DNA from: a virus
Reading direction: 5' to 3' (one strand)
Length of the DNA: 64,000 nucleotides
IMG/VR virus record: IMGVR_UViG_3300031823_000001
Span: 1 to 64,000 of that record
Every line of letters begins with the position of its first letter. Within the stretch, counting starts at the first letter, position 1. The translations under genes and the position numbers were made by a program. Positions 1 through 64,000 of this stretch are shown in pieces. Under the pieces are notes generated by a model that was not told where the DNA came from, did not search any database, and saw only the letters and a list, made by a program, of their open reading frames with translations.

Positions 1-767
1 TTCAGCCGGACGGCCTCGTCGGTGCTGATCTGCGCGGCCTCGACCTTGCCCTGCCAGTAGTCCACCGTCCGGTCGAGCTGGTACCCCTGGAGTGTCGCCC
101 CGACGGGGGCCCAGTAGCGGTGCAGGATGCGGCCGATCAGGAAGCCGAGCAGAAGCTGGGGCACGCTGAGCTTGCCGAGGAAGTGCGCCGAGACCTTGAA
201 TCCCGGGTGACGGAAGGCCGTAGCCGCGTGCGCCCACGCACCGGGGAGAGCGAAGTCGATCAGCCAGACGCCGAGTACGCCCAGTGCGAGGGTGAGGCCG
301 ATGATGACCAGCGGCGCGGTCAGGATGCGCCAGGTGCCGACCCGGACTCCCCACCACTTCTTCTTGGCGAGGAGGGTGGTGATCGCCATGGTGGCGAACG
401 CGGGCTCGGGGATGTCGCGGAACGCGGTGTGCCGGTACAGCGGCCAGTTCGCCGAGTGGATGAAGCCCATCCCGCCGTCCCACCAGGTCTTCAGGTAGAA
501 GATCTGGTGGTTGAAGCCGCCGATGTGGATGTACCAGCGGACCTCGAACAGGCCGAAGTAGAGCCCGGCGATGAACCCGGCCCCGATGAAGCCGGCTACA
601 ACCGACCACAGCGTGGACTGGGCGAAGCGGAACCGCACCGGATCACCGGACAGCAGGAATGCCTGGGACTTGCCCAGGGCGGTGATGCTGTCGGCAACGT
701 CACTGCCTACCTTGCCGGCGACCCGGCGGTGCGGCAGGCGGTCGAGCACCCCGCCGAGGGCACTCAC
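1..767 (-). CDS. Multi-pass membrane protein, partial at the window edge
   Basis: This frame is open from a GTG at 767 to the window edge, giving at least 255 residues. The GTG overlaps the stop of the upstream lipoprotein gene (GTGA), which favours this start and implies coupled translation. Several hydrophobic stretches look like membrane segments: around residues 57-80 (STLWSVVAGFIGAG), 145-170 (LTAPLVIIGLTLAL) and 195-215 (LSVPQLLLGFLIGR), separated by Trp/Tyr-rich segments. I do not recognise the family. Pairing with a lipoprotein suggests a cell-envelope role, which is inference. Confidence 0.72.
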   Translation of the reverse strand, partial: MSALGGVLDRLPHRRVAGKVGSDVADSITALGKSQAFLLSGDPVRFRFAQSTLWSVVAGFIGAGFIAGLYFGLFEVRWYIHIGGFNHQIFYLKTWWDGGMGFIHSANWPLYRHTAFRDIPEPAFATMAITTLLAKKKWWGVRVGTWRILTAPLVIIGLTLALGVLGVWLIDFALPGAWAHAATAFRHPGFKVSAHFLGKLSVPQLLLGFLIGRILHRYWAPVGATLQGYQLDRTVDYWQGKVEAAQISTDEAVRL

Positions 768-1222
768 TTCGTCACCGTCGCGGTGGCGGTGGGAGTGGCG
801 GTGGCTGAGGGGCTGGCGCCCAGGCCGTTGACGCAGGAGGCCATGGCGTTGAGGAAGCCGGTCTCCTTGCTGGCGCTGGTGCCCGTTGCCTTGTGGGCGT
901 TCTCGGCGGCCGTGAGAGCGCACGCAGCTACCGCGTCGTCGTCGGCCTTCGGGATCGCCTCGCAGGTGTAGAAGCCCTGGCGTGTGCTCTTGTGCAGCAG
1001 CAGGCTGACCTCCCACGCCTGGACGGTGCTGCCCTTGGGCTGGCACTTGGCGGCGAGTGCCGCCGCATCGGACGCGGCGGCCGAGGCCTGCGCCGAGTAG
1101 CTCGGGTCAGGCGTGAAGATGCTGGGCACGGACGCGGCTGCGCCCTTGTTTCCGCCGCACGCGACCGCAGCGGCGAGCACTCCCGCAGCGAGCGGGGCGG
1201 CGGCGAGGAACCGTCGGTTCAT
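764..1222 (-). CDS. Small secreted lipoprotein
   Basis: 152 residues. The N terminus has Arg-Arg, a hydrophobic Ala-rich core and a lipobox-like AAVAC with the candidate lipidated Cys at about residue 22. A Gly/Ala/Ser linker and a globular middle with three further cysteines follow, ending in an Ala/Thr/Pro low-complexity tail. Export and lipid anchoring in the host membrane are inferred from these signals. It overlaps the downstream membrane-protein gene by four bases. Possible roles are superinfection exclusion or envelope modification, but nothing in the sequence proves either. Confidence 0.78.
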   Translation of the reverse strand: MNRRFLAAAPLAAGVLAAAVACGGNKGAAASVPSIFTPDPSYSAQASAAASDAAALAAKCQPKGSTVQAWEVSLLLHKSTRQGFYTCEAIPKADDDAVAACALTAAENAHKATGTSASKETGFLNAMASCVNGLGASPSATATPTATATVTK

Positions 1223-1254
1223 GGGGGTATCTGATTCCCTTCCTTGATGGTTTC

Positions 1255-1308
1255 TTACTCGGGGTGGAGGAGGTCGAGGTCGCGGCTGGTTAGCTCCTCG
1301 CGGTTCAT
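1255..1308 (-). CDS. Possible 17-residue overlapping ORF
   Basis: An ATG overlaps the stop of the preceding gene as ATGA and opens a 17-codon frame (MNREELTSRDLDLLHPE) ending just before the lipoprotein leader. The overlap follows the coupling pattern of this operon, but at this length it could be chance. Confidence 0.25.
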   Translation of the reverse strand: MNREELTSRDLDLLHPE

Positions 1309-1565
1309 TCGTCTTCGTCCATACCGGCGAACAGCGCGTCGAAGCATGCCTCGTGCTCGCCGCTCATGAGCGTGCCGCGCTGCCCGTCGGACAGCTCGGG
1401 AAGCATGTCCTGGACGTAGCCCTCGCCCCTGTGCCAGCGACTCCAGCGGTCCGCGTTGACGCCTGAGACCTCGCTCGGCTGCTGGCAGAGCGGGCAGACG
1501 AAATGCAGCGTGAGGGTGCCGTCCTCCGCTACGTGAGAGGATTCGAGCGGGGTCGCCGACGCCAT
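1305..1565 (-). CDS. Small Zn-knuckle protein
   Basis: 86 residues starting at an ATG that overlaps the upstream stop (TGATG). Residues about 24-27 form a CPLC knuckle, and His and Cys further on (GEHEACFDAL) could complete a metal site. The C terminus is very acidic (GMDEDE). Function unknown. The overlap with 1565-1882 and the shared strand make co-translation likely. Confidence 0.72.
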   Translation of the reverse strand: MASATPLESSHVAEDGTLTLHFVCPLCQQPSEVSGVNADRWSRWHRGEGYVQDMLPELSDGQRGTLMSGEHEACFDALFAGMDEDE

Positions 1566-1882
1566 CAGTCTTCCTCCTCGTCGTATGCGGCCGGCACCCA
1601 GACCTGCTCCAGGAACACCAGCTCTGACGGCCACGGGTAGGCCGCCGGCCACACCTTGCGGGCGACCCGCTTGTCGGCGTTGCACTGGGGAGCGCCCAGG
1701 CCGGCCACCTGCCGCCTGCCACGGTGGCTGACGATGTTGTGGAACGCGAGGCCCTTGTCCGGGTGCGCGACCCACCAGCGGCAGGCGTAGAACTTGTACT
1801 CCCTGAGCGGGTCAACGGGCGCCGTCGTGGCCTCCGCGACAGGGAGGAACAGGTAGTGCCTCTCCTCCAGCCAGATGTTCAC
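1565..1882 (-). CDS. Hypothetical protein, 105 residues
   Basis: The start is a GTG overlapping the upstream TGA (GTGA). The protein is Trp/Tyr/Arg-rich (YKFYACRWWVAHPDKG) with an acidic end (YDEEED). No family recognised. Tight overlaps on both sides place it in the minus-strand operon. Confidence 0.72.
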   Translation of the reverse strand: MNIWLEERHYLFLPVAEATTAPVDPLREYKFYACRWWVAHPDKGLAFHNIVSHRGRRQVAGLGAPQCNADKRVARKVWPAAYPWPSELVFLEQVWVPAAYDEEED

Positions 1883-2271
1883 GCTGCCTCCATGTCTTCC
1901 ATCCGCTCGGCGTGCGGGTGCTTTACGTGGACGATGACGTTGCGCCGCAGGTCGCGGCACGGTTCTTCCTCGTCGGCCCCGCAGCGGCGGCACTCCAGGA
2001 GCAGCGCCAGCTCCTCCCATTCGGCCAGCTCGGCGACCGCCGTCTTGGCTGCCCGGCGGTTGGCTGCGTCGAAGACCTCGGTGATCGACTTGACCCAGTT
2101 CTCGCGGACCGCGTCGCTGAGCGTCTCCCAGAGGAGGCCGTCGCCCAGGCAGCCGTTCTCTGACAGGTAGGCGACAACCTCGCGCGCTCCCTCAGTCCGG
2201 GCGACGCGGCCCACGTCGCGGCTGGAGGGCTTCACTCCGTTCCGTTCGAACGGGCCTGCAAGCCGTGGCAT
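1879..2271 (-). CDS. Protein with C-terminal phage-type Zn finger
   Basis: 130 residues. The C-terminal third carries CRRCGADEEEPC followed by HVKHPHAERM. This has the C-x2-C-G-A...P-C...H-P-H-x2-R layout of a short Zn-finger module common in actinobacteriophage proteins. The N-terminal part is helical and charged. A GGAAGGACTGAAGGAAG stretch before the ATG supplies a ribosome binding site. The finger may bind nucleic acid, but the target cannot be read from sequence. Confidence 0.75.
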   Translation of the reverse strand: MPRLAGPFERNGVKPSSRDVGRVARTEGAREVVAYLSENGCLGDGLLWETLSDAVRENWVKSITEVFDAANRRAAKTAVAELAEWEELALLLECRRCGADEEEPCRDLRRNVIVHVKHPHAERMEDMEAA

Positions 2272-2363
2272 CTTCCTTCAGTCCTTCCTTTCCGCTGACC
2301 TGGTATTCGAGGTAATGGACGAGGTAAAAGTGCAAAACGGTACTAATCCAGCTTTTAGAGGAC

Positions 2364-2645
2364 TTACGGCAAACCGGGCAGCGCACCGGGTATCTGCGGG
2401 TCACTAACGAATGGTGAAGGAGCAGCGGCTTCTTGCGCCTGGTATCTGTGAAACCAAAGCTCGGATTCGATGTAGCGGCGGGTCGCGCCGCCTGTCTTCG
2501 TCTCAAAACCACCGCACGAGCAGGTGACGTCGTAGCCCCAGGAGCCGCGCATCGTGCCGGTGCGGCGGATCTTCGCGCCCCCGGCCCACACCCACCAGGT
2601 CGCCTGGTGGGCCTTCATCGTCTCGGCGCTGAGGATGTCGCTCAC
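2364..2645 (-). CDS. Hypothetical protein with CxC motif
   Basis: 93 residues from a GTG overlapping the upstream stop (GTGA). Contains TCSCGGFETKTGG with two cysteines and an aromatic middle (TWWVWAGGAK). Resembles short phage proteins that bind a substrate through a Cys/Trp-rich fold, but no family is recognised. About 90 bases separate it from the next gene. That gap holds a partial match (AAAAGCTGGATTAGT) to one end of the conserved promoter element described elsewhere. Confidence 0.7.
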   Translation of the reverse strand: MSDILSAETMKAHQATWWVWAGGAKIRRTGTMRGSWGYDVTCSCGGFETKTGGATRRYIESELWFHRYQAQEAAAPSPFVSDPQIPGALPGLP

Positions 2646-2953
2646 CCGAGCCCCCTCGCCCGCCAGGCCCCACAGCACGCCCAGCAGATCATCTCGCCGG
2701 TCCCGGCCCACTCGGTCATGGCGATGGCGTTCCCGCAGGCCTCGCAGGAAGGGACCGGGACCCAGCGCCAGCCGTCCTTCATCCAGCCCTTGACGATCTT
2801 CACGTAGGGCTGGCTGCCGCCGGTTCCCTCGCGGCCGAGGACGTCAGCCTTGGCCGCGAGGTAGTTCTCGGCCTCGACCTCGTAGGTGTCGCCCCACGAG
2901 TAGGTCTCACCGTACCCGTCGGCCTTCACCGCGATCAGCCTGAAAGTGCTCAC
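2642..2953 (-). CDS. Zn-ribbon-like protein, 103 residues
   Basis: The C-terminal half has SCEACGNAI and MICWACCGAW, two CxxC knuckles about 20 residues apart, typical of a small Zn ribbon. The N-terminal half looks like a compact beta domain. Overlaps neighbours on both sides by a few bases. Function unknown. Confidence 0.75.
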   Translation of the reverse strand: MSTFRLIAVKADGYGETYSWGDTYEVEAENYLAAKADVLGREGTGGSQPYVKIVKGWMKDGWRWVPVPSCEACGNAIAMTEWAGTGEMICWACCGAWRARGLG

Positions 2954-3234
2954 GATTCGTCGTACTCCTCGCGGTCGTCGTACTCCTCGCGGTCGCTGTA
3001 GTCGGGGTCGCCTGACCTGTCGTGCATCCCGGCCGGCTCTACCACGTCGTCCTTGAAGTCGATCGTGTAACCCTTGGGCGTCTTAACGATCGTCACGTCG
3101 ATGAACGTGGCGATGACGGAGATGTCTGCCATCTGCACCATGCGCTGCGCCTGCGAGTAGGTAACGTCCGTCAGCCTCGCCTGGATCAGGCTCGCAGCGT
3201 CCATTCGGTTAAGCGGCTTCTTGTTCTTGCTCAT
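2950..3234 (-). CDS. Hypothetical protein with acidic tail
   Basis: 94 residues. Basic start (MSKNKKPLNR), a helical segment (SLIQARLTDVTYSQAQRMVQ), a beta hairpin and an acidic C terminus built from repeated DREEYD. The ATG overlaps the stop of the upstream Zn-finger gene (TGATG). No family recognised. Confidence 0.72.
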   Translation of the reverse strand: MSKNKKPLNRMDAASLIQARLTDVTYSQAQRMVQMADISVIATFIDVTIVKTPKGYTIDFKDDVVEPAGMHDRSGDPDYSDREEYDDREEYDES

Positions 3235-3395
3235 CAGATGCCTCTCGCCTTCGCGTCGTCGATGCGGAGCCGGCAGACGGTCTTCTTGCGTCGGTGCCAC
3301 CGCCGCCCGGCGGCCGTCAGGTCGAAGCACCTCTCCCCGACGCCCGCATGGCACATGCGGCAGGTGATCTTCAGCGCCTTCTCTTCCTGGTTCAT
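3234..3395 (-). CDS. 53-residue Zn-finger protein
   Basis: A short frame with CRMCHAGVGERC followed by GRRWHRRKKTVC, giving a C-x2-C...C...H...C layout and strong basic charge. It resembles the short Zn fingers elsewhere in this operon and may bind nucleic acid. It sits in tandem with both neighbours and overlaps the downstream ATG. Confidence 0.68.
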   Translation of the reverse strand: MNQEEKALKITCRMCHAGVGERCFDLTAAGRRWHRRKKTVCRLRIDDAKARGI

Positions 3396-3396
3396 C

Positions 3397-3678
3397 TCAG
3401 ATTCCCTCGTACGCTGCGATCATGGCGCGGGCCGCGTCCGCGTAGGCGCCGGCCGGCAGCAGGTTGGAGTCGTCGAGGGTCATATGGCCGGCGATCTCCC
3501 ACCGGACGCCCGTGGGGATGAACTTCCCGGTCACGCCCTTGACGCCGACACCCCAGACCTCGCCGACAGGACGCGGGTACTTCACGCTGGTGTCGTTGTA
3601 CTCGTCTGCGTCGAAGACCTTGTATACGGGCAGGTCGGTGCCGGGGTAGTTCCCGTCGTGTACCAGTTGGTAAGCCAT
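3397..3678 (-). CDS. Hypothetical protein, first gene after a promoter element
   Basis: 93 residues (starts MAYQLVHDGN). The ATG at 3678 is chosen over a longer frame because AGGAGG sits just upstream and a promoter element lies at 3717-3738. Mixed alpha/beta composition with no motif I can name. It heads the operon running left to the lipoprotein genes. Confidence 0.75.
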   Translation of the reverse strand: MAYQLVHDGNYPGTDLPVYKVFDADEYNDTSVKYPRPVGEVWGVGVKGVTGKFIPTGVRWEIAGHMTLDDSNLLPAGAYADAARAMIAAYEGI

Positions 3679-3716
3679 CTCAGGTCCTCCTGTAGCGCTC
3701 GTTCCTTGCAGAACCG

Positions 3717-3738
3717 ACAATACAGGGTTTCTTGATAA
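3717..3738 (-). promoter_or_regulatory. Conserved promoter-like element, reverse use
   Basis: On the minus strand the element reads TTATCAAGAAACCC then TGTATTGT, so the TANNNT hexamer (TATTGT, 3722-3717) points at the gene starting at 3678. The opposite end reads TAACGG and lacks the final T, and there is no gene that way. Confidence 0.6.
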
Positions 3739-3757
3739 CGGGCAATCATATTTGGGG

Positions 3758-3973
3758 CTACGGGCGTGTTCGCCCCTCCAGGATCACCACGAACATCCCG
3801 TTCTCGAACCCGGCCGACACCTGCTCCAGCTCGAACAGGTGCCCGTGCACGCGGACCAGGACCTTCTTGCCCACGTCCATGTTGCGGCCCCATGCCCCGC
3901 CGAGATCGGTGAGGACATGCAGTGCCTCCTTCAGCTCCCCGACGCTCAGGCCGCCTTCTTCGCCCGCCGTCAC
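3758..3973 (-). CDS. Hypothetical protein, 71 residues
   Basis: GTG start overlapping the Nudix gene stop (GTGA). Contains a helix (LSVGELKEALHVLTDLGG) followed by a small beta domain (KKVLVRVHGHLFELEQV). Probably coexpressed with the Nudix protein. No family recognised. Confidence 0.68.
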   Translation of the reverse strand: MTAGEEGGLSVGELKEALHVLTDLGGAWGRNMDVGKKVLVRVHGHLFELEQVSAGFENGMFVVILEGRTRP

Positions 3974-4566
3974 AGTCTCGCCTCCCCGTCGGCCGCGAGC
4001 TGCTCGACCGCCAGCAGGTCGGCCACAGGCAGCCGGACGACGTCCAGCTCGGCCAGGAAGCCCACCCACACCGGCTCGATCCCGGGGAAATCCTGGAATT
4101 CGCTGTCGCTGACCCGCCCGTGGGCGTACAGCACCGTCTGGTTGGCCAGGAGCTGCACCTGCGGCGCGCTGAGCCAGCGGGCCAGCTTCACCTCGCGCTC
4201 CGACAGCTTCAGCTCCGGGACCTGGAGCCCCAGGTAGGCGACGTAGATCTCCCACTGGTGGCCGGTGCCCTTCGGGCCTGGCTCGCGCCTGCACCTGTTG
4301 AGGCGCCAGCCGCCCACCGGGGTCCAGTGCACCTCGGTGACGTCCAGGCCCACTTCCTCCTTCAGCTCGGCCCGCGCCGCGTCGGTATAGCTCAGGTGCT
4401 CGTCGAAGACGTGCCCGGATACCGGGGCGACGCTGAAGGGGAACGTGTTGCGCCATATGAACAGCCACCTCGGCCGCCCGTTCCCGTCGGTGCGCTCGAC
4501 CAGCACGCCGACGCTGGCGTTGTCGCACTGCTTCGCCGGCGCTACGGCGTCCGCCTGTCCTGGCAT
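3970..4566 (-). CDS. Nudix hydrolase
   Basis: 198 residues. A Nudix-box-like helix is visible at about residues 51-75: GHVFDE, then AELKEEVGL, matching the REUXEEXGU core except that Ala replaces the usual Arg. Nudix proteins hydrolyse nucleoside diphosphates linked to another moiety. In phages they are thought to clean or reshape nucleotide or NAD pools. The altered Arg may weaken activity or reflect divergence. An AGGAG site precedes the ATG. A terminator hairpin and a promoter element lie directly upstream, so it starts its own unit. Confidence 0.82.
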   Translation of the reverse strand: MPGQADAVAPAKQCDNASVGVLVERTDGNGRPRWLFIWRNTFPFSVAPVSGHVFDEHLSYTDAARAELKEEVGLDVTEVHWTPVGGWRLNRCRREPGPKGTGHQWEIYVAYLGLQVPELKLSEREVKLARWLSAPQVQLLANQTVLYAHGRVSDSEFQDFPGIEPVWVGFLAELDVVRLPVADLLAVEQLAADGEARL

Positions 4567-4579
4567 CGGTTCTCCTAAA

Positions 4580-4617
4580 TGTCTGAAGGGCGGCCCGCAT
4601 GAGCCGCCCTTCAGACA
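4580..4617 (-). terminator. Perfect 15-bp hairpin, likely terminator
   Basis: TGTCTGAAGGGCGGC (4580-4594) is exactly complementary to 4603-4617, with an 8-base loop. It lies after the WhiB stop and before the Nudix gene, so it would end minus-strand transcription from the WhiB unit. Its outer arm overlaps the -10-like box of the promoter element at 4615-4636. Transcripts starting there cannot form the full stem. Confidence 0.72.
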
Positions 4618-4636
4618 TTATCAATAAACCTTGTAT
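4615..4636 (-). promoter_or_regulatory. Conserved promoter-like element, forward use
   Basis: Minus strand: ATACAAGGTTTATTGATAATGT, with TAATGT as the -10-like hexamer (4620-4615). It faces the Nudix gene and overlaps the terminator stem of the previous unit. Confidence 0.6.
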
Positions 4637-4648
4637 CGGTGGAAGAGC

Positions 4649-5005
4649 TTAGGCTGCTTCGCCTGCTTCCTTTTCCTCCCGCTGACGCGCTCTCGATACT
4701 CTTGCAGTGCGGCTCACCTGAAGGTTCTTCCGCTCCTCCTCGGTGAGGCCGCCCCGGATGCCGTACCGGCCGCCGCCGCTCTTCTCCTCGGCCATCGCCG
4801 CCTCCAGGCACTCGGTCCTGGCGCAGCACCCGGTGCACAGTCCCTTCGCCTTCTCCACGCGCACCTCGCGCGTGCCGGGACTCTCGTTCTCGCCCTTGTA
4901 GAACAGGCCCGTGCTCTCGCCCCGGCACGCCACCTCCGCTGGTGCGCGCCAGATCGGCACGGTCTCCTTGCGCCACTGCGCCGCCCTCGGGCTGGTGCGG
5001 CTCAC
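4649..5005 (-). CDS. WhiB-family iron-sulfur regulator
   Basis: 118 residues from a GTG overlapping the upstream stop (GTGA). The four WhiB cysteines are in place: one in VACRGEST, a CTGC pair and one in RTECLEA, about 30 residues later. The GIRGGLT turn follows, equivalent to the family's G(V/I)WGG, and then a basic C-terminal tail (RTARVSRARQREEK) of the type that binds DNA. WhiB proteins carry a [4Fe-4S] cluster and bind the host SigA sigma factor. Phage copies are known to interfere with host WhiB control, so a role in redirecting host transcription is likely but inferred. Confidence 0.92.
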   Translation of the reverse strand: MSRTSPRAAQWRKETVPIWRAPAEVACRGESTGLFYKGENESPGTREVRVEKAKGLCTGCCARTECLEAAMAEEKSGGGRYGIRGGLTEEERKNLQVSRTARVSRARQREEKEAGEAA

Positions 5006-5295
5006 CCGCGCCGCCTCTCCCGGTGCGCCAGCAGGCGCGCGCCAAGTCCTACGGCCAGGATCATCCCGCCAGCCCAGTAGCCGGGCACTCCGCCCTGGAG
5101 CGCGCCGTTGAGTACCAGGTCGGCTGAGCCGACGGCAGTCCAGATAGCGCCGGTCCTTGCCGTGTTGCTGGCGCGCGCCGCCCTGTACCGCGCCAGGCGC
5201 GCCGCGTCCCTGGTGCGCCACCTGATGCCGTACCGCGCCGCCTGGCGCGGTGCGCTGGTGCGCCCTGGCGCACCGCTTGCTGCTCCCGCTCTCAT
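5002..5295 (-). CDS. Small membrane protein with Arg/Ala-rich N terminus
   Basis: 97 residues. The first half is Arg/Ala-rich and encoded by GC-rich repeats of the GGTGCGCCA/TGGCGCACC type. The second half has hydrophobic segments (LVLNGALQGGVPGYWAGG, MILAVGLGARLL) suggesting one or two membrane helices. It overlaps the WhiB start. It contains YGIRWRTRDAA, which is like GIHWRTRAA in the gene at 13249-13473. Function unknown. Confidence 0.65.
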   Translation of the reverse strand: MRAGAASGAPGRTSAPRQAARYGIRWRTRDAARLARYRAARASNTARTGAIWTAVGSADLVLNGALQGGVPGYWAGGMILAVGLGARLLAHRERRRG

Positions 5296-5319
5296 GAGAC
5301 AGCCCTTCCCTGAAATGAA

Positions 5320-5354
5320 GCGGGGCCCCGGATGTGGCGTCCGCGAGGCCCCGC
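5320..5354 (-). terminator. Hairpin after the ParB-like gene
   Basis: GCGGGGCC (5320-5327) pairs exactly with GGCCCCGC (5347-5354), in the gap between the ParB-like gene stop and the next start. There is no clear U tract, so it may be a terminator or a processing hairpin. Confidence 0.5.
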
Positions 5355-5399
5355 AGGCGCGCCCTCTTTCCCCTTGCCGGGGGCGCGCCGCTCCTGATG

Positions 5400-6320
5400 C
5401 TAGCGGGGGGCCTTGAAGCTGGCGTCGCCGAGCTTGTCGGGCATCTGGAGCTTGGAAGCGGACTTGCCCGTGCGCCAGGTGTCCCACGAGCGCAGGCACA
5501 GGAACAGCACCGTCTCCTGCTTGACCCTGGTGCCGTGCCTCTGCGCTTCGTACTGGTCGCGGGCGAGGCGCTTGCGGAGTACCGTCAGCGGGTGCGGCCT
5601 GCCCGGCACCTCGTCGGTCAGCCCGGCGCCGCTGCGCAGGTACTCCAGGAATATGTCCCGCTGCTCCGGGCTCTTCTGGCCGAGGAGCCACCACAGGAAG
5701 CCCGCCACTCCGGCCGGCACGATGGGCGGCTTGAGGCTCCAGTTGGCGGCGAACTTGGTGGCTTCCTCGATGTAGGCGACGCGCTCAAGCTCTGCCGGGA
5801 GGTACTTGCCTTCCTGCGGCTTCAGGATTTCCATGACCTCGGCGCGGGTTGGCTTGTAGGCGTTGCCGGTGATGCGCCCGGCTTCCCACAGCACGATGCG
5901 GCGGCCGATGGTGTAGAGCATCGTGGGGTTCTCGCGGCCGTCCATGCCGAGGAGGTCCTGGCCGGTCCTGTTCTTGCCGATGTTGAGGTAGGGGAACGCC
6001 TCGTCGATCTCCTGCGTGGTGCCCCTGGTCACCCACAGGGTGAGAGTGAAGTCGTCGGGATGGGCGATCTCCTCCTTCCTGGCGAGCGCCATAGCCGCTT
6101 CGAGGATCGCGAGGTAGCGCTGCTGCCCGTCGCGCAGCACGCCGTCCCCGGTGTCTTCCCCGTCGTAGACGACGGGCTCGGGGCTCTTCCTCCAGCGGCC
6201 GGCCTCCATGTCGCGGGCGTAGCGGGCGATGACTCCCGGCGAGGGGTGCCTGCCGCACCGGGCTGTCTTGAGGTCCTCGCGGGCGATGGCCGGCGTGATA
6301 TCTTCCCACTGGCTGTGCAT
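5400..6320 (-). CDS. ParB/sulfiredoxin-fold phage protein
   Basis: 306 residues. The stretch VLRDGQQRYLAI at about residues 60-72 is like the DGxHRLxA core of ParB/Srx-fold proteins common in actinophages, preceded by ARYARDMEAGRW. The rest is helical. Such proteins bind nucleotides and DNA and may be nucleases or partition factors, but the catalytic state is not clear here. Gln replaces His at the GQQR position, which could affect activity. It is followed by a hairpin and not overlapped downstream, so it may end a unit. Confidence 0.68.
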   Translation of the reverse strand: MHSQWEDITPAIAREDLKTARCGRHPSPGVIARYARDMEAGRWRKSPEPVVYDGEDTGDGVLRDGQQRYLAILEAAMALARKEEIAHPDDFTLTLWVTRGTTQEIDEAFPYLNIGKNRTGQDLLGMDGRENPTMLYTIGRRIVLWEAGRITGNAYKPTRAEVMEILKPQEGKYLPAELERVAYIEEATKFAANWSLKPPIVPAGVAGFLWWLLGQKSPEQRDIFLEYLRSGAGLTDEVPGRPHPLTVLRKRLARDQYEAQRHGTRVKQETVLFLCLRSWDTWRTGKSASKLQMPDKLGDASFKAPR

Positions 6321-6402
6321 TGTGGCTGAAGCCTTCTTCCTGTTCTGCTGTGTTCCCTGTTGTTTACTGTTGTCCTGATCGGGTGCCCTTGCCCGGCACC
6401 CG

Positions 6403-6645
6403 TCAGGGGACGTGCAGCTCGCAGTTGCCGGGGCAGCAGAAGTGGAACCCTGCCTCCGTCATGGTGACCGAGCACGTGCTGAAGTAGTGCCCCTGGTGCT
6501 CGTTTCCGGTGGGACGCCCGCAGCGCTCGCAGACAAGGCCGTCACCCGCGCCGGGCAGCATGTCCGGCTCGTCGGCCCAGGGGAGCCTCTCCAGGCGCCT
6601 GGTGGCCCTCCTGAGCGGCTCTGTGGGGCTGTCCGGGCTAGTCAC
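6403..6645 (-). CDS. Zn-binding small protein
   Basis: 80 residues from a GTG start. Cys/His positions: VCERCGRP, HQGHYFSTC and FHFCCPGNCELH, enough for one or two Zn sites. It overlaps the end of the 27-residue ORF upstream. Function unknown. Confidence 0.7.
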   Translation of the reverse strand: MTSPDSPTEPLRRATRRLERLPWADEPDMLPGAGDGLVCERCGRPTGNEHQGHYFSTCSVTMTEAGFHFCCPGNCELHVP

Positions 6646-6721
6646 CGGGGTGGAACACCTTCTCGTGGTCCTCCATCAGCTTGCCGGCTTCCTGGCAGCG
6701 CTTGCGCTCAGTCCCGGTCAC
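6638..6721 (-). CDS. Possible 27-residue ORF
   Basis: A GTG start overlaps the end of the gene at 6708-6962 and the frame runs to a TAG overlapping the next start. The product (VTGTERKRCQEAGKLMEDHE and on) is helical and charged. Overlaps at both ends match the local style, but length alone gives weak support. Confidence 0.35.
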   Translation of the reverse strand: MTGTERKRCQEAGKLMEDHEKVFHPGD

Positions 6722-6962
6722 CGGCCTGTGCCCTCTCGTGCTCCTCGATGGCGGCCCGTACGTAGCTGCCCACACTCGCGGTGCGGCTCCAGTCGAGCAG
6801 CTCGCCCCACTCCCGGCCGCTCAGCGGCTTCGGGTTGGGGCTCCCGCAGTAGCAGCACACCGGGGTGCGCATGCCTGTGGTGCCGAACGCGATGCGCCAG
6901 TGTCTCATGCGCAGGGGGCAGCGGGTCATCGCCTGCCTGCGACGGGGAGCCCTCTCAGTCAC
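6708..6962 (-). CDS. Cys-rich hypothetical protein
   Basis: 84 residues from a GTG with GGGAGGAAG upstream. Arg-rich start, then CCYCGSPNP, a single Cys cluster, and a helical charged end. First gene after the promoter element at 7073-7094, with a leader of about 110 bases that can fold (CCGGC/GCCGG inside a CGCGCG stem). Confidence 0.65.
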   Translation of the reverse strand: MTERAPRRRQAMTRCPLRMRHWRIAFGTTGMRTPVCCYCGSPNPKPLSGREWGELLDWSRTASVGSYVRAAIEEHERAQAGDRD

Positions 6963-7072
6963 TGTTCTTCCTCCCGGTAGTTCGTAGGCAGCAGGTAGCA
7001 GATCCGCCCTCGTGCGCCGTTTGTTCCGCGCGGCCGGCTGCGCCGGGCGTCTAACGCGCGAGGGCCGGTCTC

Positions 7073-7094
7073 AGAATACAGGATTCCTTGATAA
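7073..7094 (-). promoter_or_regulatory. Conserved promoter-like element, reverse use
   Basis: Minus strand: TTATCAAGGAATCC then TGTATTCT, with TATTCT (7078-7073) facing the gene at 6962. The opposite end is TAATCA, lacking the final T, and has no gene in front of it. Confidence 0.6.
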
Positions 7095-7117
7095 TCAACA
7101 ACGGGGAACAGAACTGT

Positions 7118-7906
7118 TCAGGCGGCTTCCCGCATGAACGGGGGCACTTCTCTCTCGGGCCTGCGCCGCCAGCGCACGTTCGCCGTCCGGATGAACGCCT
7201 CGTCGTCGGTGACCAGGGCGAGCATCTGCGCCGCGTGAGCGTCCGCGTCAGGCAGGGAGCCCGGCGGGTGCGCGCAGTAGGTGGCGTCGCGCTCCTCGCC
7301 TATCTCCGGCATGAGGTCCACGTTGCCTGCCTGGCCACGGTTCCTGACCCGCCAGCGGCGCCCGGACGGGCCCCTGACCTCGAACCAGCCCTTGTCCTGG
7401 TAGCTCTCCCACTGCTCGTCGCTCAGCAGCGACCGCAGCAGCTCCAGGGCGCGGGATTCGGCCTGCTCGCGTTCCAGGCGCTGCTCCGCAGCCCTGGCCT
7501 CCGTCTCGGCCTGCCGCTCCCGGAGGCGCTCCCGGACCTCCCTGTCGCGCTCCTCGCGCTCGGCGCGCTGCTCCTCGGTCTCCTGGTAGGCCGTATTCCA
7601 CGTGACCCACTGGGTGCCGGTGCTGACGTAGGCGGTGCTCGTGGAGTAGTTGAAGGCGAGTGACCCGGCTGTGGTCGCGACCGCGCTGTTCCACGAGGTC
7701 CAGGCGGTGTCCGCCATCGTGACGGTGGTGCCCGTCGTCAAGCACCAGGCGAACCACGTCTGCCCTGGCGACCAGGAGCTGAAGGCCTCCTGCTTGAGCG
7801 GCTGGACAGCCGTCAGGTCCGCCAGCGTTCCCGCTGTCGGAGCCGGGAGCTGCTGCGCCAGTGCCTTTAGCGCCTGGTCAGCCAGGGCGGGTGCTGACCC
7901 TGCCAC
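7118..7906 (-). CDS. Coiled-coil protein with conserved C-terminal module
   Basis: 262 residues. N-terminal Ala/Thr/Trp-rich part (about 1-110), then a strongly charged heptad-like helix (about 111-160, EEQRAEREERDREVRERL), then a compact C-terminal module (SDEQWESYQDKGWFEV, RWRVRNRG, TYCAHP). That module I associate with actinophage and actinobacterial hypothetical proteins of unknown role. The N-terminal third resembles virion-surface sequence, so it may be a fusion. Confidence 0.7.
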   Translation of the reverse strand: MAGSAPALADQALKALAQQLPAPTAGTLADLTAVQPLKQEAFSSWSPGQTWFAWCLTTGTTVTMADTAWTSWNSAVATTAGSLAFNYSTSTAYVSTGTQWVTWNTAYQETEEQRAEREERDREVRERLRERQAETEARAAEQRLEREQAESRALELLRSLLSDEQWESYQDKGWFEVRGPSGRRWRVRNRGQAGNVDLMPEIGEERDATYCAHPPGSLPDADAHAAQMLALVTDDEAFIRTANVRWRRRPEREVPPFMREAA

Positions 7907-7907
7907 G

Positions 7908-8174
7908 TCAGCCGCCGACGAGCGGCTTGACGAGGATGATCCGCTCGGCGTCCGGGTCGAACTCCCGGATCTGCTCGCCCTGGTGGCCGTCCTTGCCCTC
8001 GGCCTTGTAGGCGAGGTAGCCCTTGCGGGTCAGCTCCCTGAACTGCTTCCTGGCCGCGTCCACCTCGTCCTTGTTGCGCCTGTCCCACATCTGGCGGACG
8101 TCGCCCGATCGGTCCAGGGTGCTCATGAGCCCGTGGTGCTCCGGCACGGTGATCTCAGTTTCCTGCACAGTCAT
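7908..8174 (-). CDS. Conserved 88-residue phage protein (internal start)
   Basis: The ATG at 8174 with GGAGGA upstream starts an 88-residue protein in the same frame as the HNH ORF. Core sequence: DRSGDVRQMWDRRNKDEVDA, then GKDGHQGEQIREFDPDAERI. I associate this with short actinophage proteins of unknown role found near head genes. The acidic, regular fold suggests an independent product. Confidence 0.66.
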   Translation of the reverse strand: MTVQETEITVPEHHGLMSTLDRSGDVRQMWDRRNKDEVDAARKQFRELTRKGYLAYKAEGKDGHQGEQIREFDPDAERIILVKPLVGG

Positions 8175-8612
8175 GTTTCCTCCGAAGGATTTACGCTGAT
8201 TACTGATGACGAACGGCCAACGTGCAGCCTTCCGCGTATTGCAAGGCCAGCAAGCAGGTCTCAGGTTCGACGGCCACTTGCTACCGCCTCGATACAGCGG
8301 CTTCACATGATCCATGTAGCGAGCCGCGTTGCCGCACATCCAGCAACGGCCACCGTAGTAAGCCCGCCGGGCCTGTCGTTGCTCCTCGGTGCAGTTCCCT
8401 GGCGCAGCCGCTTCTCTCGTCAGTCGCCGCTGGATGCTCTGCGCTTGCGTCTGAGGCTTCTGCTTCAGCACAGTGAGAGGAGCCGAGGTCAGCCTCTCCA
8501 GGAATGACTCGCGACAGGAAGCGCACTCGCGCGCGATACCTTTGCTTCCTTCGAAGCAAAATTCGGCTACCCGCCTTTCGCGTAGGCACATAATGCACCT
8601 CTTCTTGATCAC
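7908..8612 (-). CDS. HNH nuclease ORF reading in frame into the next gene
   Basis: 234 codons without a stop. Residues about 1-145 are an HNH protein: a Cys knuckle start (CIMCLRERR), CASC, then CWMCG, YMDHVKPLYRGG, NLRPACWPCN, giving the Zn and H-N-H pattern. The frame then runs through GGAGGAAAC, the ribosome site of the next gene, into its ATG at 8174. It may make a fusion, or two products by internal initiation. A homing-type nuclease inserted here that lost its stop would explain the layout. Confidence 0.78.
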   Translation of the reverse strand: MIKKRCIMCLRERRVAEFCFEGSKGIARECASCRESFLERLTSAPLTVLKQKPQTQAQSIQRRLTREAAAPGNCTEEQRQARRAYYGGRCWMCGNAARYMDHVKPLYRGGSKWPSNLRPACWPCNTRKAARWPFVISNQRKSFGGNMTVQETEITVPEHHGLMSTLDRSGDVRQMWDRRNKDEVDAARKQFRELTRKGYLAYKAEGKDGHQGEQIREFDPDAERIILVKPLVGG

Positions 8613-9157
8613 GGGAAGATCTCCTGTTCACCGCAGGACCGGCACAGGTAGGTCGTCCCCGGGGTGCACCAGGCTACGTCCAGCGGTACGCCGCACCCGT
8701 CGCACACCGACTTCACCGTCCGCGACCCGGCAGGCAGCTCCCCGGGGAGCACGTGCCCCGCCCTGGTGAGAGAACCGGAGCTGGTGAGGCGAGCCCTGGG
8801 CCAGGGCTCGCCGTTCATGCTGACGGTGCCCATCGCGACGGCGACCCGGAGAGCCTCCATGGCCGCGTCCCCGGGCGAAGCGTAGACCAGGCTGCCGTCC
8901 TCGCGGCGGCCGAACGGCACGCGCCCGTCGTCCGGGCCGGGCAGCTCCCGCTCGCGCCCGCTGCCTTCGAGGAGGGCAGAGGCGTTCCACACGGCCCATA
9001 CGGCCAGCGAGACACCCGACAGGATGAACACGGTCATGGTGGCCCAGTTGACCGCTCCCGCCGCCCACGCGGGGACCGGCAGCAGCGCCAGGAACTCCGT
9101 CAGGAAACTGATCAGGGCCCACTTCACTGCGTTGCGGCCAAGGGCCCGGCCCTTCAT
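8609..9157 (-). CDS. Membrane protein with C-terminal Zn ribbon
   Basis: 182 residues from the ATG that overlaps the upstream stop (ATGA). Two membrane helices near the start (about 10-32 and 38-58: FLTEFLALLPVPAWAAG, TVFILSGVSLAVWAVW), a soluble middle, and a Zn ribbon at the end (SVCDGCGVPL, YLCRSCGEQ). The ribbon probably lies in the cytoplasm. Function unknown. Confidence 0.74.
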   Translation of the reverse strand: MKGRALGRNAVKWALISFLTEFLALLPVPAWAAGAVNWATMTVFILSGVSLAVWAVWNASALLEGSGRERELPGPDDGRVPFGRREDGSLVYASPGDAAMEALRVAVAMGTVSMNGEPWPRARLTSSGSLTRAGHVLPGELPAGSRTVKSVCDGCGVPLDVAWCTPGTTYLCRSCGEQEIFP

Positions 9158-9393
9158 GACGGCTTCTCTTCCGGCCACCGGATCGTGATCTCAGTCGCCT
9201 TGTCGATCGTCGCGGTGACCTCGGCCGCACCGTCAGGCCTCAGGCCCAGCCGCTCCAGCATCGCCGCCCCGATGTAGGCGAGCAGGCTCCCGGTGCCGGC
9301 GAGCACCAGGCCCGGCTCGGATCCGCTGATGTCCGCCAGGACCTCGCCGATCGTGTAGTCGTCGAGTTCCCTCCGCACGTCCGGCGGGGTCAT
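9154..9393 (-). CDS. Hypothetical protein, 79 residues
   Basis: ATG overlaps the upstream TGA (ATGA). The start reads TPPDVRRELDDYTIGEVLADI, and a hydrophobic Gly/Leu-rich middle (PGLVLAGTGSLLAYIGA) could be a membrane or core helix. No family recognised. Confidence 0.68.
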   Translation of the reverse strand: MTPPDVRRELDDYTIGEVLADISGSEPGLVLAGTGSLLAYIGAAMLERLGLRPDGAAEVTATIDKATEITIRWPEEKPS

Positions 9394-10004
9394 GCCGTGG
9401 GGTCCTTCTTCAGCCTCCACGTCCTGAAGCCGGCGTGCTCCAGCGTCCCGCTGGCCTCGCCCTCCTGGAGCCATGCGTGAAGCACCTCGCGGGACGACGG
9501 GCCGTGCCGTCCGCTCAGTGCCATGAGTTCGGCGGCCCTCAGCCCCTCCGGGTGCTTCGCGAGGTTCTCCAGGGCTATCTCCTGCCAGCGCAGGCGCCGG
9601 TCTTCCTGCGGCTGGCTCTTCAGCAGTACCAGCAGCCCGGTGATGGCGTCCTGGGCCGCCTGCACCAGCGGCTCGGTGTCCTCCAGCAGGTCCTCCGCGC
9701 AGGCAGCCCCTGAGCTCTCCAGCTTCTCCTTGGCCATGACCCACGACTCCACGGCGATCTGCGCCATCGCGGGGCTCGCGCAGATATCCGCCGCACGAGC
9801 CACGAACAGCGGCTGCGGTATACGCCGCACGTCGTTGTCCGACGCGTGCAGGTGCTCGGCCGCCGCCCACTTCGCTGCCTGCTCCCGCTCCTGCGTAGTC
9901 CAGGTGGCGATCACCTCGGCGGGGATCATCACCCCGGCGACCAGGCTGAGGATGTCAGCCAGGACCTCCGGGATTGTCTCGGTCTTTTCCGCTTCAGGAG
10001 GCAT
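9390..10004 (-). CDS. Hypothetical protein with winged-helix-like C terminus
   Basis: 204 residues, mainly helical. The last 70 residues (LENLAKHPEGLRAAELMALS, SSREVLHAWLQEGEASGTLE, FRTWRLKK) have the pattern of a winged helix: helix, recognition-like helix, short wing. A DNA-binding role is possible. Overlaps the upstream gene end by 11 bases. Confidence 0.68.
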   Translation of the reverse strand: MPPEAEKTETIPEVLADILSLVAGVMIPAEVIATWTTQEREQAAKWAAAEHLHASDNDVRRIPQPLFVARAADICASPAMAQIAVESWVMAKEKLESSGAACAEDLLEDTEPLVQAAQDAITGLLVLLKSQPQEDRRLRWQEIALENLAKHPEGLRAAELMALSGRHGPSSREVLHAWLQEGEASGTLEHAGFRTWRLKKDPTA

Positions 10005-10527
10005 CTGACTTTCCCTCTCCCGTCGTCCACTTGCCGAACGCCCTGTGCGCCGCGCCTGACTTCAGCCAGGTCTCGTAGGCGTCGGTCTCTTCTGGCGTCC
10101 CGAAGCGCAGCTCAAGGTAGCGCCTGTGCTCCTGGAAGCCGGGCCACTGCACGGTGACTGCGGGGCCCGGCCCGGCGATAATCCCGTCGGCCTCCTGCGT
10201 GCCCTCGTCCCGTCCGGGGGCGCTCAGGCCCCACGACTCGCGGATGAATTCCAGGGCCTCGTCTATGTCTGCCGCCCTGCACTCGCGGGGTGCGTCCTGG
10301 CTGTTGGAGTGCTGGACCTGGGTGCTCGCCCAGATCTCTCCGTCCGCCTCGCGCAGGTGCACCCTGAGCTGCGGGGCCGCGTACTTCCCGAACCCGCTTA
10401 CGTCGCCTCCGCCTTCGTTGAGTACCGCCGCCTCGCGGGCGGTGAGCGGCCGGTCGCCCCAGGCGAGAATGACATCGCCTTCCCTCCACGGGGGAGCCGG
10501 GGCTGTCCTGCCTTCTCCTGCGTCCAC
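9994..10527 (-). CDS. Hypothetical protein, 177 residues
   Basis: GTG start sharing a base with the upstream TAG. No membrane segment or known motif. Mixed alpha/beta with acidic middle (SAPGRDEGTQEADG). Part of the overlapped minus-strand operon. Confidence 0.66.
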   Translation of the reverse strand: MDAGEGRTAPAPPWREGDVILAWGDRPLTAREAAVLNEGGGDVSGFGKYAAPQLRVHLREADGEIWASTQVQHSNSQDAPRECRAADIDEALEFIRESWGLSAPGRDEGTQEADGIIAGPGPAVTVQWPGFQEHRRYLELRFGTPEETDAYETWLKSGAAHRAFGKWTTGEGKSDAS

Positions 10528-10925
10528 TACGCCATCTCCCTCCGCAGGCGCTCAGCCTGCGCCCGTCCCTTGCGCTGCACCCGGGGCGAGGAGGAGCCGC
10601 AGAGACCGCACGAGTACTCGCCGCCCAGGGCCCACCACACCGGCCTGTGGGGGTGCGGCACCAGCCGCCACGGAGCTGTCGTCATGTTGAGCCGCAGCTC
10701 CGTCGCCCAGGCCCGCGCGAACGTCCGGTACTTCACCCGTCCTCCAGGTGTATCGTCTATCCCGACGAGAATACCAATAAAGCCTGTATTCCAGCTATGT
10801 TCTCGCAGCCATTTCCGGCATTCGCACCGGCAGCAGTACGTCGAGAACGCGTAGTGATCGTGCAGCCGCCGCTCGTGCCCGCATCCCGGCCTGCGGCAGC
10901 GCCTCGTGTCCTGGCTCGGCTTCAC
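10527..10925 (-). CDS. Zn-finger protein with internal promoter and internal start
   Basis: 132 residues. The N-terminal part is a compact Zn finger (CRRPGCGHERRLHDH, YCCRCECRKW) that could be a whole protein. The coding sequence then runs through a copy of the promoter element (10768-10790, coding NTGFIGILVG). A GTG at 10736 with GGAGG upstream would give a 69-residue C-terminal product. Two Cys follow later (YSCGLCGSSS). Confidence 0.66.
   Translation of the reverse strand: MKPSQDTRRCRRPGCGHERRLHDHYAFSTYCCRCECRKWLREHSWNTGFIGILVGIDDTPGGRVKYRTFARAWATELRLNMTTAPWRLVPHPHRPVWWALGGEYSCGLCGSSSPRVQRKGRAQAERLRREMA
10768..10790 (-). promoter_or_regulatory. Intragenic copy of the conserved element
   Basis: Minus strand: ATACAGGCTTTATTGGTATTCT, with TATTCT as the -10-like box. 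It lies inside the gene 10527-10925 and points at its internal GTG (10736), which has its own ribosome site. Confidence 0.5.
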
Positions 10926-10946
10926 GCGGCCATGTAACCACGCCGG

Positions 10947-11516
10947 TCACCCGATCCGCCTGATCACTACGAACGCGCCCTCGGCGCTCTCCCCGGGGCG
11001 CACCTCGAACGACCCGGCGTCCAGCAGCGCGATGGCATGCCCCGGGACGGTCTCGGCGAACTGCTTGCGGCTCCAGTCCCAGCGCTCCTGAGCCCACCCG
11101 GCGTCCACCGGCACGCTCAGCCCCCCGCCGTACAGGAACAGCACCGTGTCTCCCTCCAGCGCCCACGCCCCGCCGGCCTCCACGGCCGTCAGCGGGCCGA
11201 ACTCCCGGTCCGCCTCCTCCAGCGGCTGCACGCGCCACTTGTCGCCCATCTTCGCCCTGGCCGTCGCGTCGTAGCAGAACACCAGGCCGCTGCCGGGACC
11301 GCCCGCCTCCAGCCACGGGTAGCCCGCACGGTCGAGCCAGACGCCGGGCGGCGCTTCCTGCCGCTCCCCGTTCTCGGGCTCCAGCAGGTCCGTCCGGAAC
11401 CAGTCGAGCGTCCCGTTGTCGAACTGCACCCTCGCCCTGCCCGCCTCGGGGATCACCGCGACCACCTCGCCGTGGAGTTTCCCCGCGTAAACGACGCGCA
11501 TGCCCTCTTCGATCAC
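10947..11516 (-). CDS. Hypothetical protein with SH3-like N terminus
   Basis: 189 residues from a GTG. The first 45 residues (MRVVYAGKLHGEVVAVIPEA, RARVQFDNGTLDWFRTDLLE) have the short beta-strand pattern of an SH3-like or KOW-like barrel. The rest is mixed and ends in FVVIRRIG. No function known. Confidence 0.68.
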   Translation of the reverse strand: MIEEGMRVVYAGKLHGEVVAVIPEAGRARVQFDNGTLDWFRTDLLEPENGERQEAPPGVWLDRAGYPWLEAGGPGSGLVFCYDATARAKMGDKWRVQPLEEADREFGPLTAVEAGGAWALEGDTVLFLYGGGLSVPVDAGWAQERWDWSRKQFAETVPGHAIALLDAGSFEVRPGESAEGAFVVIRRIG

Positions 11517-11523
11517 CTACAGT

Positions 11524-11802
11524 TCACCGCCGTACCCCGAACGCGAACGGGTTCCGGATCTCCATCGGGACCCTCGACCAGTCGATCGTGAGAACGGTGA
11601 CGGTCCCGTCTGTGCTGATCGTCGCCTCCTCCTCGGTGAGGTTCTCGATCAGCAGGTCGAGCACCTCCGACAGCGCGATTCGCCTGCTGTCTACGTGGGT
11701 GATGCCTGCCGTGCGCGGCGGCAGCTTCCAGTAGGTGCTCAGCCGGAACGACACGGGCGCCTGGACGCGCTCCTGTGCCTGCTCTGTGGGTGACTCGCTC
11801 AT
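11524..11802 (-). CDS. Hypothetical protein, 92 residues
   Basis: The ATG overlaps the stop of the upstream gene (ATGA). Acidic helix ALSEVLDLLIENLTEEEA and a beta hairpin (STDGTVTVLTIDWSRVP). No recognised family. Confidence 0.66.
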   Translation of the reverse strand: MSESPTEQAQERVQAPVSFRLSTYWKLPPRTAGITHVDSRRIALSEVLDLLIENLTEEEATISTDGTVTVLTIDWSRVPMEIRNPFAFGVRR

Positions 11803-12203
11803 GTTGCTCTCCTGTTCAGGTCGTACGTCTGGGTTTGCAGCGCTGCCACGGCGAGGCCCGCAGGGTTCTGCGCCCCCTGGGCGATGAGCGCCAGCACCGC
11901 CCGGTAAAGCTCGTCTTCCATCGCCAGCGCCCGGTCCGGCTCCTTCACCGAATGGGCGGCGACCCGCCGCACCATCTCCAGGACGTGCTTCACTGCCGCC
12001 GCCCCGTCGCCCAGGATGCGCCCGCCGGACAGCAGGTAGACGGTGACCGACCCGCCGCCGGTCCGCTCGGAAGTCTTGTCGATCGCCATCGTCGCGTGGT
12101 TCTTGCAGGCGTGCGCCGCCGGGGATTCCGGGACATCCCGGGTGACCAGGTACAGCGCCCCCGAGTGGCAGAAGTCGCACGCCGGGCCGTCACCCCGGGC
12201 CAT
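11799..12203 (-). CDS. Zn-knuckle protein, 134 residues
   Basis: Begins with CDFCHSGAL and continues to HACKNHATMA, giving a C-x2-C...H-x-C-x2-H site like a small treble-clef Zn finger. A helical C-terminal half follows (VLEMVRRVAAHSVKEP). Coupled to both neighbours by short overlaps. Confidence 0.7.
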   Translation of the reverse strand: MARGDGPACDFCHSGALYLVTRDVPESPAAHACKNHATMAIDKTSERTGGGSVTVYLLSGGRILGDGAAAVKHVLEMVRRVAAHSVKEPDRALAMEDELYRAVLALIAQGAQNPAGLAVAALQTQTYDLNRRAT

Positions 12204-12417
12204 AGACGCCCGCCTCGCGGAGCCCGTCTATCTCGTTCAGGCACCTGACGGCAGCGTCCCGGTGGCTCAGGGTCGCCAGGAAGAGGCGGTGCCGCTGCCA
12301 GAACGCCAGCCAGGGCGTCTGGGCGTGCAGGTCCAGGCATTCCTCCATCAGGCTGAACTGGTACTCGGATTCCGCCAGCAGCGCCTCGACCTGGCCGAGG
12401 ACCTCGTCCCTGTTCAC
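12190..12417 (-). CDS. Helical hypothetical protein, 75 residues
   Basis: GTG start in a GTGA overlap. Almost entirely helical (VLGQVEALLAESEYQFSLME, AAVRCLNEIDGLREA). No family recognised. Confidence 0.66.
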   Translation of the reverse strand: MNRDEVLGQVEALLAESEYQFSLMEECLDLHAQTPWLAFWQRHRLFLATLSHRDAAVRCLNEIDGLREAGVYGPG

Positions 12418-12818
12418 CGGCAGTTCCCGTTGTGCGGGCAGTGCTGGCAGCAGCAGCCGTCCGGGTAGTCCTCGTTGTGCGCGGTGACCTCTGTGATGCC
12501 GTTGACGCCGCGCGCCAGGTAGTAGGCCACTTCGTCCGCCAGCCGGTCGTCCACCTTCACCAGCAGGTACGTCGTCTGGCGGGCGGCCAGCTCGGCGCGG
12601 CCCGCGTCGGTGACCGCGTAGGTCGCTCCCCGGCCGTCGCGGCTGACCTTCATGAAGCCGGCGCGGGCCAGGAGGCTGGCCATCGCCGCGACCCGCTGGC
12701 TGGAGGTGCCGAGCATCCTGGCGGCTTCCTTCGGGGTGACGTCCGGGCCGCCGTACGACTCGACGATGCGCATCAGGTTGCGGTCCTCGCTGGTGAACCC
12801 GTCGCTGTTCCCGCTCAC
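12414..12818 (-). CDS. Winged-helix DNA-binding protein, MarR/ArsR-like
   Basis: 134 residues from a GTG overlapping the upstream stop. Helix-turn-helix at about residues 26-60 (VTPKEAARMLGTSSQRVAA, MASLLARAGFMKV) followed by a wing (DGRGATYAVTDAGRAELA), typical of MarR-like regulators. A Cys cluster at the C terminus (CCCQHCPHNGNC) may bind metal. Likely a phage regulator, with operators unknown. Confidence 0.76.
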   Translation of the reverse strand: MSGNSDGFTSEDRNLMRIVESYGGPDVTPKEAARMLGTSSQRVAAMASLLARAGFMKVSRDGRGATYAVTDAGRAELAARQTTYLLVKVDDRLADEVAYYLARGVNGITEVTAHNEDYPDGCCCQHCPHNGNCR

Positions 12819-13054
12819 CGCATTGCCCTCTCCCCGGCCCACAGCACCGCCTCGGTCTCGGGGTCCACGACGTAGAGCTGGGTGCCCGTCCCTGCCTCGT
12901 GGTTCGCTACCTGGATGGCGATCTCCAGGGTGAAGGTCTTCAGGCTGTGCCCTGCCCTGTCCAGCCTGAACTTGTCGCCGTCGGCGTAGCGAAGTTCGTA
13001 CTGCTTGTCGTTGGGGGACCTGGTGACCCGGACCGGGCCGCCGAAGATGCTCAT
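12815..13054 (-). CDS. Hypothetical protein, 79 residues
   Basis: Small beta-rich protein (VRVTRSPNDKQYELRYADGD, TQLYVVDPETEAVLWA). No known motif. It overlaps the winged-helix gene start. Confidence 0.66.
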   Translation of the reverse strand: MSIFGGPVRVTRSPNDKQYELRYADGDKFRLDRAGHSLKTFTLEIAIQVANHEAGTGTQLYVVDPETEAVLWAGERAMR

Positions 13055-13073
13055 CGGACTTCCTCTCCGTCGC

Positions 13074-13247
13074 TCAGTGCAGCCGCTGGGCGACGAGCAC
13101 GAGCAGCGTGATCACGGCGGCGTTGAACAGGAGGGTGAAGACCGCCACCCCGGGGGTGACCGGCTTGCGCGGCTTCCCGGTAAAGGCGATCGTCGCGACC
13201 ACGTCTGCGGCCAGCCAGCCGGTGAGTGCGTACAGGAACCAGACCAT
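13074..13247 (-). CDS. 57-residue two-helix membrane protein
   Basis: ATG at 13247. Two hydrophobic segments (MVWFLYALTGWLAADVVA and VAVFTLLFNAAVITLLVLVA) around a basic loop GKPRKP. The size and two-helix hairpin shape are holin-like, but many small phage membrane proteins look the same. Confidence 0.66.
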   Translation of the reverse strand: MVWFLYALTGWLAADVVATIAFTGKPRKPVTPGVAVFTLLFNAAVITLLVLVAQRLH

Positions 13248-13248
13248 T

Positions 13249-13473
13249 TCAGATCTCTCCTCGGGGTGCGTCGGGAAGGGCCGCCACGTAGGCGGCCCTG
13301 GTGCGCCAGTGGATGCCGCACGTGTTGCAGCGGACCAGCGAGTAGTCGCTGGGGGTGAAGTGGTAGCCGTTGAAGGCGCTGTAGTTGCCGTAGCGGACTA
13401 CGACGTCCCAGGTCGTCTTGTGGGCCTTGTCGGTGCAGGCGTACTTGCGCGGGGGCTCGTAGATGCGCGGCAT
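13249..13473 (-). CDS. Zn-knuckle protein, 74 residues
   Basis: Contains YACTDKAH and VRCNTCGIHWRTRAA, suggesting one Cys/His metal site. The GIHWRTRAA segment resembles GIRWRTRDAA in 5002-5295. Overlaps the long end of the gene at 13398-13682. Confidence 0.66.
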   Translation of the reverse strand: MPRIYEPPRKYACTDKAHKTTWDVVVRYGNYSAFNGYHFTPSDYSLVRCNTCGIHWRTRAAYVAALPDAPRGEI

Positions 13474-13682
13474 AACACGACCACCTCGACGAAGTCGGAG
13501 GTGGTCGGCACCGCCGTATCGTCCCCGTCACGGCAGAGGACGATGTGGCGGTGATTCGTGCAGCCCGGGTACTCCGGCAGGATCTCCGTCACGGTCGCGG
13601 TGTACGCGGTGCCGTCCCACCAGGCCTCGACGCGGCTGCCGGCGGCGAGCGGGGTCCCCCGGCAGTCGGTTACCTCGCTCAT
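13398..13682 (-). CDS. Small beta-domain protein with run-on C terminus
   Basis: 94 residues. The part up to FVEVVV (about residue 69) resembles the end of the neighbouring gene 13679-13915 (FVEVIV*). After that, a Pro/Thr/Arg tail overlaps the next gene by about 75 bases. The tail looks off-frame, as if the original stop was lost. Function unknown. Confidence 0.6.
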   Translation of the reverse strand: MSEVTDCRGTPLAAGSRVEAWWDGTAYTATVTEILPEYPGCTNHRHIVLCRDGDDTAVPTTSDFVEVVVLCRASTSPRASTPAPTRPTRRPGTS

Positions 13683-13915
13683 ACGATCACCTCGACGAAT
13701 GGCTCCGCCGCCCCGGTGAAGTGCGGCAGCCCTGCCCCGCGCCCGATGACGCCCCAGTCCACTCGCCTCACCTGCATGAACCCGTCGGTGTGCAGGCCCG
13801 GCACGGGCTCGGTGCCGCGCGGGTGGTGGATGTAGTCGCCTGGCCGGGGCACCGGCCCGTCGTAGTCCCGCACATCGGCGACGAGCATGTTGCCCTCGGT
13901 GATGATAAGCCTCAT
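13679..13915 (-). CDS. Small beta-domain protein, paralogue of its neighbour
   Basis: 78 residues. Beta-rich (MRLIITEGNMLVADVRDYDG, RPGDYIHHPR) ending in EPFVEVIV. The shared FVEV-V ending and adjacent position suggest tandem duplication with 13398-13682. Confidence 0.66.
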   Translation of the reverse strand: MRLIITEGNMLVADVRDYDGPVPRPGDYIHHPRGTEPVPGLHTDGFMQVRRVDWGVIGRGAGLPHFTGAAEPFVEVIV

Positions 13916-13916
13916 G

Positions 13917-14111
13917 TCACTCTCCCTCTTCGAGCAGCGCGTCCAGCATGGAGCCGCCGCTGAACAGCAGGTCGCAGAACACGTCGTCGGCCGGTTCGAC
14001 GTGGTGCCAGTTCCCGTCCTCGCCCGCGTAGACGGGGAACCCGCACCTCTTGTGCACGAAGATGTCGGCGCCTTCGTCGATGTCGGCGCCTTCGTCCGCC
14101 CCGGTGCTCAT
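13917..14111 (-). CDS. Acidic 64-residue protein
   Basis: Begins with a short tandem repeat (DEGADI twice; the DNA repeats an 18-base unit). HKRCGFPVYAGEDGNWHH and VFCDLL give two Cys and three His. Function unknown. Confidence 0.62.
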   Translation of the reverse strand: MSTGADEGADIDEGADIFVHKRCGFPVYAGEDGNWHHVEPADDVFCDLLFSGGSMLDALLEEGE

Positions 14112-14371
14112 GCGATCACCTGGAGGTACGGGACGGTGTCCGCCTGGAGGGATACGACGATGGCCGGGACCTTGATCACCGGCTGGCCGTCTTCTTCGGC
14201 GACGAGGACGATCTCGTCGCCTTCCCTGATCAGGGCGGTCACTGTCCGCCAGTGGGCCGGGGTGATGGGAATGTCGAAGTCGCCCGGGATGCCCTCCTGT
14301 CCCCGTGCGACGATGATCATGGCGTCGGCTACGGGAACGTAGATAGGGACGATCGGGGCTGCGGCTTCCAT
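14108..14371 (-). CDS. Small beta-rich protein, tandem family member 1
   Basis: 87 residues. TALIREGDEIVLVAEEDGQP, then a strand-rich end (TVPYLQVIA). The layout weakly matches the two following genes, suggesting an eroded tandem family. Coupled by ATGA overlap. Confidence 0.64.
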   Translation of the reverse strand: MEAAAPIVPIYVPVADAMIIVARGQEGIPGDFDIPITPAHWRTVTALIREGDEIVLVAEEDGQPVIKVPAIVVSLQADTVPYLQVIA

Positions 14372-14595
14372 CAGTTCACCTCCACCGTGATCGTCCAGTC
14401 GTGGCCGGCCTCGATGACGGTGCAGGGAACTTCCCTGCCGTCTACTTCGAGTACCGCCTGCACCCCGGGGAGTGCTTCTGTGATCACGTCCCAGGCGCCC
14501 CGGTAATGCGGGAGCGTCGCGGTTATCTCGCCCGGCCCGGTCTGGGCGAGGCTGGCCCTGAAGCCGAAGACCCCGATGCTGATCCTGTCCGCCAT
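14371..14595 (-). CDS. Small beta-rich protein, tandem family member 2
   Basis: 74 residues. DVITEALPGVQAVLEVDG and HDWTITVEVN align with DFITRAVPGAAVTVTIAG and DYVTVVEF of the next gene, so the two are paralogues. No known function. Confidence 0.68.
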   Translation of the reverse strand: MADRISIGVFGFRASLAQTGPGEITATLPHYRGAWDVITEALPGVQAVLEVDGREVPCTVIEAGHDWTITVEVN

Positions 14596-14816
14596 CAGAA
14601 CTCGACCACCGTTACGTAGTCGCCGGGGTCGGTGGCCCGGATGCGGCCCTCGTACGCCGCCCCGGCGATCGTGACGGTCACTGCCGCCCCGGGGACGGCC
14701 CTGGTGATGAAGTCCAGTACGTCCGTGGTGGGGAGCAGCTCGCAGACAAGCTCGGAGTCCAGTGCTCCCCTGACCCGGGCCAGGACTTCAGAGTCCCCGA
14801 TCTTGATTCTTGCCAT
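14595..14816 (-). CDS. Small beta-rich protein, tandem family member 3
   Basis: 73 residues, first gene after the promoter element at 14852-14873, with GGGAGG before the ATG. Paralogue of 14371-14595 through FITRAVPGAAVTVTIAG and the strand at the end. Function unknown. Confidence 0.7.
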   Translation of the reverse strand: MARIKIGDSEVLARVRGALDSELVCELLPTTDVLDFITRAVPGAAVTVTIAGAAYEGRIRATDPGDYVTVVEF

Positions 14817-14851
14817 CGGTGCCTCCCGGCGCTCGGTTTCCTTGCAAGCCC

Positions 14852-14873
14852 AGGATACAGCTTTTCTTGATAA
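14852..14873 (-). promoter_or_regulatory. Conserved promoter-like element, reverse use
   Basis: Minus strand: TTATCAAGAAAAGC then TGTATCCT, with TATCCT (14857-14852) facing the gene at 14816. The other end reads TAAAGC and lacks the final T. Confidence 0.62.
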
Positions 14874-14893
14874 AGCCAAAGGGGTTAGGTGAA

Positions 14894-15025
14894 TTACAGG
14901 CTCTCCAGCCAGCCGTGCACCCGATCGACGTGCTCCTGCGTCAGGCCCGTCGCCCGGTCCACGATTTCCAGCCGCTCCTGCCGGGCAAACTGGCCGGCGC
15001 GGACCGTGCTGTGTATCTCGGTCAC
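14894..15025 (-). CDS. 43-residue hypothetical protein
   Basis: GTG start in a GTGA overlap with the upstream gene. Helical and charged (VRAGQFARQERLEIVDRATG). It ends just before the promoter element. Function unknown. Confidence 0.6.
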   Translation of the reverse strand: MTEIHSTVRAGQFARQERLEIVDRATGLTQEHVDRVHGWLESL

Positions 15026-15807
15026 CGTCTTTCTCCTTCGTCGCAGGGGACGACCTGGTCCCCTTCCATCCGGATCTGCGGCGCCTCGGCGCAGCGGCGC
15101 ATCGGGTAGCAGGAGAACACCATCTGCGGGCCGTCCGGCCCATCCCACTTCGCCAGCCACGACGGGTGCTCGGGAGTAGGCCGCATGCGCCAGTCGCCCC
15201 GCACCCGCTCCATGGTGACGGCCGCGCTCACCGGGACGATGCCTGCGCCGGCCAGCCGGTCCTTCAGCAGGAGGCTGACCGGCGTGTAGGCAGCTCCCCG
15301 GCGGGGCGCCGGGCACGGCGGGACGCGGCCGGTGCTCCAGGGGCCGTCAGGCTCCAGGCGCGTCTCCCAGCGGGTCAGGCCCCGGGGCGTGGCGAGCCTG
15401 GCCCCGGCCGCTCCGCACAGCCCGCAGGTCCGTGTGAGGGCCGTCTGCGGGTCACCGTCGTGCTTCCAGGAGTGGTTCACCTCAGCCATCCGTATGTCAT
15501 GGCAGGATTTTATCAATAAAGGTTGTATTGCGGAAGCCGCTGTATCGCATGCCTGCCCGCAGCCCGTGCACTTCCAGTAGTGCGTCGTCCTGCCCTCCAC
15601 GGTCACCGGGGCCCGGCAGCAGGCCGACAGGTCCTCGGTGACCTCGTAGCGGACCGGCTCGCACTCCCTCATGCACTCAGTGCACCGCGTCCTGGCAGGA
15701 GAAGCCGACCTGTCCGCGAAGACCGCCGCCTCGCAGCAGTCTGAGGCGATGCAGATCTTTATCCCCGCGTACAGCGGCTCGTCCGCTTCCATGCGCCGCA
15801 GGATCAC
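15022..15807 (-). CDS. Two-part Cys-rich protein reading through a promoter element
   Basis: 261 codons from a GTG with GGAGGGGG upstream. The first part (to about residue 93) is a Zn-rich protein (DCCEAA, TRCTECMREC, CCRAP, WKCTGCGQAC). The frame then passes through the promoter element at 15507-15528 (coding AIQPLLIKS) into MAEVNHSW at 15489, which may be a separate 155-residue protein (15022-15489) with its own CGLCG knuckle. Either a fusion or two products; the loss of a stop between them is odd. Confidence 0.62.
   Translation of the reverse strand: MILRRMEADEPLYAGIKICIASDCCEAAVFADRSASPARTRCTECMRECEPVRYEVTEDLSACCRAPVTVEGRTTHYWKCTGCGQACDTAASAIQPLLIKSCHDIRMAEVNHSWKHDGDPQTALTRTCGLCGAAGARLATPRGLTRWETRLEPDGPWSTGRVPPCPAPRRGAAYTPVSLLLKDRLAGAGIVPVSAAVTMERVRGDWRMRPTPEHPSWLAKWDGPDGPQMVFSCYPMRRCAEAPQIRMEGDQVVPCDEGERR
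15507..15528 (-). promoter_or_regulatory. Conserved element inside a reading frame
   Basis: Minus strand: ATACAACCTTTATTGATAAAAT, with TAAAAT (15512-15507). An ATG follows after 6 bases (15500) and opens a 7-codon ORF (MTYGWLR) whose stop overlaps the ATG region of MAEVNHSW. Confidence 0.58.
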
Positions 15808-15818
15808 TGCGCCCCCTC

Positions 15819-16121
15819 CTAGCTCTCGGCTGCCCGGGACGTCCCGACCGCATGGCAGCGAGGGCACCCGACGCGCTTCCCGGACCTGTAGCGCCTGGCG
15901 TGCCCCGCGCACAGGAACGCAAGGCTCCTGTACCCGCAGGCCGTGCAGGTGACCGACATCCTCACCGCAGATGGCAGCCCGCACCGCAGGCCCGGCCATG
16001 ACGCCCTGAGCCGGCCACGGAGCAGCAGCTTCGCGACCCAGCGGGCCCTGCACGGCGGAGCGCCCTCGGCGTCGATCCCGTCCAGCGCCTCGATGACCGC
16101 CTCGACCGCCGTCGCGCTCAC
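15819..16121 (-). CDS. Zn-ribbon protein, 100 residues
   Basis: GTG start in a GTGA overlap. The C-terminal half has VTCTACGYRS, FLCAGHARRY and VGCPRCHAVG, a double-knuckle ribbon. The N-terminal half is helical and basic. May bind nucleic acid. Confidence 0.68.
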   Translation of the reverse strand: MSATAVEAVIEALDGIDAEGAPPCRARWVAKLLLRGRLRASWPGLRCGLPSAVRMSVTCTACGYRSLAFLCAGHARRYRSGKRVGCPRCHAVGTSRAAES

Positions 16122-16312
16122 GGCTGCTCCGGTTCTGCGTAGAAGAACAGGACAGCTACGTCGTAGCAGCTTCCGTTGAGCGGGATGCCTACCGCCTGGC
16201 AGGCCCAGTCGTATATGTAAGAGCGCGCGGTTCCGAGATCGAATCTCTGCACCCACTTACGCTGGACCAGTTGGCCGCCGGTGCTTGCCGTGATTATCAC
16301 GAGCCATTCCAT
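16118..16312 (-). CDS. Hypothetical protein, 64 residues
   Basis: ATG at 16312 inside the end of the methyltransferase gene. Sequence (MEWLVIITASTGGQ, FDLGTARSYIYDWACQ) gives no recognised family. Coupled to the downstream Zn-ribbon gene. Confidence 0.62.
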   Translation of the reverse strand: MEWLVIITASTGGQLVQRKWVQRFDLGTARSYIYDWACQAVGIPLNGSCYDVAVLFFYAEPEQP

Positions 16313-17136
16313 GCCGGTCTTTCCTGTTCCTCGATGAAAACTGTCCACTGCTCTGCCATCGCCCTTGCCAGCCCCGGCAGCGTCCGGTTGCGCTCCCGCT
16401 GCCGGTGGACCCGGCCGTGGCGGTCCTCGTGGCCGCTGGCGAACTCCTTGTCGCGGCCCTGCTTCATGTCCACCCGCCAGCTCCCGCCGCCGGTCGCCAC
16501 GCGCCCGTGAGGGTTGACAGGGCGGTCGGCATACAGCAGCGGCAGGTTCTTCAGCCACAGCCCGGTGGCCTTGATCAGCGGGTCGCCGAACATGTGCGGC
16601 TGCACGTACTGGTCCGGCGGCCGGTAGCGGCGGCTCATGTCGCCGCGCGGGTTCTCCACCGCCACGTAGCGGGCAGGGGCGTTCACCATCTTCATGAAGA
16701 ACCACGCCGCGTAGTCCTGGACGGAGAAGAACTCGTCCTCCGGGATCTCCGGCGGCCTGACGTCCGAGGGCGTGGCGCGCTTCGTCTTCCACCACACCGC
16801 GCCCGCCTGCGACAGGTGCGTGCACGGCGGGAACAGGAACGCCGCGTCCCACAGCGGTACCGGGTCTTCCCGCAGTATCCCGGCCACGTCGCGCTCCCGC
16901 TTGCGCCGGGCGTTGACCGGGTGGTCCCAGTCGAACAAGTCGAGTACGTCGCCCTGGTAGTGCCGGGCCGACCCGGTCATCCCGGACCACCGGCTCAGCG
17001 GATCGGCGATGAAGTCCCGGTCGGGCGACTCCGACGGCAGCACGTCAGCCGACACGGCCTCCCACCCGCGCCTCGCGAACTCGTCCCGCACCTTGGCGGA
17101 GCACTCGCACCCGGCCAGCACCCTGCGCTTAGGCAT
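16297..17136 (-). CDS. Dcm-like DNA cytosine methyltransferase homologue
   Basis: 279 residues. VLAGCECSAKVRDEFARRG is the AdoMet-binding start, HYQGDVLDL an acidic strand end, AAFLFPPCTHLS carries the PPC motif whose Cys is the C5-methyltransferase nucleophile, and VAVENP the ENV/ENP motif. Short for a full C5 enzyme and with little target-recognition domain, as in phage Dcm-like proteins. Probably modifies phage DNA against restriction; activity is not proven. Overlaps its upstream gene by 8 bases. Confidence 0.82.
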   Translation of the reverse strand: MPKRRVLAGCECSAKVRDEFARRGWEAVSADVLPSESPDRDFIADPLSRWSGMTGSARHYQGDVLDLFDWDHPVNARRKRERDVAGILREDPVPLWDAAFLFPPCTHLSQAGAVWWKTKRATPSDVRPPEIPEDEFFSVQDYAAWFFMKMVNAPARYVAVENPRGDMSRRYRPPDQYVQPHMFGDPLIKATGLWLKNLPLLYADRPVNPHGRVATGGGSWRVDMKQGRDKEFASGHEDRHGRVHRQRERNRTLPGLARAMAEQWTVFIEEQERPAWNGS

Positions 17137-17503
17137 CGCGGTCCTCTTGCTCCAGCCCGAATACGTGCCCGATGCCCAGGCGCACGGCAAGCTCGTAGTT
17201 ACGGGCCTGCCCGCCTGGCTCGACGGTACTTTCCAGTGAGATCCCGTCCCGTACGCAGACAGCCTCAAGGACTGCCCGAAGCAGGTCTTCTTCAACGCGC
17301 ATCCGGATGTGCTCGCTGAGGCTTCCGCCCCGCATCAGCGTCAGGTTCTCCGGGAGCGTGGCCACCGGCTGATGGCCGCGCATGTAACGGACGTACACGT
17401 ACTTGCGGCCGACAGAGTCGATGACCCCCTCTTCCTCGTCGCCGGGGACCGCCGAGTAGACGACGTGCTCGCAGATGCTGTCACGGGCCTCGTCGAGCGT
17501 CAC
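17129..17503 (-). CDS. Hypothetical protein, 124 residues
   Basis: GTG start in a GTGA overlap. Beta-rich middle (VIDSVGRKYVYVRYMRGHQP) followed by a helix. No family recognised. Directly upstream of the methyltransferase. Confidence 0.66.
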   Translation of the reverse strand: MTLDEARDSICEHVVYSAVPGDEEEGVIDSVGRKYVYVRYMRGHQPVATLPENLTLMRGGSLSEHIRMRVEEDLLRAVLEAVCVRDGISLESTVEPGGQARNYELAVRLGIGHVFGLEQEDRDA

Positions 17504-17799
17504 TGGTCCTCCGCCCGGGTGAAGTCCTGCTCGTAGTAGATGAAACGGCGCTTCCACGACTCGATGACGAGCCGGGTGCGTCTCTCCAGGGTGTCGCCGC
17601 CCTGCGCCAGGTGCCGGTGCTCGGAGGTGACCTCCCGGCTGATCTTCAGCCTCCACCACCAGCCGCTCTCCGGGTCGGTGAACCGGCCGAAATCCGCCTC
17701 GGCGAGGACGCCGCCCTCAGGGAGCGTCTCTGCGGCGGCGGTCACCGCCTGGGCCAGGGCATCCTCTGCGGTGGGGCACGGGGGCTTCCCGGTCGTCAT
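17500..17799 (-). CDS. Hypothetical protein, 99 residues
   Basis: ATG overlaps the upstream stop. Contains GWWWRLKISREV and a charged C terminus. No known domain. In the overlapped operon. Confidence 0.66.
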   Translation of the reverse strand: MTTGKPPCPTAEDALAQAVTAAAETLPEGGVLAEADFGRFTDPESGWWWRLKISREVTSEHRHLAQGGDTLERRTRLVIESWKRRFIYYEQDFTRAEDQ

Positions 17800-18116
17800 T
17801 CGTCCTCCTCGCCCGGCGGTTCTACCTCGTCGAATCCGCCGAGCCGCTCGTAGATCCGGATCAGGTTGGTCGCGTGGCCGTAGTGATCGTAGAAGCCACG
17901 GCACAGCGCCGGGCCGAAGTCCGGGTGCGGCCCGTAGGTGAGGGTCTCGTGGCAGGTAATGCCCTGGCCCCGCACCCCCGTCTCGATCATGGACTTCAGC
18001 CGGCCTGGGCGCAGGTCCATCGGGTTGCCCGGCCGCAGGACGCACGTCGCGCACTGCTCGCTGAGCAGGCGCGGCACCCCTCCCCCGCGAGGCAGGTACG
18101 ACTGCTCCTCGCTCAC
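17796..18116 (-). CDS. Four-Cys phage protein of conserved family
   Basis: 106 residues from a GTG overlapping the upstream stop. CATCVLRPGNPMDLRPGRLK, ITCHET and ALCRGFYDHYG place four conserved cysteines in the way I know from a family common in actinobacteria and their phages. Metal or Fe-S binding is likely. The function of the family is unknown. Confidence 0.76.
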   Translation of the reverse strand: MSEEQSYLPRGGGVPRLLSEQCATCVLRPGNPMDLRPGRLKSMIETGVRGQGITCHETLTYGPHPDFGPALCRGFYDHYGHATNLIRIYERLGGFDEVEPPGEEDE

Positions 18117-18559
18117 CGCTCGCCTGCCGTGATCGACGGCTGCTGCCGGTCGTACTCGTCGAAGACGGTGTGGTCCGGCGCGAGGAGCATGTAGGGGAAC
18201 AGCGCCCTCTCCGGCTGCACCTGGCCGGCCTCGACCAGGGCGAGGTTCGACTCCAGCCACATCTTCAGGACGCGCCAGGCGACCTTCTGCGCGTGGGCGT
18301 GCTCGGTGTACTTCCGCTCGATCTTCCGCTCCCTGTAGGCAGCTCGCAGGGCACCCTGGGTGCCGTCGAAGTTGACGGCGATCTCGTAGCCGCGCTCGCC
18401 CCACCGGGTGTCGAGGACGAAGCTGATGCCCATCGGCACCCTGTCCTTCCCGTAGGCGAGCCCGGCCCGCTTCGCGCCGTACTTGCCGAGGGTCACCAGG
18501 CACTCGTGCGCGGTCTTGTCCGCCGCGACCTCGGTGGTGTAGTTCAAGGGGCCAGGCAT
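18113..18559 (-). CDS. Conserved phage/plasmid hypothetical protein
   Basis: 148 residues. MGISFVLDTRWGERGYEIAV and KVAWRVLKMWLESNLALVEA fit a widespread small family in phages and plasmids that I recognise but cannot name. The AWR...K.W...LAL.EA helix is its hallmark. It is always near small accessory genes, and the role is unknown. Confidence 0.74.
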   Translation of the reverse strand: MPGPLNYTTEVAADKTAHECLVTLGKYGAKRAGLAYGKDRVPMGISFVLDTRWGERGYEIAVNFDGTQGALRAAYRERKIERKYTEHAHAQKVAWRVLKMWLESNLALVEAGQVQPERALFPYMLLAPDHTVFDEYDRQQPSITAGER

Positions 18560-18632
18560 GCTCCCCTCCTTTCGTCGTCTGAGATGCTGGCGCCGCCGGC
18601 TGCATCCAGTCGGCGGCGCGCGTCCGCTACCT

Positions 18633-18929
18633 TCACCTGCTTGTCCCCTCGTAGAACCGCTGTGCCTGCTCCCAGGCCCACTCCCGGCGCGAATCGGCCT
18701 CGTCGCCGCTGTAGTTCACGGCCCAGTTCTCGACGGGCTCCATCGCGGTCGCGATCCGCAGCTCCTGGTGCACCGTGTGGATGACGAGAGCGTGGCTCAT
18801 GCGGGTGCCGGCCTCCACGTCGCTGATGCAGAGCAGGTCGGCGATGTCGTCACGGGTCAGGTGGTGGTCCACCCGGAACAGTGTCATGGCCTCCCCGGTG
18901 GAGCGCTGCCGCCACTTCCAGCGGTTCAC
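18633..18929 (-). CDS. Hypothetical protein, 98 residues
   Basis: GTG start in a GTGA overlap. Helical, with TRDDIADLLCISDVEAGTRM possibly a helix-turn-helix, and a charged end. No firm family. A 70-base gap separates it from the next gene. Confidence 0.64.
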   Translation of the reverse strand: MNRWKWRQRSTGEAMTLFRVDHHLTRDDIADLLCISDVEAGTRMSHALVIHTVHQELRIATAMEPVENWAVNYSGDEADSRREWAWEQAQRFYEGTSR

Positions 18930-19402
18930 AGGCCGGTCGCCTCCAGCAGGTGCTCCCAGTCCGTGAGGTACAGGGAGCCGTTCGGCCTGAGATCCACCTC
19001 CACTGCGCTGAGCCGCCGGCGGACCACGTCCCAGCGGGCTTCCACTGCCTGCGCCTCGGCACGGCGCCTGTCGGCCTCCTCCTTAGCGGCGGCGAACGCC
19101 TCCGGGGTGTAGTAGTGCACGCCGCCGGGGCTGGCGCCGGACGGCAGCCCCTCCTTCGCGCCGACCCGCACCAGCACGCCCCACTCGGCGAGGGCGTCCA
19201 GGGCCCGCTTCACCCGGCCGAAGTAGCGTTCCTGGACGCGGTTCCCCGCCCACCCCTGCGGTACGTCCTGTCTGCTGGAGCCGAGCCGCTCCGCTACGGC
19301 CCACACGAGGTGGTGTGCTTCGGCGTGCCCGTACTCCGGCATCAGCGCGGCGGCGGCTTCGCGGATCTCGGCGGGCGTCAGGCTGTCTAGCTGCCTCGTC
19401 AC
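18926..19402 (-). CDS. Helical protein, possible replication or DNA-binding accessory
   Basis: 158 residues. LTPAEIREAAAALMPEYGHA and VKRALDALAEWGVLVRVGAK suggest a winged-helix-like fold near the middle, followed by a coiled helix (AAKEEADRRRAEAQ). A DNA-binding role is a guess from that shape. Confidence 0.62.
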   Translation of the reverse strand: MTRQLDSLTPAEIREAAAALMPEYGHAEAHHLVWAVAERLGSSRQDVPQGWAGNRVQERYFGRVKRALDALAEWGVLVRVGAKEGLPSGASPGGVHYYTPEAFAAAKEEADRRRAEAQAVEARWDVVRRRLSAVEVDLRPNGSLYLTDWEHLLEATGL

Positions 19403-19566
19403 CACGACCGGAACCACCCGTCTTCGTCCGGCGTGTAAGACACCCACACCTCTCCGCCGCGCGGCGGCTCGTCTTCCTCCGCCGGAGTGATCTCTGCGTG
19501 GACACCGCCGTCCTGGGGCGGGTCGTCGTTCCCTCCGAAGAGGCTGCTCAGGATTCCCATGCCCAT
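19399..19566 (-). CDS. 55-residue acidic protein
   Basis: ATG at 19566 (a second ATG at 19560) with GGAGAT upstream. Starts MGMGILSSLFGG and is then Asp/Glu/Pro-rich. It overlaps the next gene start (GTGA). Function unknown. Confidence 0.6.
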   Translation of the reverse strand: MGMGILSSLFGGNDDPPQDGGVHAEITPAEEDEPPRGGEVWVSYTPDEDGWFRSW

Positions 19567-19568
19567 GA

Positions 19569-19841
19569 TCAGTAATCTCCTTGTTCGTGGTAGCCGTGGC
19601 CCGGCTCGTCGTCCCGCTGCTCGTCGAGGGGCAGGACCAGAATGCCGTTGCGAGGCTCTTGCGCCTGCGCGGGCTTGATGATGCCCGTCCCGGAGCGCAG
19701 GAGGCCCGTGCAGCTCGCCAGGCCGTTGATCAGGTCCCCGGCGGTCAGCACGCCGAAGCGGCGCCTCAGGACCTCCGCTGCGTTCTCCAGGACCCGGGCG
19801 TCCGCCTCGATGGCTGTCCCCGCTGGGTCGTTAGTATCCAT
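19569..19841 (-). CDS. Leaderless hypothetical protein, 90 residues
   Basis: Starts at an ATG placed exactly 6 bases after TAAGAT of the promoter element, with no ribosome site, so it is probably translated from a leaderless transcript. Helical (DARVLENAAEVLRRRFGV) with an acidic His-containing tail. No family known. It begins the minus-strand operon that runs left from here. Confidence 0.74.
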   Translation of the reverse strand: MDTNDPAGTAIEADARVLENAAEVLRRRFGVLTAGDLINGLASCTGLLRSGTGIIKPAQAQEPRNGILVLPLDEQRDDEPGHGYHEQGDY

Positions 19842-19847
19842 AGCCGG

Positions 19848-19869
19848 ATCTTATCAAGAAAAGCTGTAA
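19848..19869 (-). promoter_or_regulatory. Conserved promoter-like element with leaderless start
   Basis: Minus strand: TTACAGCTTTTCTTGATAAGAT, then CCGGCT and ATG. The plus-direction end is TAACTC and lacks the final T. Confidence 0.68.
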
Positions 19870-19887
19870 CTCACTACCATCTTCCCT

Positions 19888-19893
19888 TACCAT
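19888..19893 (+). promoter_or_regulatory. -10 box TACCAT for leaderless gene
   Basis: TACCAT is followed by TGGGGC and ATG at 19900, the same 6-base spacing as other leaderless starts here. No conserved core element is present upstream in this direction. Confidence 0.4.
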
Positions 19894-19899
19894 TGGGGC

Positions 19900-20046
19900 A
19901 TGCTCCTGATATTCGCCGCCGTGTGGCTCATGACCGAGCTGGGGGACCTCCTGAAGAGGGCTGCCTCGCAGGCTCGGAAGGGGCAGGAGGCCCCACATGA
20001 CCACGATGACCCGGCGCACCGGCACCGTCCGCAAGGTAGCTCATGA
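19900..20046 (+). CDS. 48-residue membrane-anchored small protein
   Basis: ATG 6 bases after TACCAT. N-terminal hydrophobic segment (MLLIFAAVWLM) then a charged His/Asp-rich tail. It overlaps the start of the gene at 19997 in another frame. Coding support is moderate. Confidence 0.45.
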   Translation: MLLIFAAVWLMTELGDLLKRAASQARKGQEAPHDHDDPAHRHRPQGSS

Positions 20047-20977
20047 CCCCGGCGACCCGCTCGTCACGAGCCACTGCCCGTTCTGCGGCTCCGGCCAGGT
20101 CGTCGGCCGCTCCGACGGCACGATCGGCTGCGACTTCTGCGGCCAGAACTACATCGTGCGGGTGCAGCCCGCGTTCCCGGGGATGCCGCAGATGCCCATG
20201 GGGCCGGGCGCTCCCTCGGACACCGGGCCTGACGGCGGCCTGGTGGACCCGGGCATGATCGGCCCCGACGGCGCCCCCGTGGACGACGGGGACGGCCCGC
20301 CTCCCGGGGAAGATGCCGAACCGGGAGGCGGGCCGTTTGGCGACTCCCCGGACGACGACGGTGCTGGGCCGCCTTCCGGGGGCGATAACGGCGACGGTAC
20401 ATACTCCGGGCCGCCTCCGAAGAAGAAGTCGGAAAAGGGGAAGGGCAAGAAGGAATCCGTTCGGTCCCGTCGGTACCTGGGGCTCGAAGGGCAGGTCCTC
20501 ACCGAGGACCAGTTCCTCCGGCACGTCGCCGTCCGGGTGTCCGGCGCCAGCCCGAAGGTGATGGCCGTGCTGCGCGCCGACAGCCGCCGCCAGGTCACCG
20601 CCGACGACGGCGCGCTGCTGCCCTACCGCATCCTCGGCAGCGGCCACCGGGTGACCGTCGGCCGGGGCGGATCGGGCTGGTACGGGATGATCAGCCCGCC
20701 GGAGCCGCACTCGCAGCACGTGCACCTCATGGACCTCGGGCACGCGGAAACCCGCGAGGACGCCCACCGGACGGCCGACGCGCACCTGGGGCGCGGCCCG
20801 GCCCGCGACTTCGTGCGCGCCACCACCACCGACCTCGGCGAGGCCGCCTCCCGCTACAGGTCCCCGGAGTGGCACCGGGGGCCCGGCGCCGGGACCGCCC
20901 CGTCGCAGTGGCGCCCGGCGCAGGCATCGCGGGGGCGCCGCCCTTTCACCGCCAGGGCCACCAGGACCGGGAGCTGA
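19997..20977 (+). CDS. Zn-ribbon protein with Pro/Gly/Asp linker
   Basis: 326 residues, AGGAGG before the ATG. Zn ribbon at about 26-49 (HCPFCGSG, GCDFCGQN), a long Pro/Gly/Asp linker (50-140), a Lys-rich patch (PPPKKKSEKGKGKK), then a folded domain (RRYLGLEGQVLTEDQFLRHV) and a disordered end. First of a plus-strand set with the tandem paralogues. It may be virion-linked, but that is inference. Confidence 0.72.
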   Translation: MTTMTRRTGTVRKVAHDPGDPLVTSHCPFCGSGQVVGRSDGTIGCDFCGQNYIVRVQPAFPGMPQMPMGPGAPSDTGPDGGLVDPGMIGPDGAPVDDGDGPPPGEDAEPGGGPFGDSPDDDGAGPPSGGDNGDGTYSGPPPKKKSEKGKGKKESVRSRRYLGLEGQVLTEDQFLRHVAVRVSGASPKVMAVLRADSRRQVTADDGALLPYRILGSGHRVTVGRGGSGWYGMISPPEPHSQHVHLMDLGHAETREDAHRTADAHLGRGPARDFVRATTTDLGEAASRYRSPEWHRGPGAGTAPSQWRPAQASRGRRPFTARATRTGS

Positions 20978-20982
20978 GAGAC

Positions 20983-21153
20983 GTGGCGTCGGTCCGGGAG
21001 CACATGCGCGGCGCCCACGGCCTGGACGCCGCCGGGATGCTGCCGCTGCGGGTGCTGCTGAGCATGCACGAACAGGACCACGGCAGCGAGCCGGAGTGGG
21101 GCGGTTCGGCCGACGCCTCCCGCGCCCCGGGTTTTATCGCGGGGAGGAAGTAG
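20983..21153 (+). CDS. 56-residue His-rich protein
   Basis: GTG start with GGGAGCTGAGAG upstream. VREHMRGAHGLDAAGMLPLR and MHEQDHG carry His/Asp positions like a degenerate C2H2-type module. It ends one base from the next start. Confidence 0.62.
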   Translation: MASVREHMRGAHGLDAAGMLPLRVLLSMHEQDHGSEPEWGGSADASRAPGFIAGRK

Positions 21154-21572
21154 TGGGAATCTTCGAGGCGATCCGCCGGGCTGCCTCCGGCGACTGGCGC
21201 GACCACTGGGACCGTGCCATGGACTCTCTGGGAAACGCCGGGTTCCCCAACTCGCAGATGCGCCTCGACACCGGGCACAAGCTGTGGGTCTACCACATGG
21301 GACCAGGAGGCCGGGACGAGAACAACGGGCTGTTCGGCATGGACCCGCGACCGGGCTTTCACGCCCAGGTATGGCACCCTGCCGGCGACCAGGGCCACGT
21401 TATCGAGGCGCACCTCGGCGACATCCCGGAGCATGTCGGCCCGCTGCTGCGGAACATGTTCGGCCGCCGCGACGTGCTCGGCCACCTGCGCGACCAGATG
21501 GACCGTGCGCAAGGGCACGGTCCCGACCAGACCGGCAACCGGCTGATGATCGACATGACCAGGAGGCGCTGA
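21153..21572 (+). CDS. Tandem paralogue 1, 139 residues
   Basis: GTG start with GGGGAGG upstream. Shared core with 21572 and 22161: LDTGHKLWVYHMGPGG, HVIEAHLGDI, VLGHLRDQMDRA. No known family. The repeated pattern (TGH, GD, FRxRExMGHLRDQ) shows triplication. Confidence 0.74.
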   Translation: MGIFEAIRRAASGDWRDHWDRAMDSLGNAGFPNSQMRLDTGHKLWVYHMGPGGRDENNGLFGMDPRPGFHAQVWHPAGDQGHVIEAHLGDIPEHVGPLLRNMFGRRDVLGHLRDQMDRAQGHGPDQTGNRLMIDMTRRR

Positions 21573-21976
21573 TGAGCGACTGGAGCCTCGGCAACCACAT
21601 CAGTGCGATCGACCGGGCCTCGCAGGACCTGGCCGGGCACGGGTTCCCCGTCCAGGGCGGATCGGGCTTCTGGGAGACCGAAACCGGCCACCACTTCATG
21701 GTGAACCGTGATCACGAGGGCAACTGGGAGCTGAGCGGCGGCCACGCCGGGGACCCGGACCTGTCCCTGGTGCACGTGCACCTCGGCCCCGGGGACGACG
21801 ACGTCGGCGGCAAGGTCAGCCGGGTGTTCCGGGACCGCGAGTTCATGGGGCACCTGGGCGACCAGTACAACCGGGCACGGCTCAACAACAACCCGACCGG
21901 CTACGACTTCGACGCCCAGCGGGCGGTCACCCACCGCTCGCCGGACACCGACGTCTTCATGGACAGGAGCCGGTGA
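21572..21976 (+). CDS. Tandem paralogue 2, 134 residues
   Basis: Core: TETGHHFMVNRDHEGNWELS, HAGDPDLSLVHVHLGPGDDD, FRDREFMGHLGDQYNRARLN, NNPTG. Closest to paralogue 3. The ATG overlaps the previous stop (TGATG). Confidence 0.76.
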   Translation: MSDWSLGNHISAIDRASQDLAGHGFPVQGGSGFWETETGHHFMVNRDHEGNWELSGGHAGDPDLSLVHVHLGPGDDDVGGKVSRVFRDREFMGHLGDQYNRARLNNNPTGYDFDAQRAVTHRSPDTDVFMDRSR

Positions 21977-22161
21977 TGAGCGAGCCGCTGCGCGAGACCG
22001 GGCTGCCGGGCAGCAGGCGGATGGTCGCCCCCGACGGGACGGTGGAGTTCACCGAGCACGGCGGGTGCGGGTGGATCATCCTGCGTCCCTCGCGCACCTG
22101 GGATGAGTGGCGGCAGTTCGCCCGCGTCATCCTGGCTACCGTTGACCCGGGGGAAAGCTGA
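21976..22161 (+). CDS. 61-residue protein between paralogues
   Basis: ATG overlapping the upstream stop. Beta-rich (RRMVAPDGTVEFTEHGGCGW) with TWDEWRQFARVIL helix. Unrelated to the flanking paralogues. Function unknown. Confidence 0.66.
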   Translation: MSEPLRETGLPGSRRMVAPDGTVEFTEHGGCGWIILRPSRTWDEWRQFARVILATVDPGES

Positions 22162-22592
22162 TGGGGCTTAGCCGCGAAGAGATTTACCACCGGAACAACC
22201 TGGCGCGCACGCACCTGTACGAGTCGGGCATGTCGCCTGATGCGCCTGGCCAGGCAGACGGCTCTCCTCCTCACTGGCAGCTTGAGACGGGTCACAGGAT
22301 CGCCGTCGGATTGCATCCCGATACCGGCGAGTGGGGCCTCAATATCCAGCACTACGGCGACCCGACTGGGACCAGGCTCATCTCGATGCTCGGCACGCAC
22401 GACGAGTCTGAGGTGCCCGGGCAGCTTGCCCGGGAGTTCCGGCACCGCGAGACCATGGGGCACATGCGTGACCAGTGGCAGCGGGCCGCGCTCAACAACG
22501 ACCCGACGGGCAGGCACCCGGAGGTGCGGCGCTACGCGCCGGGGACCGCACCGGATTACGTCGTGCTGGACCACTACGGACTACATAGCTGA
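22161..22592 (+). CDS. Tandem paralogue 3, 143 residues
   Basis: Core: LETGHRIAVGLHPDTGEWGL, HYGDPTGTRLISMLGTHD, FRHRETMGHMRDQWQRAALN, NDPTG. Its 3' end overlaps the convergent HNH gene by 19 bases, which suggests the HNH gene was inserted here. Confidence 0.76.
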   Translation: MGLSREEIYHRNNLARTHLYESGMSPDAPGQADGSPPHWQLETGHRIAVGLHPDTGEWGLNIQHYGDPTGTRLISMLGTHDESEVPGQLAREFRHRETMGHMRDQWQRAALNNDPTGRHPEVRRYAPGTAPDYVVLDHYGLHS

Positions 22593-23206
22593 AGGCCATG
22601 TTCGGCTGCTAGCGCGACCGCCTGCGCCGTGATCCGGCTGAATTTCTCTACGTTGCACCGACCGTGCAAGAGCTGAAGATTCCAGTCGTCCTCGATCACA
22701 AGACCTGATGCCTTGGGGATGATGTGATCGACTTCTACGTCGGCCAGGTCGTCGGGCAGCTCCAGATCGCACCAGAAGCAGATCCATTCCTGGCGTTCGC
22801 CGAGTAGTTGCACCAGTGCTGACCTGTGGTTCTTCTTATGGCGCTTGTTGGCCGCGCTGGCGTGCTCGGTGCAGTACCAGCTCCGCAAGTTCGCTGTCGC
22901 ACCGCATTCGCCGAAGTCCCTGCACCGTCGCCCGGTGGTCAGCAGAACAGCCTGAGCAGACAGGCGGCTGGACTCCCTCCTGCACGCCTCCGTCTGGGCA
23001 CATACGCCGTACTTGCTCCAGGTCGGATGGCTGCACACAGTGCACGGCTGCGTGGGGAGGAGACCGCCGCGCTTGGCTGCCTGATTACGCCGCCAGAACT
23101 CCCTCTTGCACTCCTGGTTCTTCCGGCAGACGCCCGTCTCGCTTCTTACGGGACCGCCGCAGACTTCGCACGGCTTGACCGGCATCTGCGTCCAGTGGAC
23201 TGTCAC
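22574..23206 (-). CDS. HNH homing-type nuclease with Zn knuckles
   Basis: 210 residues from a GTG exactly 6 bases after TAAAAT, so probably leaderless. Three Zn knuckle units (PCEVCGGPV, PCTVCSHPT, CRDFGECG) precede an HNH core (ICFWCDLELP, VEVDHIIPKASG, NLQLLHGRCNVEK). Lower GC than its neighbours and opposite in strand to the virion genes around it. Such genes spread by cutting cognate sites. Its placement before the portal fits a homing insertion. Confidence 0.86.
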   Translation of the reverse strand: MTVHWTQMPVKPCEVCGGPVRSETGVCRKNQECKREFWRRNQAAKRGGLLPTQPCTVCSHPTWSKYGVCAQTEACRRESSRLSAQAVLLTTGRRCRDFGECGATANLRSWYCTEHASAANKRHKKNHRSALVQLLGERQEWICFWCDLELPDDLADVEVDHIIPKASGLVIEDDWNLQLLHGRCNVEKFSRITAQAVALAAEHGLQLCSP

Positions 23207-23212
23207 ATAGGA

Positions 23213-23233
23213 ATTTTATCAATAAACCCTGTA
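23213..23233 (-). promoter_or_regulatory. Conserved promoter-like element with leaderless start
   Basis: Minus strand: CTACAGGGTTTATTGATAAAAT, TCCTAT, then GTG of the HNH gene. The portal-facing end reads TAGCGA, without the final T. Confidence 0.66.
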
Positions 23234-23299
23234 GCGATCAGGAGAAACGCCCGTACCCCGGAAGGGATGTAGAGCACTTCACTCCCTGGGAGGAACCGG

Positions 23300-25579
23300 A
23301 TGCGCGTCGCCTACCGCCCCGGCAGCGGGGCAGCCCGGCAGGCCTCTGTCGCGCAACGGCTCGGGCGCACCATGGGGATGGGCGCGCTCTCTGAGCAGAT
23401 GTCCCCCGAGGTGGCGGAAGCCAGGAAGAACAGGCGGATTAACGCACGCCAGGGGTCGGTGGGGCGTCGTGCCGCGTACTCCACCGGAGGAGCTGGTGGG
23501 TCCGGGTTTTCGGATATCCAGTTTGCCACTGGGCGTCCACGCGATCCTTTGTTCTATTGGAGGCAGAATAACCTCCCTTATGACTTCTCTCAGAACGAAG
23601 AGCTTGCGAAAGTACGTGCGTTTTGCCGCCTTTTGTACCAGACAGACCCAATTGTGGGTAGTTGCGTAGATATATTCAGTAAGTTTCCGACGGTCGGCGC
23701 GCACCTCGAATGCAAGGACCAGCGGCTGACGGACTTTTACGAAGACCTGTTCTTCGGCGACGACGGCCTGGACTACTCGGAGTTCCTCGTTGATATCGGA
23801 CGCGAGTACTACATCACTGGCGAGGCGTGGCCTTTCGCGACTTTCAACGAGGACCTGGGCATATGGGATGACGAAGAATTGCTCAACCCCGACGACATCA
23901 AAGTCGAGCGCAGCCCGTTCCTGAAGGAGCCCCGGTACTTCACCCGGCTGCCGTGGACGATCCGGCAGATCCTCACCACCAGGCAGCCCGCCTGGGAATA
24001 CAACAAGCTGATCCAGGAGTACCCGGAGCTGGCCGCCTACACGGCCGAGAACGCGTTCATGCCGGTCTCTAACGTGCTGCTGCGCCAGCTCCGCTTCAAA
24101 GGCGACACCTTCAACTTGAGGGGATTGCCTTTGCTCACCCGGGCGATGCGCTCGATGCTCCAGCAGGAGATGCTCAACACCGCCCTCGACTCGATCGCCG
24201 ACCGGCTCTACACCCCGCTGCTCCTCGCAAAGCTCGGCGCCAGCGCAACCGACCTCGGCACGTCGGTCCCCTGGATTCCCACCGACGACGACCTGGAGAA
24301 CTTCGAGCTGGCCCTGGACGCCGCCCTCGCCGGCGACTTCCGGGTGCTGATCCACAACTTCGCGGTCGAGCTGGAGTCGGTGTTCGGCCGGGAGAACATG
24401 CCCGATCTTTCGGCGGACTTCGAAAGGATCGAGGACCGGGTCCTCCAGGTGTTCGGCCTGTCCCGCACCTTCCTGATGGGCGCCGGGGAAGGCCAGACCT
24501 ACGCGGCCGACGCGCTCAACAAGCAGCTCGTCGAACAGCTCATGCAGACCTACCAGAAGATGCTGATGCGGCACACCCGCCAGCGGATGCTGATCGTCGC
24601 CGAAGCCCAGGAGCACTACGACTACGAGGAGCGCAACGGGCGCCGCTTCGTCGTCATGGAAGAGGTCCTCGAAACCGACGAGGAGACCGGCGAGAAGCGG
24701 ATCACCGAGCAGCCCAAGCTCCTGGTGCCCGAGCTGAAATGCGCGGTCCTGAACTTCCGCGACGAGGACACCACCCGCCAGTTCGTCGAGGCGATCCGCG
24801 CCTCCGGCATCCCCGTCTCCCAGCGCACCCGCACCCGGGGCCTCGGCATCGACCTGGACGAGGAGCGCGAGAGGTCCCAGGACGAGGCGGTCGCCGACAT
24901 CATCGGCCAGGCCCGCACCCGCAGGCAGGCCTTCATCGAGCTGCGCAACCAGGGGCTGCCCGTCCCCGCCGACCTGATGATGGACTTCGCTCCCGTTGCC
25001 CAGGTGGAAGGCGTGCCCCCGGCCGTCGCGGGCCAGGCGATGATGATCGACCGGATGGGCACGCAGCCCGTCCCGCTGCCTGACCTCGCGCCCACCCCGG
25101 ACGACGCGGCCATGGCCGAGCAGATGGAAGAACAGGCTGGCGGCCCGCTCAACGCCCCCTCTGACGGCGAGCAGGCAGAAGAGGACTCCGGCGGCGGCAT
25201 GGACCAGCGCCCCGAGGAGTCCGACGAGCAGCGCGGCAGCATGCCGAAGGCCGGGCGCCGTCGCGGCATGCCGAAGAAGGGCGCGCTGCTGGAGCGCACT
25301 AGCCGCGTCCGCCGGATGGCGGCCCTGTCCCGGGCGGTGGACGAAGCCGCCCGCGAGGGGGACGCCGCAGCCGCCGGGGCGGCGGACGGATTCGTCCTCA
25401 CCGCGCACCTGCCGGAATCCGAGGCCCAGGCCCAGAAGGGACAGGGGACCTGGTACTCGGGCGAGTCGATCCGTGGCTACCAGGACCCGGCCCACGTCGG
25501 CATCCGTTCTCGCCTCGGCGTGACGGAAGACGACGGCGAGCTGCTCGACTACGACCGCTACGCCCCCGCGCGGGGGTGA
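23300..25579 (+). CDS. Portal protein
   Basis: 759 residues, GGAGGAACCGG before the ATG. Portal-like order: an N-terminal region leading to YDFSQNEELAKVRAFCRLLY, a wing with VDIGREYYITGEAWPF, then a long stem/crown helix region (FERIEDRVLQVFGLSRTFLM, GEGQTYAADALNKQLVEQLM). The C terminus is acidic and disordered. Portals form the 12-mer at the head vertex through which DNA passes. Upstream terminase is not in the window. The strong codon bias and lack of overlaps mark a late gene. Confidence 0.88.
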   Translation: MRVAYRPGSGAARQASVAQRLGRTMGMGALSEQMSPEVAEARKNRRINARQGSVGRRAAYSTGGAGGSGFSDIQFATGRPRDPLFYWRQNNLPYDFSQNEELAKVRAFCRLLYQTDPIVGSCVDIFSKFPTVGAHLECKDQRLTDFYEDLFFGDDGLDYSEFLVDIGREYYITGEAWPFATFNEDLGIWDDEELLNPDDIKVERSPFLKEPRYFTRLPWTIRQILTTRQPAWEYNKLIQEYPELAAYTAENAFMPVSNVLLRQLRFKGDTFNLRGLPLLTRAMRSMLQQEMLNTALDSIADRLYTPLLLAKLGASATDLGTSVPWIPTDDDLENFELALDAALAGDFRVLIHNFAVELESVFGRENMPDLSADFERIEDRVLQVFGLSRTFLMGAGEGQTYAADALNKQLVEQLMQTYQKMLMRHTRQRMLIVAEAQEHYDYEERNGRRFVVMEEVLETDEETGEKRITEQPKLLVPELKCAVLNFRDEDTTRQFVEAIRASGIPVSQRTRTRGLGIDLDEERERSQDEAVADIIGQARTRRQAFIELRNQGLPVPADLMMDFAPVAQVEGVPPAVAGQAMMIDRMGTQPVPLPDLAPTPDDAAMAEQMEEQAGGPLNAPSDGEQAEEDSGGGMDQRPEESDEQRGSMPKAGRRRGMPKKGALLERTSRVRRMAALSRAVDEAAREGDAAAAGAADGFVLTAHLPESEAQAQKGQGTWYSGESIRGYQDPAHVGIRSRLGVTEDDGELLDYDRYAPARG

Positions 25580-25590
25580 GGAGGGGCGAA

Positions 25591-25803
25591 GTGCACCTGG
25601 TCCAGTGCAAGAACAAGGACTGCACGGCAGTAGCCACCATCACGGCGCACGACGTGGACATCCACGCGGCGCTGGACGCGGCGGGGTGCGAGTGCTGCCC
25701 GCAGGACCATCACCACGGGCAGGCGGCCAGCGCCACCGGCACTCCATGCCGCCCCGTGACCGTCACGATGCTGCCCGGCTCGGCCGAGATCTCCCTGGGG
25801 TAA
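25591..25803 (+). CDS. Small Cys/His-rich head-region protein
   Basis: 70 residues from a GTG with GAGGAGGGG upstream (a GTG at 25576 is also in frame). VQCKNKDCTAVA, GCECCPQDHHHGQAA and a later Cys give a conserved C-x4-C...C-x-C-C...HHH layout. I associate it with actinophage structural regions, where it probably binds Zn. Confidence 0.74.
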   Translation: MHLVQCKNKDCTAVATITAHDVDIHAALDAAGCECCPQDHHHGQAASATGTPCRPVTVTMLPGSAEISLG

Positions 25804-25806
25804 CCG

Positions 25807-26247
25807 ATGGCCTACATGACCGACACCGGCCGCACCGCGAACATCCTCAACTACATCCTGGACGCGGGATCCATCCAGGCGATCACCCAGCCGTACATGC
25901 TGCGGCTGATGACCGCGATGGGCAGCGGCAACGGCAACGTCAACGGCACCAACGGCACCGAGCTGTCCGGTACCGGGTACACGGCCGGCGGCTCCACGCT
26001 GGGCGCCTCCGCGCCGTTCGGGTCGTTCTCCAGCACCGCCCCGACCGCCTCGAACGCCAACGCGGTCTCCTGGTCCGCCGGCTCCTCGTGGTCCACGGTC
26101 GTCGGAGTCGAGATCTGGGACTCCACCACCGGCACCAAGCTGCGCTGGTTCCAGGGCGTCCTGTCGGCCAACATCACCGGGGTGTCCTCGGGCGACACGG
26201 TGCAGTTCGCCGTCGCCTCCATCAGCCTGAACGCGACCCAGTGGTAG
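25807..26247 (+). CDS. Putative virion protein, 146 residues
   Basis: Ser/Thr/Gly-rich beta protein (GGSTLGASAPFGSFSSTAPT, SSWSTVVGVEIWDSTTGTKL, DTVQFAVASISLNATQW). Composition is like tail or head surface proteins. It lies after the portal. No family named. Confidence 0.7.
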   Translation: MAYMTDTGRTANILNYILDAGSIQAITQPYMLRLMTAMGSGNGNVNGTNGTELSGTGYTAGGSTLGASAPFGSFSSTAPTASNANAVSWSAGSSWSTVVGVEIWDSTTGTKLRWFQGVLSANITGVSSGDTVQFAVASISLNATQW

Positions 26248-26263
26248 GGGAGGCGAGCGGCTG

Positions 26264-26896
26264 ATGGCAAGCCAGGCGTGGGTTTCCCTGCTCAACGGCG
26301 GCCTGGCATCCTCCGGGCCCGGGGCCACCTGGACCGAGGCGGCCTCAACGACGGCCGTCCTGTCCCCGCAGACGTCGGTGACCAACCAGGACTACGCGGT
26401 GGCGCAGGCCGGGGGCCAGCCGCTCGGGTGGTACCCGGGCTGGCTGATCCGGGTGACGGCGCGCGGGTGGATCACCACCAACACCACGACGGGCACGCTG
26501 ACGGTCTCGCTGAGGGCCAACAAGAACAACGCGACCGCCCCGGCGTCCAACACGGTGCTGGCTACCTGCAACGGGCTCACCACCGGGGCCACTGCGGTCA
26601 CCGGCATCCAGTACGAGCTGCACGCGCTGATCCGGTGCACGAACGTGGCCAGCTCCGGCAACACGGTCAGCACGCAGGGAACGCTGTTCATAGGCAACAG
26701 CGGCGCGGGAGTTCCGGCCAACCCGATCGCGCTGACCGCCTCGGCCGGCATGACGCTGCCGATGCCGAACATCTCCGGCGAGAACCCCGCCGCAGTAGAC
26801 ACCACCCAGCTCCAGGGCATCCAGCTCTGCGCCACCGGCACAGCCGCCTCCGGAACCATCGCATGCACCCAGTGGCTGGTGGAGGCCCTTAACTAA
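26264..26896 (+). CDS. Putative virion protein, 210 residues
   Basis: Begins with GGAGG-led ATG. Beta-rich, Thr/Ala/Gly-rich (WLIRVTARGWITTNTTTGTL, LTASAGMTLPMPNISGENP). It resembles actinophage minor virion proteins. Exact place in the particle unknown. Confidence 0.68.
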   Translation: MASQAWVSLLNGGLASSGPGATWTEAASTTAVLSPQTSVTNQDYAVAQAGGQPLGWYPGWLIRVTARGWITTNTTTGTLTVSLRANKNNATAPASNTVLATCNGLTTGATAVTGIQYELHALIRCTNVASSGNTVSTQGTLFIGNSGAGVPANPIALTASAGMTLPMPNISGENPAAVDTTQLQGIQLCATGTAASGTIACTQWLVEALN

Positions 26897-26910
26897 GGCG
26901 GTAACAGCCG

Positions 26911-29900
26911 GTGGCGCTCACCGTAACTGCGACTGCCAGCGGGGCGGGCTCAGCCAACGGCATCGAGCTGGCCGTCAGGGTCCTGAACGGCGCTTCGCTG
27001 ACGCAGGCCGGGGCAGCGGCCAACTCGGCGACAGTCACCACGCCGCAGCTCGCCGTGACTCCGGGCGCGTCCGGGAACTGGGTTTACGGCTGCGTCGGCA
27101 CAGGCGGGTCGGCGACCGCGTTCTCCAGCCTGGACGCCGACACCACGTCCGTCGCCGCCTCCACCGTCGTCAGCGGCGGCTACTGGGGCATGTACCGCTC
27201 CACCTCCGGGACCACCACGTCTTCCACGACGTACGGATGGGCGGCGCCCACCGCGACCTCCGGCAACTACTTCGCGGCATGCGCCGAGATCCAGGCCAGC
27301 GGCACCCTGTCGGAGGACAGCTCTACCCCGGCGGTCGCCTCTACCTCCGGCGCCGCGACGGTCACGAGCGCGTCGTTCACCCCGCCCGGCACGTCCATTC
27401 TCGTCGCCACGGTCCTCGCCCAGTGGAGCGGCACGGGCGCGGTAAGCGTCGCGCTGAGCGACTCCGCCGGCGCGTACAACTGGACGCAGCTCAGCGCCAC
27501 CCCGACCGAGGCGCTGGCCAGCGTCTGGGTGGGCATCCCCGTCTCCGGCGGAACGGCCGGCTTCGCAGCCGTCGGAGGGCTCGGCAGCGCCACCGCGTCC
27601 GGGTTCACCCTGACGACCGGCGCGGCGGACGGCAAGGACCACTTCGTCCTGCTGTGGGTGACTTCGGAGACGGTCGCCGACTACGCGACGGCGGTCAGCA
27701 GCAGCAACATCGCCTGGGACCCGGCCCCGGCGGTCCCGCATACCCCGTTCACGAACAACCCCGTCGTCCAGACGGTGTTCAAGGGCAAGGTGACCAGCGC
27801 CTCGGCCGGCGCTGCGGTAACCGTCTCGCTGTCAGCGGGCAGCCCGACCATGCGCATCGCCTGGCGGGAGTTCAGTACCGCCGCCGGGTACGGGGCTCTC
27901 GTCCTGGAGGCCCTCGGGACCACCGACACCGCGTCCGGCGGCGCGATGCCGCCGGTCACTCCCGTGCACGCGGGGTGCCTTTACGCCGGCTACGTCTACG
28001 ACGACGGAACCGGGGTCGCGGGCACGACCGCCGGCTACGTCTACGCCCTGGACGCCAACACCAACCAGTTCGCCTACAACCTGTCGTGCACCGGCTCCCC
28101 GCAGAGCCCGAACATCGGCGACACGGGCGGCACCTCCGGCATCGGCGTGATGATGTACCAGGCGGTCAACACGCCGCCGCCCCGCCCCGCCCTGGTGCCG
28201 CCCGGCTCCAGGTCCCCCATGTCCATGCGGGCGCTCCAGGTGCCGCCGCTCCCGCCGGGGCCGGTCACCCTGCCCGGGGCGGTGTCCCTGTCGGGATCAG
28301 GCACGGTCACCCCGACCGGGAACGGCCGCAGCCAGTACACCTGGCCTTTCACCTACGACTCGATTTGGAACCTGCCGGTCAGCGCGAGCGCCACGTACGC
28401 CCCGTCGGGAATCACTGTCACCAGCGACTACTCGACCGATCCCAGCGCGGTGGAGTACTGCTGTACTGATCCCGCGCAGCCGGTCAAGAGCCTGCTCAAC
28501 GCGGAGCTGTCCGGCGGGGGCACCGGGGCGGTGAACGTCTACGTCGCGCCCGGCATGTCCGCTCCGGGTACCTGGAATGACTGCGCGGCGCTCCTGGGGA
28601 CTGACAACGACACCGTCTACCAGGGCCAGACCCTGGAGCTGACGGCAGGCGGCAACCCGCAGTTCGGCGGGGACGCGGACGCTCCGTCGGCCACGGTCAG
28701 CATCACCGGGGAGGGGATCACCGGGGCGCACGGCGGGTCAGGGCTGTCTGCGCTGGGCGGGACGCTCACCGTGGCCGACCTGACCGGCTCGGGGCCGATC
28801 AGCCATGCGATGAAGGTCTGTTTCAACGGCTACGAGTACTACTCGTCCGCAGGCGCCGGCTACCAGTGGCCGGCGATCAGTGCCGACGGCGGGTACAACG
28901 TCCCGGCCGACGTGAACTACTACGGCGGCTCCAATCCTGACGTGATCCTGGGGGCGCTGCTGGCGCTCCCGCCTTTCATCGTGCCGTCCTCGCGGTACTC
29001 CGATCCGCTCGTCCAGCGGATCGCCACCGCCATGCAGTGCTACGGCTGCTACATCGTTGACAACACCGCGAGCGGACCCGGTGTCAGCGACAGCATTATC
29101 GAAATCAACTACGACGCGGTCAGCTACTTCACGGGCACCGGCACTTTCAGCTCTGATCTTCATCAGATGCTGGAAGACCTTCAGGTCATCACCAGCAGTA
29201 CGTCGAGCACGCCGGGCGGCGGCGCGATCGGAAGCGACAGGTTCGCTCCCTATGCACCGCCGTTCAACAACGGCACGGACGTCCCGCCGTCGGTGACGGT
29301 AGTGACCCCGGAGTCGGTCCTGATGGAGTCTCTCCAGGACGCCTTCCCCGGCAGCACACTCAATGCCCAGTGGGGAAGTTACGGCACCGTAACCGTCGCC
29401 GCGAACCAGGCCGCTGTCGCGTCGGGCACCTCCGAGAGCGGCATCTACTCGGTCTCCGGGTACATGCTCACCGGCAGCTACATGCTGGCCAAGGTCACCC
29501 CTTACACCGGGGGGACCGGCGGCTACACGTATTTCCAGGCCATCACGGAGACCGGCTCAGGCGGAGCTGGAATCCAGTACAACAGCGGGAGCATCTGGGC
29601 ATACTGGATCAGCTCCTCTGGCGCGGTCACCAGCCTGGCCACGCTCACGTACGACCCGGTAAACCACGCCTGGTGGCGCATCAGGGAGTCCGGCGGGACG
29701 ACCTATTTCGACACGGCCCCCGACGGGCTTGTCTGGACGAACAGATGGTCGGTCGCCGACCCGATCATCTACAACAGCATGGAAGCCCAGCTAGGGACCG
29801 CGATCAGCGGCGGCACCGCCGGGACCACCTACCTCACTGACTTCAACCTGCCGTCAGCCGCCGGGGCGGTCTCGCTGGCAGGCACCGGAATCCTGGGGGC

Positions 29901-31623
29901 AGCCGGGCAGGCGGCAGTACCGGGAGCCGCCTCCCTGGCCGGCCTGGGTACCGCCTCCGCCGCCGGGCACAAGAGCATCCCCGGCGCTGCGTCCTTCGTC
30001 GGCATCGGCAGCCTCACGGCGAGCGGGACGGGCACCGTCAGCGCCGCCGCCGCACTGACGGGGTCCGGCACTGCCGGAGCCGCCGGGCAGAAGACGGTCC
30101 CGGGCGCGGCGCCGCTCGCCGGGTCCGGGACCACGGGCGCCGCCGGCGGCCTCGCCGGGTCAGCCCCCATGGCAGGCCTGGGGAGCCTGGGAGCCGCCGG
30201 GCAGAAGACCGTCCCGGGAGCAGCGCCGCTGGCCGGGCTCGGTGCCGTCACCCCGGACGGGCAGAAGACCGTCCCCGGTGCCGCGTCTTTCTCCGGTATC
30301 GGCAGCTTCGGGGCAGCCGGGCACAAGACGGTGCCCGGGGCAGCGCCCCTGGCGGGGACCGGGCTGGCGACGGCCGCAGGCCAGAAGACGGTGCCGGGGA
30401 GCGCTTCCCTGGCCGGCCTGGGCACCGCCGCAGTCGCGGGCCAGAAGACGGTTCCCGGTGCTGTCTCAGCCGCCGGGACCGGCACCCTGACTGCCGCTGA
30501 GCACAAGACAGTCCCGGGTGCGGCCCCGCTCGGCGGAGCCGGAAGTCTGTCCGGCGCCGGGGAGACGGTCCGCCCCGGGGCAGCCGCCCTGGCCGGCGCG
30601 GGCATCTTCTCCGCTACCTCCGGCGGGTTCCTCCCCGGGGCGGCGGCACTGGCAGGGGCCGGCACGGCAGGAGCCGCCGGGCAGAAGACGGTACCCGGGA
30701 CAGCGGCGCTCAGCGGATCGGGTACGGCCGCCGCCGCTGCCCGGGTGACCTATTCCGCCTCTGCCCCTCTCGCGGGGGCGGGAACCCTGGCAGCCGCCTG
30801 GACCTTCACGCAGCAGGCGGCTGCGCCCCTCGGCGGCCTTGGCACCGCCTCCGCTTCCCCCTCGGGGTTCGTCCCGGGAGCAGCCCCGCTCGCCGGGGCG
30901 GGAACCCTGGGCGCTGGTGCGGTGCGCACCGCTCACGCGGTCGCCGCGCTGGCCGCGCAGGCAGAGCTGGCCGCTCAGGCACGGCTGACAAGAGAGGCGT
31001 CCGCGTCCCTGGCGTCGGGGGCCGTCCTCAGCCCGCATGCCGTCGTCGGCCGGCCGGGCAGTGCGGCACTGACCGCGCCAGGCACGGTCAGTGCCCCCGG
31101 GCTGGTCACCGAGAAGGCCGCCTTCGCGGGGTCTGCTCACGGAACCCTCGGCGCTGCGGCAGTGAGGACTGCCGTGGCGCGCGGGGCGCTGGCGGCTTCC
31201 GCAGCGCTGACCGCGCACGGCACCATCGCGAGGCCCGGCACCGCGTACTTCACGGCAGCGCCCGTCGTGACCGCCGCCGGGGTCATCCCGCAGCGCGGGA
31301 CCGCCGCGCTCGGCGCGCACCCGGTGCTGTTCGCGTCGGCCTTCAACCGCCTCGGCACCGCGTCCCTGTCTTCCACGGCCGCCCTGTCGTGCTCGGCGAC
31401 CGCCGGGCCTGACCTGGAAGCGCTGTGGGCCGCTTACCAGAAGGCGCGGCTGGCGGAGAACAGGGCCTTCGAGATCTGGCGGATGATGCACCAGGCGGGA
31501 GGCACCGACGGCACCGCCGGGTTCCTGTACGCGAAGGCGTACGAGGCCGAGCGCCAGGCTGATCTTGCCTACAAGGCTTTCCAGGCGGCGCAGCGGAGGG
31601 TCTTCACCGGAGTCACCGGCTGA
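26911..31623 (+). CDS. Giant repeat-containing tail fibre/surface protein
   Basis: 1570 residues from a GTG. Residues about 1-440 are a Thr/Ser/Ala-rich beta region with Ig-like composition. Residues about 440-985 contain Tyr/Gly-rich domains. Residues about 985-1285 are some 15-16 units near 20 residues built on GAAGQKTVPGAAPLAGxG. A variant Ala-rich region and a short C-terminal helix (residues about 1500-1570, AYQKARLAENRAFEIW) follow. Likely a long extended virion fibre or decoration. Repeat number probably varies by recombination. Confidence 0.76.
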   Translation: MALTVTATASGAGSANGIELAVRVLNGASLTQAGAAANSATVTTPQLAVTPGASGNWVYGCVGTGGSATAFSSLDADTTSVAASTVVSGGYWGMYRSTSGTTTSSTTYGWAAPTATSGNYFAACAEIQASGTLSEDSSTPAVASTSGAATVTSASFTPPGTSILVATVLAQWSGTGAVSVALSDSAGAYNWTQLSATPTEALASVWVGIPVSGGTAGFAAVGGLGSATASGFTLTTGAADGKDHFVLLWVTSETVADYATAVSSSNIAWDPAPAVPHTPFTNNPVVQTVFKGKVTSASAGAAVTVSLSAGSPTMRIAWREFSTAAGYGALVLEALGTTDTASGGAMPPVTPVHAGCLYAGYVYDDGTGVAGTTAGYVYALDANTNQFAYNLSCTGSPQSPNIGDTGGTSGIGVMMYQAVNTPPPRPALVPPGSRSPMSMRALQVPPLPPGPVTLPGAVSLSGSGTVTPTGNGRSQYTWPFTYDSIWNLPVSASATYAPSGITVTSDYSTDPSAVEYCCTDPAQPVKSLLNAELSGGGTGAVNVYVAPGMSAPGTWNDCAALLGTDNDTVYQGQTLELTAGGNPQFGGDADAPSATVSITGEGITGAHGGSGLSALGGTLTVADLTGSGPISHAMKVCFNGYEYYSSAGAGYQWPAISADGGYNVPADVNYYGGSNPDVILGALLALPPFIVPSSRYSDPLVQRIATAMQCYGCYIVDNTASGPGVSDSIIEINYDAVSYFTGTGTFSSDLHQMLEDLQVITSSTSSTPGGGAIGSDRFAPYAPPFNNGTDVPPSVTVVTPESVLMESLQDAFPGSTLNAQWGSYGTVTVAANQAAVASGTSESGIYSVSGYMLTGSYMLAKVTPYTGGTGGYTYFQAITETGSGGAGIQYNSGSIWAYWISSSGAVTSLATLTYDPVNHAWWRIRESGGTTYFDTAPDGLVWTNRWSVADPIIYNSMEAQLGTAISGGTAGTTYLTDFNLPSAAGAVSLAGTGILGAAGQAAVPGAASLAGLGTASAAGHKSIPGAASFVGIGSLTASGTGTVSAAAALTGSGTAGAAGQKTVPGAAPLAGSGTTGAAGGLAGSAPMAGLGSLGAAGQKTVPGAAPLAGLGAVTPDGQKTVPGAASFSGIGSFGAAGHKTVPGAAPLAGTGLATAAGQKTVPGSASLAGLGTAAVAGQKTVPGAVSAAGTGTLTAAEHKTVPGAAPLGGAGSLSGAGETVRPGAAALAGAGIFSATSGGFLPGAAALAGAGTAGAAGQKTVPGTAALSGSGTAAAAARVTYSASAPLAGAGTLAAAWTFTQQAAAPLGGLGTASASPSGFVPGAAPLAGAGTLGAGAVRTAHAVAALAAQAELAAQARLTREASASLASGAVLSPHAVVGRPGSAALTAPGTVSAPGLVTEKAAFAGSAHGTLGAAAVRTAVARGALAASAALTAHGTIARPGTAYFTAAPVVTAAGVIPQRGTAALGAHPVLFASAFNRLGTASLSSTAALSCSATAGPDLEALWAAYQKARLAENRAFEIWRMMHQAGGTDGTAGFLYAKAYEAERQADLAYKAFQAAQRRVFTGVTG
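29870..30750 (+). repeat. Coding tandem repeat array
   Basis: DNA for the GAAGQKTVPGAAPLAG-type units, about 60 bases each, with near-identical cores (GGGCAGAAGACGGT and similar). Units differ by substitutions, showing drift within the array. Confidence 0.7.
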
Positions 31624-31647
31624 CCCCGGAAGACTGGGAGGTCTTTC

Positions 31648-31890
31648 GTGTGGGGTAACTGGTACTGGCCGCGCGGGCTGATCGTCGTGTTCGTCGCGTT
31701 CGCGGTCCCTGAGCTGTACGCGCTGTTCACCAACGTGCAGAACACGCTCTCGGACTACTGCTGGCGCGAGCTGAACGTCAACGTGGCGTGGGGGCACGGG
31801 GTGCACACGGCCGCCTGGTGGTTCTCGCTGGTCATGTGGCTGACGTTCGTGGCGGTCATCACCGGGCACATCTGGTGGCGGTCGCTGTAA
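31648..31890 (+). CDS. Small membrane protein, holin-like shape
   Basis: 80 residues from a GTG with GGGAGG upstream. Two hydrophobic segments (LIVVFVAFAVPELYAL and AAWWFSLVMWLTFVAVITGH) and a short C terminus. The two-helix layout and late-gene location allow a holin role, but no lysin is next to it. Confidence 0.6.
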   Translation: MWGNWYWPRGLIVVFVAFAVPELYALFTNVQNTLSDYCWRELNVNVAWGHGVHTAAWWFSLVMWLTFVAVITGHIWWRSL

Positions 31891-31898
31891 CCGGGGCC

Positions 31899-32315
31899 TT
31901 AGAGGGACGGGGCCGACATGCGGTCCTTCCACTCCTGCGCGCACTCCAGCGTGCAGAACGCGTGGTCAGTCTCGTCTCCCTCCACCCGGGCGAGCCACGG
32001 GTCACCGCTCACCTTGCTGGAGCAGGAGGGACCCTCGCATTCGCTGGCGTCTTCTTCCTCTTCGGGGGAGGCGACGGCCAGCAGGACCGGGGCTGCCTTG
32101 ATCGCCGCCGGCAGCGGCGGCGCGGGGGGCGTGATCCGCACGCGGTCGTGCGCCGCGTGGCGGATCCGGCCGATCCCCACCGCGATAGCGATGAAAGAGA
32201 CAGCGAACACGGCCATGTAGAACTGCCCCGGGTAGGCACGGATGAAGTCGTTCAGCTCGACGCCCGCCCAGGCGAGCAGCAGTACTGCGACGATGACGAC
32301 GATCGCGGCTGGCAT
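31899..32315 (-). CDS. Membrane protein with Cys-rich C terminus
   Basis: 138 residues. Two hydrophobic helices (AAIVVIVAVLLLAWAG, FYMAVFAVSFIAIAVGIG), then an acidic linker and a Zn-binding-like end (SECEGPSCSSK, AFCTLECAQEW). Starts in a TGATG overlap. Confidence 0.7.
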   Translation of the reverse strand: MPAAIVVIVAVLLLAWAGVELNDFIRAYPGQFYMAVFAVSFIAIAVGIGRIRHAAHDRVRITPPAPPLPAAIKAAPVLLAVASPEEEEDASECEGPSCSSKVSGDPWLARVEGDETDHAFCTLECAQEWKDRMSAPSL

Positions 32316-32452
32316 CAGTCTTCCTCCTGTACCCTGCACTCGCCGTCCGGGCAGTCCGTGCAGTTCAGGACGGGCATGGGCCACGAAAACACCACGCCGC
32401 GCGGGATCGAGTGAGAGCCGCTGAGGTGCCCGCAGTTCGTGCAGATGTTCAC
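32315..32452 (-). CDS. 45-residue Zn-knuckle protein
   Basis: GTG start with CTGAGGAG upstream. ICTNCGHLSGSH and NCTDCPDGEC give a Zn ribbon. Tiny but well-formed and in the overlapped set with 31899 and 32462. Confidence 0.64.
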   Translation of the reverse strand: MNICTNCGHLSGSHSIPRGVVFSWPMPVLNCTDCPDGECRVQEED

Positions 32453-32461
32453 TGGATCTCC

Positions 32462-32761
32462 TCAGAAAACGCCCTCGAACGGGCTCCAGCCCCAGCGCCT
32501 GCGGCGGCGGGGCGCGGTGCGGACCGTGGCCGGAATCGTCTCCTCCTGCTGCCTCGCCTGGACCATGACCTTTTCCCCGTGCTCGTAGCGCTCGCCCGCC
32601 TCGGGCGGGACGACAGCGGCGATCAGTCCGTCGCCGATGCAGACGTAGGTGACGGTCCCGGCCAGGGCGCCGTAAGCGGCCCTGACCATCGCGGCGCCTA
32701 GTTCGGCCGAACCATCCGACCCGCGACTGACGTAGTCCTCGATGTCGATGTAGTTGCTCAT
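32462..32761 (-). CDS. Hypothetical protein, 99 residues
   Basis: ATG overlapping the upstream stop. ELGAAMVRAAYGALAGTVTY, then a basic end (RTAPRRRRRWGWSP). No family recognised. Confidence 0.64.
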   Translation of the reverse strand: MSNYIDIEDYVSRGSDGSAELGAAMVRAAYGALAGTVTYVCIGDGLIAAVVPPEAGERYEHGEKVMVQARQQEETIPATVRTAPRRRRRWGWSPFEGVF

Positions 32762-32994
32762 CAGGTGAACTCCAGGTCCAGGGCGGGGTTGTAGGACAGG
32801 TCCTCGAAGCGGTGCCCCCAGGTTCCCTTCGCTGGCGTGAAGCCGCCGTCGGGGGAGAAATGCTGGGAGTAGTGCTCGGCGACGGCCAGGGCGTCGCCCA
32901 GCTCGTCTGCGTCCAGCACGCCGTGCTCGCTGATCAGGTGCTTGCGCAGCCCGTCGTGCTCCTCGGTGAGAGGCCACTCTTGTCCCTTGCTCAT
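32761..32994 (-). CDS. Leaderless protein, 77 residues
   Basis: ATG 6 bases after TATTGT of the promoter element and no ribosome site. His-rich helical protein (EEHDGLRKHLISEHGVLDAD, VAEHYSQHFSPDGGF) resembling small phage His/Asp proteins. First gene of the 31.9-33.0 kb island. Confidence 0.74.
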   Translation of the reverse strand: MSKGQEWPLTEEHDGLRKHLISEHGVLDADELGDALAVAEHYSQHFSPDGGFTPAKGTWGHRFEDLSYNPALDLEFT

Positions 32995-33000
32995 AAAGGG

Positions 33001-33022
33001 ACAATATCAAGGAAAGCTGTAT
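33001..33022 (-). promoter_or_regulatory. Conserved promoter-like element with leaderless start
   Basis: Minus strand: ATACAGCTTTCCTTGATATTGT, CCCTTT, ATG of 32994. The plus end reads TATTCC, without the final T, although a virion gene begins 48 bases on. Confidence 0.68.
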
Positions 33023-33069
33023 TCCTCAACGCTTTTGGCCTTCACCGCCAGAAGGGGTGAGGAGGCAGC

Positions 33070-36000
33070 ATGATCCGGAGGCACTCAACCAGGCTGTCCC
33101 AGGCGCACGACGAGCCGGAGGACGACCAGGCGCAGCACACCGCCGCCCGTGACTACCCCGAGCTGGGCACCGTCCTGACCGACCGCCCCGACCCGGGCCA
33201 GCAGATCACGGTCATCGGGATGCGCCGCCACGGCGACGCCTACGGCACCCCCGAGGACGCCCGCAGCGGCGAGTACAACGGCGGCGAGGGCGACCTCGGC
33301 ATGTACTGGGCCGAGCCGGGCCAGCAGGCGTGGAAAGAGGAGAACCTCGGCCCGCAGGAAGAGGCCCCGCCGCCCCTCTACAGCCCGGACACGTTCGCCG
33401 GGAACGTCATGGCCCGCTTGCACGCCATGGAGGAGGCCCAGGGCTTCTTCGGCATGCGCCACCACGCCACCTCCATCAACGGCACCCAGATCGACGACGC
33501 CGGGGACGCGCCGGAGCACGGCACCGTACCCCGCGCCGGCGAGCCGAATTCCTACGACGACCGCTCCACCGAAGGCCAGGGCGACCCCCGGTGGAACCAG
33601 GCGCTGCCGGCGTCGCAGCACGGCGACAAGAAGGCCGAGAACGGCGCGACCGTCGGGATGTACCCCGAGGGGATGTCAGCCGGCGGCGGACCCGGGCTGG
33701 AGATCGGCGCGTTCACCGCCGCCTTGCCTCCTGGCGAGCTGGACGAGCTGCGCAGGCACGTCGGCGGGGACCACGGCTTCCCCGTCCAGGACAGCTACGG
33801 GGACGCAGCCCTGTCCGCCATCCACGACGGGCTGCACATGTCGGGGCTGGCCTCCCACAGCCACGCTGACGACGACTACGAGACCAATCCTGCCTGGGAC
33901 CGCGACGCTGGCGGCTACCACGAGTTCACCGGCTCCCGCCGGACCGCCCGGGTGCCGTGGACCGGCAAGGAGCGCGGCAGCCTGCACCGCTGGCAGGAGG
34001 AGCCCACGGCCACCTGGGGCGACTTCGTGCCGTCCTCGGAGTTCCCGCTCCTGGGCGCGGGCGAGCACGTCAGCCACGAGGACGGCGGCGACGGCATCGG
34101 CCCGGTCGAGGGCGCCGGGGGCCTGGACGACAGGTTCGGCCCGGACATCACCTCGCTGGGCCCGGCGATGAAGAGCCCGTCCGGCTACCCCCTGGCACTG
34201 CCTGAGAACGGCGGGTCGGCCGCCGACGACCCGGAGAAGGCGGTCGCCGACTCGCGGGACTTCCGCCCGCGCCCGCAGGAGGACGTGCGGGAGCGCGACC
34301 CGGACAGGTTCCTGCGGATGATGAACGCGCTCAACGTCCACGTGCGGATCGACGGCAAGGAACTGCACGACCACGACGACCCGGACAACTCCCTGGACGC
34401 TGCCGAGGACAAGAAGCCGGACAGTCCACAGGACAAAAACGACCCCGGTAACGAGTCTTCGCAGGCAGACGACGCTGACTCGCTGGACAGTCCACAGGAC
34501 AGTCCACAGGGACTCCCGGCGCCCGGGACGCAGGAAGACAACCCTGAGGCCGACCCGTCGCAGTGGCCGCAGGCCGGGGCGGACGTGAACGAGACGTCCC
34601 GCGCCTATACCCAGGGCAGCGGAGACGGCAAGGTAAAGCGCGGCACTCCTCCTGCGCCCCAGCAGGATCAGGAGAACGATCCCGGCAACCAGGACGATTC
34701 CAGCGGTCCGGACGACGACAGCACCCCGTTCAGCAAGGACGGCGCCCTGGCGATGTTCACTGCCTCCGCCGCCAGCCCGGCGTTCCGCTTCGAGTTCACT
34801 GCCACCTGGAACGACGTCGTCGCCAAGGCGAAGCGGATCAGGGCCGGCGGCCACGTCCGCATCGTGCACGCTTCGGCGAGCATGGTCATCGGCGAGGTGC
34901 GCGGCGACCACGACACCTACGAGACCGGCATCCAGCGTCCGGTCGGCAAGCGGCAGACGATCCAGCACTGGGCGTGCGGCTGCCCGTGGGCGAGCTTCCA
35001 CCAGAAGACAGCGGCCAGGAGCTTCAACGGCCGCCCGTGCTCGCACGTGATGGCCCTCCAGTTCGAGGCGCAGGCGCGCGGTATGTTCGGCCGCCAGTTC
35101 AGCTCCGACGCCGAGGTGCCCGCCTGGGCGCCGCAGAGCGTCGTGGTGAAGTCCTGGCCGCCGTACGAGGGAGAACCGCACGCCGGCCGCTGGCGTGAGG
35201 AGTGGCGCGCACCACTGGCGCACCTGCGCCGCCCCGGTGGCGCGCCAGGTGCACCAGGCGACGTCCTTGGTGCGCCAGTGGTGTGCGCCACCGCCGCACT
35301 GGTGCGCGCCGGGGAGGACCCCGCCGAGGTCGGCGCGCTCCAGGTGCTGGCCGGGATGCGCACCGAAGCAGAGACGTCTTCGGTGCTGCGCGTCGCGTGC
35401 ATGGGGAATTCCATCGCAGCGAACGGAAACGGACCGGAAGGGGACAACCCAGATCTTTCTTTCCTCCGGTGGGCCAGCCGTCTCTCAGCCGGCTGTATCC
35501 GCCACGCGGGCTCGTTTTCGGCCGACGGGGCGAGCAGCAGCCAGATTCTTGCCTCCCAGATGGCTCCTGTGGTGGCATCCAAGCCCGACGCCTGCATCAT
35601 CGGCCCCTGGGTGGTGAACAACCCGGTCCTCGGTGTTTCCTTCGACCGGACGGCAGCCGACGTTGAGAACGCCGTGCTGGCGCTTCGAGTCGCCGGGATA
35701 GCTCCCCTGCTGTCACTTGAGCCTCCGGCGCCTGACCAGGAGCGCTCTGCTTTCGTGCGGCAGTACAACGAATGGGCGCAGCACTTTGCCGCCAGGTCCG
35801 GCGTCCCGGTCGCCGACTTTTTCGCGTCGCTGACAGGTCGGAACGGGGACTGGGCCGAAGGTTATAGCGCTGACGGGATACACCCGACCGCTGCTGGTGC
35901 GCGGGCTATGGGCAGGACTGTTGCCGGGTTGCTGAATTCCCCGGCGGTAGTTATCCCGGCGCCCCTGGCGTCGCTGCGTTACGAAGCCGACCAGTCGAAC

Positions 36001-37107
36001 GCCCCGTGGGGAAGCCAGAACGTCACCCAGAGCCCGCCGCAGAAGCCCTACGGGGCGACCTCCCCGCCGAACAAGGATCAGGACCCGGGCAGCTACGGCC
36101 CGCTCGCCGGGCCCGACCCGGAGAACTGGGGCGGCATCCAGGAAGACAGCGTGATGCAGATGCCGCTGTCCAACACCGCGTCGCACCCGGTGCCGGGCGA
36201 TACCGCCTGGCCCGCTACAGAGGGCTGGCAGGACGAGGACCAGGACGACTTCCCGTACTCCGACCGCTCGGCCACGGCGGGACCGTCTACCTCGATCAGT
36301 CCCCGGGACCCGCAGGGCATCCGGATGGAGGAGGCCAGGGTCACCGCAGCGGGCACGCCGTTCCCGGTCAACGGCACCGTCCCGCAGCTCGACGGGGCCC
36401 TGGCGGAGCTGCACGACCGCCCGGAGCCCGCGCTGCCGGAGACGACCGGGGACGACGAGACCGCGAAGACGGCCGCCGCCGACGGAACGATCGGCGGGAA
36501 CAGCGCCGGGACCGGAATGGGCCACGGCGCACCGCTGGACACCGCCGCGCTCGGGGAGTTCGGCGCGTCGGTCCGCGCCAGCTTCCGGCAGATGTTCGGC
36601 GGCACCCCGATGGGCGACCTGAACCGGGAGACCTCCCCGCAGGCCCAGCAGCCGTCGCCCGTCACCCAGGAGCCCGGCCTGGGGTCAATGGACGACGCTC
36701 TCAGTCCCGAGGACCCCTCGATCCAGACGATCGGCAACCAGCAGTGGTCCGGCGGCGGGGCCGACTCCGACGAGGTAGCAGTGCCTGCCGGGCAGTCGCA
36801 GGGCGGCATCGAGGACATCGTGGCTTCGTTCCAGCGGTCTGCGGCGGCGAAAGGCTACGCGGGCGGCGGAGGTCCGGGCCCGGCTGACGGCGACATCGCG
36901 GCGGCGGCGCGGCAGCACCTGTCCAGGACCGCTGACGTGCTGCCGAAGGAAGAGGCCGACGAGCTGGTCAGGGAGGGGGCAGGCAGCCGGGCCAGGAACC
37001 TGGACCTGCTCCGCCTGGAGGGCACGCATTACGAGGACGAAGACGAGGACCTGGCTAGGAAGGGCATCAGCTTGGACAACTACGACGACGACGTGATCTT
37101 CGCGTGA
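33070..37107 (+). CDS. 1345-residue virion-region protein with SWIM Zn finger and SGNH hydrolase domain
   Basis: Mostly disordered, Asp/Gly/Pro-rich. Two ordered islands stand out. A SWIM Zn finger at about 630-662 (HWACGCPWASFHQKTA, RPCSHVM; C-x-C...C-x-H). An SGNH hydrolase at about 773-960: VACMGNSIA with the nucleophile Ser, IIGPWVVNNP, and a catalytic-dyad-like SADGIHPTAAGA. SGNH enzymes cleave esters on glycans or lipids. A surface or entry role is plausible. The segment just before it has GC-rich inverted repeats, and the SGNH part has a lower GC, suggesting an acquired domain. Its place between fibre and protease genes suggests a packaged or baseplate protein. Confidence 0.74.
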   Translation: MIRRHSTRLSQAHDEPEDDQAQHTAARDYPELGTVLTDRPDPGQQITVIGMRRHGDAYGTPEDARSGEYNGGEGDLGMYWAEPGQQAWKEENLGPQEEAPPPLYSPDTFAGNVMARLHAMEEAQGFFGMRHHATSINGTQIDDAGDAPEHGTVPRAGEPNSYDDRSTEGQGDPRWNQALPASQHGDKKAENGATVGMYPEGMSAGGGPGLEIGAFTAALPPGELDELRRHVGGDHGFPVQDSYGDAALSAIHDGLHMSGLASHSHADDDYETNPAWDRDAGGYHEFTGSRRTARVPWTGKERGSLHRWQEEPTATWGDFVPSSEFPLLGAGEHVSHEDGGDGIGPVEGAGGLDDRFGPDITSLGPAMKSPSGYPLALPENGGSAADDPEKAVADSRDFRPRPQEDVRERDPDRFLRMMNALNVHVRIDGKELHDHDDPDNSLDAAEDKKPDSPQDKNDPGNESSQADDADSLDSPQDSPQGLPAPGTQEDNPEADPSQWPQAGADVNETSRAYTQGSGDGKVKRGTPPAPQQDQENDPGNQDDSSGPDDDSTPFSKDGALAMFTASAASPAFRFEFTATWNDVVAKAKRIRAGGHVRIVHASASMVIGEVRGDHDTYETGIQRPVGKRQTIQHWACGCPWASFHQKTAARSFNGRPCSHVMALQFEAQARGMFGRQFSSDAEVPAWAPQSVVVKSWPPYEGEPHAGRWREEWRAPLAHLRRPGGAPGAPGDVLGAPVVCATAALVRAGEDPAEVGALQVLAGMRTEAETSSVLRVACMGNSIAANGNGPEGDNPDLSFLRWASRLSAGCIRHAGSFSADGASSSQILASQMAPVVASKPDACIIGPWVVNNPVLGVSFDRTAADVENAVLALRVAGIAPLLSLEPPAPDQERSAFVRQYNEWAQHFAARSGVPVADFFASLTGRNGDWAEGYSADGIHPTAAGARAMGRTVAGLLNSPAVVIPAPLASLRYEADQSNAPWGSQNVTQSPPQKPYGATSPPNKDQDPGSYGPLAGPDPENWGGIQEDSVMQMPLSNTASHPVPGDTAWPATEGWQDEDQDDFPYSDRSATAGPSTSISPRDPQGIRMEEARVTAAGTPFPVNGTVPQLDGALAELHDRPEPALPETTGDDETAKTAAADGTIGGNSAGTGMGHGAPLDTAALGEFGASVRASFRQMFGGTPMGDLNRETSPQAQQPSPVTQEPGLGSMDDALSPEDPSIQTIGNQQWSGGGADSDEVAVPAGQSQGGIEDIVASFQRSAAAKGYAGGGGPGPADGDIAAAARQHLSRTADVLPKEEADELVREGAGSRARNLDLLRLEGTHYEDEDEDLARKGISLDNYDDDVIFA
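35203..35290. repeat. 22-bp inverted repeat inside the SWIM/SGNH gene
   Basis: 35203-35224 and 35269-35290 are complementary at 21 of 22 positions (left arm TGGCGCGCACCACTGGCGCA, 35203-35222). Between them is another GGTGGCGCGCCAGGTGCACC pattern. It marks the border before the SGNH domain. Confidence 0.8.
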
Positions 37108-37358
37108 GCGGGCTCGCGTACCGGATGGACCAGCTACACCGCGATGTGATCGCGTCCGCCGACCCCTACCTGGGGCGCGGGGTGTTCCTTGCCGCTCCCG
37201 GGATGGAGTGCGAAGAGATCACCGGGAAGCTCGCCGAGCGGCTGGGGATGACCGTGCCGGCCGTTGCCTGGGACGGTATCGGCGCGTGGGTTGACCTCGG
37301 CGGCGTGCCCGGGATGGATGCTCAGGAGCTGGAGTCCAGGTGGGGCGCGACTCCGTAG
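37104..37358 (+). CDS. 84-residue hypothetical protein
   Basis: GTG overlapping the previous stop (GTGA). AAPGMECEEITGKLAERLGM and ending QELESRWGATP. Small globular protein coupled to the large virion gene. No family known. Confidence 0.62.
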   Translation: MSGLAYRMDQLHRDVIASADPYLGRGVFLAAPGMECEEITGKLAERLGMTVPAVAWDGIGAWVDLGGVPGMDAQELESRWGATP

Positions 37359-37398
37359 CCGGCTGTGCCGTTTTGACTGACGACTGGAGGGGGTCCGG

Positions 37399-37638
37399 AT
37401 GACTACGGCGCTGTCCGTTCTGGGGGCGCTTGGCGGGTTTACCGCCTTTATCACCGGGGTGACGCTCATCCTGCGGGCGATTTTCAAGCAGGTAAACGCG
37501 ACTGAGAAGAACACCACAGCCACGGAAGACCTGACAGAGAAGGTCGGCAGCCTCTCGGAGAAGTTCGGGCTGCTGGACACCAGGGTCACCATCCTGGAAG
37601 ACCATGACCGCAGGAACGGGGTGAGACCCCATTCGTAA
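37399..37638 (+). CDS. Membrane-anchored coiled-coil protein
   Basis: 79 residues, ATG with GGAGGGGG upstream. One hydrophobic helix (SVLGALGGFTAFITGVTLIL) then a charged coiled-coil helix (ATEDLTEKVGSLSEKFGLLD). The form is common among holin-like or spanin-like phage proteins. Confidence 0.62.
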   Translation: MTTALSVLGALGGFTAFITGVTLILRAIFKQVNATEKNTTATEDLTEKVGSLSEKFGLLDTRVTILEDHDRRNGVRPHS

Positions 37639-37939
37639 GCTGCTTCTCATCAACCTGAGCCCGGCGACGAGGGCCGTCATCGTGGCCGCCGTGCTCATCT
37701 CCTTCATCGTCGGCGGCGTGGTCCTCGACTACCTCGTCGCCGGCTACCGGGCCGCGCAGGCGGTGCAGCAGTCCGTGGGGCAGTCCGAGCAGGCCCTGTG
37801 CGGGATCATCGACCTGGTGACAGCCGTCCCCGAGCAGCCTCCGGCCGACCCGGAGGCGAACCCGTCACGGGTGACGTCGTACCGCTTCTACCTGGCGTTC
37901 GTGTCTGTCGGCCGCAAGTACCACTGCACAGGGAACTAG
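37631..37939 (+). CDS. Membrane protein with possible ATT start
   Basis: If begun at ATT 37631, 102 residues: RKLLLINLSPATRA then a membrane helix (VIVAAVLISFIVGGVVLDYL) and an outside part with two Cys. A GGGGTGAG site precedes the ATT. The next in-frame GTG at 37682 has no ribosome site and would cut into the membrane helix. Confidence 0.6.
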   Translation: MRKLLLINLSPATRAVIVAAVLISFIVGGVVLDYLVAGYRAAQAVQQSVGQSEQALCGIIDLVTAVPEQPPADPEANPSRVTSYRFYLAFVSVGRKYHCTGN

Positions 37940-38502
37940 CTGTCGTCCTCGTCGTCGCCTGTGTGCTGCGGTGCACCCGGCGCCAGGGAGCTGGGCGGCA
38001 CGAAGAAGACGCCGCCTGAGTCCGGGAGGTCCGGGTAAGAGGGCAGCGTCTCCAGGTAGCGTCCCAGGTCGGCGTCCAGGGCCGGGCGCATCAGCTCTAC
38101 GACGATGGTCGGCGGGTCGTTCGGGGCGCGCCTGCGGGGCCTCTTCTGCTGCGGGACCTGAACGGGGATGTTCCACGAGGGGTTCTCAGCCGTCCTCCAC
38201 GGCGGCTTCTGCCCGGGCGTCGGGTCGGTCACATGGGAGGAGAACCTCCGATGCACGCTGGGGAGCTGGTCGGCGCGGACAGTCATCGGGTCCTGGTCCT
38301 TGTCGGTCCGCAGGTCGGTGACGTACTGGTCGGCCTCCCGCCCGGCAGCTTCCTCCCGCTGGCGGCGGGCCCCGGGGAGGAGCCTGCGCAGCCAGCCGAG
38401 CCAGTCCCTGCGCTCGGGCAGTATGAAGCCGTCCTCGCGCGGCATGGCCAGCGCGAGGACGGCTGCGGCGAGCAGGATGCCTGCCGCCGTCCAGTGATTC
38501 AT
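37936..38502 (-). CDS. Signal-anchored hypothetical protein
   Basis: 188 residues. Hydrophobic N-terminal helix (AGILLAAAVLALAMPRE), then charged Arg/Glu-rich and Pro-rich regions. Convergent with 37939, with its stop overlapping. No family. Confidence 0.64.
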   Translation of the reverse strand: MNHWTAAGILLAAAVLALAMPREDGFILPERRDWLGWLRRLLPGARRQREEAAGREADQYVTDLRTDKDQDPMTVRADQLPSVHRRFSSHVTDPTPGQKPPWRTAENPSWNIPVQVPQQKRPRRRAPNDPPTIVVELMRPALDADLGRYLETLPSYPDLPDSGGVFFVPPSSLAPGAPQHTGDDEDDS

Positions 38503-39068
38503 CCCTTTTCCCTGCACACTCGCCCCATCCTGAACGCGCGGGACTCAGCGTCTGTCAGGTGCAGGCCGCACTTCATGCACCGCTCCTGGTTGTCCGCATA
38601 GGCCTCGCGGGCCTTGCTGATGCCCGCCTGGAGGATAGCGTTCAGGGCCAGGAACTGCTCGGGCCGCGATGCTTCGACCAGGCGTGGGTACTTGGTGTCG
38701 CCGCCGCCGATGACCCGCTTGACGAAGCGGACCCCGGGCTTCCTTCCCTCGGTCACCTTCCAGAAGTCCAGGTCGTTGCTCCCGGTCCGGGACGGGGTGG
38801 CGTAGAAGCCGCCCGGGATGTCCGCGATAACCGCCGGCGGCTCCTGGGCCGGTGCCTGGGGCGTCATGTTCTCCTCTGAGGTCCGCTGGCCGGGAAGGTC
38901 GGCGCACCTGGCGAGGTACCGCATTATCCCGTCGTACTGCGCCGGGTTGACCGGCTTCCTGCCGTCCACCAGGAAGGCGGCAAGCTTGTGGTCCTTGTGC
39001 GCCGCCGTCGCGGCGATCTTCTCGCTCATCGCCTGCCCGGTCATGTCCGTGCCTACCACTAGAGCCAT
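38499..39068 (-). CDS. DUF6011-type Cys protein
   Basis: 189 residues from the ATG at 39068 with GGGAGAAG upstream (an ATG at 39086 is possible). The C-terminal end CMKCGLHLTDAESRAFRMGR, then VC, matches the CxxCGxxLTDxxS...G.VC pattern of DUF6011, a Zn-binding phage family of unknown role. The N-terminal 110 residues are helical. First gene of the 37.9-39.1 kb island. Confidence 0.72.
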   Translation of the reverse strand: MALVVGTDMTGQAMSEKIAATAAHKDHKLAAFLVDGRKPVNPAQYDGIMRYLARCADLPGQRTSEENMTPQAPAQEPPAVIADIPGGFYATPSRTGSNDLDFWKVTEGRKPGVRFVKRVIGGGDTKYPRLVEASRPEQFLALNAILQAGISKAREAYADNQERCMKCGLHLTDAESRAFRMGRVCREKG

Positions 39069-39122
39069 CTTCTTCTCCCTGGTCATCCCTGCGTAGCCTC
39101 TGCTCTGCGTTCGCTGGACACG

Positions 39123-39144
39123 ACAATAGCAAGAAAAGCTGTAT
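39123..39144 (-). promoter_or_regulatory. Conserved promoter-like element
   Basis: Minus strand: ATACAGCTTTTCTTGCTATTGT, with TATTGT facing the DUF6011 gene. The plus end reads TATTCA, without the final T, although the protease-scaffold gene lies that way. Confidence 0.62.
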
Positions 39145-39200
39145 TCAGCAACGAGTTTCCCCGGTTCCCCGGAAGAGAGGAGAGCAGACCGGGAGGACCC

Positions 39201-42200
39201 GTGCGCAAGTATGCGTCGCTGGAGGTGCTGGAGGCGTGGCAGCACCAGCCGCGCGCCCGGCTTGAAGGGAACCGGATCGTCCGGACCGCACACCGGGTGG
39301 CATTCGACTACGAACCGCGCCAGGGGTACCTGTACGTCCGTTCCAGGATGATCTCCAGCCGGACGAACGACAACCACGACACGTTCCCGGCCGAGGAAAT
39401 CGAAAAGGGATATAAGTCCTTTTTGGGCAAGCCGGTTTTTGTCAACCACCACAACGCGAACCACCGCCGCGCCCGGGGCGTCATCGTCGCCGTTGCGCTG
39501 CACCGCGACAGGAACCCCGACGGGACGCCCGACACCTGGGTCGAGGGCCTCCATGAGATCGACGCGGTGAAGTTCCCGAAGCTGTCTAAGGCGATCCTCG
39601 CCGGCCGGGTCAACCGCACCTCGATGGGCGTGGACGTGGACTGGTCCACCTGCTCGGCCTGCGGCAACAAGGCCACCAGCCCCGCCGAGTACTGCAAGCA
39701 CCTGCCCGCGCTGAAGGGCAAGAAGATCCGGCAGCGCAACAAGGTCACCGGCAAGGTCGAGGAGAAGCTGATCCACGAGGTCTGCGCCGGCCTCAGCTTC
39801 TTCGAGAACAGCCTCCTGGTGGAAGACCCCGCTGACCCGACGGCGTACCTGCTCGGCAAGCCCGACTCCCGGGGCATGGCGAAGGCCGCCGCGAAGACCG
39901 CAGCGGCCGGGGACCCGGACTTCCGCGACCACCTCGGCAACACCTGCCGGAACTGCGGCGACCCGGTGGCCTTCCTCCCCCGCACCCGGACAGGGAAGTA
40001 CCCGGACAGGTTCGTGCACGACTCGGCGCGCCTCTACGACCACCAGCCCGACCCGGCGGACCCGGGCAGCCGGTCAGGGAAGCTGATGCCGGGCACCTTC
40101 GGCGGGACCCGCTGCGCGGTCTGCGGCGGCGACGTGAAGATCAACCTGCGCGCCCTGCACACCGACACGGGCGGCTGGCACCACGGCGACGGCATGAAGC
40201 GCGATCACCCGGCGGTCCCGCTGGACGCCCGCTCCGTCTACGACTCGGTCCCCGGCACACGGGCGCAGTACGACCAGGCGCGGAGCCAGATGAGCGACCA
40301 CATGCACGGCCTGTTCGAGCAGCTCGAAGGACGCCCGCTGCCCCGCCGGCCGCGCGGCGACGAGGGGCAGATGCCCCCCGACCCGTTCACCGCCGCCAGG
40401 CGGAAGAAGCCCCAGGGCAAGCCGGTGCGCGGCTACGGCAGGGACCCGAAGTTCGACGGGGTGGCCCTCAAGAAGGACCGCAACGGGTTCTACGTGCACA
40501 CTCACAGGTCGAGGAGCGAGTCCTACCCCACAGTCGATGACATCCCGGACGCCGATATCGACTACATCCGGTCCACCGGGGCGAAGGCCGAAGGCGGCGA
40601 TCACCCCTGGTTCATGAACCACCCGGTCTCCCCGCACCACATCGTCCACGCCTATAACGACTCCTCCGACGACGAGCGGGCACTGGGCGACCGCTGGTAC
40701 TCCGACGCCCACCACGTCGCCAAGGTCATCGGCAAGGGGGACTCCGCCCTCGGCGCCGGGCTGCTGTCGGCCTACTCCCCCCGCACGATGTGGCCGGTCA
40801 ACATGTTCAATGCCAGCCGCGCCGCCCAGGGGGATCCGCCCGGCCCCGGCAGCGGCGCGCTCGGCGACCACCAGCGCAAGGCGATCCGCATCCTCGGCGG
40901 CGAGCACCACTCCAAGGTCCTCACCGCCCCGAAGACCGCCGCGTTCGCGCACCTGATCGAGCACGGCGGCGACACCGACGAGGACCGCAGGAGCGGCCGG
41001 GAGCGCGTCGTCATCGACCGGCACGCCATGTCGGTGGCCACCGGGAAGCGGCTGTCCGACGAGGACATGAAGAGCGCGCCCGTCGGTCAGGAGCAGCACT
41101 ACGAGCACGTCGCCAACGCCTACCGCGAGGCCGCGCACCACATCTCCACGGCCACCGGGCGGCAGGTCAGCCCCCACCAGGTGCAGGCAGCGACCTGGCT
41201 GCGGCAGATCAGGAAGAACACCGAGGAGGACTCCTCGGGAACCAGGGGCGGGGGCGGCAAGGGCCGCGTCCAGATGGGCGAGAACAGCCGCCAGCGCTGG
41301 GTGGAGCACCATCACGAACACCACCCGGGCAACATCCCGGAGGAGAACATGCACTACCACGGCTCGTCGGCCCAGCCACCGCCTCCCGGCGCTCCCTGGC
41401 CGGCCGGAGGTACCCACTGCGCGATGTGCGGCGGCCGTCTGGCCCACCCGGGCAACCCGAGCGGGAAGCCCGTCAGCCGGTCCATGCCGATGATGTGCCA
41501 GGACTGCTCGGGCCGCGTCCAGGGGCACGGGGCCGACACCGGCATGCCCGGCTACATGAGCCCCGCCCAGGCGCGGGAGACCGTACAGGACTCGCGTGCC
41601 TGGGACCTGGCCGGCGACCGGCTGCGCAGCTCCATGTCGGTGCGCAAGGAAGCGTACGGGGAGACGCGGGTCCCGCCGCAGGTGGACACCCTGCGGATGG
41701 ACGAGTGCCCGGTGTGCGGGGAGCACAACGTCTGGTCCGGCAGCAGGTGCCCTGTCTGCGGCTTCGTGGTACCGCCGTCGGTTTTCCGGGACCCGGACAC
41801 CGACAAGGCGAAGGAAGTCCGCGAGCAGCTCGACAGCTCCGGCGAGGTCGATGTCCCGGGCGACCAGGCGGACGCCGGCCAGCCAGACGCGACGCTGCCG
41901 ACCGCCCAGGTGGGCAGCGGCGACGACGCCGACGACCAGCTTGTCCACCCCGACCAGATCGCCCCCGACGGGGTGCCGACCGTCCAGGGCGGCGACGACC
42001 CGGCGAATACCGACGGGCTGCCCCCGCAGGACGAGGACGAGGCCCAGGCCGAGGCGGAGGCGGAGGTTCCCGAGGGGTCGGTCCCCGTCGGCGACGTGCC
42101 GCCCGACGAGGCGGACCTGGAGGACGCGGGCGACGAGGGCGAGGAGATGTTCGCCGAGGAGCTGATCTGCCCCGCCTGCGGAACCACCTTCGAGGCAGAT

Positions 42201-48978: not shown

Positions 48979-50010
48979 ATGGCCGCGTACTCTCCGGCGT
49001 CCGCACCAGCGAACATCATCAACCACATCACGGTGATCGCGGACGAGTCTTCGTCCATGAACCACCTGACAGAGACGCTGATCAAGGTCTTCAATAACCT
49101 GATCGCTCACCTCGCCGCCCAGTCCAGGTCCAACGGGCAGGAAACACGGATCACCGTCTACTTCTTCAATTCCCGGGGTACCAGCCGCTGCGTCATCTAC
49201 GACATGGACGTGCTGCGCCTCCCGACAATCGACGGCCTCTACAGCCCCGGCGGCATGACCGCACTGATCGACACGGTGCTGCTGTCGGTCGAAGACCAGC
49301 GGCTGATCCCGCAGAAGTACGGCGACCACTCGTTCCTCACCCTCGCCCTCACCGACGGGCAGGAAAACAACAGCAGGTGCACCTCCTCCGAACTCACCCG
49401 CACGATCGAGTCCGCACCGGAGAACGAGACCTACGGCGTGTTCGTCCCCAACCAGATGGGCGTGCACGAGGCCAAGAGGCACGGCTTCCCGGCAGCCAAC
49501 ATCTCGGTGTGGGACGCGAATTCCGCCCAGGGGATGGAAGAAGTCGGAAAGGTCATGCGCGACCTCTCCGACGCCTACATGGAAGGCCGCACCAAGGGCG
49601 TGCGGGGCTACAGCGCCCGCTCCGGAGGCGGCCTGTTCAGGATGCGCGACTTCACCGCCGCCGAGGTGACCACCGCCCTGGAGCCCCTCGCACCTGACAC
49701 CTACGTGGCGCTGAACGTCACCCACGACGGCCCGATCCGCGAGTTCGTCGAGGCGGCCGGCCTGATCTACGTCAAGGGCAGTTCTTTCTACCAGCTCACC
49801 AAGGCTGTGAAGGTGCAGTCCTACAAGGAGGTCGTCGTCGAGCACCAGGGGAGCTTTTACACGGGCGACGCAGCCCGGCAGATTCTCGGGCTGCCTGACT
49901 ACGAGGTAACAGTCCAGCCGGCCCGCAAGCCTGGCTGCACGATCTTCTTCCAGAGCACGTCGGTGAACCGCAAGCTCTTCGGCGGGACGCGGCTCCTGGT
50001 GATGCGGTAG
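48979..50010 (+). CDS. VWA-domain protein
   Basis: 343 residues with AGGAGG before the ATG. Metal-ion site (MIDAS) parts: IADESSSMNHLTE (DxSxS-like), GGMTALIDTVL (Thr) and LALTDGQENNS (Asp). The domain spans about 10-180. The C-terminal half has a small beta domain (VVVEHQGSFYTGDAARQILG) ending IFFQSTSVNRKLFGG. VWA proteins mediate protein contacts and often pair with ATPases or proteases, but no such partner is adjacent. Confidence 0.82.
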   Translation: MAAYSPASAPANIINHITVIADESSSMNHLTETLIKVFNNLIAHLAAQSRSNGQETRITVYFFNSRGTSRCVIYDMDVLRLPTIDGLYSPGGMTALIDTVLLSVEDQRLIPQKYGDHSFLTLALTDGQENNSRCTSSELTRTIESAPENETYGVFVPNQMGVHEAKRHGFPAANISVWDANSAQGMEEVGKVMRDLSDAYMEGRTKGVRGYSARSGGGLFRMRDFTAAEVTTALEPLAPDTYVALNVTHDGPIREFVEAAGLIYVKGSSFYQLTKAVKVQSYKEVVVEHQGSFYTGDAARQILGLPDYEVTVQPARKPGCTIFFQSTSVNRKLFGGTRLLVMR

Positions 50011-50076
50011 CTTGCCCCGGTGCCGGCAGACAAGACTCCGTTCCCCGGTGTCGCACGCGGAAGGTGAGGAGGACAG

Positions 50077-50343
50077 ATGATAGGACAGGACAGCGACGCG
50101 GCGGTCCTCGCGTCCCTGCGGGCCGAAGGTCCCTGCACCGTGACCGTGAAGCAGCTCGCGGCCAGGACCGGCCTCCCCCGGGTCACCGTGCGCACCTCGG
50201 TCACCGTCCTGGCGCTGGACGGCCTGGTGTGCGTGATCCCCAACGAGGGCGAGAGCGCCTACATGATCCGGCACCTGCACGCCGGCCCGGGGTCCTGCGA
50301 GCATTCCCTCGGGTGCACCATCCAGGAGGAGGGCGCGTCCTGA
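50077..50343 (+). CDS. Winged-helix regulator, 88 residues
   Basis: ATG after AAGGTGAGGAGG. Helix-turn-helix shape (VTVKQLAARTGLPRVTVRTS, VTVLALDGLVCVIPNEG) at about 20-60 and a C-terminal Cys pair (SCEHSLGCT). Likely DNA-binding. A strong terminator follows. Confidence 0.74.
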   Translation: MIGQDSDAAVLASLRAEGPCTVTVKQLAARTGLPRVTVRTSVTVLALDGLVCVIPNEGESAYMIRHLHAGPGSCEHSLGCTIQEEGAS

Positions 50344-50359
50344 GGAGGCGGTAACGAGA

Positions 50360-50388
50360 GAGCCCCGGCGGGCGGTCCGCCGGGGCTC
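50360..50388 (+). terminator. Strong terminator hairpin
   Basis: GAGCCCCGGCGG pairs exactly with CCGCCGGGGCTC (12 bp) with a 5-base loop, right after the winged-helix gene. A short T-containing stretch (CTCTGTGCTC) follows. Confidence 0.78.
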
Positions 50389-50435
50389 CTCTGTGCTCAG
50401 GACATAACGTACCAGACAGCACCAGCGAAGCGCTT

Positions 50436-50441
50436 TATGAT
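50436..50441 (+). promoter_or_regulatory. -10 box TATGAT for leaderless gene
   Basis: TATGAT is followed by TTCAAT and ATG at 50448, the 6-base spacing seen at other leaderless starts. No conserved core element upstream. Confidence 0.5.
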
Positions 50442-50447
50442 TTCAAT

Positions 50448-50681
50448 ATGCAGGACAATATGCAGCGGGACGAAGCACGCAAGGTTCTCCGGAGCGCCCT
50501 GTGGCTCGCCCGGGAACAGGCCGTGGGGGACCTGGAGGAGAAGAAGATCGCCCGGGAGCGAATCACCGACCTGGAGGCCCGCATGGGCATCGGGATGGAC
50601 AGCCAGCCGACCGCCGGCGACCTGCGGGAAGTGCTCGGCGACGGCGACGCGGAGATCAGGGCGGCCCTGGCGGCCTGGTAA
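50448..50681 (+). CDS. Leaderless helical protein, 77 residues
   Basis: Starts 6 bases after TATGAT with no ribosome site. Helical and charged (LEEKKIARERITDLEARMGI, GDLREVLGDGDAEIRAALAA). Closed by a terminator. No family known. Confidence 0.7.
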   Translation: MQDNMQRDEARKVLRSALWLAREQAVGDLEEKKIARERITDLEARMGIGMDSQPTAGDLREVLGDGDAEIRAALAAW

Positions 50682-50685
50682 TTCA

Positions 50686-50721
50686 GGGTCCCGGCCCCGT
50701 CCCTCAACGGGACCGGGACCC
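50686..50721 (+). terminator. Terminator hairpin
   Basis: GGGTCCCGG (50686-50694) pairs with CCGGGACCC (50713-50721) with an inner stem CCCGT/ACGGG. Directly after the stop of 50448-50681. Confidence 0.74.
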
Positions 50722-50804
50722 CGGGGGGCGTGCATCCGGTCTCGGGCCGCTTGAAACCGGGAGCACTATGCCGTTATTACACCATTATTACTGACAGAGA
50801 GCAA

Positions 50805-51044
50805 ATGATTACTCCAAGTAGTGAAAATAGCGAATGGTTCAAGTCCACGGACAGCTTCGCGAACGGCAACTGCGTCGAGGCGATGCGCTCAGGCGACACC
50901 GTGCTGGTCCGGAACAGCAGGAACCCGCTCGGCGCCGTCCTCAGCTTCACCCTCGCGGAGTGGGAAGCGTTTATCGGCGGGGCGAAGCTCGGCGAGTTCG
51001 ACCTGGACGAGGACGGAAAACTCGCCCGGTCAGACCCCCAGTGA
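50805..51044 (+). CDS. DUF397 protein
   Basis: 79 residues from ATG with AGAGAG upstream. EWFKSTDSFANGNCVEAM, then GDTVLVRNSRNPLGAVLSFT and WEAFIGGAKLGEFD match DUF397 closely. DUF397 proteins are actinobacterial and usually sit next to an XRE-type regulator (as in Scr1/BldB-linked pairs). No XRE partner is adjacent here. It may act on a host regulator or be a leftover of such a pair. It lies in an AT-rich pocket, pointing to transfer from a host. Confidence 0.88.
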   Translation: MITPSSENSEWFKSTDSFANGNCVEAMRSGDTVLVRNSRNPLGAVLSFTLAEWEAFIGGAKLGEFDLDEDGKLARSDPQ

Positions 51045-53129
51045 CTCCGACGGCTGCTGGAACCCGTAAGCCGCCGGCGGCGGCTCCTCCTCCGGGATCA
51101 GCGGCCCGTTCACCTGCTCGATGAAGGCGTAGTCGGCCGGGACGCGGGTGTAGGTGCCGAGCACGGAGGCCAGCTCCCGGTGCGGCGGCGGGATGACGTA
51201 CGCCACCGACGCCTTCGGGTCCTCCAGCGCCGCGCTCGCCAGGTTGTAGGAGATCCCCGCCGACGCCTGCCACGGCGACGCGAACCCGGTGCGCAGCGTC
51301 GTCCGGTCCGGCACCGCGAGCTGGTAGCGGCGCCCGTCGGACCGGAAGAAGTAGTCCAGCGTGTTCACCCGGAAGTCCGGCGTGGACTGCACCGTCACCT
51401 GCCCGGTGTTCACCGTGCCCTTCGCGGTGCGCTGCTGGTTCTGGTCGGTGTCGGTCAAGATCGCGGGCCGCACGAGCAGCGCCCGCAGTCCCGGCACCTG
51501 CGCCGGGCGGGCCGCGATCACCTGGGTGCCGTAGCACAGGGTGCAGCGGAACTGGTTGCCCTGCCCGTAGGCGGCGCTGATCTGCGCTTCGGTGGCCGCC
51601 GTCGGCCAGCCGAGCGGCAGCGCCGTCTCCGGGGCGATGTCGCTGACCGTCTTCGCCGGGGTGTAGCAGCGGGTGCACCGCTGCGCCAGGCCAGCGCCGA
51701 TGTCCAGGGGCCGCCACATCAGGGCGAACATCACCAGCTCCCCGTACTGCCACAGCGCCTGGGCGTGACGCTGCCGCTCCTGGACGACCGTCCAGCGCTG
51801 CGCGTCCCGCTGCCAGGTGGGCTGCTGGCCCTTCGGCCGGACCGGGAACGGCAGCTTCGGCTTCGTATCCGCCGCCGCGCACAGCGACGGGGAGCACGCG
51901 AACGCTGCGGCCCCGTGGACGATCCCGGCGGGGACCGGCGTGAAGACGCCCGGCGCCCGGAAGGCCGCCTTCGGGAACGCGGTCCCGTGCGCGGTCCCGG
52001 CGAGCTTCGCCCCGGCGGACAGCGTTCCGTGCCCGGCGCGGCTGAGCACCGCCGTCCCGGCCAGCGCCGGGGCGGCATACAGCCGGGCCCCGGGCAGGTC
52101 CTGGCCGGCGGCGTGCACCTGGGCCTGGGCGGCGAGCTGCGCGCGGGTGACGGCGGTGCGCAGCGCGTGCGCCGACAGGGCGGCGGCTGACGCGAGAGAG
52201 GCCGCCCCGAAGGTCTTCCGGACCCCGGCCGCCCGCAGCGCGGCGGCAGCCTCCAGCGCCGCAGCACCCAGCTCGGTCTTGTGGGCCGCCCCTGCGGCGG
52301 TAAGGGTGCCGGCGGCGCTCAGGTGCCCCCTGGCGGTCCGGGAGAGCACAGCCGGGCCCGACAGCGCTGCCGAGCCGTGCATGGCAGCAGCGGCGTGCTC
52401 CGTGGCCTTCGCGGCGGCACTGACGGAACCCGGCGCGTGCAGCCCCGCCGAGGCGTTCGCTGTGTGCTTCCCGGTGACCGTCAGCACCGGAGCGGCAGCC
52501 AGGTGAGCGGCCGACGCCGACGTCGCGGCGGTCAGGTGCCCGGCGGCCGACAGGACTGCCGACTCGGTGACGTGCAGCAGCGCCGAAACGGCCATCGCCG
52601 TCGAAGCGGACAGGCGAGACGAGACGGTGTCGGTGACGTGCGCGGCAGCCGAGAGCTGGGTCCCGGCGTACAGCGCCGCCTGGCCCGGCATGAAGTACCG
52701 GCCGGAGACGGTCAGGCTGGTGCCCGCGAGCAGCCGGGCGGCGCCCATCCTCCCCGGGACCGTCAGCACCGGAGCGGCAGCCAGGTGAGCGGCCGACGCC
52801 GACGTCGCGGCGGTCAGCGCGGAGGAAGCGTGCAGCGCGGCGACGGCGTTCTGCTGGATTTTAGCGGTCGCGGCGAGCGCCGGACGGGCGATCATCATCG
52901 GCACGGTGCCGCTGGCTGTCAGCGCCGTGGATGCCGACAGGGCCGCACTGGCGTTCTTGATGACGCGGGCGAGGACCGACAGCGAGGCGCCAGCGGACAG
53001 CGGTGCTTGCAGGGCGACGGCGCCGACAGTCCCCGACCCGGACATCTGCACGGACGAGCCGAGGGTCACGGCGGTGCCCAGCGTCCCGCTTCCCGTCAGG
53101 GGCGCCGCTCCGTTGTGAGTGACGGGCAC
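51030..53129 (-). CDS. Ala-rich repeat protein with Cys-knuckle C-terminal domain
   Basis: 699 residues from a GTG. About 1-420 are Ala/Ser/Thr-rich repeats (HLTAATSASAAHLAAAPVLT twice, from a 60-bp exact DNA repeat). About 430-699 form a folded domain with RCTRCYTPAK and FRCTLCYGTQ knuckles and a C-terminal region. The repeat region resembles the 26911 fibre protein; both are probably virion surface fibres. It faces the tail-gene set. Confidence 0.7.
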   Translation of the reverse strand: MPVTHNGAAPLTGSGTLGTAVTLGSSVQMSGSGTVGAVALQAPLSAGASLSVLARVIKNASAALSASTALTASGTVPMMIARPALAATAKIQQNAVAALHASSALTAATSASAAHLAAAPVLTVPGRMGAARLLAGTSLTVSGRYFMPGQAALYAGTQLSAAAHVTDTVSSRLSASTAMAVSALLHVTESAVLSAAGHLTAATSASAAHLAAAPVLTVTGKHTANASAGLHAPGSVSAAAKATEHAAAAMHGSAALSGPAVLSRTARGHLSAAGTLTAAGAAHKTELGAAALEAAAALRAAGVRKTFGAASLASAAALSAHALRTAVTRAQLAAQAQVHAAGQDLPGARLYAAPALAGTAVLSRAGHGTLSAGAKLAGTAHGTAFPKAAFRAPGVFTPVPAGIVHGAAAFACSPSLCAAADTKPKLPFPVRPKGQQPTWQRDAQRWTVVQERQRHAQALWQYGELVMFALMWRPLDIGAGLAQRCTRCYTPAKTVSDIAPETALPLGWPTAATEAQISAAYGQGNQFRCTLCYGTQVIAARPAQVPGLRALLVRPAILTDTDQNQQRTAKGTVNTGQVTVQSTPDFRVNTLDYFFRSDGRRYQLAVPDRTTLRTGFASPWQASAGISYNLASAALEDPKASVAYVIPPPHRELASVLGTYTRVPADYAFIEQVNGPLIPEEEPPPAAYGFQQPSESLGV
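52476..52535. repeat. 60-bp direct repeat, copy 1
   Basis: Identical over 60 bases to 52758-52817. Both copies are in frame and code LTAATSASAAHLAAAPVLTV in the 699-residue protein, indicating recent duplication or gene conversion. Confidence 0.85.
52758..52817. repeat. 60-bp direct repeat, copy 2
   Basis: Second copy of the repeat at 52476-52535, about 280 bases apart. Confidence 0.85.
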
Positions 53130-53132
53130 GGG

Positions 53133-53390
53133 CTACTCCCGCCTCTCTGCGGGGTGCTTTTCCCCGGTCACGTGGCGGTACAGGTCGGCGGCGATCTTCC
53201 GCGCCGCCTCGGCGTCCGCCTGGGCTTTCCGGGCGGCTTCGCTGTTCTCCCGGCGCAGCCAGGCGAGGAAGCGCCGGATCGGCTTCTGGAAGACGAGGGT
53301 GGCTACTACGGTGATGACGAACTCGGCGGGCATCGCGCCGATGTTGGACCCCGCCCAGCGCCAGTACGCATCCCACCACTGCGGCAGCAC
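53133..53390 (-). CDS. Small membrane protein, holin-like
   Basis: 85 residues from a GTG. One membrane helix (GAMPAEFVITVVATLVFQ) then a charged helical tail (RRENSEAARKAQADAEAARK). Holin-like form, not proven. Confidence 0.6.
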   Translation of the reverse strand: MLPQWWDAYWRWAGSNIGAMPAEFVITVVATLVFQKPIRRFLAWLRRENSEAARKAQADAEAARKIAADLYRHVTGEKHPAERRE

Positions 53391-53429
53391 GGCAGCCCTC
53401 CCTCGGTCTCATGTCTTCCGGGGAAAGCC

Positions 53430-53473
53430 GGAGCCCGCCTGCTCGGTGTAGCGAGGGGTGGCAGGCGGGCTCC
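53430..53473 (-). terminator. Hairpin between 53390 and 53551
   Basis: GGAGCCCGCCTGC (53430-53442) pairs with 53461-53473 exactly (13 bp). Works on either strand. Confidence 0.68.
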
Positions 53474-53550
53474 GCGAGGGCCGTAAGGCGGGGAAGACCC
53501 TCGTCCGGCGAGGGGACGGGGACTCCGCGCTCGCCAGGTGCCAGGCTATA

Positions 53551-53787
53551 TCAGGCGCCCGGAGAAAGGGCGTTACTTGTCGTAACGTTGTCGAGGCTGG
53601 AAGTAATGGCGGTATTGCACCAGGTGATGCCGTTCCACCACCACGGCTGCGGGGCGGCGCCCGGCATGAGGTACTGGGGACCTACCTGAACGGCGGCATG
53701 GCTGACGATGATCCGCTCCAGGGACGCTAGCTGCTCGCGCAGCAGCCGCACCTCGGTCTCAAGCTCCGCCTCGCGCTTAGCAGTCAT
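53551..53787 (-). CDS. Coiled-coil protein, 78 residues
   Basis: N-terminal coiled coil (REAELETEVRLLREQLASLE) then a Trp-rich segment (QPWWWNGITWCNTAIT) reminiscent of tail-fibre ends. The start overlaps the upstream gene. Confidence 0.62.
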   Translation of the reverse strand: MTAKREAELETEVRLLREQLASLERIIVSHAAVQVGPQYLMPGAAPQPWWWNGITWCNTAITSSLDNVTTSNALSPGA

Positions 53788-54008
53788 GCACCTTCCGGGG
53801 CGAAGACCTCGGACAGGGCCTCAGCGGAGATGGTGAAGTGCGAGGTTGTCACCACGCTCGGCCCGGCCAGGGTCGATGACCCGTGTACCGTCCCGGGCTG
53901 CCGTCCCGCCCGGCAGGTATCGCACAGCAGGTCCTCCTGGGTGATCGGCGCCGGGCACGGGCGATCGGGGACAGCTTCGCACTGGCAGGCGGCAGGCACC
54001 GGAGTCAT
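53784..54008 (-). CDS. Zn-knuckle protein, paralogue A
   Basis: 74 residues. CQCEAVPDRPCPAPITQEDL, then LCDTCRAGR. Paralogue of 54367-54582 (CQC...ATQEDFLCDIC). They flank the 54005 gene. Confidence 0.68.
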   Translation of the reverse strand: MTPVPAACQCEAVPDRPCPAPITQEDLLCDTCRAGRQPGTVHGSSTLAGPSVVTTSHFTISAEALSEVFAPEGA

Positions 54009-54358
54009 CCCGGAGGGTCCGCGCGCTTGAAGACCAGGCTCCCTTGCTCGGTGAGGGTAAGGCGCCACCGGCCTGCGGCCATGCTCCTCTCGGACTCCTG
54101 GACCGCCGTCATCTTCCGGCCCATCTCGCAGGCGAACAGGTCGCCGCCAAGCCGCTCGCGCAGCGGGTGCTTCAGCGTCCACCCGTCGTCGGTGATCTCG
54201 GCGACGTGCTCAGTCTCCTGGTCGGAGAGGATGTGAGTGACGGCCCCGGGATTCGGGCACTCCGGGTCTAGGCATTTGATCATCCCGCCGGACATCACGT
54301 GCAGGTGCGGGCCGCAGCCCATCGGGCAGTAGCCGACGACATCGCGGATCGGTGGCAT
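54005..54358 (-). CDS. Conserved Cys protein, 117 residues
   Basis: YCPMGCGPHLHVMSGGMIKC, LDPECPNPGAVTHILSDQET and HPLRERLGG match a small family known from actinophages and actinomycetes, probably Zn-binding. Role unknown. Confidence 0.74.
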   Translation of the reverse strand: MPPIRDVVGYCPMGCGPHLHVMSGGMIKCLDPECPNPGAVTHILSDQETEHVAEITDDGWTLKHPLRERLGGDLFACEMGRKMTAVQESERSMAAGRWRLTLTEQGSLVFKRADPPG

Positions 54359-54366
54359 GACGGTAA

Positions 54367-54582
54367 TTATCCGCCATTCCCTCGCGAGGGGAGGAGCAAC
54401 GAGTTGACCGCCCCGAAGTGGTAAGAGCCTGACTCTGGCAACGTGACGGCGAGACAGCAGGCCCAGGGCGCGTGTGCGACTTCCCGGCAGATGTCGCATA
54501 GGAAGTCCTCCTGGGTAGCTGGCGCACCGCACGCGGCTGCCAGGTTCTTCTGGCACTGGCAGGTGACCAGGGCGTGGCTCAC
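54367..54582 (-). CDS. Zn-knuckle protein, paralogue B
   Basis: 71 residues from a GTG. VTCQCQKNLAAACGAPATQE, then FLCDICREV. Second copy of the 53784 family; the ends differ. Confidence 0.66.
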   Translation of the reverse strand: MSHALVTCQCQKNLAAACGAPATQEDFLCDICREVAHAPWACCLAVTLPESGSYHFGAVNSLLLPSRGNGG

Positions 54583-54779
54583 CAGAACTCACCCGCTAGC
54601 AGCCGCGCGATCGTCTCGCGGGTCAGTTCCCCGGACTCGCGGTAGATGCGGTCGAGTTCCTTCCGCTGGGACGGCAGCATCGTCGGCAGCGGGAGGATGA
54701 TCGACTCCAGGGTGTAGAGGCTGGCTATGTCGTCGGCCCAGTCGTCCGGGTCGCTTAGTACGGGATCGGCGGCTGCCAC
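54579..54779 (-). CDS. Hypothetical protein, 66 residues
   Basis: GTG start. Helical, with ASLYTLESIILPLPTMLPSQ and RIYRESGELTRETIARLLAG. Overlaps the end of the HNH gene and the start of paralogue B. Confidence 0.6.
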   Translation of the reverse strand: MAAADPVLSDPDDWADDIASLYTLESIILPLPTMLPSQRKELDRIYRESGELTRETIARLLAGEFW

Positions 54780-55294
54780 GGAGTCCCCTTGTGATCGTGG
54801 GTCTTGAGCTTGCAGTCGATCGTCTTGCAGCTCCGGGTCCGATCACAGATACGGCAGACTCGCTGGCCGTTCTTCGCGATCCGGGTGGTGCTCCGGGTGA
54901 ACTTGTGGCCCCACCGGCAATTGGTCTTCGATCCGTTGTGATGGCGGCCGTGCCTGACAGTGTCCCTCTTGTTCGCGGAGTAAGTCTTCCAGAAGAGGTT
55001 CTCCAGGCGGCAGTTCTCCTTGTTGCCGTCGTCGTGCGCTCCCTCGCAGCCGCGAGGGCACTTGCCGCGAAAGGCAGTCAGCACCAGTACGTGGACCCGG
55101 TGGTGGGTGTGCTTTCCCTCCTTGGAGAGGGTGACCATCAGATAGCCGTTGGGGTCCCGGCGCGGGCGGATGATGCGCCCTCTGGTGGTGGCACGGGGAA
55201 GACTGTGCACGCGTCCGTCGTCGGACACCAGGTAGAGCCCTTCGAAGTCCGGAACCGGAGCCCACTTGCCCTCAGGTAGCTGAAGATCAGTCAT
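54755..55294 (-). CDS. NUMOD4-HNH homing nuclease
   Basis: 179 residues. N-terminal NUMOD4-like WAPVPDFEGLYLVSDDGRVH, IIRPRRDPNGYLMVTL, then an HNH part (HHRVHVLVLTAF, CEGAHDDGNKENCRLENLFW). The C-terminal part (CRWGHKFTRSTTRIAKNGQR, VCRIC) adds a Zn knuckle. It overlaps the following gene by 25 bases. Homing-type genes with this order are common in phages. Confidence 0.86.
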   Translation of the reverse strand: MTDLQLPEGKWAPVPDFEGLYLVSDDGRVHSLPRATTRGRIIRPRRDPNGYLMVTLSKEGKHTHHRVHVLVLTAFRGKCPRGCEGAHDDGNKENCRLENLFWKTYSANKRDTVRHGRHHNGSKTNCRWGHKFTRSTTRIAKNGQRVCRICDRTRSCKTIDCKLKTHDHKGTPWQPPIPY

Positions 55295-55336
55295 GCACCA
55301 ATGCTACATCGGATATCCGAAACGGACAAACCAGGA

Positions 55337-56233
55337 TCAATACCATCTCGCCCACATACGAGGCCTGGCAGCCACAGACCCTGCGATCCTGGTAGGGGCG
55401 TATCTGCCATAGCTCCCTCCGGATACGAGAACCTTCGGGCTGCCTGTCATTATATGGCGGATCTTGAATACGTCCAGCAGGCCCTTCAGCTCGGCCATCT
55501 CGTCGCCGAGAGCCGCCCGCCAGCGGTCGGCGTAGTCCCGGCGGTCCATCCGGGCGACCGGCGGTCCTGAGAACGCCGGCTGCTCGGTGTAGGAGCGGAT
55601 GAGCTGCTTGACGCACTCCACGTAGGCGTAGGAGGCCAGGAGGCCGCCCCAGAACTGGATCGGGTACTGCGGGCCGCCGTTGCCGTCCAGGGTGTAACTG
55701 CTCCACGGCTGGGCGACCGCGTTGATCTTCTGGAGGGCGATGCCCATCATCTGCGCCGCCCGGCCCCGCGACCAGTGCGCCTGGAAGTACTCCTGGGCGT
55801 TCGGTCCGCCCCCGGCCGAGTCGAAGAGGTCGGAAAACCGCACCCACACCTGGTCGTTGAGGAAATCCTGCATCTCCGGCGGCAGCACGTCGTAGGACGG
55901 GTTGGCCGGGCCGATCTCCAGGTAGGAGGCGTACTGCTGCCCGGCGCCGGAAACGGCGTAAGCCCAGTCCAGCTCCGCGTACCCCGGCGTCTGGGTGTCG
56001 GCACTGGACGGGGTGATCACGTAGGTGCCCGTCGCCTCGTGCGCCGCCGTGTACGTGTTGACCAGGGCCTCGCTGCCGTCCGGGTTCTGCATCAGCAGCC
56101 GCCCGGTCACCGAGGAGCCGTCCGGATCGGCGAGAACCCCGCCGATGTAAATCGCGAAGGTGAGCGGCGGCTGGGCGAACTGGGACAGGTAAGTGCGCTC
56201 CCGCCAGTCGATCAGCCCCGGGTCCACGGTCAC
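55337..56233 (-). CDS. Tail-associated protein, 298 residues
   Basis: Folded protein with SQFAQPPLTFAIYIGGVLAD, ASYLEIGPANPSYDVLPPEM, FSDLFDSAGGGPNAQEYFQA and AYVECVKQLIRSYTEQPAFS. Position in the minus-strand virion set and the shape suggest a head-tail or tail component. Not named. Confidence 0.68.
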   Translation of the reverse strand: MTVDPGLIDWRERTYLSQFAQPPLTFAIYIGGVLADPDGSSVTGRLLMQNPDGSEALVNTYTAAHEATGTYVITPSSADTQTPGYAELDWAYAVSGAGQQYASYLEIGPANPSYDVLPPEMQDFLNDQVWVRFSDLFDSAGGGPNAQEYFQAHWSRGRAAQMMGIALQKINAVAQPWSSYTLDGNGGPQYPIQFWGGLLASYAYVECVKQLIRSYTEQPAFSGPPVARMDRRDYADRWRAALGDEMAELKGLLDVFKIRHIMTGSPKVLVSGGSYGRYAPTRIAGSVAARPRMWARWY

Positions 56234-56243
56234 GGCAGGCTCC

Positions 56244-56906
56244 CTAAAGGACGTTGCCGGAGGCGAAAGTGGAGATCAGCGCGATGATCTTCACTCCCTG
56301 GAGGTTGACTGTGCTGAAGTAGATGTGGCTGAGCTGCGTCTTGATCCCGATCTGGTGCTGGCCGGCCGCCACCGACGGGATCATCGCCAGGGAGGTGGCG
56401 CTGGACGCCACCGTGCCGCCGGAGTTGTACGGGTCGCCCGCGCACCGCACCTGCTCGGAGAAACCGCCCATGTTCGAGGGGGTGCCGTCGAACGTGACGG
56501 TCTGCGTCACCACCTGCCAGGCGTCCGACCCGTAGGTGTAGTTGGCGGTCGCGATGATCGCCAGGGCGCTGGGCCGGGGCGTAGTGAAGGTGAGCAGCCC
56601 GAAGCTGCTCGTCGAGCCCGGGTTCAGCCCCGCGTTCAGGTTGAAACCGCCTGCGAACACCGGGGCCGCGTCCCGCAGGTCCGTCCACCCGGTCGAGTTG
56701 TTCCAGTAGGAGAGCTGCTTCAGGTCGCTCATGAAGATGAGGCGGCCGTTCTGATTCGCTCCCCAGCTAGGGCGGGTGGTGGACGTGCAGATGTAGGTCC
56801 CCGGCGAGGCATCCAGGATCTCGTAGTTCGCGGTGAAGTCCGAGAGCTGGAACTGGTCGGACTCGTCGTTGAGCTTCAGCCCCAGGACCGTGCTGTAAGT
56901 GGCGAT
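56244..56906 (-). CDS. Virion protein with possible ATC start
   Basis: 220 residues if begun at ATC 56906. That ATC is one base after the upstream stop and 5 bases after GGGAGG. The first ATG, at 56732, would remove about 58 residues of clear coding sequence (YSTVLGLKLNDESDQFQLSD). Beta-rich tail-like protein. Confidence 0.66.
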   Translation of the reverse strand: MATYSTVLGLKLNDESDQFQLSDFTANYEILDASPGTYICTSTTRPSWGANQNGRLIFMSDLKQLSYWNNSTGWTDLRDAAPVFAGGFNLNAGLNPGSTSSFGLLTFTTPRPSALAIIATANYTYGSDAWQVVTQTVTFDGTPSNMGGFSEQVRCAGDPYNSGGTVASSATSLAMIPSVAAGQHQIGIKTQLSHIYFSTVNLQGVKIIALISTFASGNVL

Positions 56907-56907
56907 G

Positions 56908-59250
56908 TCAGCCTCCCAGGCCAGTGCCGCTCTTGATGGCCCCGCTGGGGAGGTAGATCGGGTTGACCGTGTTGGCCGGGTCGAGCGCCCCGGTGCCGAC
57001 GTTGATCGAGCCCTCGCTGCCCGGCTGGGCCTCGGCGTAGTTCAGCGGCACCACGTAGGACGACCAGGCGGAGAACGCGCCGAGGCCGAGCTGGTTCCCG
57101 GCCGCCACCCGGAAGGCGTACCCCTGGTTGTAAGGGGTGGTCCCGTCCGGGTGGTAGATCACCGGGGTGTTCTGGATCAGGCCCTGGGTGAAGACCGCCG
57201 ACACCGAGCTGGGGTCCGCCCCGTACCAGTAGTCCACCGTGATCGCGTCGCCCGCCTGGGCGTTCACCGATCCTTCGGCCAGCGCGACCGAGTAGGAGGT
57301 CCACGGGCCGGCGCCGGTCACCGTGACGGTGTAGTCGTAGCCGTACTCCAGCACCTGGCCGTCCGCCTGGAGCGGGTCTGCCTCGCCGCCCGCGATCTCC
57401 CCGGAGGTGAGGATCGACTCGGCCGAGGAGGTGACGTCCCGGACAATGAGCTGGGTCGGCGGGGTGAGGATGCCCGTCTTGGTCAGGTTCGTACCGGAGG
57501 TGTCCGCCGTCGGGGCCAGTGCACCGGAACTGGTCGGCGGCGCGGTCAGCGTCAGGCTCGTGCCGATCGCCGTCGGCGACCCGGCCGTCTGCTGGCGGGT
57601 GAAGGTGCTGCCGCCCGCCTGGGTGACGTAGGCGTACCAGCCGGTGGCGCTGGTCTTCGCCGGCGGAGACGGGACGGTGATCGTCGAGGTGGACCCCGTG
57701 GTGGTCACCGTGCCCATCGCCGAGGCGACGCTCTCGCCGTTGGCGTTGACGTAGGTGACCTTCACCCCGTAGGTGCCGGCGAGGACCGTGCCGGTGGTCG
57801 CCGCCGTGGTCGGAGCAGGGGTCGAGGGCGCGCCCAGTGCTGCGGCCAGCAGCACGAGGGTGTCGGACTGGAAGGTCGGCTGCCCGGCGGTGCCGCCGCC
57901 GGCCGGGGCGTCCTGCCCGTAGTTCACCGGCTGGCCGGTGTAGGGGACGTACATCGTGCCGAGGGTGGTGGACTGGAGCAGGTAGTACTGGACGTAGACC
58001 GTCCCCGAGGGAGCCGCCCAGGTGATCTTCGCACCCCGGTTGACGGCCGTGACCTGGGAGATGCTCGGCGTGCCCGGCACCGACACGGGCGGGTTGGAGT
58101 CCCAGTAGGTGGCGTCCCCGTAGCTGTAGCTGACGGCGACGTTGTTCCCGGCGGTGAAGTTCGTGCCGGCGGTGAACTCGATGTACGCCGCCGTGGTGGG
58201 GCCGGCGCCTGCCGTGGTGACGGTGTAGTCGGTGGCCGCCACCAGCGGGGTCGAGGTGGAGGTGTCCTCCACCGTGACCGAGGACGGCACCACGCCGGCC
58301 TGGCTGAAGTAGTAGGGGGTGGAGACCGCCGCCGCGCTGAACGTGTCGGTCTGCGACGCCAGCGCCGTCGGGGCGGCGGGCGAGCCGATGTAGCTGGTGT
58401 CGATCTGGGTGGCCGCGTACGAGGCATCGACCAGCACCGGGGTGTCGTTCACCTGGTTGCCCAGGATGTCGGTCAGGGTCGTGTCTTTGCTGGACGCGGC
58501 GACCCCGGCCGACGGGGAACGGTACCCGGGCGGGCTGGAGTACATCGACGGCACGAGGTCGGAGCCGCCCGAGACGGTGGTGTCCAGGGTACCGGACAGG
58601 TAGTTGGTGCTCGGGGTGAAGCTCTCCGGGAGGTCGCCGCCGTAGACGCCCTCGGTGTCCGGGGAGCCGGCGCCGGTCCAGCCGAAGGTGCCGGGCTCGG
58701 TCTCGGCGACCTTGTACTCCGAGCCGGGCGAGCCGGTCTCCGAGCTGGACTGGGTGCCGGCCGCCGGGTCGGTGAGGGAGCCGCCCGCCGCCTGGTCGCC
58801 GATTCCCGCCACGGTCGAGCCGGTGGTGGGATCGACGGACGCCTTGAAAGCGGTTCCCGTCGGGGCCGCGCCGGGCTCGCCTTCGAAGTCGCCCGCGTTG
58901 TAGGACGTGTCCGGGACGGTGCCGTAGCGGTAGGTGACCTGGGCGGTGTCGCCGTTCGCCGAGGCGGAGGACGAGGACATGCGGGTGACGGTCCAGGAGA
59001 CCGTCTCCGGCCGCGTCCCGGTCATCGCCAGGGTGTAGTCGGTCCCTTCCACCAGGGCGGCGGAGGCAGTGACGTCGTACACCGTGATGACGTCGGCTGT
59101 CGGCGCCGCCCCGGCGGTCTCAAGGGCCGGGTAGGAGACGACGTACTGCTTCGACAGGGCGGCCGGGGTCCCGGACTCCAGCGTGATGGTGTCGGTCTGC
59201 TCGGCCACCCCGACCAGGGGCACGCCGTAGAAGTCGGCGGGGGTTGTCAT
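56908..59250 (-). CDS. 780-residue fibre with Fn3-like modules
   Basis: Beta-sandwich modules with Fn3-like sequences, for example VTYVNANGESVASAMGTVTT and PSISQVTAVNRGAKITWAAP, and repeated Val/Tyr/Thr/Asp strands. Long, threonine-rich, typical of tail-fibre or surface adhesins. It sits in the minus-strand virion set. Confidence 0.74.
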   Translation of the reverse strand: MTTPADFYGVPLVGVAEQTDTITLESGTPAALSKQYVVSYPALETAGAAPTADVITVYDVTASAALVEGTDYTLAMTGTRPETVSWTVTRMSSSSASANGDTAQVTYRYGTVPDTSYNAGDFEGEPGAAPTGTAFKASVDPTTGSTVAGIGDQAAGGSLTDPAAGTQSSSETGSPGSEYKVAETEPGTFGWTGAGSPDTEGVYGGDLPESFTPSTNYLSGTLDTTVSGGSDLVPSMYSSPPGYRSPSAGVAASSKDTTLTDILGNQVNDTPVLVDASYAATQIDTSYIGSPAAPTALASQTDTFSAAAVSTPYYFSQAGVVPSSVTVEDTSTSTPLVAATDYTVTTAGAGPTTAAYIEFTAGTNFTAGNNVAVSYSYGDATYWDSNPPVSVPGTPSISQVTAVNRGAKITWAAPSGTVYVQYYLLQSTTLGTMYVPYTGQPVNYGQDAPAGGGTAGQPTFQSDTLVLLAAALGAPSTPAPTTAATTGTVLAGTYGVKVTYVNANGESVASAMGTVTTTGSTSTITVPSPPAKTSATGWYAYVTQAGGSTFTRQQTAGSPTAIGTSLTLTAPPTSSGALAPTADTSGTNLTKTGILTPPTQLIVRDVTSSAESILTSGEIAGGEADPLQADGQVLEYGYDYTVTVTGAGPWTSYSVALAEGSVNAQAGDAITVDYWYGADPSSVSAVFTQGLIQNTPVIYHPDGTTPYNQGYAFRVAAGNQLGLGAFSAWSSYVVPLNYAEAQPGSEGSINVGTGALDPANTVNPIYLPSGAIKSGTGLGG

Positions 59251-59672
59251 CCGGCGCTCCGGTCAGTGGTCTCGTCAACGACGGTCATGGGACCGATCCC
59301 CGAGGCGTGGTTCTGCCACGGCGCGGTGTGATCGCGCCAGCGGACCGCCCCGCTCCCCGGGTCAAGCTCCAGTCCTGCCTCTTCCAGGGCCCGGCGGGCG
59401 CGCTCGGCGGCGTCGGTGACCCGCTGCCGGTCGCCGTCCGGGTCCCCCCGGTTGACGGTCAGCCCCGGGCTCGTCTGCACGACGTTCGGGGAGACAGCCT
59501 CGTCGTCCGGGTCCATCGCGCGCAGCGCCCACGCCAGGTCCGAGGCACGGGCGTAGTCGAACGCAGACGTTACCCCGCGCAGGCTGGTGTGGGGCGCGTC
59601 CGGTCCGGCGGTGTCCGAGGTGTCGTACGTCCCGGTCATCGCCGCGTGGTCAGGGTTGCGCCCCCATGCCAT
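59247..59672 (-). CDS. Hypothetical virion-region protein, 141 residues
   Basis: ATG at 59672. Acidic, with TDAAERARRALEEAGLELDP helix. Stop overlaps the fibre gene start. No family. Confidence 0.64.
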   Translation of the reverse strand: MAWGRNPDHAAMTGTYDTSDTAGPDAPHTSLRGVTSAFDYARASDLAWALRAMDPDDEAVSPNVVQTSPGLTVNRGDPDGDRQRVTDAAERARRALEEAGLELDPGSGAVRWRDHTAPWQNHASGIGPMTVVDETTDRSAG

Positions 59673-59673
59673 G

Positions 59674-60228
59674 TCAGAACCGCGTTCCGTCGTAGTCGTA
59701 GTCGCCGTCTTCGAGGACCCAGGGGCCGTCACCGCGCTTGAGGCAGTTGCCGGACAGTCCCTTGTGGCGGTCGCACAGCGGCGGCTTGCCGGTGTCGCCC
59801 TGGCGAACCGGAACCTGCTCGCCGCACACCGCACCGGGACGCGAGCCGGGGCCGATGCAGTTGACCACGGTGATCTCGTTGACGCCCGGGGAGTCGAGGA
59901 CCTCCCGGTCAGCCATCTGCTGGGCCTGCACCCGGCGTGCGAAGGCGTCCGACTGGCGGCTCAGGGCCTGCTGCACGACCGGGTGGTCGGCTCCCTCGAC
60001 GACGACGATGACGCCCCGGGAGAGGGCCCTCTGGAACGCGATGGTGCGGATCAGCGCATCGGGGATCGGCTGGACGTCCTCGCCGTCGGGGTGGCCCTTC
60101 CCCTGGAACACGACCTCGTAGTTCCGCTTGGCGTCGGCCGCGATCACCGTCGGCCCGCTCATCTGGTTCTGGCACATGACGGCCAGCGCGTCGCCTGCCC
60201 CTGGCAGTGCGGTGTCCATGATGGTCAT
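59674..60228 (-). CDS. Hypothetical protein with Zn-like C-terminal region
   Basis: 184 residues. VQPIPDALIRTIAFQRALSR, then Cys/His positions VNCIGPGSRPGAVCGEQ, PPLCDRHKGL and GNCLKRG. Possible metal site; function unknown. Confidence 0.66.
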   Translation of the reverse strand: MTIMDTALPGAGDALAVMCQNQMSGPTVIAADAKRNYEVVFQGKGHPDGEDVQPIPDALIRTIAFQRALSRGVIVVVEGADHPVVQQALSRQSDAFARRVQAQQMADREVLDSPGVNEITVVNCIGPGSRPGAVCGEQVPVRQGDTGKPPLCDRHKGLSGNCLKRGDGPWVLEDGDYDYDGTRF

Positions 60229-60256
60229 TGGTTTCCTCCTAACCCTTCCGTGGCCG

Positions 60257-60589
60257 CTAGCCGAGGGCCAGCCAGGAGACCGTCGAGGTCTCGCTGCCGG
60301 AGCTGGAGGAGACAGTGAAGCCGCTTCCCGTGGTCACCGTCGGCACCGACAGGTTCCCGAGGGTCCCGCCGGGGGCCAGCCGCGAGACGATGATCACCGT
60401 GGTGTCGCCCAGGGAGGTCAGCGTGACGTTGACGGTGCCGGCTACCAGGGTGGCGGTCCCGGCGGTGATGCCGGGGATGGCACTGAGCTGGTCCTGCTGC
60501 TGCGTCAGGACATCGGAGATCGCGTTGTGGGCGTCGATGTGCCCGGTCTGCCCGGCAGCGACGGTATCCGGCGGGATCGGTGTGGTCAT
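60257..60589 (-). CDS. Minor tail-like protein, 110 residues
   Basis: Starts TTPIPPDTVAAGQTGHIDAH, a pattern often seen at the N termini of actinophage minor tail proteins. The rest is Thr/Ser/Val-rich beta. Confidence 0.7.
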   Translation of the reverse strand: MTTPIPPDTVAAGQTGHIDAHNAISDVLTQQQDQLSAIPGITAGTATLVAGTVNVTLTSLGDTTVIIVSRLAPGGTLGNLSVPTVTTGSGFTVSSSSGSETSTVSWLALG

Positions 60590-60657
60590 GGAGGCCTCCT
60601 CCCCGCTTCCGGGGGAGAACGCCGCGACTCGCCCCCGACACATATCGGAAACAGCCG

Positions 60658-60663
60658 TACACT
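60658..60663 (+). promoter_or_regulatory. -10 box TACACT for leaderless PadR-like gene
   Basis: TACACT, then CAGCTC and ATG at 60670: again 6 bases. No conserved core element. Confidence 0.45.
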
Positions 60664-60669
60664 CAGCTC

Positions 60670-61026
60670 ATGAAGGAAATGAATCTCAGCAAGACGACCG
60701 TGAAGATCATAGATATCTTCCTGGAGGACCCGCAGGCGCCCCGGTACGGGTTCGAGCTGATGAAGCGCATCCACCGGGGCGCCGGCACGGTGTACCCGAT
60801 CCTCGCGGACCTGACGTCAGCCGGATGGCTGGACCGGAACCGGGAGGACGCCGCAGCCCTGGACAGGCCGCCGCGCATCTACTACACGCTCAGCGCCGGG
60901 GCAGCGGCCTACCTGGCCGCCCGGGTCATAGCGATGGCCGGAGACTCAACAGCGGAACACCAGGCGGCCCGAGCCGGAATCGAACCGGCGCCCTACCGCT
61001 TAGGAGGCGGTCGCTCTCTCCCCTGA
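60670..61026 (+). CDS. PadR-like winged-helix regulator, overlapping a tRNA gene
   Basis: 118 residues. PadR-type winged helix: RYGFELMKRIHRGAGTVYPI, LADLTSAGWLDRN, IYYTLSAGAAAYLAA. Short, with no C-terminal dimer helices of the usual form. The last 20 codons run antisense through tRNA-Arg(CCT) (60965-61037), so the real end may be less conserved. Likely controls phage or host genes. Confidence 0.74.
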   Translation: MKEMNLSKTTVKIIDIFLEDPQAPRYGFELMKRIHRGAGTVYPILADLTSAGWLDRNREDAAALDRPPRIYYTLSAGAAAYLAARVIAMAGDSTAEHQAARAGIEPAPYRLGGGRSLP

Positions 61027-61037
61027 GCTACCGGGCC
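60965..61037 (-). tRNA. tRNA-Arg(CCT)
   Basis: 73 bases, stems ACCGC/GCGGT around loop CTCCTAA, T loop TTCGATT. Reads AGG codons. 3' CCA not encoded. Overlaps the PadR-like gene antisense. Confidence 0.9.
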
Positions 61038-61186
61038 ATGAGGTAAGCAGTAATCCATGCGAGCACCGAGACGACGGCAGCGAGAACGCACACCAGTTGG
61101 TACCCGTACATGCCCATGACGGCAGACGTAGCGGCGGAAGCCGACCCGGTGAAGACATAGGACACTACCTGCTGGAGCTTGTTCAC
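61028..61186 (-). CDS. 52-residue membrane protein in the tRNA array
   Basis: GTG at 61186 opens VNKLQQVVSYVFTGSASAAT then a hydrophobic helix (LVCVLAAVVSVLAWITAYLM). Its TAG falls inside tRNA-Arg. No clear ribosome site. Coding is possible but unproven. Confidence 0.4.
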   Translation of the reverse strand: MNKLQQVVSYVFTGSASAATSAVMGMYGYQLVCVLAAVVSVLAWITAYLMAR

Positions 61187-61200
61187 AGTGCTGATCGTAG

Positions 61201-61272
61201 AGGCGGAACGGGGGATCGAACCCCGGTAATGCGCTTTGCAGGCGCATGCCTGAACCACTCGGCCATACCGCC
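61201..61272 (-). tRNA. tRNA-Cys(GCA)
   Basis: 72 bases. Anticodon stem TGCGC/GCGCA with loop CTGCAAA. Acceptor GGCGGTA with 3' partner ending GCCT. T loop TTCGATC. Confidence 0.9.
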
Positions 61273-61412
61273 GTGGGTGCTCCCCCGTCCTATCCGCCAG
61301 GACCGGGGCCCTGGTTTTCCCTTCATCCGGCCATAGCATGTCTGAAAGCTTCGGGGACTGCTCAGGGGGCTGTTGTAACCGGGGTTGGACTACCGGCGAC
61401 CTGGGGTGCACG

Positions 61413-61486
61413 TGCGCCTGGAGGGACTTGAACCCCCGGCCTCGCCCTCCGGAGGGGCGCGCTCTTTCCTGCTGAGCTACGGGCGC
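61413..61486 (-). tRNA. tRNA-Arg(CCG)
   Basis: 74 bases. Loop CTCCGGA in stem CGCCC/GGGCG. One mismatch in the acceptor stem (C6-A67). T loop TTCAAGT. Confidence 0.85.
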
Positions 61487-61490
61487 ATGG

Positions 61491-61574
61491 AGGCGACACC
61501 TGGTGCCGGCCCAGGTCTGTCCGCGAGGACGGCGGATTTACAGTCCGCTGGGCGTGCTGCCGCCCACTGCCGCC
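61491..61574 (-). tRNA. tRNA-Tyr(GTA), class II, odd T loop
   Basis: 84 bases. Acceptor GGCGGCA/TGTCGCC, D stem GGGC/GCCC, anticodon stem GCGGA/TCCGC with loop CTGTAAA, long variable arm (GTCC/GGAC), T stem CCTGG/CCAGG. The T loop is GCCGGCA rather than TTCRANN. CCA follows the discriminator T. Confidence 0.72.
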
Positions 61575-61740
61575 ATTTGGCGCGAGCCCCTGGATTCTGC
61601 CAGGACTCCTCCGGGTGGAACCGGAGCGTGCTGTCCGGGGACGTTATCCATGGTTTCGTCCCCTTCGCATCGAGGTCCCTGTCCAGTCAGGCCCGTGCGC
61701 ACGGACCTGGCCGGAGCCGGCCTCTTACACCAGACTCGCG
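61575..61740. other. Structured spacer in the tRNA array
   Basis: 166 bases without a clear gene. It holds a 37-codon ORF on the minus strand (from ATG 61650, preceded by AAGGGGACG) and hairpins such as AGGTCC...GGACCT. I could not fit a tRNA. Confidence 0.4.
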
Positions 61741-61813
61741 TAGGCAATGACGGACTTGAACCGCCGACCTCTCCGGTGTGAACGGAGCGCTCTTCCAACT
61801 GAGCTAATCGCCC
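61741..61813 (-). tRNA. tRNA-Val(CAC)
   Basis: 73 bases. Loop TTCACAC in stem CTCCG/CGGAG. T loop TTCAAGT. Reads GTG. Confidence 0.88.
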
Positions 61814-61817
61814 TTGG

Positions 61818-61890
61818 GGTGAATGACGAGGCTTGAACTCGCGACCTCCGGTACCACAAACCGGCGCTCTGCCGACTGAGCTACACCCAC
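61818..61890 (-). tRNA. tRNA-His(GTG)
   Basis: 73 bases. Loop TTGTGGT in stem CCGGT/ACCGG. A G at -1 (61891) pairs with C73, the His identity feature. CCA is encoded (61815-61817). Confidence 0.9.
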
Positions 61891-61891
61891 C

Positions 61892-61950
61892 ATGAGGACG
61901 ACGGGGGACTGAGCCCGAAGGCGGTGTCAGCCTGCTCACCTGTCGTCCAG
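61892..61950. other. Structured spacer with 7-bp closing stem
   Basis: Minus strand GGACGAC pairs with GTCGTCC 39 bases away. Inside are TGAGC/GCTCA and AGGC/GCCT with a 7-base loop (TGACACC). Not a tRNA, but clearly foldable. Confidence 0.45.
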
Positions 61951-62023
61951 TGCGGGCGGAGGGACTCGAACCCCCAACACGATGCTCCGTAGGCACCAGC
62001 TCTATCCATTGAGCTACGTCCGC
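61951..62023 (-). tRNA. tRNA-Arg(ACG)
   Basis: 73 bases. Loop CTACGGA in stem GGTGC/GCATC. ACG is normally edited to inosine and reads CGT/CGC. T loop TTCGAGT. Confidence 0.88.
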
Positions 62024-62061
62024 ATTAACGGGGCGGTCCCCAGGTGCCGCCGGGGACCGCT

Positions 62062-62140
62062 AAGAGGAGGCAGGGCTCGAACCTGCAATGCGTGGGCTGG
62101 CATCCCGCGCGCCAACGTCTACCAATTCCGCCACTCCTCA
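62062..62140 (-). tRNA. tRNA-like gene, anticodon uncertain (possibly Pro CGG)
   Basis: D arm GGCGGAATTGGTAGACG is Leu-like, T arm GCAGG/CCTGC with TTCGAGC is normal. The anticodon stem fits TGGCG/TGCCA with loop CGCGGGA, giving CGG at 34-36 and G instead of T at 33. Acceptor is GAGGAG/CTCCTC plus a T-T pair. May be a drifted tRNA. Confidence 0.55.
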
Positions 62141-62144
62141 CCCG

Positions 62145-62217
62145 TGGGCGTACCTGGGATCGAACCAGGGACCTCTTCCGTGTCAGGGAAACGCGCGTTC
62201 CGCTGCGCTACACGCCC
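62145..62217 (-). tRNA. tRNA-Val(GAC)
   Basis: 73 bases. Loop CTGACAC in stem TTTCC/GGAAG. Reads GTC/GTT. T loop TTCGATC. Confidence 0.88.
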
Positions 62218-62218
62218 A

Positions 62219-62299
62219 GATACCGCAGCCTGTTCAGTCTCAGGTCCGTCCCCGGAGGGATGCGAGTCCCGGGCCTAGGCCCGGGAGGTCGCTGCGGCG
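62219..62299. other. tRNA-sized structured region
   Basis: Minus strand: CCGCAGC pairs fully with GCTGCGG over a 75-base span. Inside are CCCGGGCCTAGGCCCGGG (18-base palindrome) and GGGA/TCCC around CTCGCA. No TTCRA loop, so I do not call a tRNA. Confidence 0.45.
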
Positions 62300-62373
62300 C
62301 GGTCGTGACGGGACTCGAACCCGCGATCTCCTCCTTGACAGGGAGGTGAGCACTCCGTCTGCTCTGCACAACC
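62300..62373 (-). tRNA. tRNA-Asp(GTC)
   Basis: 74 bases. Loop CTGTCAA in stem CCTCC/GGAGG. D stem GAGC/GCTC, T loop TTCGAGT. Confidence 0.9.
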
Positions 62374-62450
62374 ATGCCTGCTGCACCTTGGCGTCGGTGC
62401 TTCCCTCCCCGGACGGCCCGGGTGGTGTCGGAGCGTGCAGGACCGCTCGG
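62374..62450. other. Structured spacer
   Basis: Minus strand CTGCAC...GTGCAG closes a hairpin containing CCCGG/CCGGG. No gene seen. Confidence 0.35.
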
Positions 62451-62522
62451 CTCCGGTACCTGGACTCGAACCAGGAGGCGCGGATTAACAGTCCGCTCGT
62501 TTACCGATTAACGGACACCGGA
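62451..62522 (-). tRNA. tRNA-Asn(GTT)
   Basis: 72 bases. Loop CTGTTAA in stem GCGGA/TCCGC. Acceptor TCCGGTG/TACCGGA. T loop TTCGAGT. Confidence 0.9.
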
Positions 62523-62703
62523 ATGGTTCCCCGCTTCCGGTCAGCAGTGCGGGGAGAACTGCGTTCCGAAGACCACCGGGAGCGACCCGGTGCCGACCTT
62601 GCCCTTTCTGAGAGCCGGCCGGGCCAGGGCCGGTGGACGGCCAGGCGGTAGCGTTCTGCCTCCCTTACACCCGGGCGTAAAGGCGCTAGGCCTGTCTCTC
62701 TCG
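62523..62703. other. Structured spacer of 181 bases
   Basis: Several minus-strand hairpins: CACCGGG/CCCGGTG (perfect, 5-base loop), GCAGT/ACTGC, CCTT...AAGG. No ORF or tRNA recognised. Confidence 0.4.
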
Positions 62704-62776
62704 TAGCGGAGGCAGGACTTGAACCTGCGACCTCTGGGTTATGAGCCCAGCGAGCTACCGGCTGCTCCACTCCGCG
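62704..62776 (-). tRNA. Initiator tRNA-fMet(CAT)
   Basis: 73 bases. Loop CTCATAA in stem CTGGG/CCCAG with the three G-C pairs of initiators. C1 faces T72 (unpaired), and A11-T24 in the D stem (GAGC/GCTC) is the initiator sign. T loop TTCAAGT. Confidence 0.88.
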
Positions 62777-62891
62777 TCGTGCTCCCAGGGTATCCCGGGA
62801 GGTATCTGTCTCGCACCTGCGAATTTCAGCCCACCAGTGCAAGCGCCCGGATGCCGTAAGAGGGCCGTCCTCTCGCTCCGGCATCCCCAGG

Positions 62892-62963
62892 TGGCCCCAG
62901 ACGGTTCCGACCCGTCTTCTCCTGCTTGAAAGGCAAGCGGCCTAGCCATTGGCCGATGGGGTC
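62892..62963 (-). tRNA. tRNA-Glu(TTC), odd T loop
   Basis: 72 bases. Loop CTTTCAA in stem CTTGC/GCAGG. T stem GACGG/CCGTC with loop GTCGGAA, lacking T54 and A58. One mismatch (A2-C71) in the acceptor. Confidence 0.78.
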
Positions 62964-62997
62964 TAGAATGTTACTCGCCGAGTCGGCTGACAACACC

Positions 62998-63003
62998 TAT
63001 ACT
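62998..63003 (+). promoter_or_regulatory. -10 box TATACT for leaderless nuclease gene
   Basis: TATACT followed by TAATTC and ATG at 63010 (6 bases). AT-rich surroundings. Confidence 0.55.
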
Positions 63004-63009
63004 TAATTC

Positions 63010-63414
63010 ATGAACACCACCACTCAAGGAGAAATAAGCGAAGGCCACGTCATCGCGCACCTACTGAAGCGCGGCTACGCCGTGTCCATACCATTCGGTA
63101 ACAACCAGCGATATGACCTTGTAATCGATGACGGAAGCCATTTGTGGCGAGCCCAGACAAAAACAGCTCGGCTAGAAAAGGGCTGCCTGGTGTTCAATTG
63201 CAGCAATAACGGATACAAGGGCGTACGCAAGACGTATCAGGGGCAGATCGACCTCTTCCTGATCTACAGCCCACACACAGATAAGGTCTATCGGGTACCC
63301 ATCGAAGCAGCTACTGTCACGTCGATGATGCTGCGTATCGACCCGACCAGGGCAGGGAGCCCCAAGTCACCGAAGCATCCGATCAAGTGGGCTAGCGACT
63401 ACGAGCTGACCTGA
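63010..63414 (+). CDS. PD-(D/E)XK nuclease, I-Ssp6803I-like
   Basis: 134 residues. GEISEGHVIAHLLKRGYAVS, YDLVIDDG, LWRAQTKTARLEKG and QIDLFLIYSPHTDKVYRVP match the I-Ssp6803I-type PD-(D/E)XK group (E..., D in YDLVID, QxK in RAQTK). In cyanobacteria that enzyme belongs to an intron in tRNA-fMet; here it stands alone between tRNA genes, about 230 bases from an initiator tRNA and on the other strand. Lower GC than the array. Leaderless start. Likely a homing gene. Confidence 0.84.
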   Translation: MNTTTQGEISEGHVIAHLLKRGYAVSIPFGNNQRYDLVIDDGSHLWRAQTKTARLEKGCLVFNCSNNGYKGVRKTYQGQIDLFLIYSPHTDKVYRVPIEAATVTSMMLRIDPTRAGSPKSPKHPIKWASDYELT

Positions 63415-63415
63415 G

Positions 63416-63490
63416 TGGTCCCGACGGGATTCGAACCCGTGTCAGTTGGTTGAGAACCAACCATCCTGAACCTGACTAGACGACAGGACC
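63416..63490 (-). tRNA. tRNA-Glu(CTC)
   Basis: 75 bases. Loop TTCTCAA in stem GTTGG/CCAAC. T loop TTCGAAT, acceptor GGTCCTG/CGGGACC. Reads GAG. Confidence 0.9.
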
Positions 63491-63578
63491 ATGTTCCGCA
63501 CGGCTTGACCGACCGCCGGAGAGCACCCGGGGCTAGCAACCGGGTTCACGGGGCCGTCTTTAAGCGCGGCCGTTCAAG
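63491..63578. other. tRNA-like hairpin region, possible Ser(GCT) remnant
   Basis: Minus strand ACCCGG-TTGCTAGCC-CCGGGT looks like an anticodon arm (TTGCTAG would be GCT). No normal T arm or acceptor closes it. May be decayed or a non-tRNA structure. Confidence 0.3.
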
Positions 63579-63651
63579 TGCGCCATGAGGGTCTCGAACC
63601 CTCGGCCAGCCCCTTAGAAGGAGGCTGCTCTGTCCGCTGAGCTAATGGCGC
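63579..63651 (-). tRNA. tRNA-Arg(TCT)
   Basis: 73 bases. Loop CTTCTAA in stem GCCTC/GGGGC. T loop TTCGAGA. Reads AGA/AGG, rare in high-GC hosts. Confidence 0.9.
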
Positions 63652-63660
63652 AGATGCTAG

Positions 63661-63733
63661 TGGGCCGCCAGGGGATCGAACCCTGAACCCGTCGGTTAAA
63701 AGCCGACAACTCTGCCGATTGAGTTAGCGGCCC
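63661..63733 (-). tRNA. tRNA-Lys(TTT)
   Basis: 73 bases. Loop CTTTTAA in stem GTCGG/CCGAC. Acceptor GGGCCGC/GCGGCCC. Confidence 0.9.
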
Positions 63734-63784
63734 GCGATCGGTATTCGCCGGGCCTGTTTCTCGTACATGTTTTCTCCGTCCCGG

Positions 63785-63857
63785 TGGGCCGTGTACGGAT
63801 TGAACGCACGACTCTCACCTTATAAGGGTGCCACTCTTACCACTGAGTTAACGGCCC
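63785..63857 (-). tRNA. tRNA-Ile(TAT)
   Basis: 73 bases. Loop CTTATAA in stem CACC/GGTG (G-A at the outer pair). Acceptor GGGCCGT/ACGGCCC. Reads ATA, for which bacteria usually use a lysidine-modified CAT anticodon. Confidence 0.86.
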
Positions 63858-63862
63858 CTGAG

Positions 63863-63935
63863 TAGCGGTAGAGGGGATCGAACCCCCGACAACCCGATCA
63901 TGAGTCGGGCGCTCTGCCGACTGAGCTACACCGCC
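63863..63935 (-). tRNA. tRNA-Met(CAT), elongator type
   Basis: 73 bases. Loop CTCATGA in stem CCCGA/TCGGG. C11-G24 in the D stem marks an elongator. A lysidine tRNA-Ile2 cannot be excluded from the sequence alone. Confidence 0.82.
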
Positions 63936-64000
63936 ATGGCGCACCCGGGGTCCCTCACAGCCTCCTGGCGAGCCAGGCTGCCGACCTACCCATCCGGTCG

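Follow-up and report, generated by a model that had tools for sequence, protein, structure and literature searches.

An antisense nuclease gene within a phage tRNA array

The window analysed here is a stretch of 64,000 nucleotides, positions 1 to 64,000 of a 161,740-bp viral record (IMG/VR IMGVR_UViG_3300031823_000001). The portal protein of this phage shares about 38% identity with the portals of Mycobacterium phages Myrna and Phabba and 39% with that of Rhodococcus phage E3. When the final 19 kb of the window were compared with the phage collection by megablast, nothing matched. A minus-strand array of 40 tRNA genes occupies positions 60963-68798 of the record; 17 of these genes, spanning 60963-63935, fall within the window, and all window tRNAs are intact. 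Inside this array, an intact ORF at 63010-63414 on the plus strand encodes a protein of 134 amino acids, a putative free-standing homing endonuclease. Its stop codon (63412-63414) adjoins tRNA-Glu(CTC) (63415-63490, minus strand, called by ARAGORN), the 3' end of which directly abuts the ORF tail to tail. On the other flank lies tRNA-Glu(TTC) (62890-62963, minus strand, ARAGORN). The latter tRNA has an A2-C71 mismatch in its acceptor stem and a covariance score of 44.3, the lowest among the window tRNAs, and may be impaired.

The sequence-only reading had described the gene as free-standing, antisense and devoid of an intron, in agreement with the opposite strands of the ORF and the tRNAs and with an Rfam scan, in which no group I intron scored above the gathering score at the locus. 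The same scan result was obtained at L002 and L003, the loci that carry the closest relatives of the gene, and at L022, L154, L156 and L017. That reading had also pointed to an initiator tRNA about 230 bases away. The tRNA-fMet gene (62703-62776, minus strand), with a C-U mismatch at 1:72 (C1-U72) and GGG/CCC in the anticodon stem, is indeed separated from the ORF by 233 bp, but the nearest tRNA genes are tRNA-Glu(TTC) and tRNA-Glu(CTC), and the initiator gene is probably not the insertion partner of the nuclease.

A putative -10 element, TATACT (62998-63003, plus strand), is positioned 6 nt upstream of the nuclease ATG, and no Shine-Dalgarno sequence precedes this start codon. A TANNNT motif 6-7 nt before the start recurs in L002, L003, two phages related to the window phage (G019 and G008) and Streptomyces phages Navo and Forrest; by chance, such placement is seen at 1.4% of window ATGs. 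These sequence features suggest that the nuclease transcript is likely leaderless and made from its own promoter, in the direction opposite to that of the tRNA operon.

An IMG/VR search identified 59 related loci. In the array segments of ten relatives, the tRNA order Asn, fMet, Glu-TTC, Glu-CTC, Arg, Lys and onward is conserved with small losses. The two tRNA-Glu genes of the window are 451 bp apart, and 405 bp of this gap are the nuclease ORF. Arrays lacking the gene, a check proposed along with the sequence-only reading, were found: the Glu-Glu junction could be read in six relatives, each of which has a spacer of 58-186 bp and no nuclease. These spacers are too diverged to fix the exact insertion borders of the window nuclease. 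Among 29 relative records, only three carry a PF11645 gene (the family of the window nuclease), two of which, G006 and G008, look like near-copies, and each carries it at a tRNA junction other than that of the window. The G006/G008 gene lies between tRNA-Pro(GGG) and tRNA-Pro(CGG), 3 bp from the latter, and the G019 gene lies between the Asp and Val tRNA genes, 23 bp from Asp. Related phages have thus acquired PF11645 genes at three junctions of one conserved array. The window protein is 51-52% identical to those of L002 and L003, which belong to other phages, 39-42% identical to that of G019 and 26-27% identical to that of G008. A stand-alone gene that is present or absent among close relatives at a conserved site is the pattern by which free-standing phage homing endonucleases are recognized, and it is the pattern found here. 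Divergence of the flanking tRNA-Glu genes was also considered as a sign of co-conversion and was set aside, as these genes are no more diverged than the other tRNAs of the array.

Family, fold and catalytic residues

The ORF product matched PF11645 (PDDEXK_5) with an E-value of 1.1e-29 and 103.6 bits (curated cut-off, 26.1 bits), and the match covers positions 1-137 of the 138-position profile. PF11645 was the sole Pfam family above cut-off; in the Pfam scan, the ORF showed neither the GIY-YIG nuclease domain of the SegB family nor a match to the Hjc family. The only solved structure found via sequence was that of I-Ssp6803I (PDB 2OST), with E 2e-4 from the single sequence and E 1.2e-21 from the profile. 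I-Ssp6803I is an intron-encoded homing endonuclease of a cyanobacterial tRNA-fMet gene.

Structure prediction, named in the sequence-only reading as a check on its assignment to the PD-(D/E)XK nucleases of I-Ssp6803I type, bore that assignment out. The AlphaFold2 model (pLDDT 90, pTM 0.83) had 2OST as its best match both in Foldseek (E 3e-9, TM 0.76) and in the fold comparison (Z 15.6, rmsd 2.4 over 126 residues). Residues E11, D36, Q49 and K51 are invariant in the alignment of the first relatives (alignment A2) and align to I-Ssp6803I, so catalytic residues of PD-(D/E)XK type appear, from sequence, to be present. The two proteins share PF11645, the fold, E11, D36, the Q(49)xK(51) motif and a link to tRNA genes, whereas they are about 30% identical and fall into separate clades. 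Unlike I-Ssp6803I, the window nuclease is not intron-encoded, is antisense to its tRNA neighbours and abuts tRNA-Glu rather than tRNA-fMet.

The fold comparison also bears on two other functions. The second-ranked fold was archaeal Hjc (Z 9.8), and some phage homologues are annotated as Holliday junction resolvases, as might be expected of a housekeeping resolvase or repair nuclease whose location among tRNA genes is incidental. We consider this very unlikely, because 2OST is clearly the better match, the gene is missing from most relatives and its placement at tRNA genes is far from random, as described below. Even more improbable is an RNase that processes or cleaves tRNAs and is placed with its substrates. 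Such an enzyme would fit the position within the tRNA array and the distant likeness of the model to tRNA-splicing endonucleases (Z about 6); however, a Z of 6 is background for this fold, and both the D...QxK motif and the top-ranked structure belong to a DNA endonuclease.

Association of the family with tRNA genes

PF11645 relatives were gathered by sequence, irrespective of genomic context. In 16 of the 20 phage records, the window included, the nuclease lies no more than 100 bp from a tRNA gene, compared with at most 1.8 expected from random placement (P 3.5e-15, a nominal value, as several of the 20 records are related). Clustering of the family at 60% identity gave 54 clusters, 41 of which had a tRNA gene no farther than 100 bp away, and many isotypes were represented; the nuclease was on the strand of the tRNA in 40 of these 41, the exception being the window. 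As a control on loci holding a tRNA, 43 of 48 nucleases were within 100 bp of one, versus 32% of the other small ORFs (240-600 bp) of the same loci (Fisher 3e-14). Together with the profile E-value and the array order conserved in relatives, these placement statistics indicate that the observation is not due to chance. In seven of the 54 clusters, one of them L002/L003, no tRNA was detected in the fetched stretch, and no tRNA lies closer than 3 kb to the nuclease of halovirus HATV-2. Part of the association could reflect tRNA regions acting as tolerant insertion zones. In the tRNA arrays of L018, L029 and related Vibrio phages, numerous small ORFs besides the nuclease likewise abut tRNA genes, and some of them may be further tRNA-directed mobile genes.

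In many relatives, the 3' end of the nuclease gene touches or overlaps the 5' end of the tRNA. The isotypes abutted are Ser, Tyr, Lys, Thr, Pro, Asp, Gly, Ile, Leu, Cys and elongator-type Met. A partial literature search found no paper describing a PDDEXK_5-tRNA association; a preprint counts 80 PDDEXK_5 genes among huge-phage homing endonucleases, without a link to tRNAs (PMC12363816).

PF11645 genes are also chromosomal. Matches occurred in 19 of 400 Chloroflexota genomes. With three I-Ssp6803I-like copies beside tRNA-Met set aside, about 23 loci remain, and in at least 10 of them a tRNA lies within 100 bp of the gene. Several of these free-standing copies share the geometry of the window: the gene ends, with its stop codon, right at the 3' end of an antisense tRNA. 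Their partners are Lys, elongator-type Met, Thr, Arg and Gly tRNA genes. A displaced tRNA 3' half of the kind left by integrases was not found above shuffles upstream of the tested chromosomal copies. One further match, of 37 residues in a Chloroflexi MAG (L004), was below the PF11645 threshold and was dropped. In a maximum-likelihood tree, the window gene, L002, L003, the antisense chromosomal genes and G019 form one clade (support 97/93) composed mostly of antisense free-standing genes, and a separate clade (100/99) unites I-Ssp6803I with its near relatives. The window gene is thus a member of the PF11645 family outside the intron-encoded I-Ssp6803I subgroup. On one bacterial chromosome (L170:1501-2310), an I-Ssp6803I-like PF11645 gene overlaps a group I intron match at 1901-2113, with an intact tRNA-Met 123 bp beyond; L168 and L169 show similar gene-tRNA-Met neighbours.

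These data speak to the proposal that the nuclease, like I-Ssp6803I, targets the initiator tRNA-fMet gene and lies near one for that reason. In its favour, tRNA-fMet-like fragments are found at the gene in both closest relatives. In L002 (5940-6430), an antisense tRNA-fMet-like 5' half and 3' half stand on the two sides of the nuclease. ARAGORN missed this split tRNA with introns allowed and called a tRNA-Met(CAT) with a poorly paired acceptor stem from the joined flanks only; it may be a split or decayed gene. L003 keeps just the 3' half at the nuclease. From these broken pieces, it is possible that tRNA-fMet was the ancestral target. As a target of the window nuclease itself, the initiator gene is nevertheless unlikely: the ORF abuts tRNA-Glu(CTC), the genome retains an intact tRNA-fMet gene at that short distance, the I-Ssp6803I clade is separate, and the related chromosomal copies abut elongator-type Met and other elongator isotypes. 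The special tie to initiator tRNA suggested by the sequence-only reading accordingly did not hold up, as relatives abut many isotypes. For the window copy, the tRNA-Glu genes or the spacer between them are the more likely targets.

Occupied and empty alleles, and a proposed route of spread

One exact occupied/empty pair was found in other phages. Phage phi-pp2 (L022:2941-3494) carries a nuclease and a diverged tRNA-Met in place of the resident tRNA-Met of KVP40 (L090), with identical flanks of about 490 bp before the block and about 320 bp after it. The 465-nt insert and the altered tRNA-Met were already described in the 2012 genome paper, which did not recognize the nuclease (PMC3468402). The phi-pp2 nuclease gene, pp2_314, is annotated as a hypothetical protein and, like the window gene, is a PF11645 nuclease at a tRNA gene. 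Its exact empty allele is that of KVP40. The two proteins are 28% identical; pp2_314 differs in lying on the strand of its tRNA and in its stop codon, which falls within the anticodon loop of the tRNA-Met linked to it.

Two further comparisons concern spacers. In Mycobacterium phage Wilder, the nuclease lies between tRNA-Gly and tRNA-Lys, both of which are identical in the nuclease-free GuuelaD, so that these two phages likewise give an occupied and an empty allele with conserved flanks, and in Kuttervirus SM5 it replaces about 200 bp found after tRNA-Asn in S117. As the neighbouring tRNAs are identical within both pairs, the target may be the spacer rather than the tRNA itself. The segment of Salmonella phage S117 that is missing from the nuclease-bearing SM5 (L092:990-1190) resembles, by eye, a broken tRNA-Gln with matching acceptor strands and a T arm; ARAGORN made no call there. 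Separately, a Klebsiella phage FKP10 record (L019:1073-2625) has a tRNA-Met, a tRNA-Arg and two CDS repeated exactly 1 kb apart near its end, possibly an assembly artefact.

A functional parallel is T4 SegB, which acts in the tRNA region of its phage and has tRNA-associated homologues (PMC2988022, PMC13096335). Like the window nuclease, it is free-standing in a phage tRNA cluster, patchily distributed and part of a family associated with tRNAs, although it is a GIY-YIG enzyme and belongs to an unrelated family. Cleavage and preferred inheritance are known by experiment for SegB; for the window nuclease, we infer DNA cleavage, a target sequence and active mobility by analogy with SegB and I-Ssp6803I.

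The ORF has a foreign composition (GC 54% versus 69% for the window; GC3 0.67 versus 0.86). Overall, the nuclease is likely a horizontally acquired, free-standing, intron-less PDDEXK_5 homing endonuclease specific for tRNA genes or loci, and probably a selfish gene that spreads through cuts in tRNA genes. The earlier reading had suggested that the protein may target a tRNA gene and help spread the array; that the nuclease is aimed at tRNA genes and able to spread is probable.

Alternatively, the nuclease might be a domesticated interference enzyme, which keeps other phages out by cutting the tRNA genes of competitors (or those of the host) and has lost homing. It would need the same enzyme and placement, its patchy distribution (3 of 29 relative records) would fit, and SegB-type enzymes have gained phage-benefiting roles in tRNA regions (PMC13096335). 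We regard this as improbable, since the use of different tRNA junctions by three related phages and a composition unlike that of the genome both fit recent mobility better than long domestication.

For a homing endonuclease, the following route may be envisaged. The window phage would have gained the gene horizontally, in the gap between its two tRNA-Glu genes and with the 3' end facing that of tRNA-Glu(CTC). The nuclease would be expressed from its own leaderless promoter, and a homo-oligomer would cut DNA at or beside a tRNA gene of a co-infecting relative that has no nuclease. Stems of tRNAs are natural near-palindromes. Recombinational repair would then copy the nuclease and flanking tRNA sequence into the cut array, and the phage's own genome would be spared because the insertion, or a linked diverged tRNA, no longer presents the site.

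For the family as a whole, we see an even chance that PF11645 nucleases are tRNA-gene-directed selfish genes of phages, haloviruses and bacterial chromosomes, mostly intron-less, some of which carry a replacement tRNA along and thereby remodel phage arrays, and of which I-Ssp6803I is one specialised branch. I-Ssp6803I would thereby gain a free-standing context, and the data suggest a possible function for many phage and bacterial ORFs annotated as hypothetical or as Holliday junction resolvases. The near-isogenic pairs Wilder/GuuelaD (on M. smegmatis mc2 155) and phi-pp2/KVP40, available from public collections, make this reading directly testable. The finding bears on the reasons for which large phages retain, exchange and diversify their long tRNA arrays: if PDDEXK_5 proteins are tRNA-directed homing endonucleases, they would be a second driver of tRNA-array turnover besides the SegB-type GIY-YIG enzymes.
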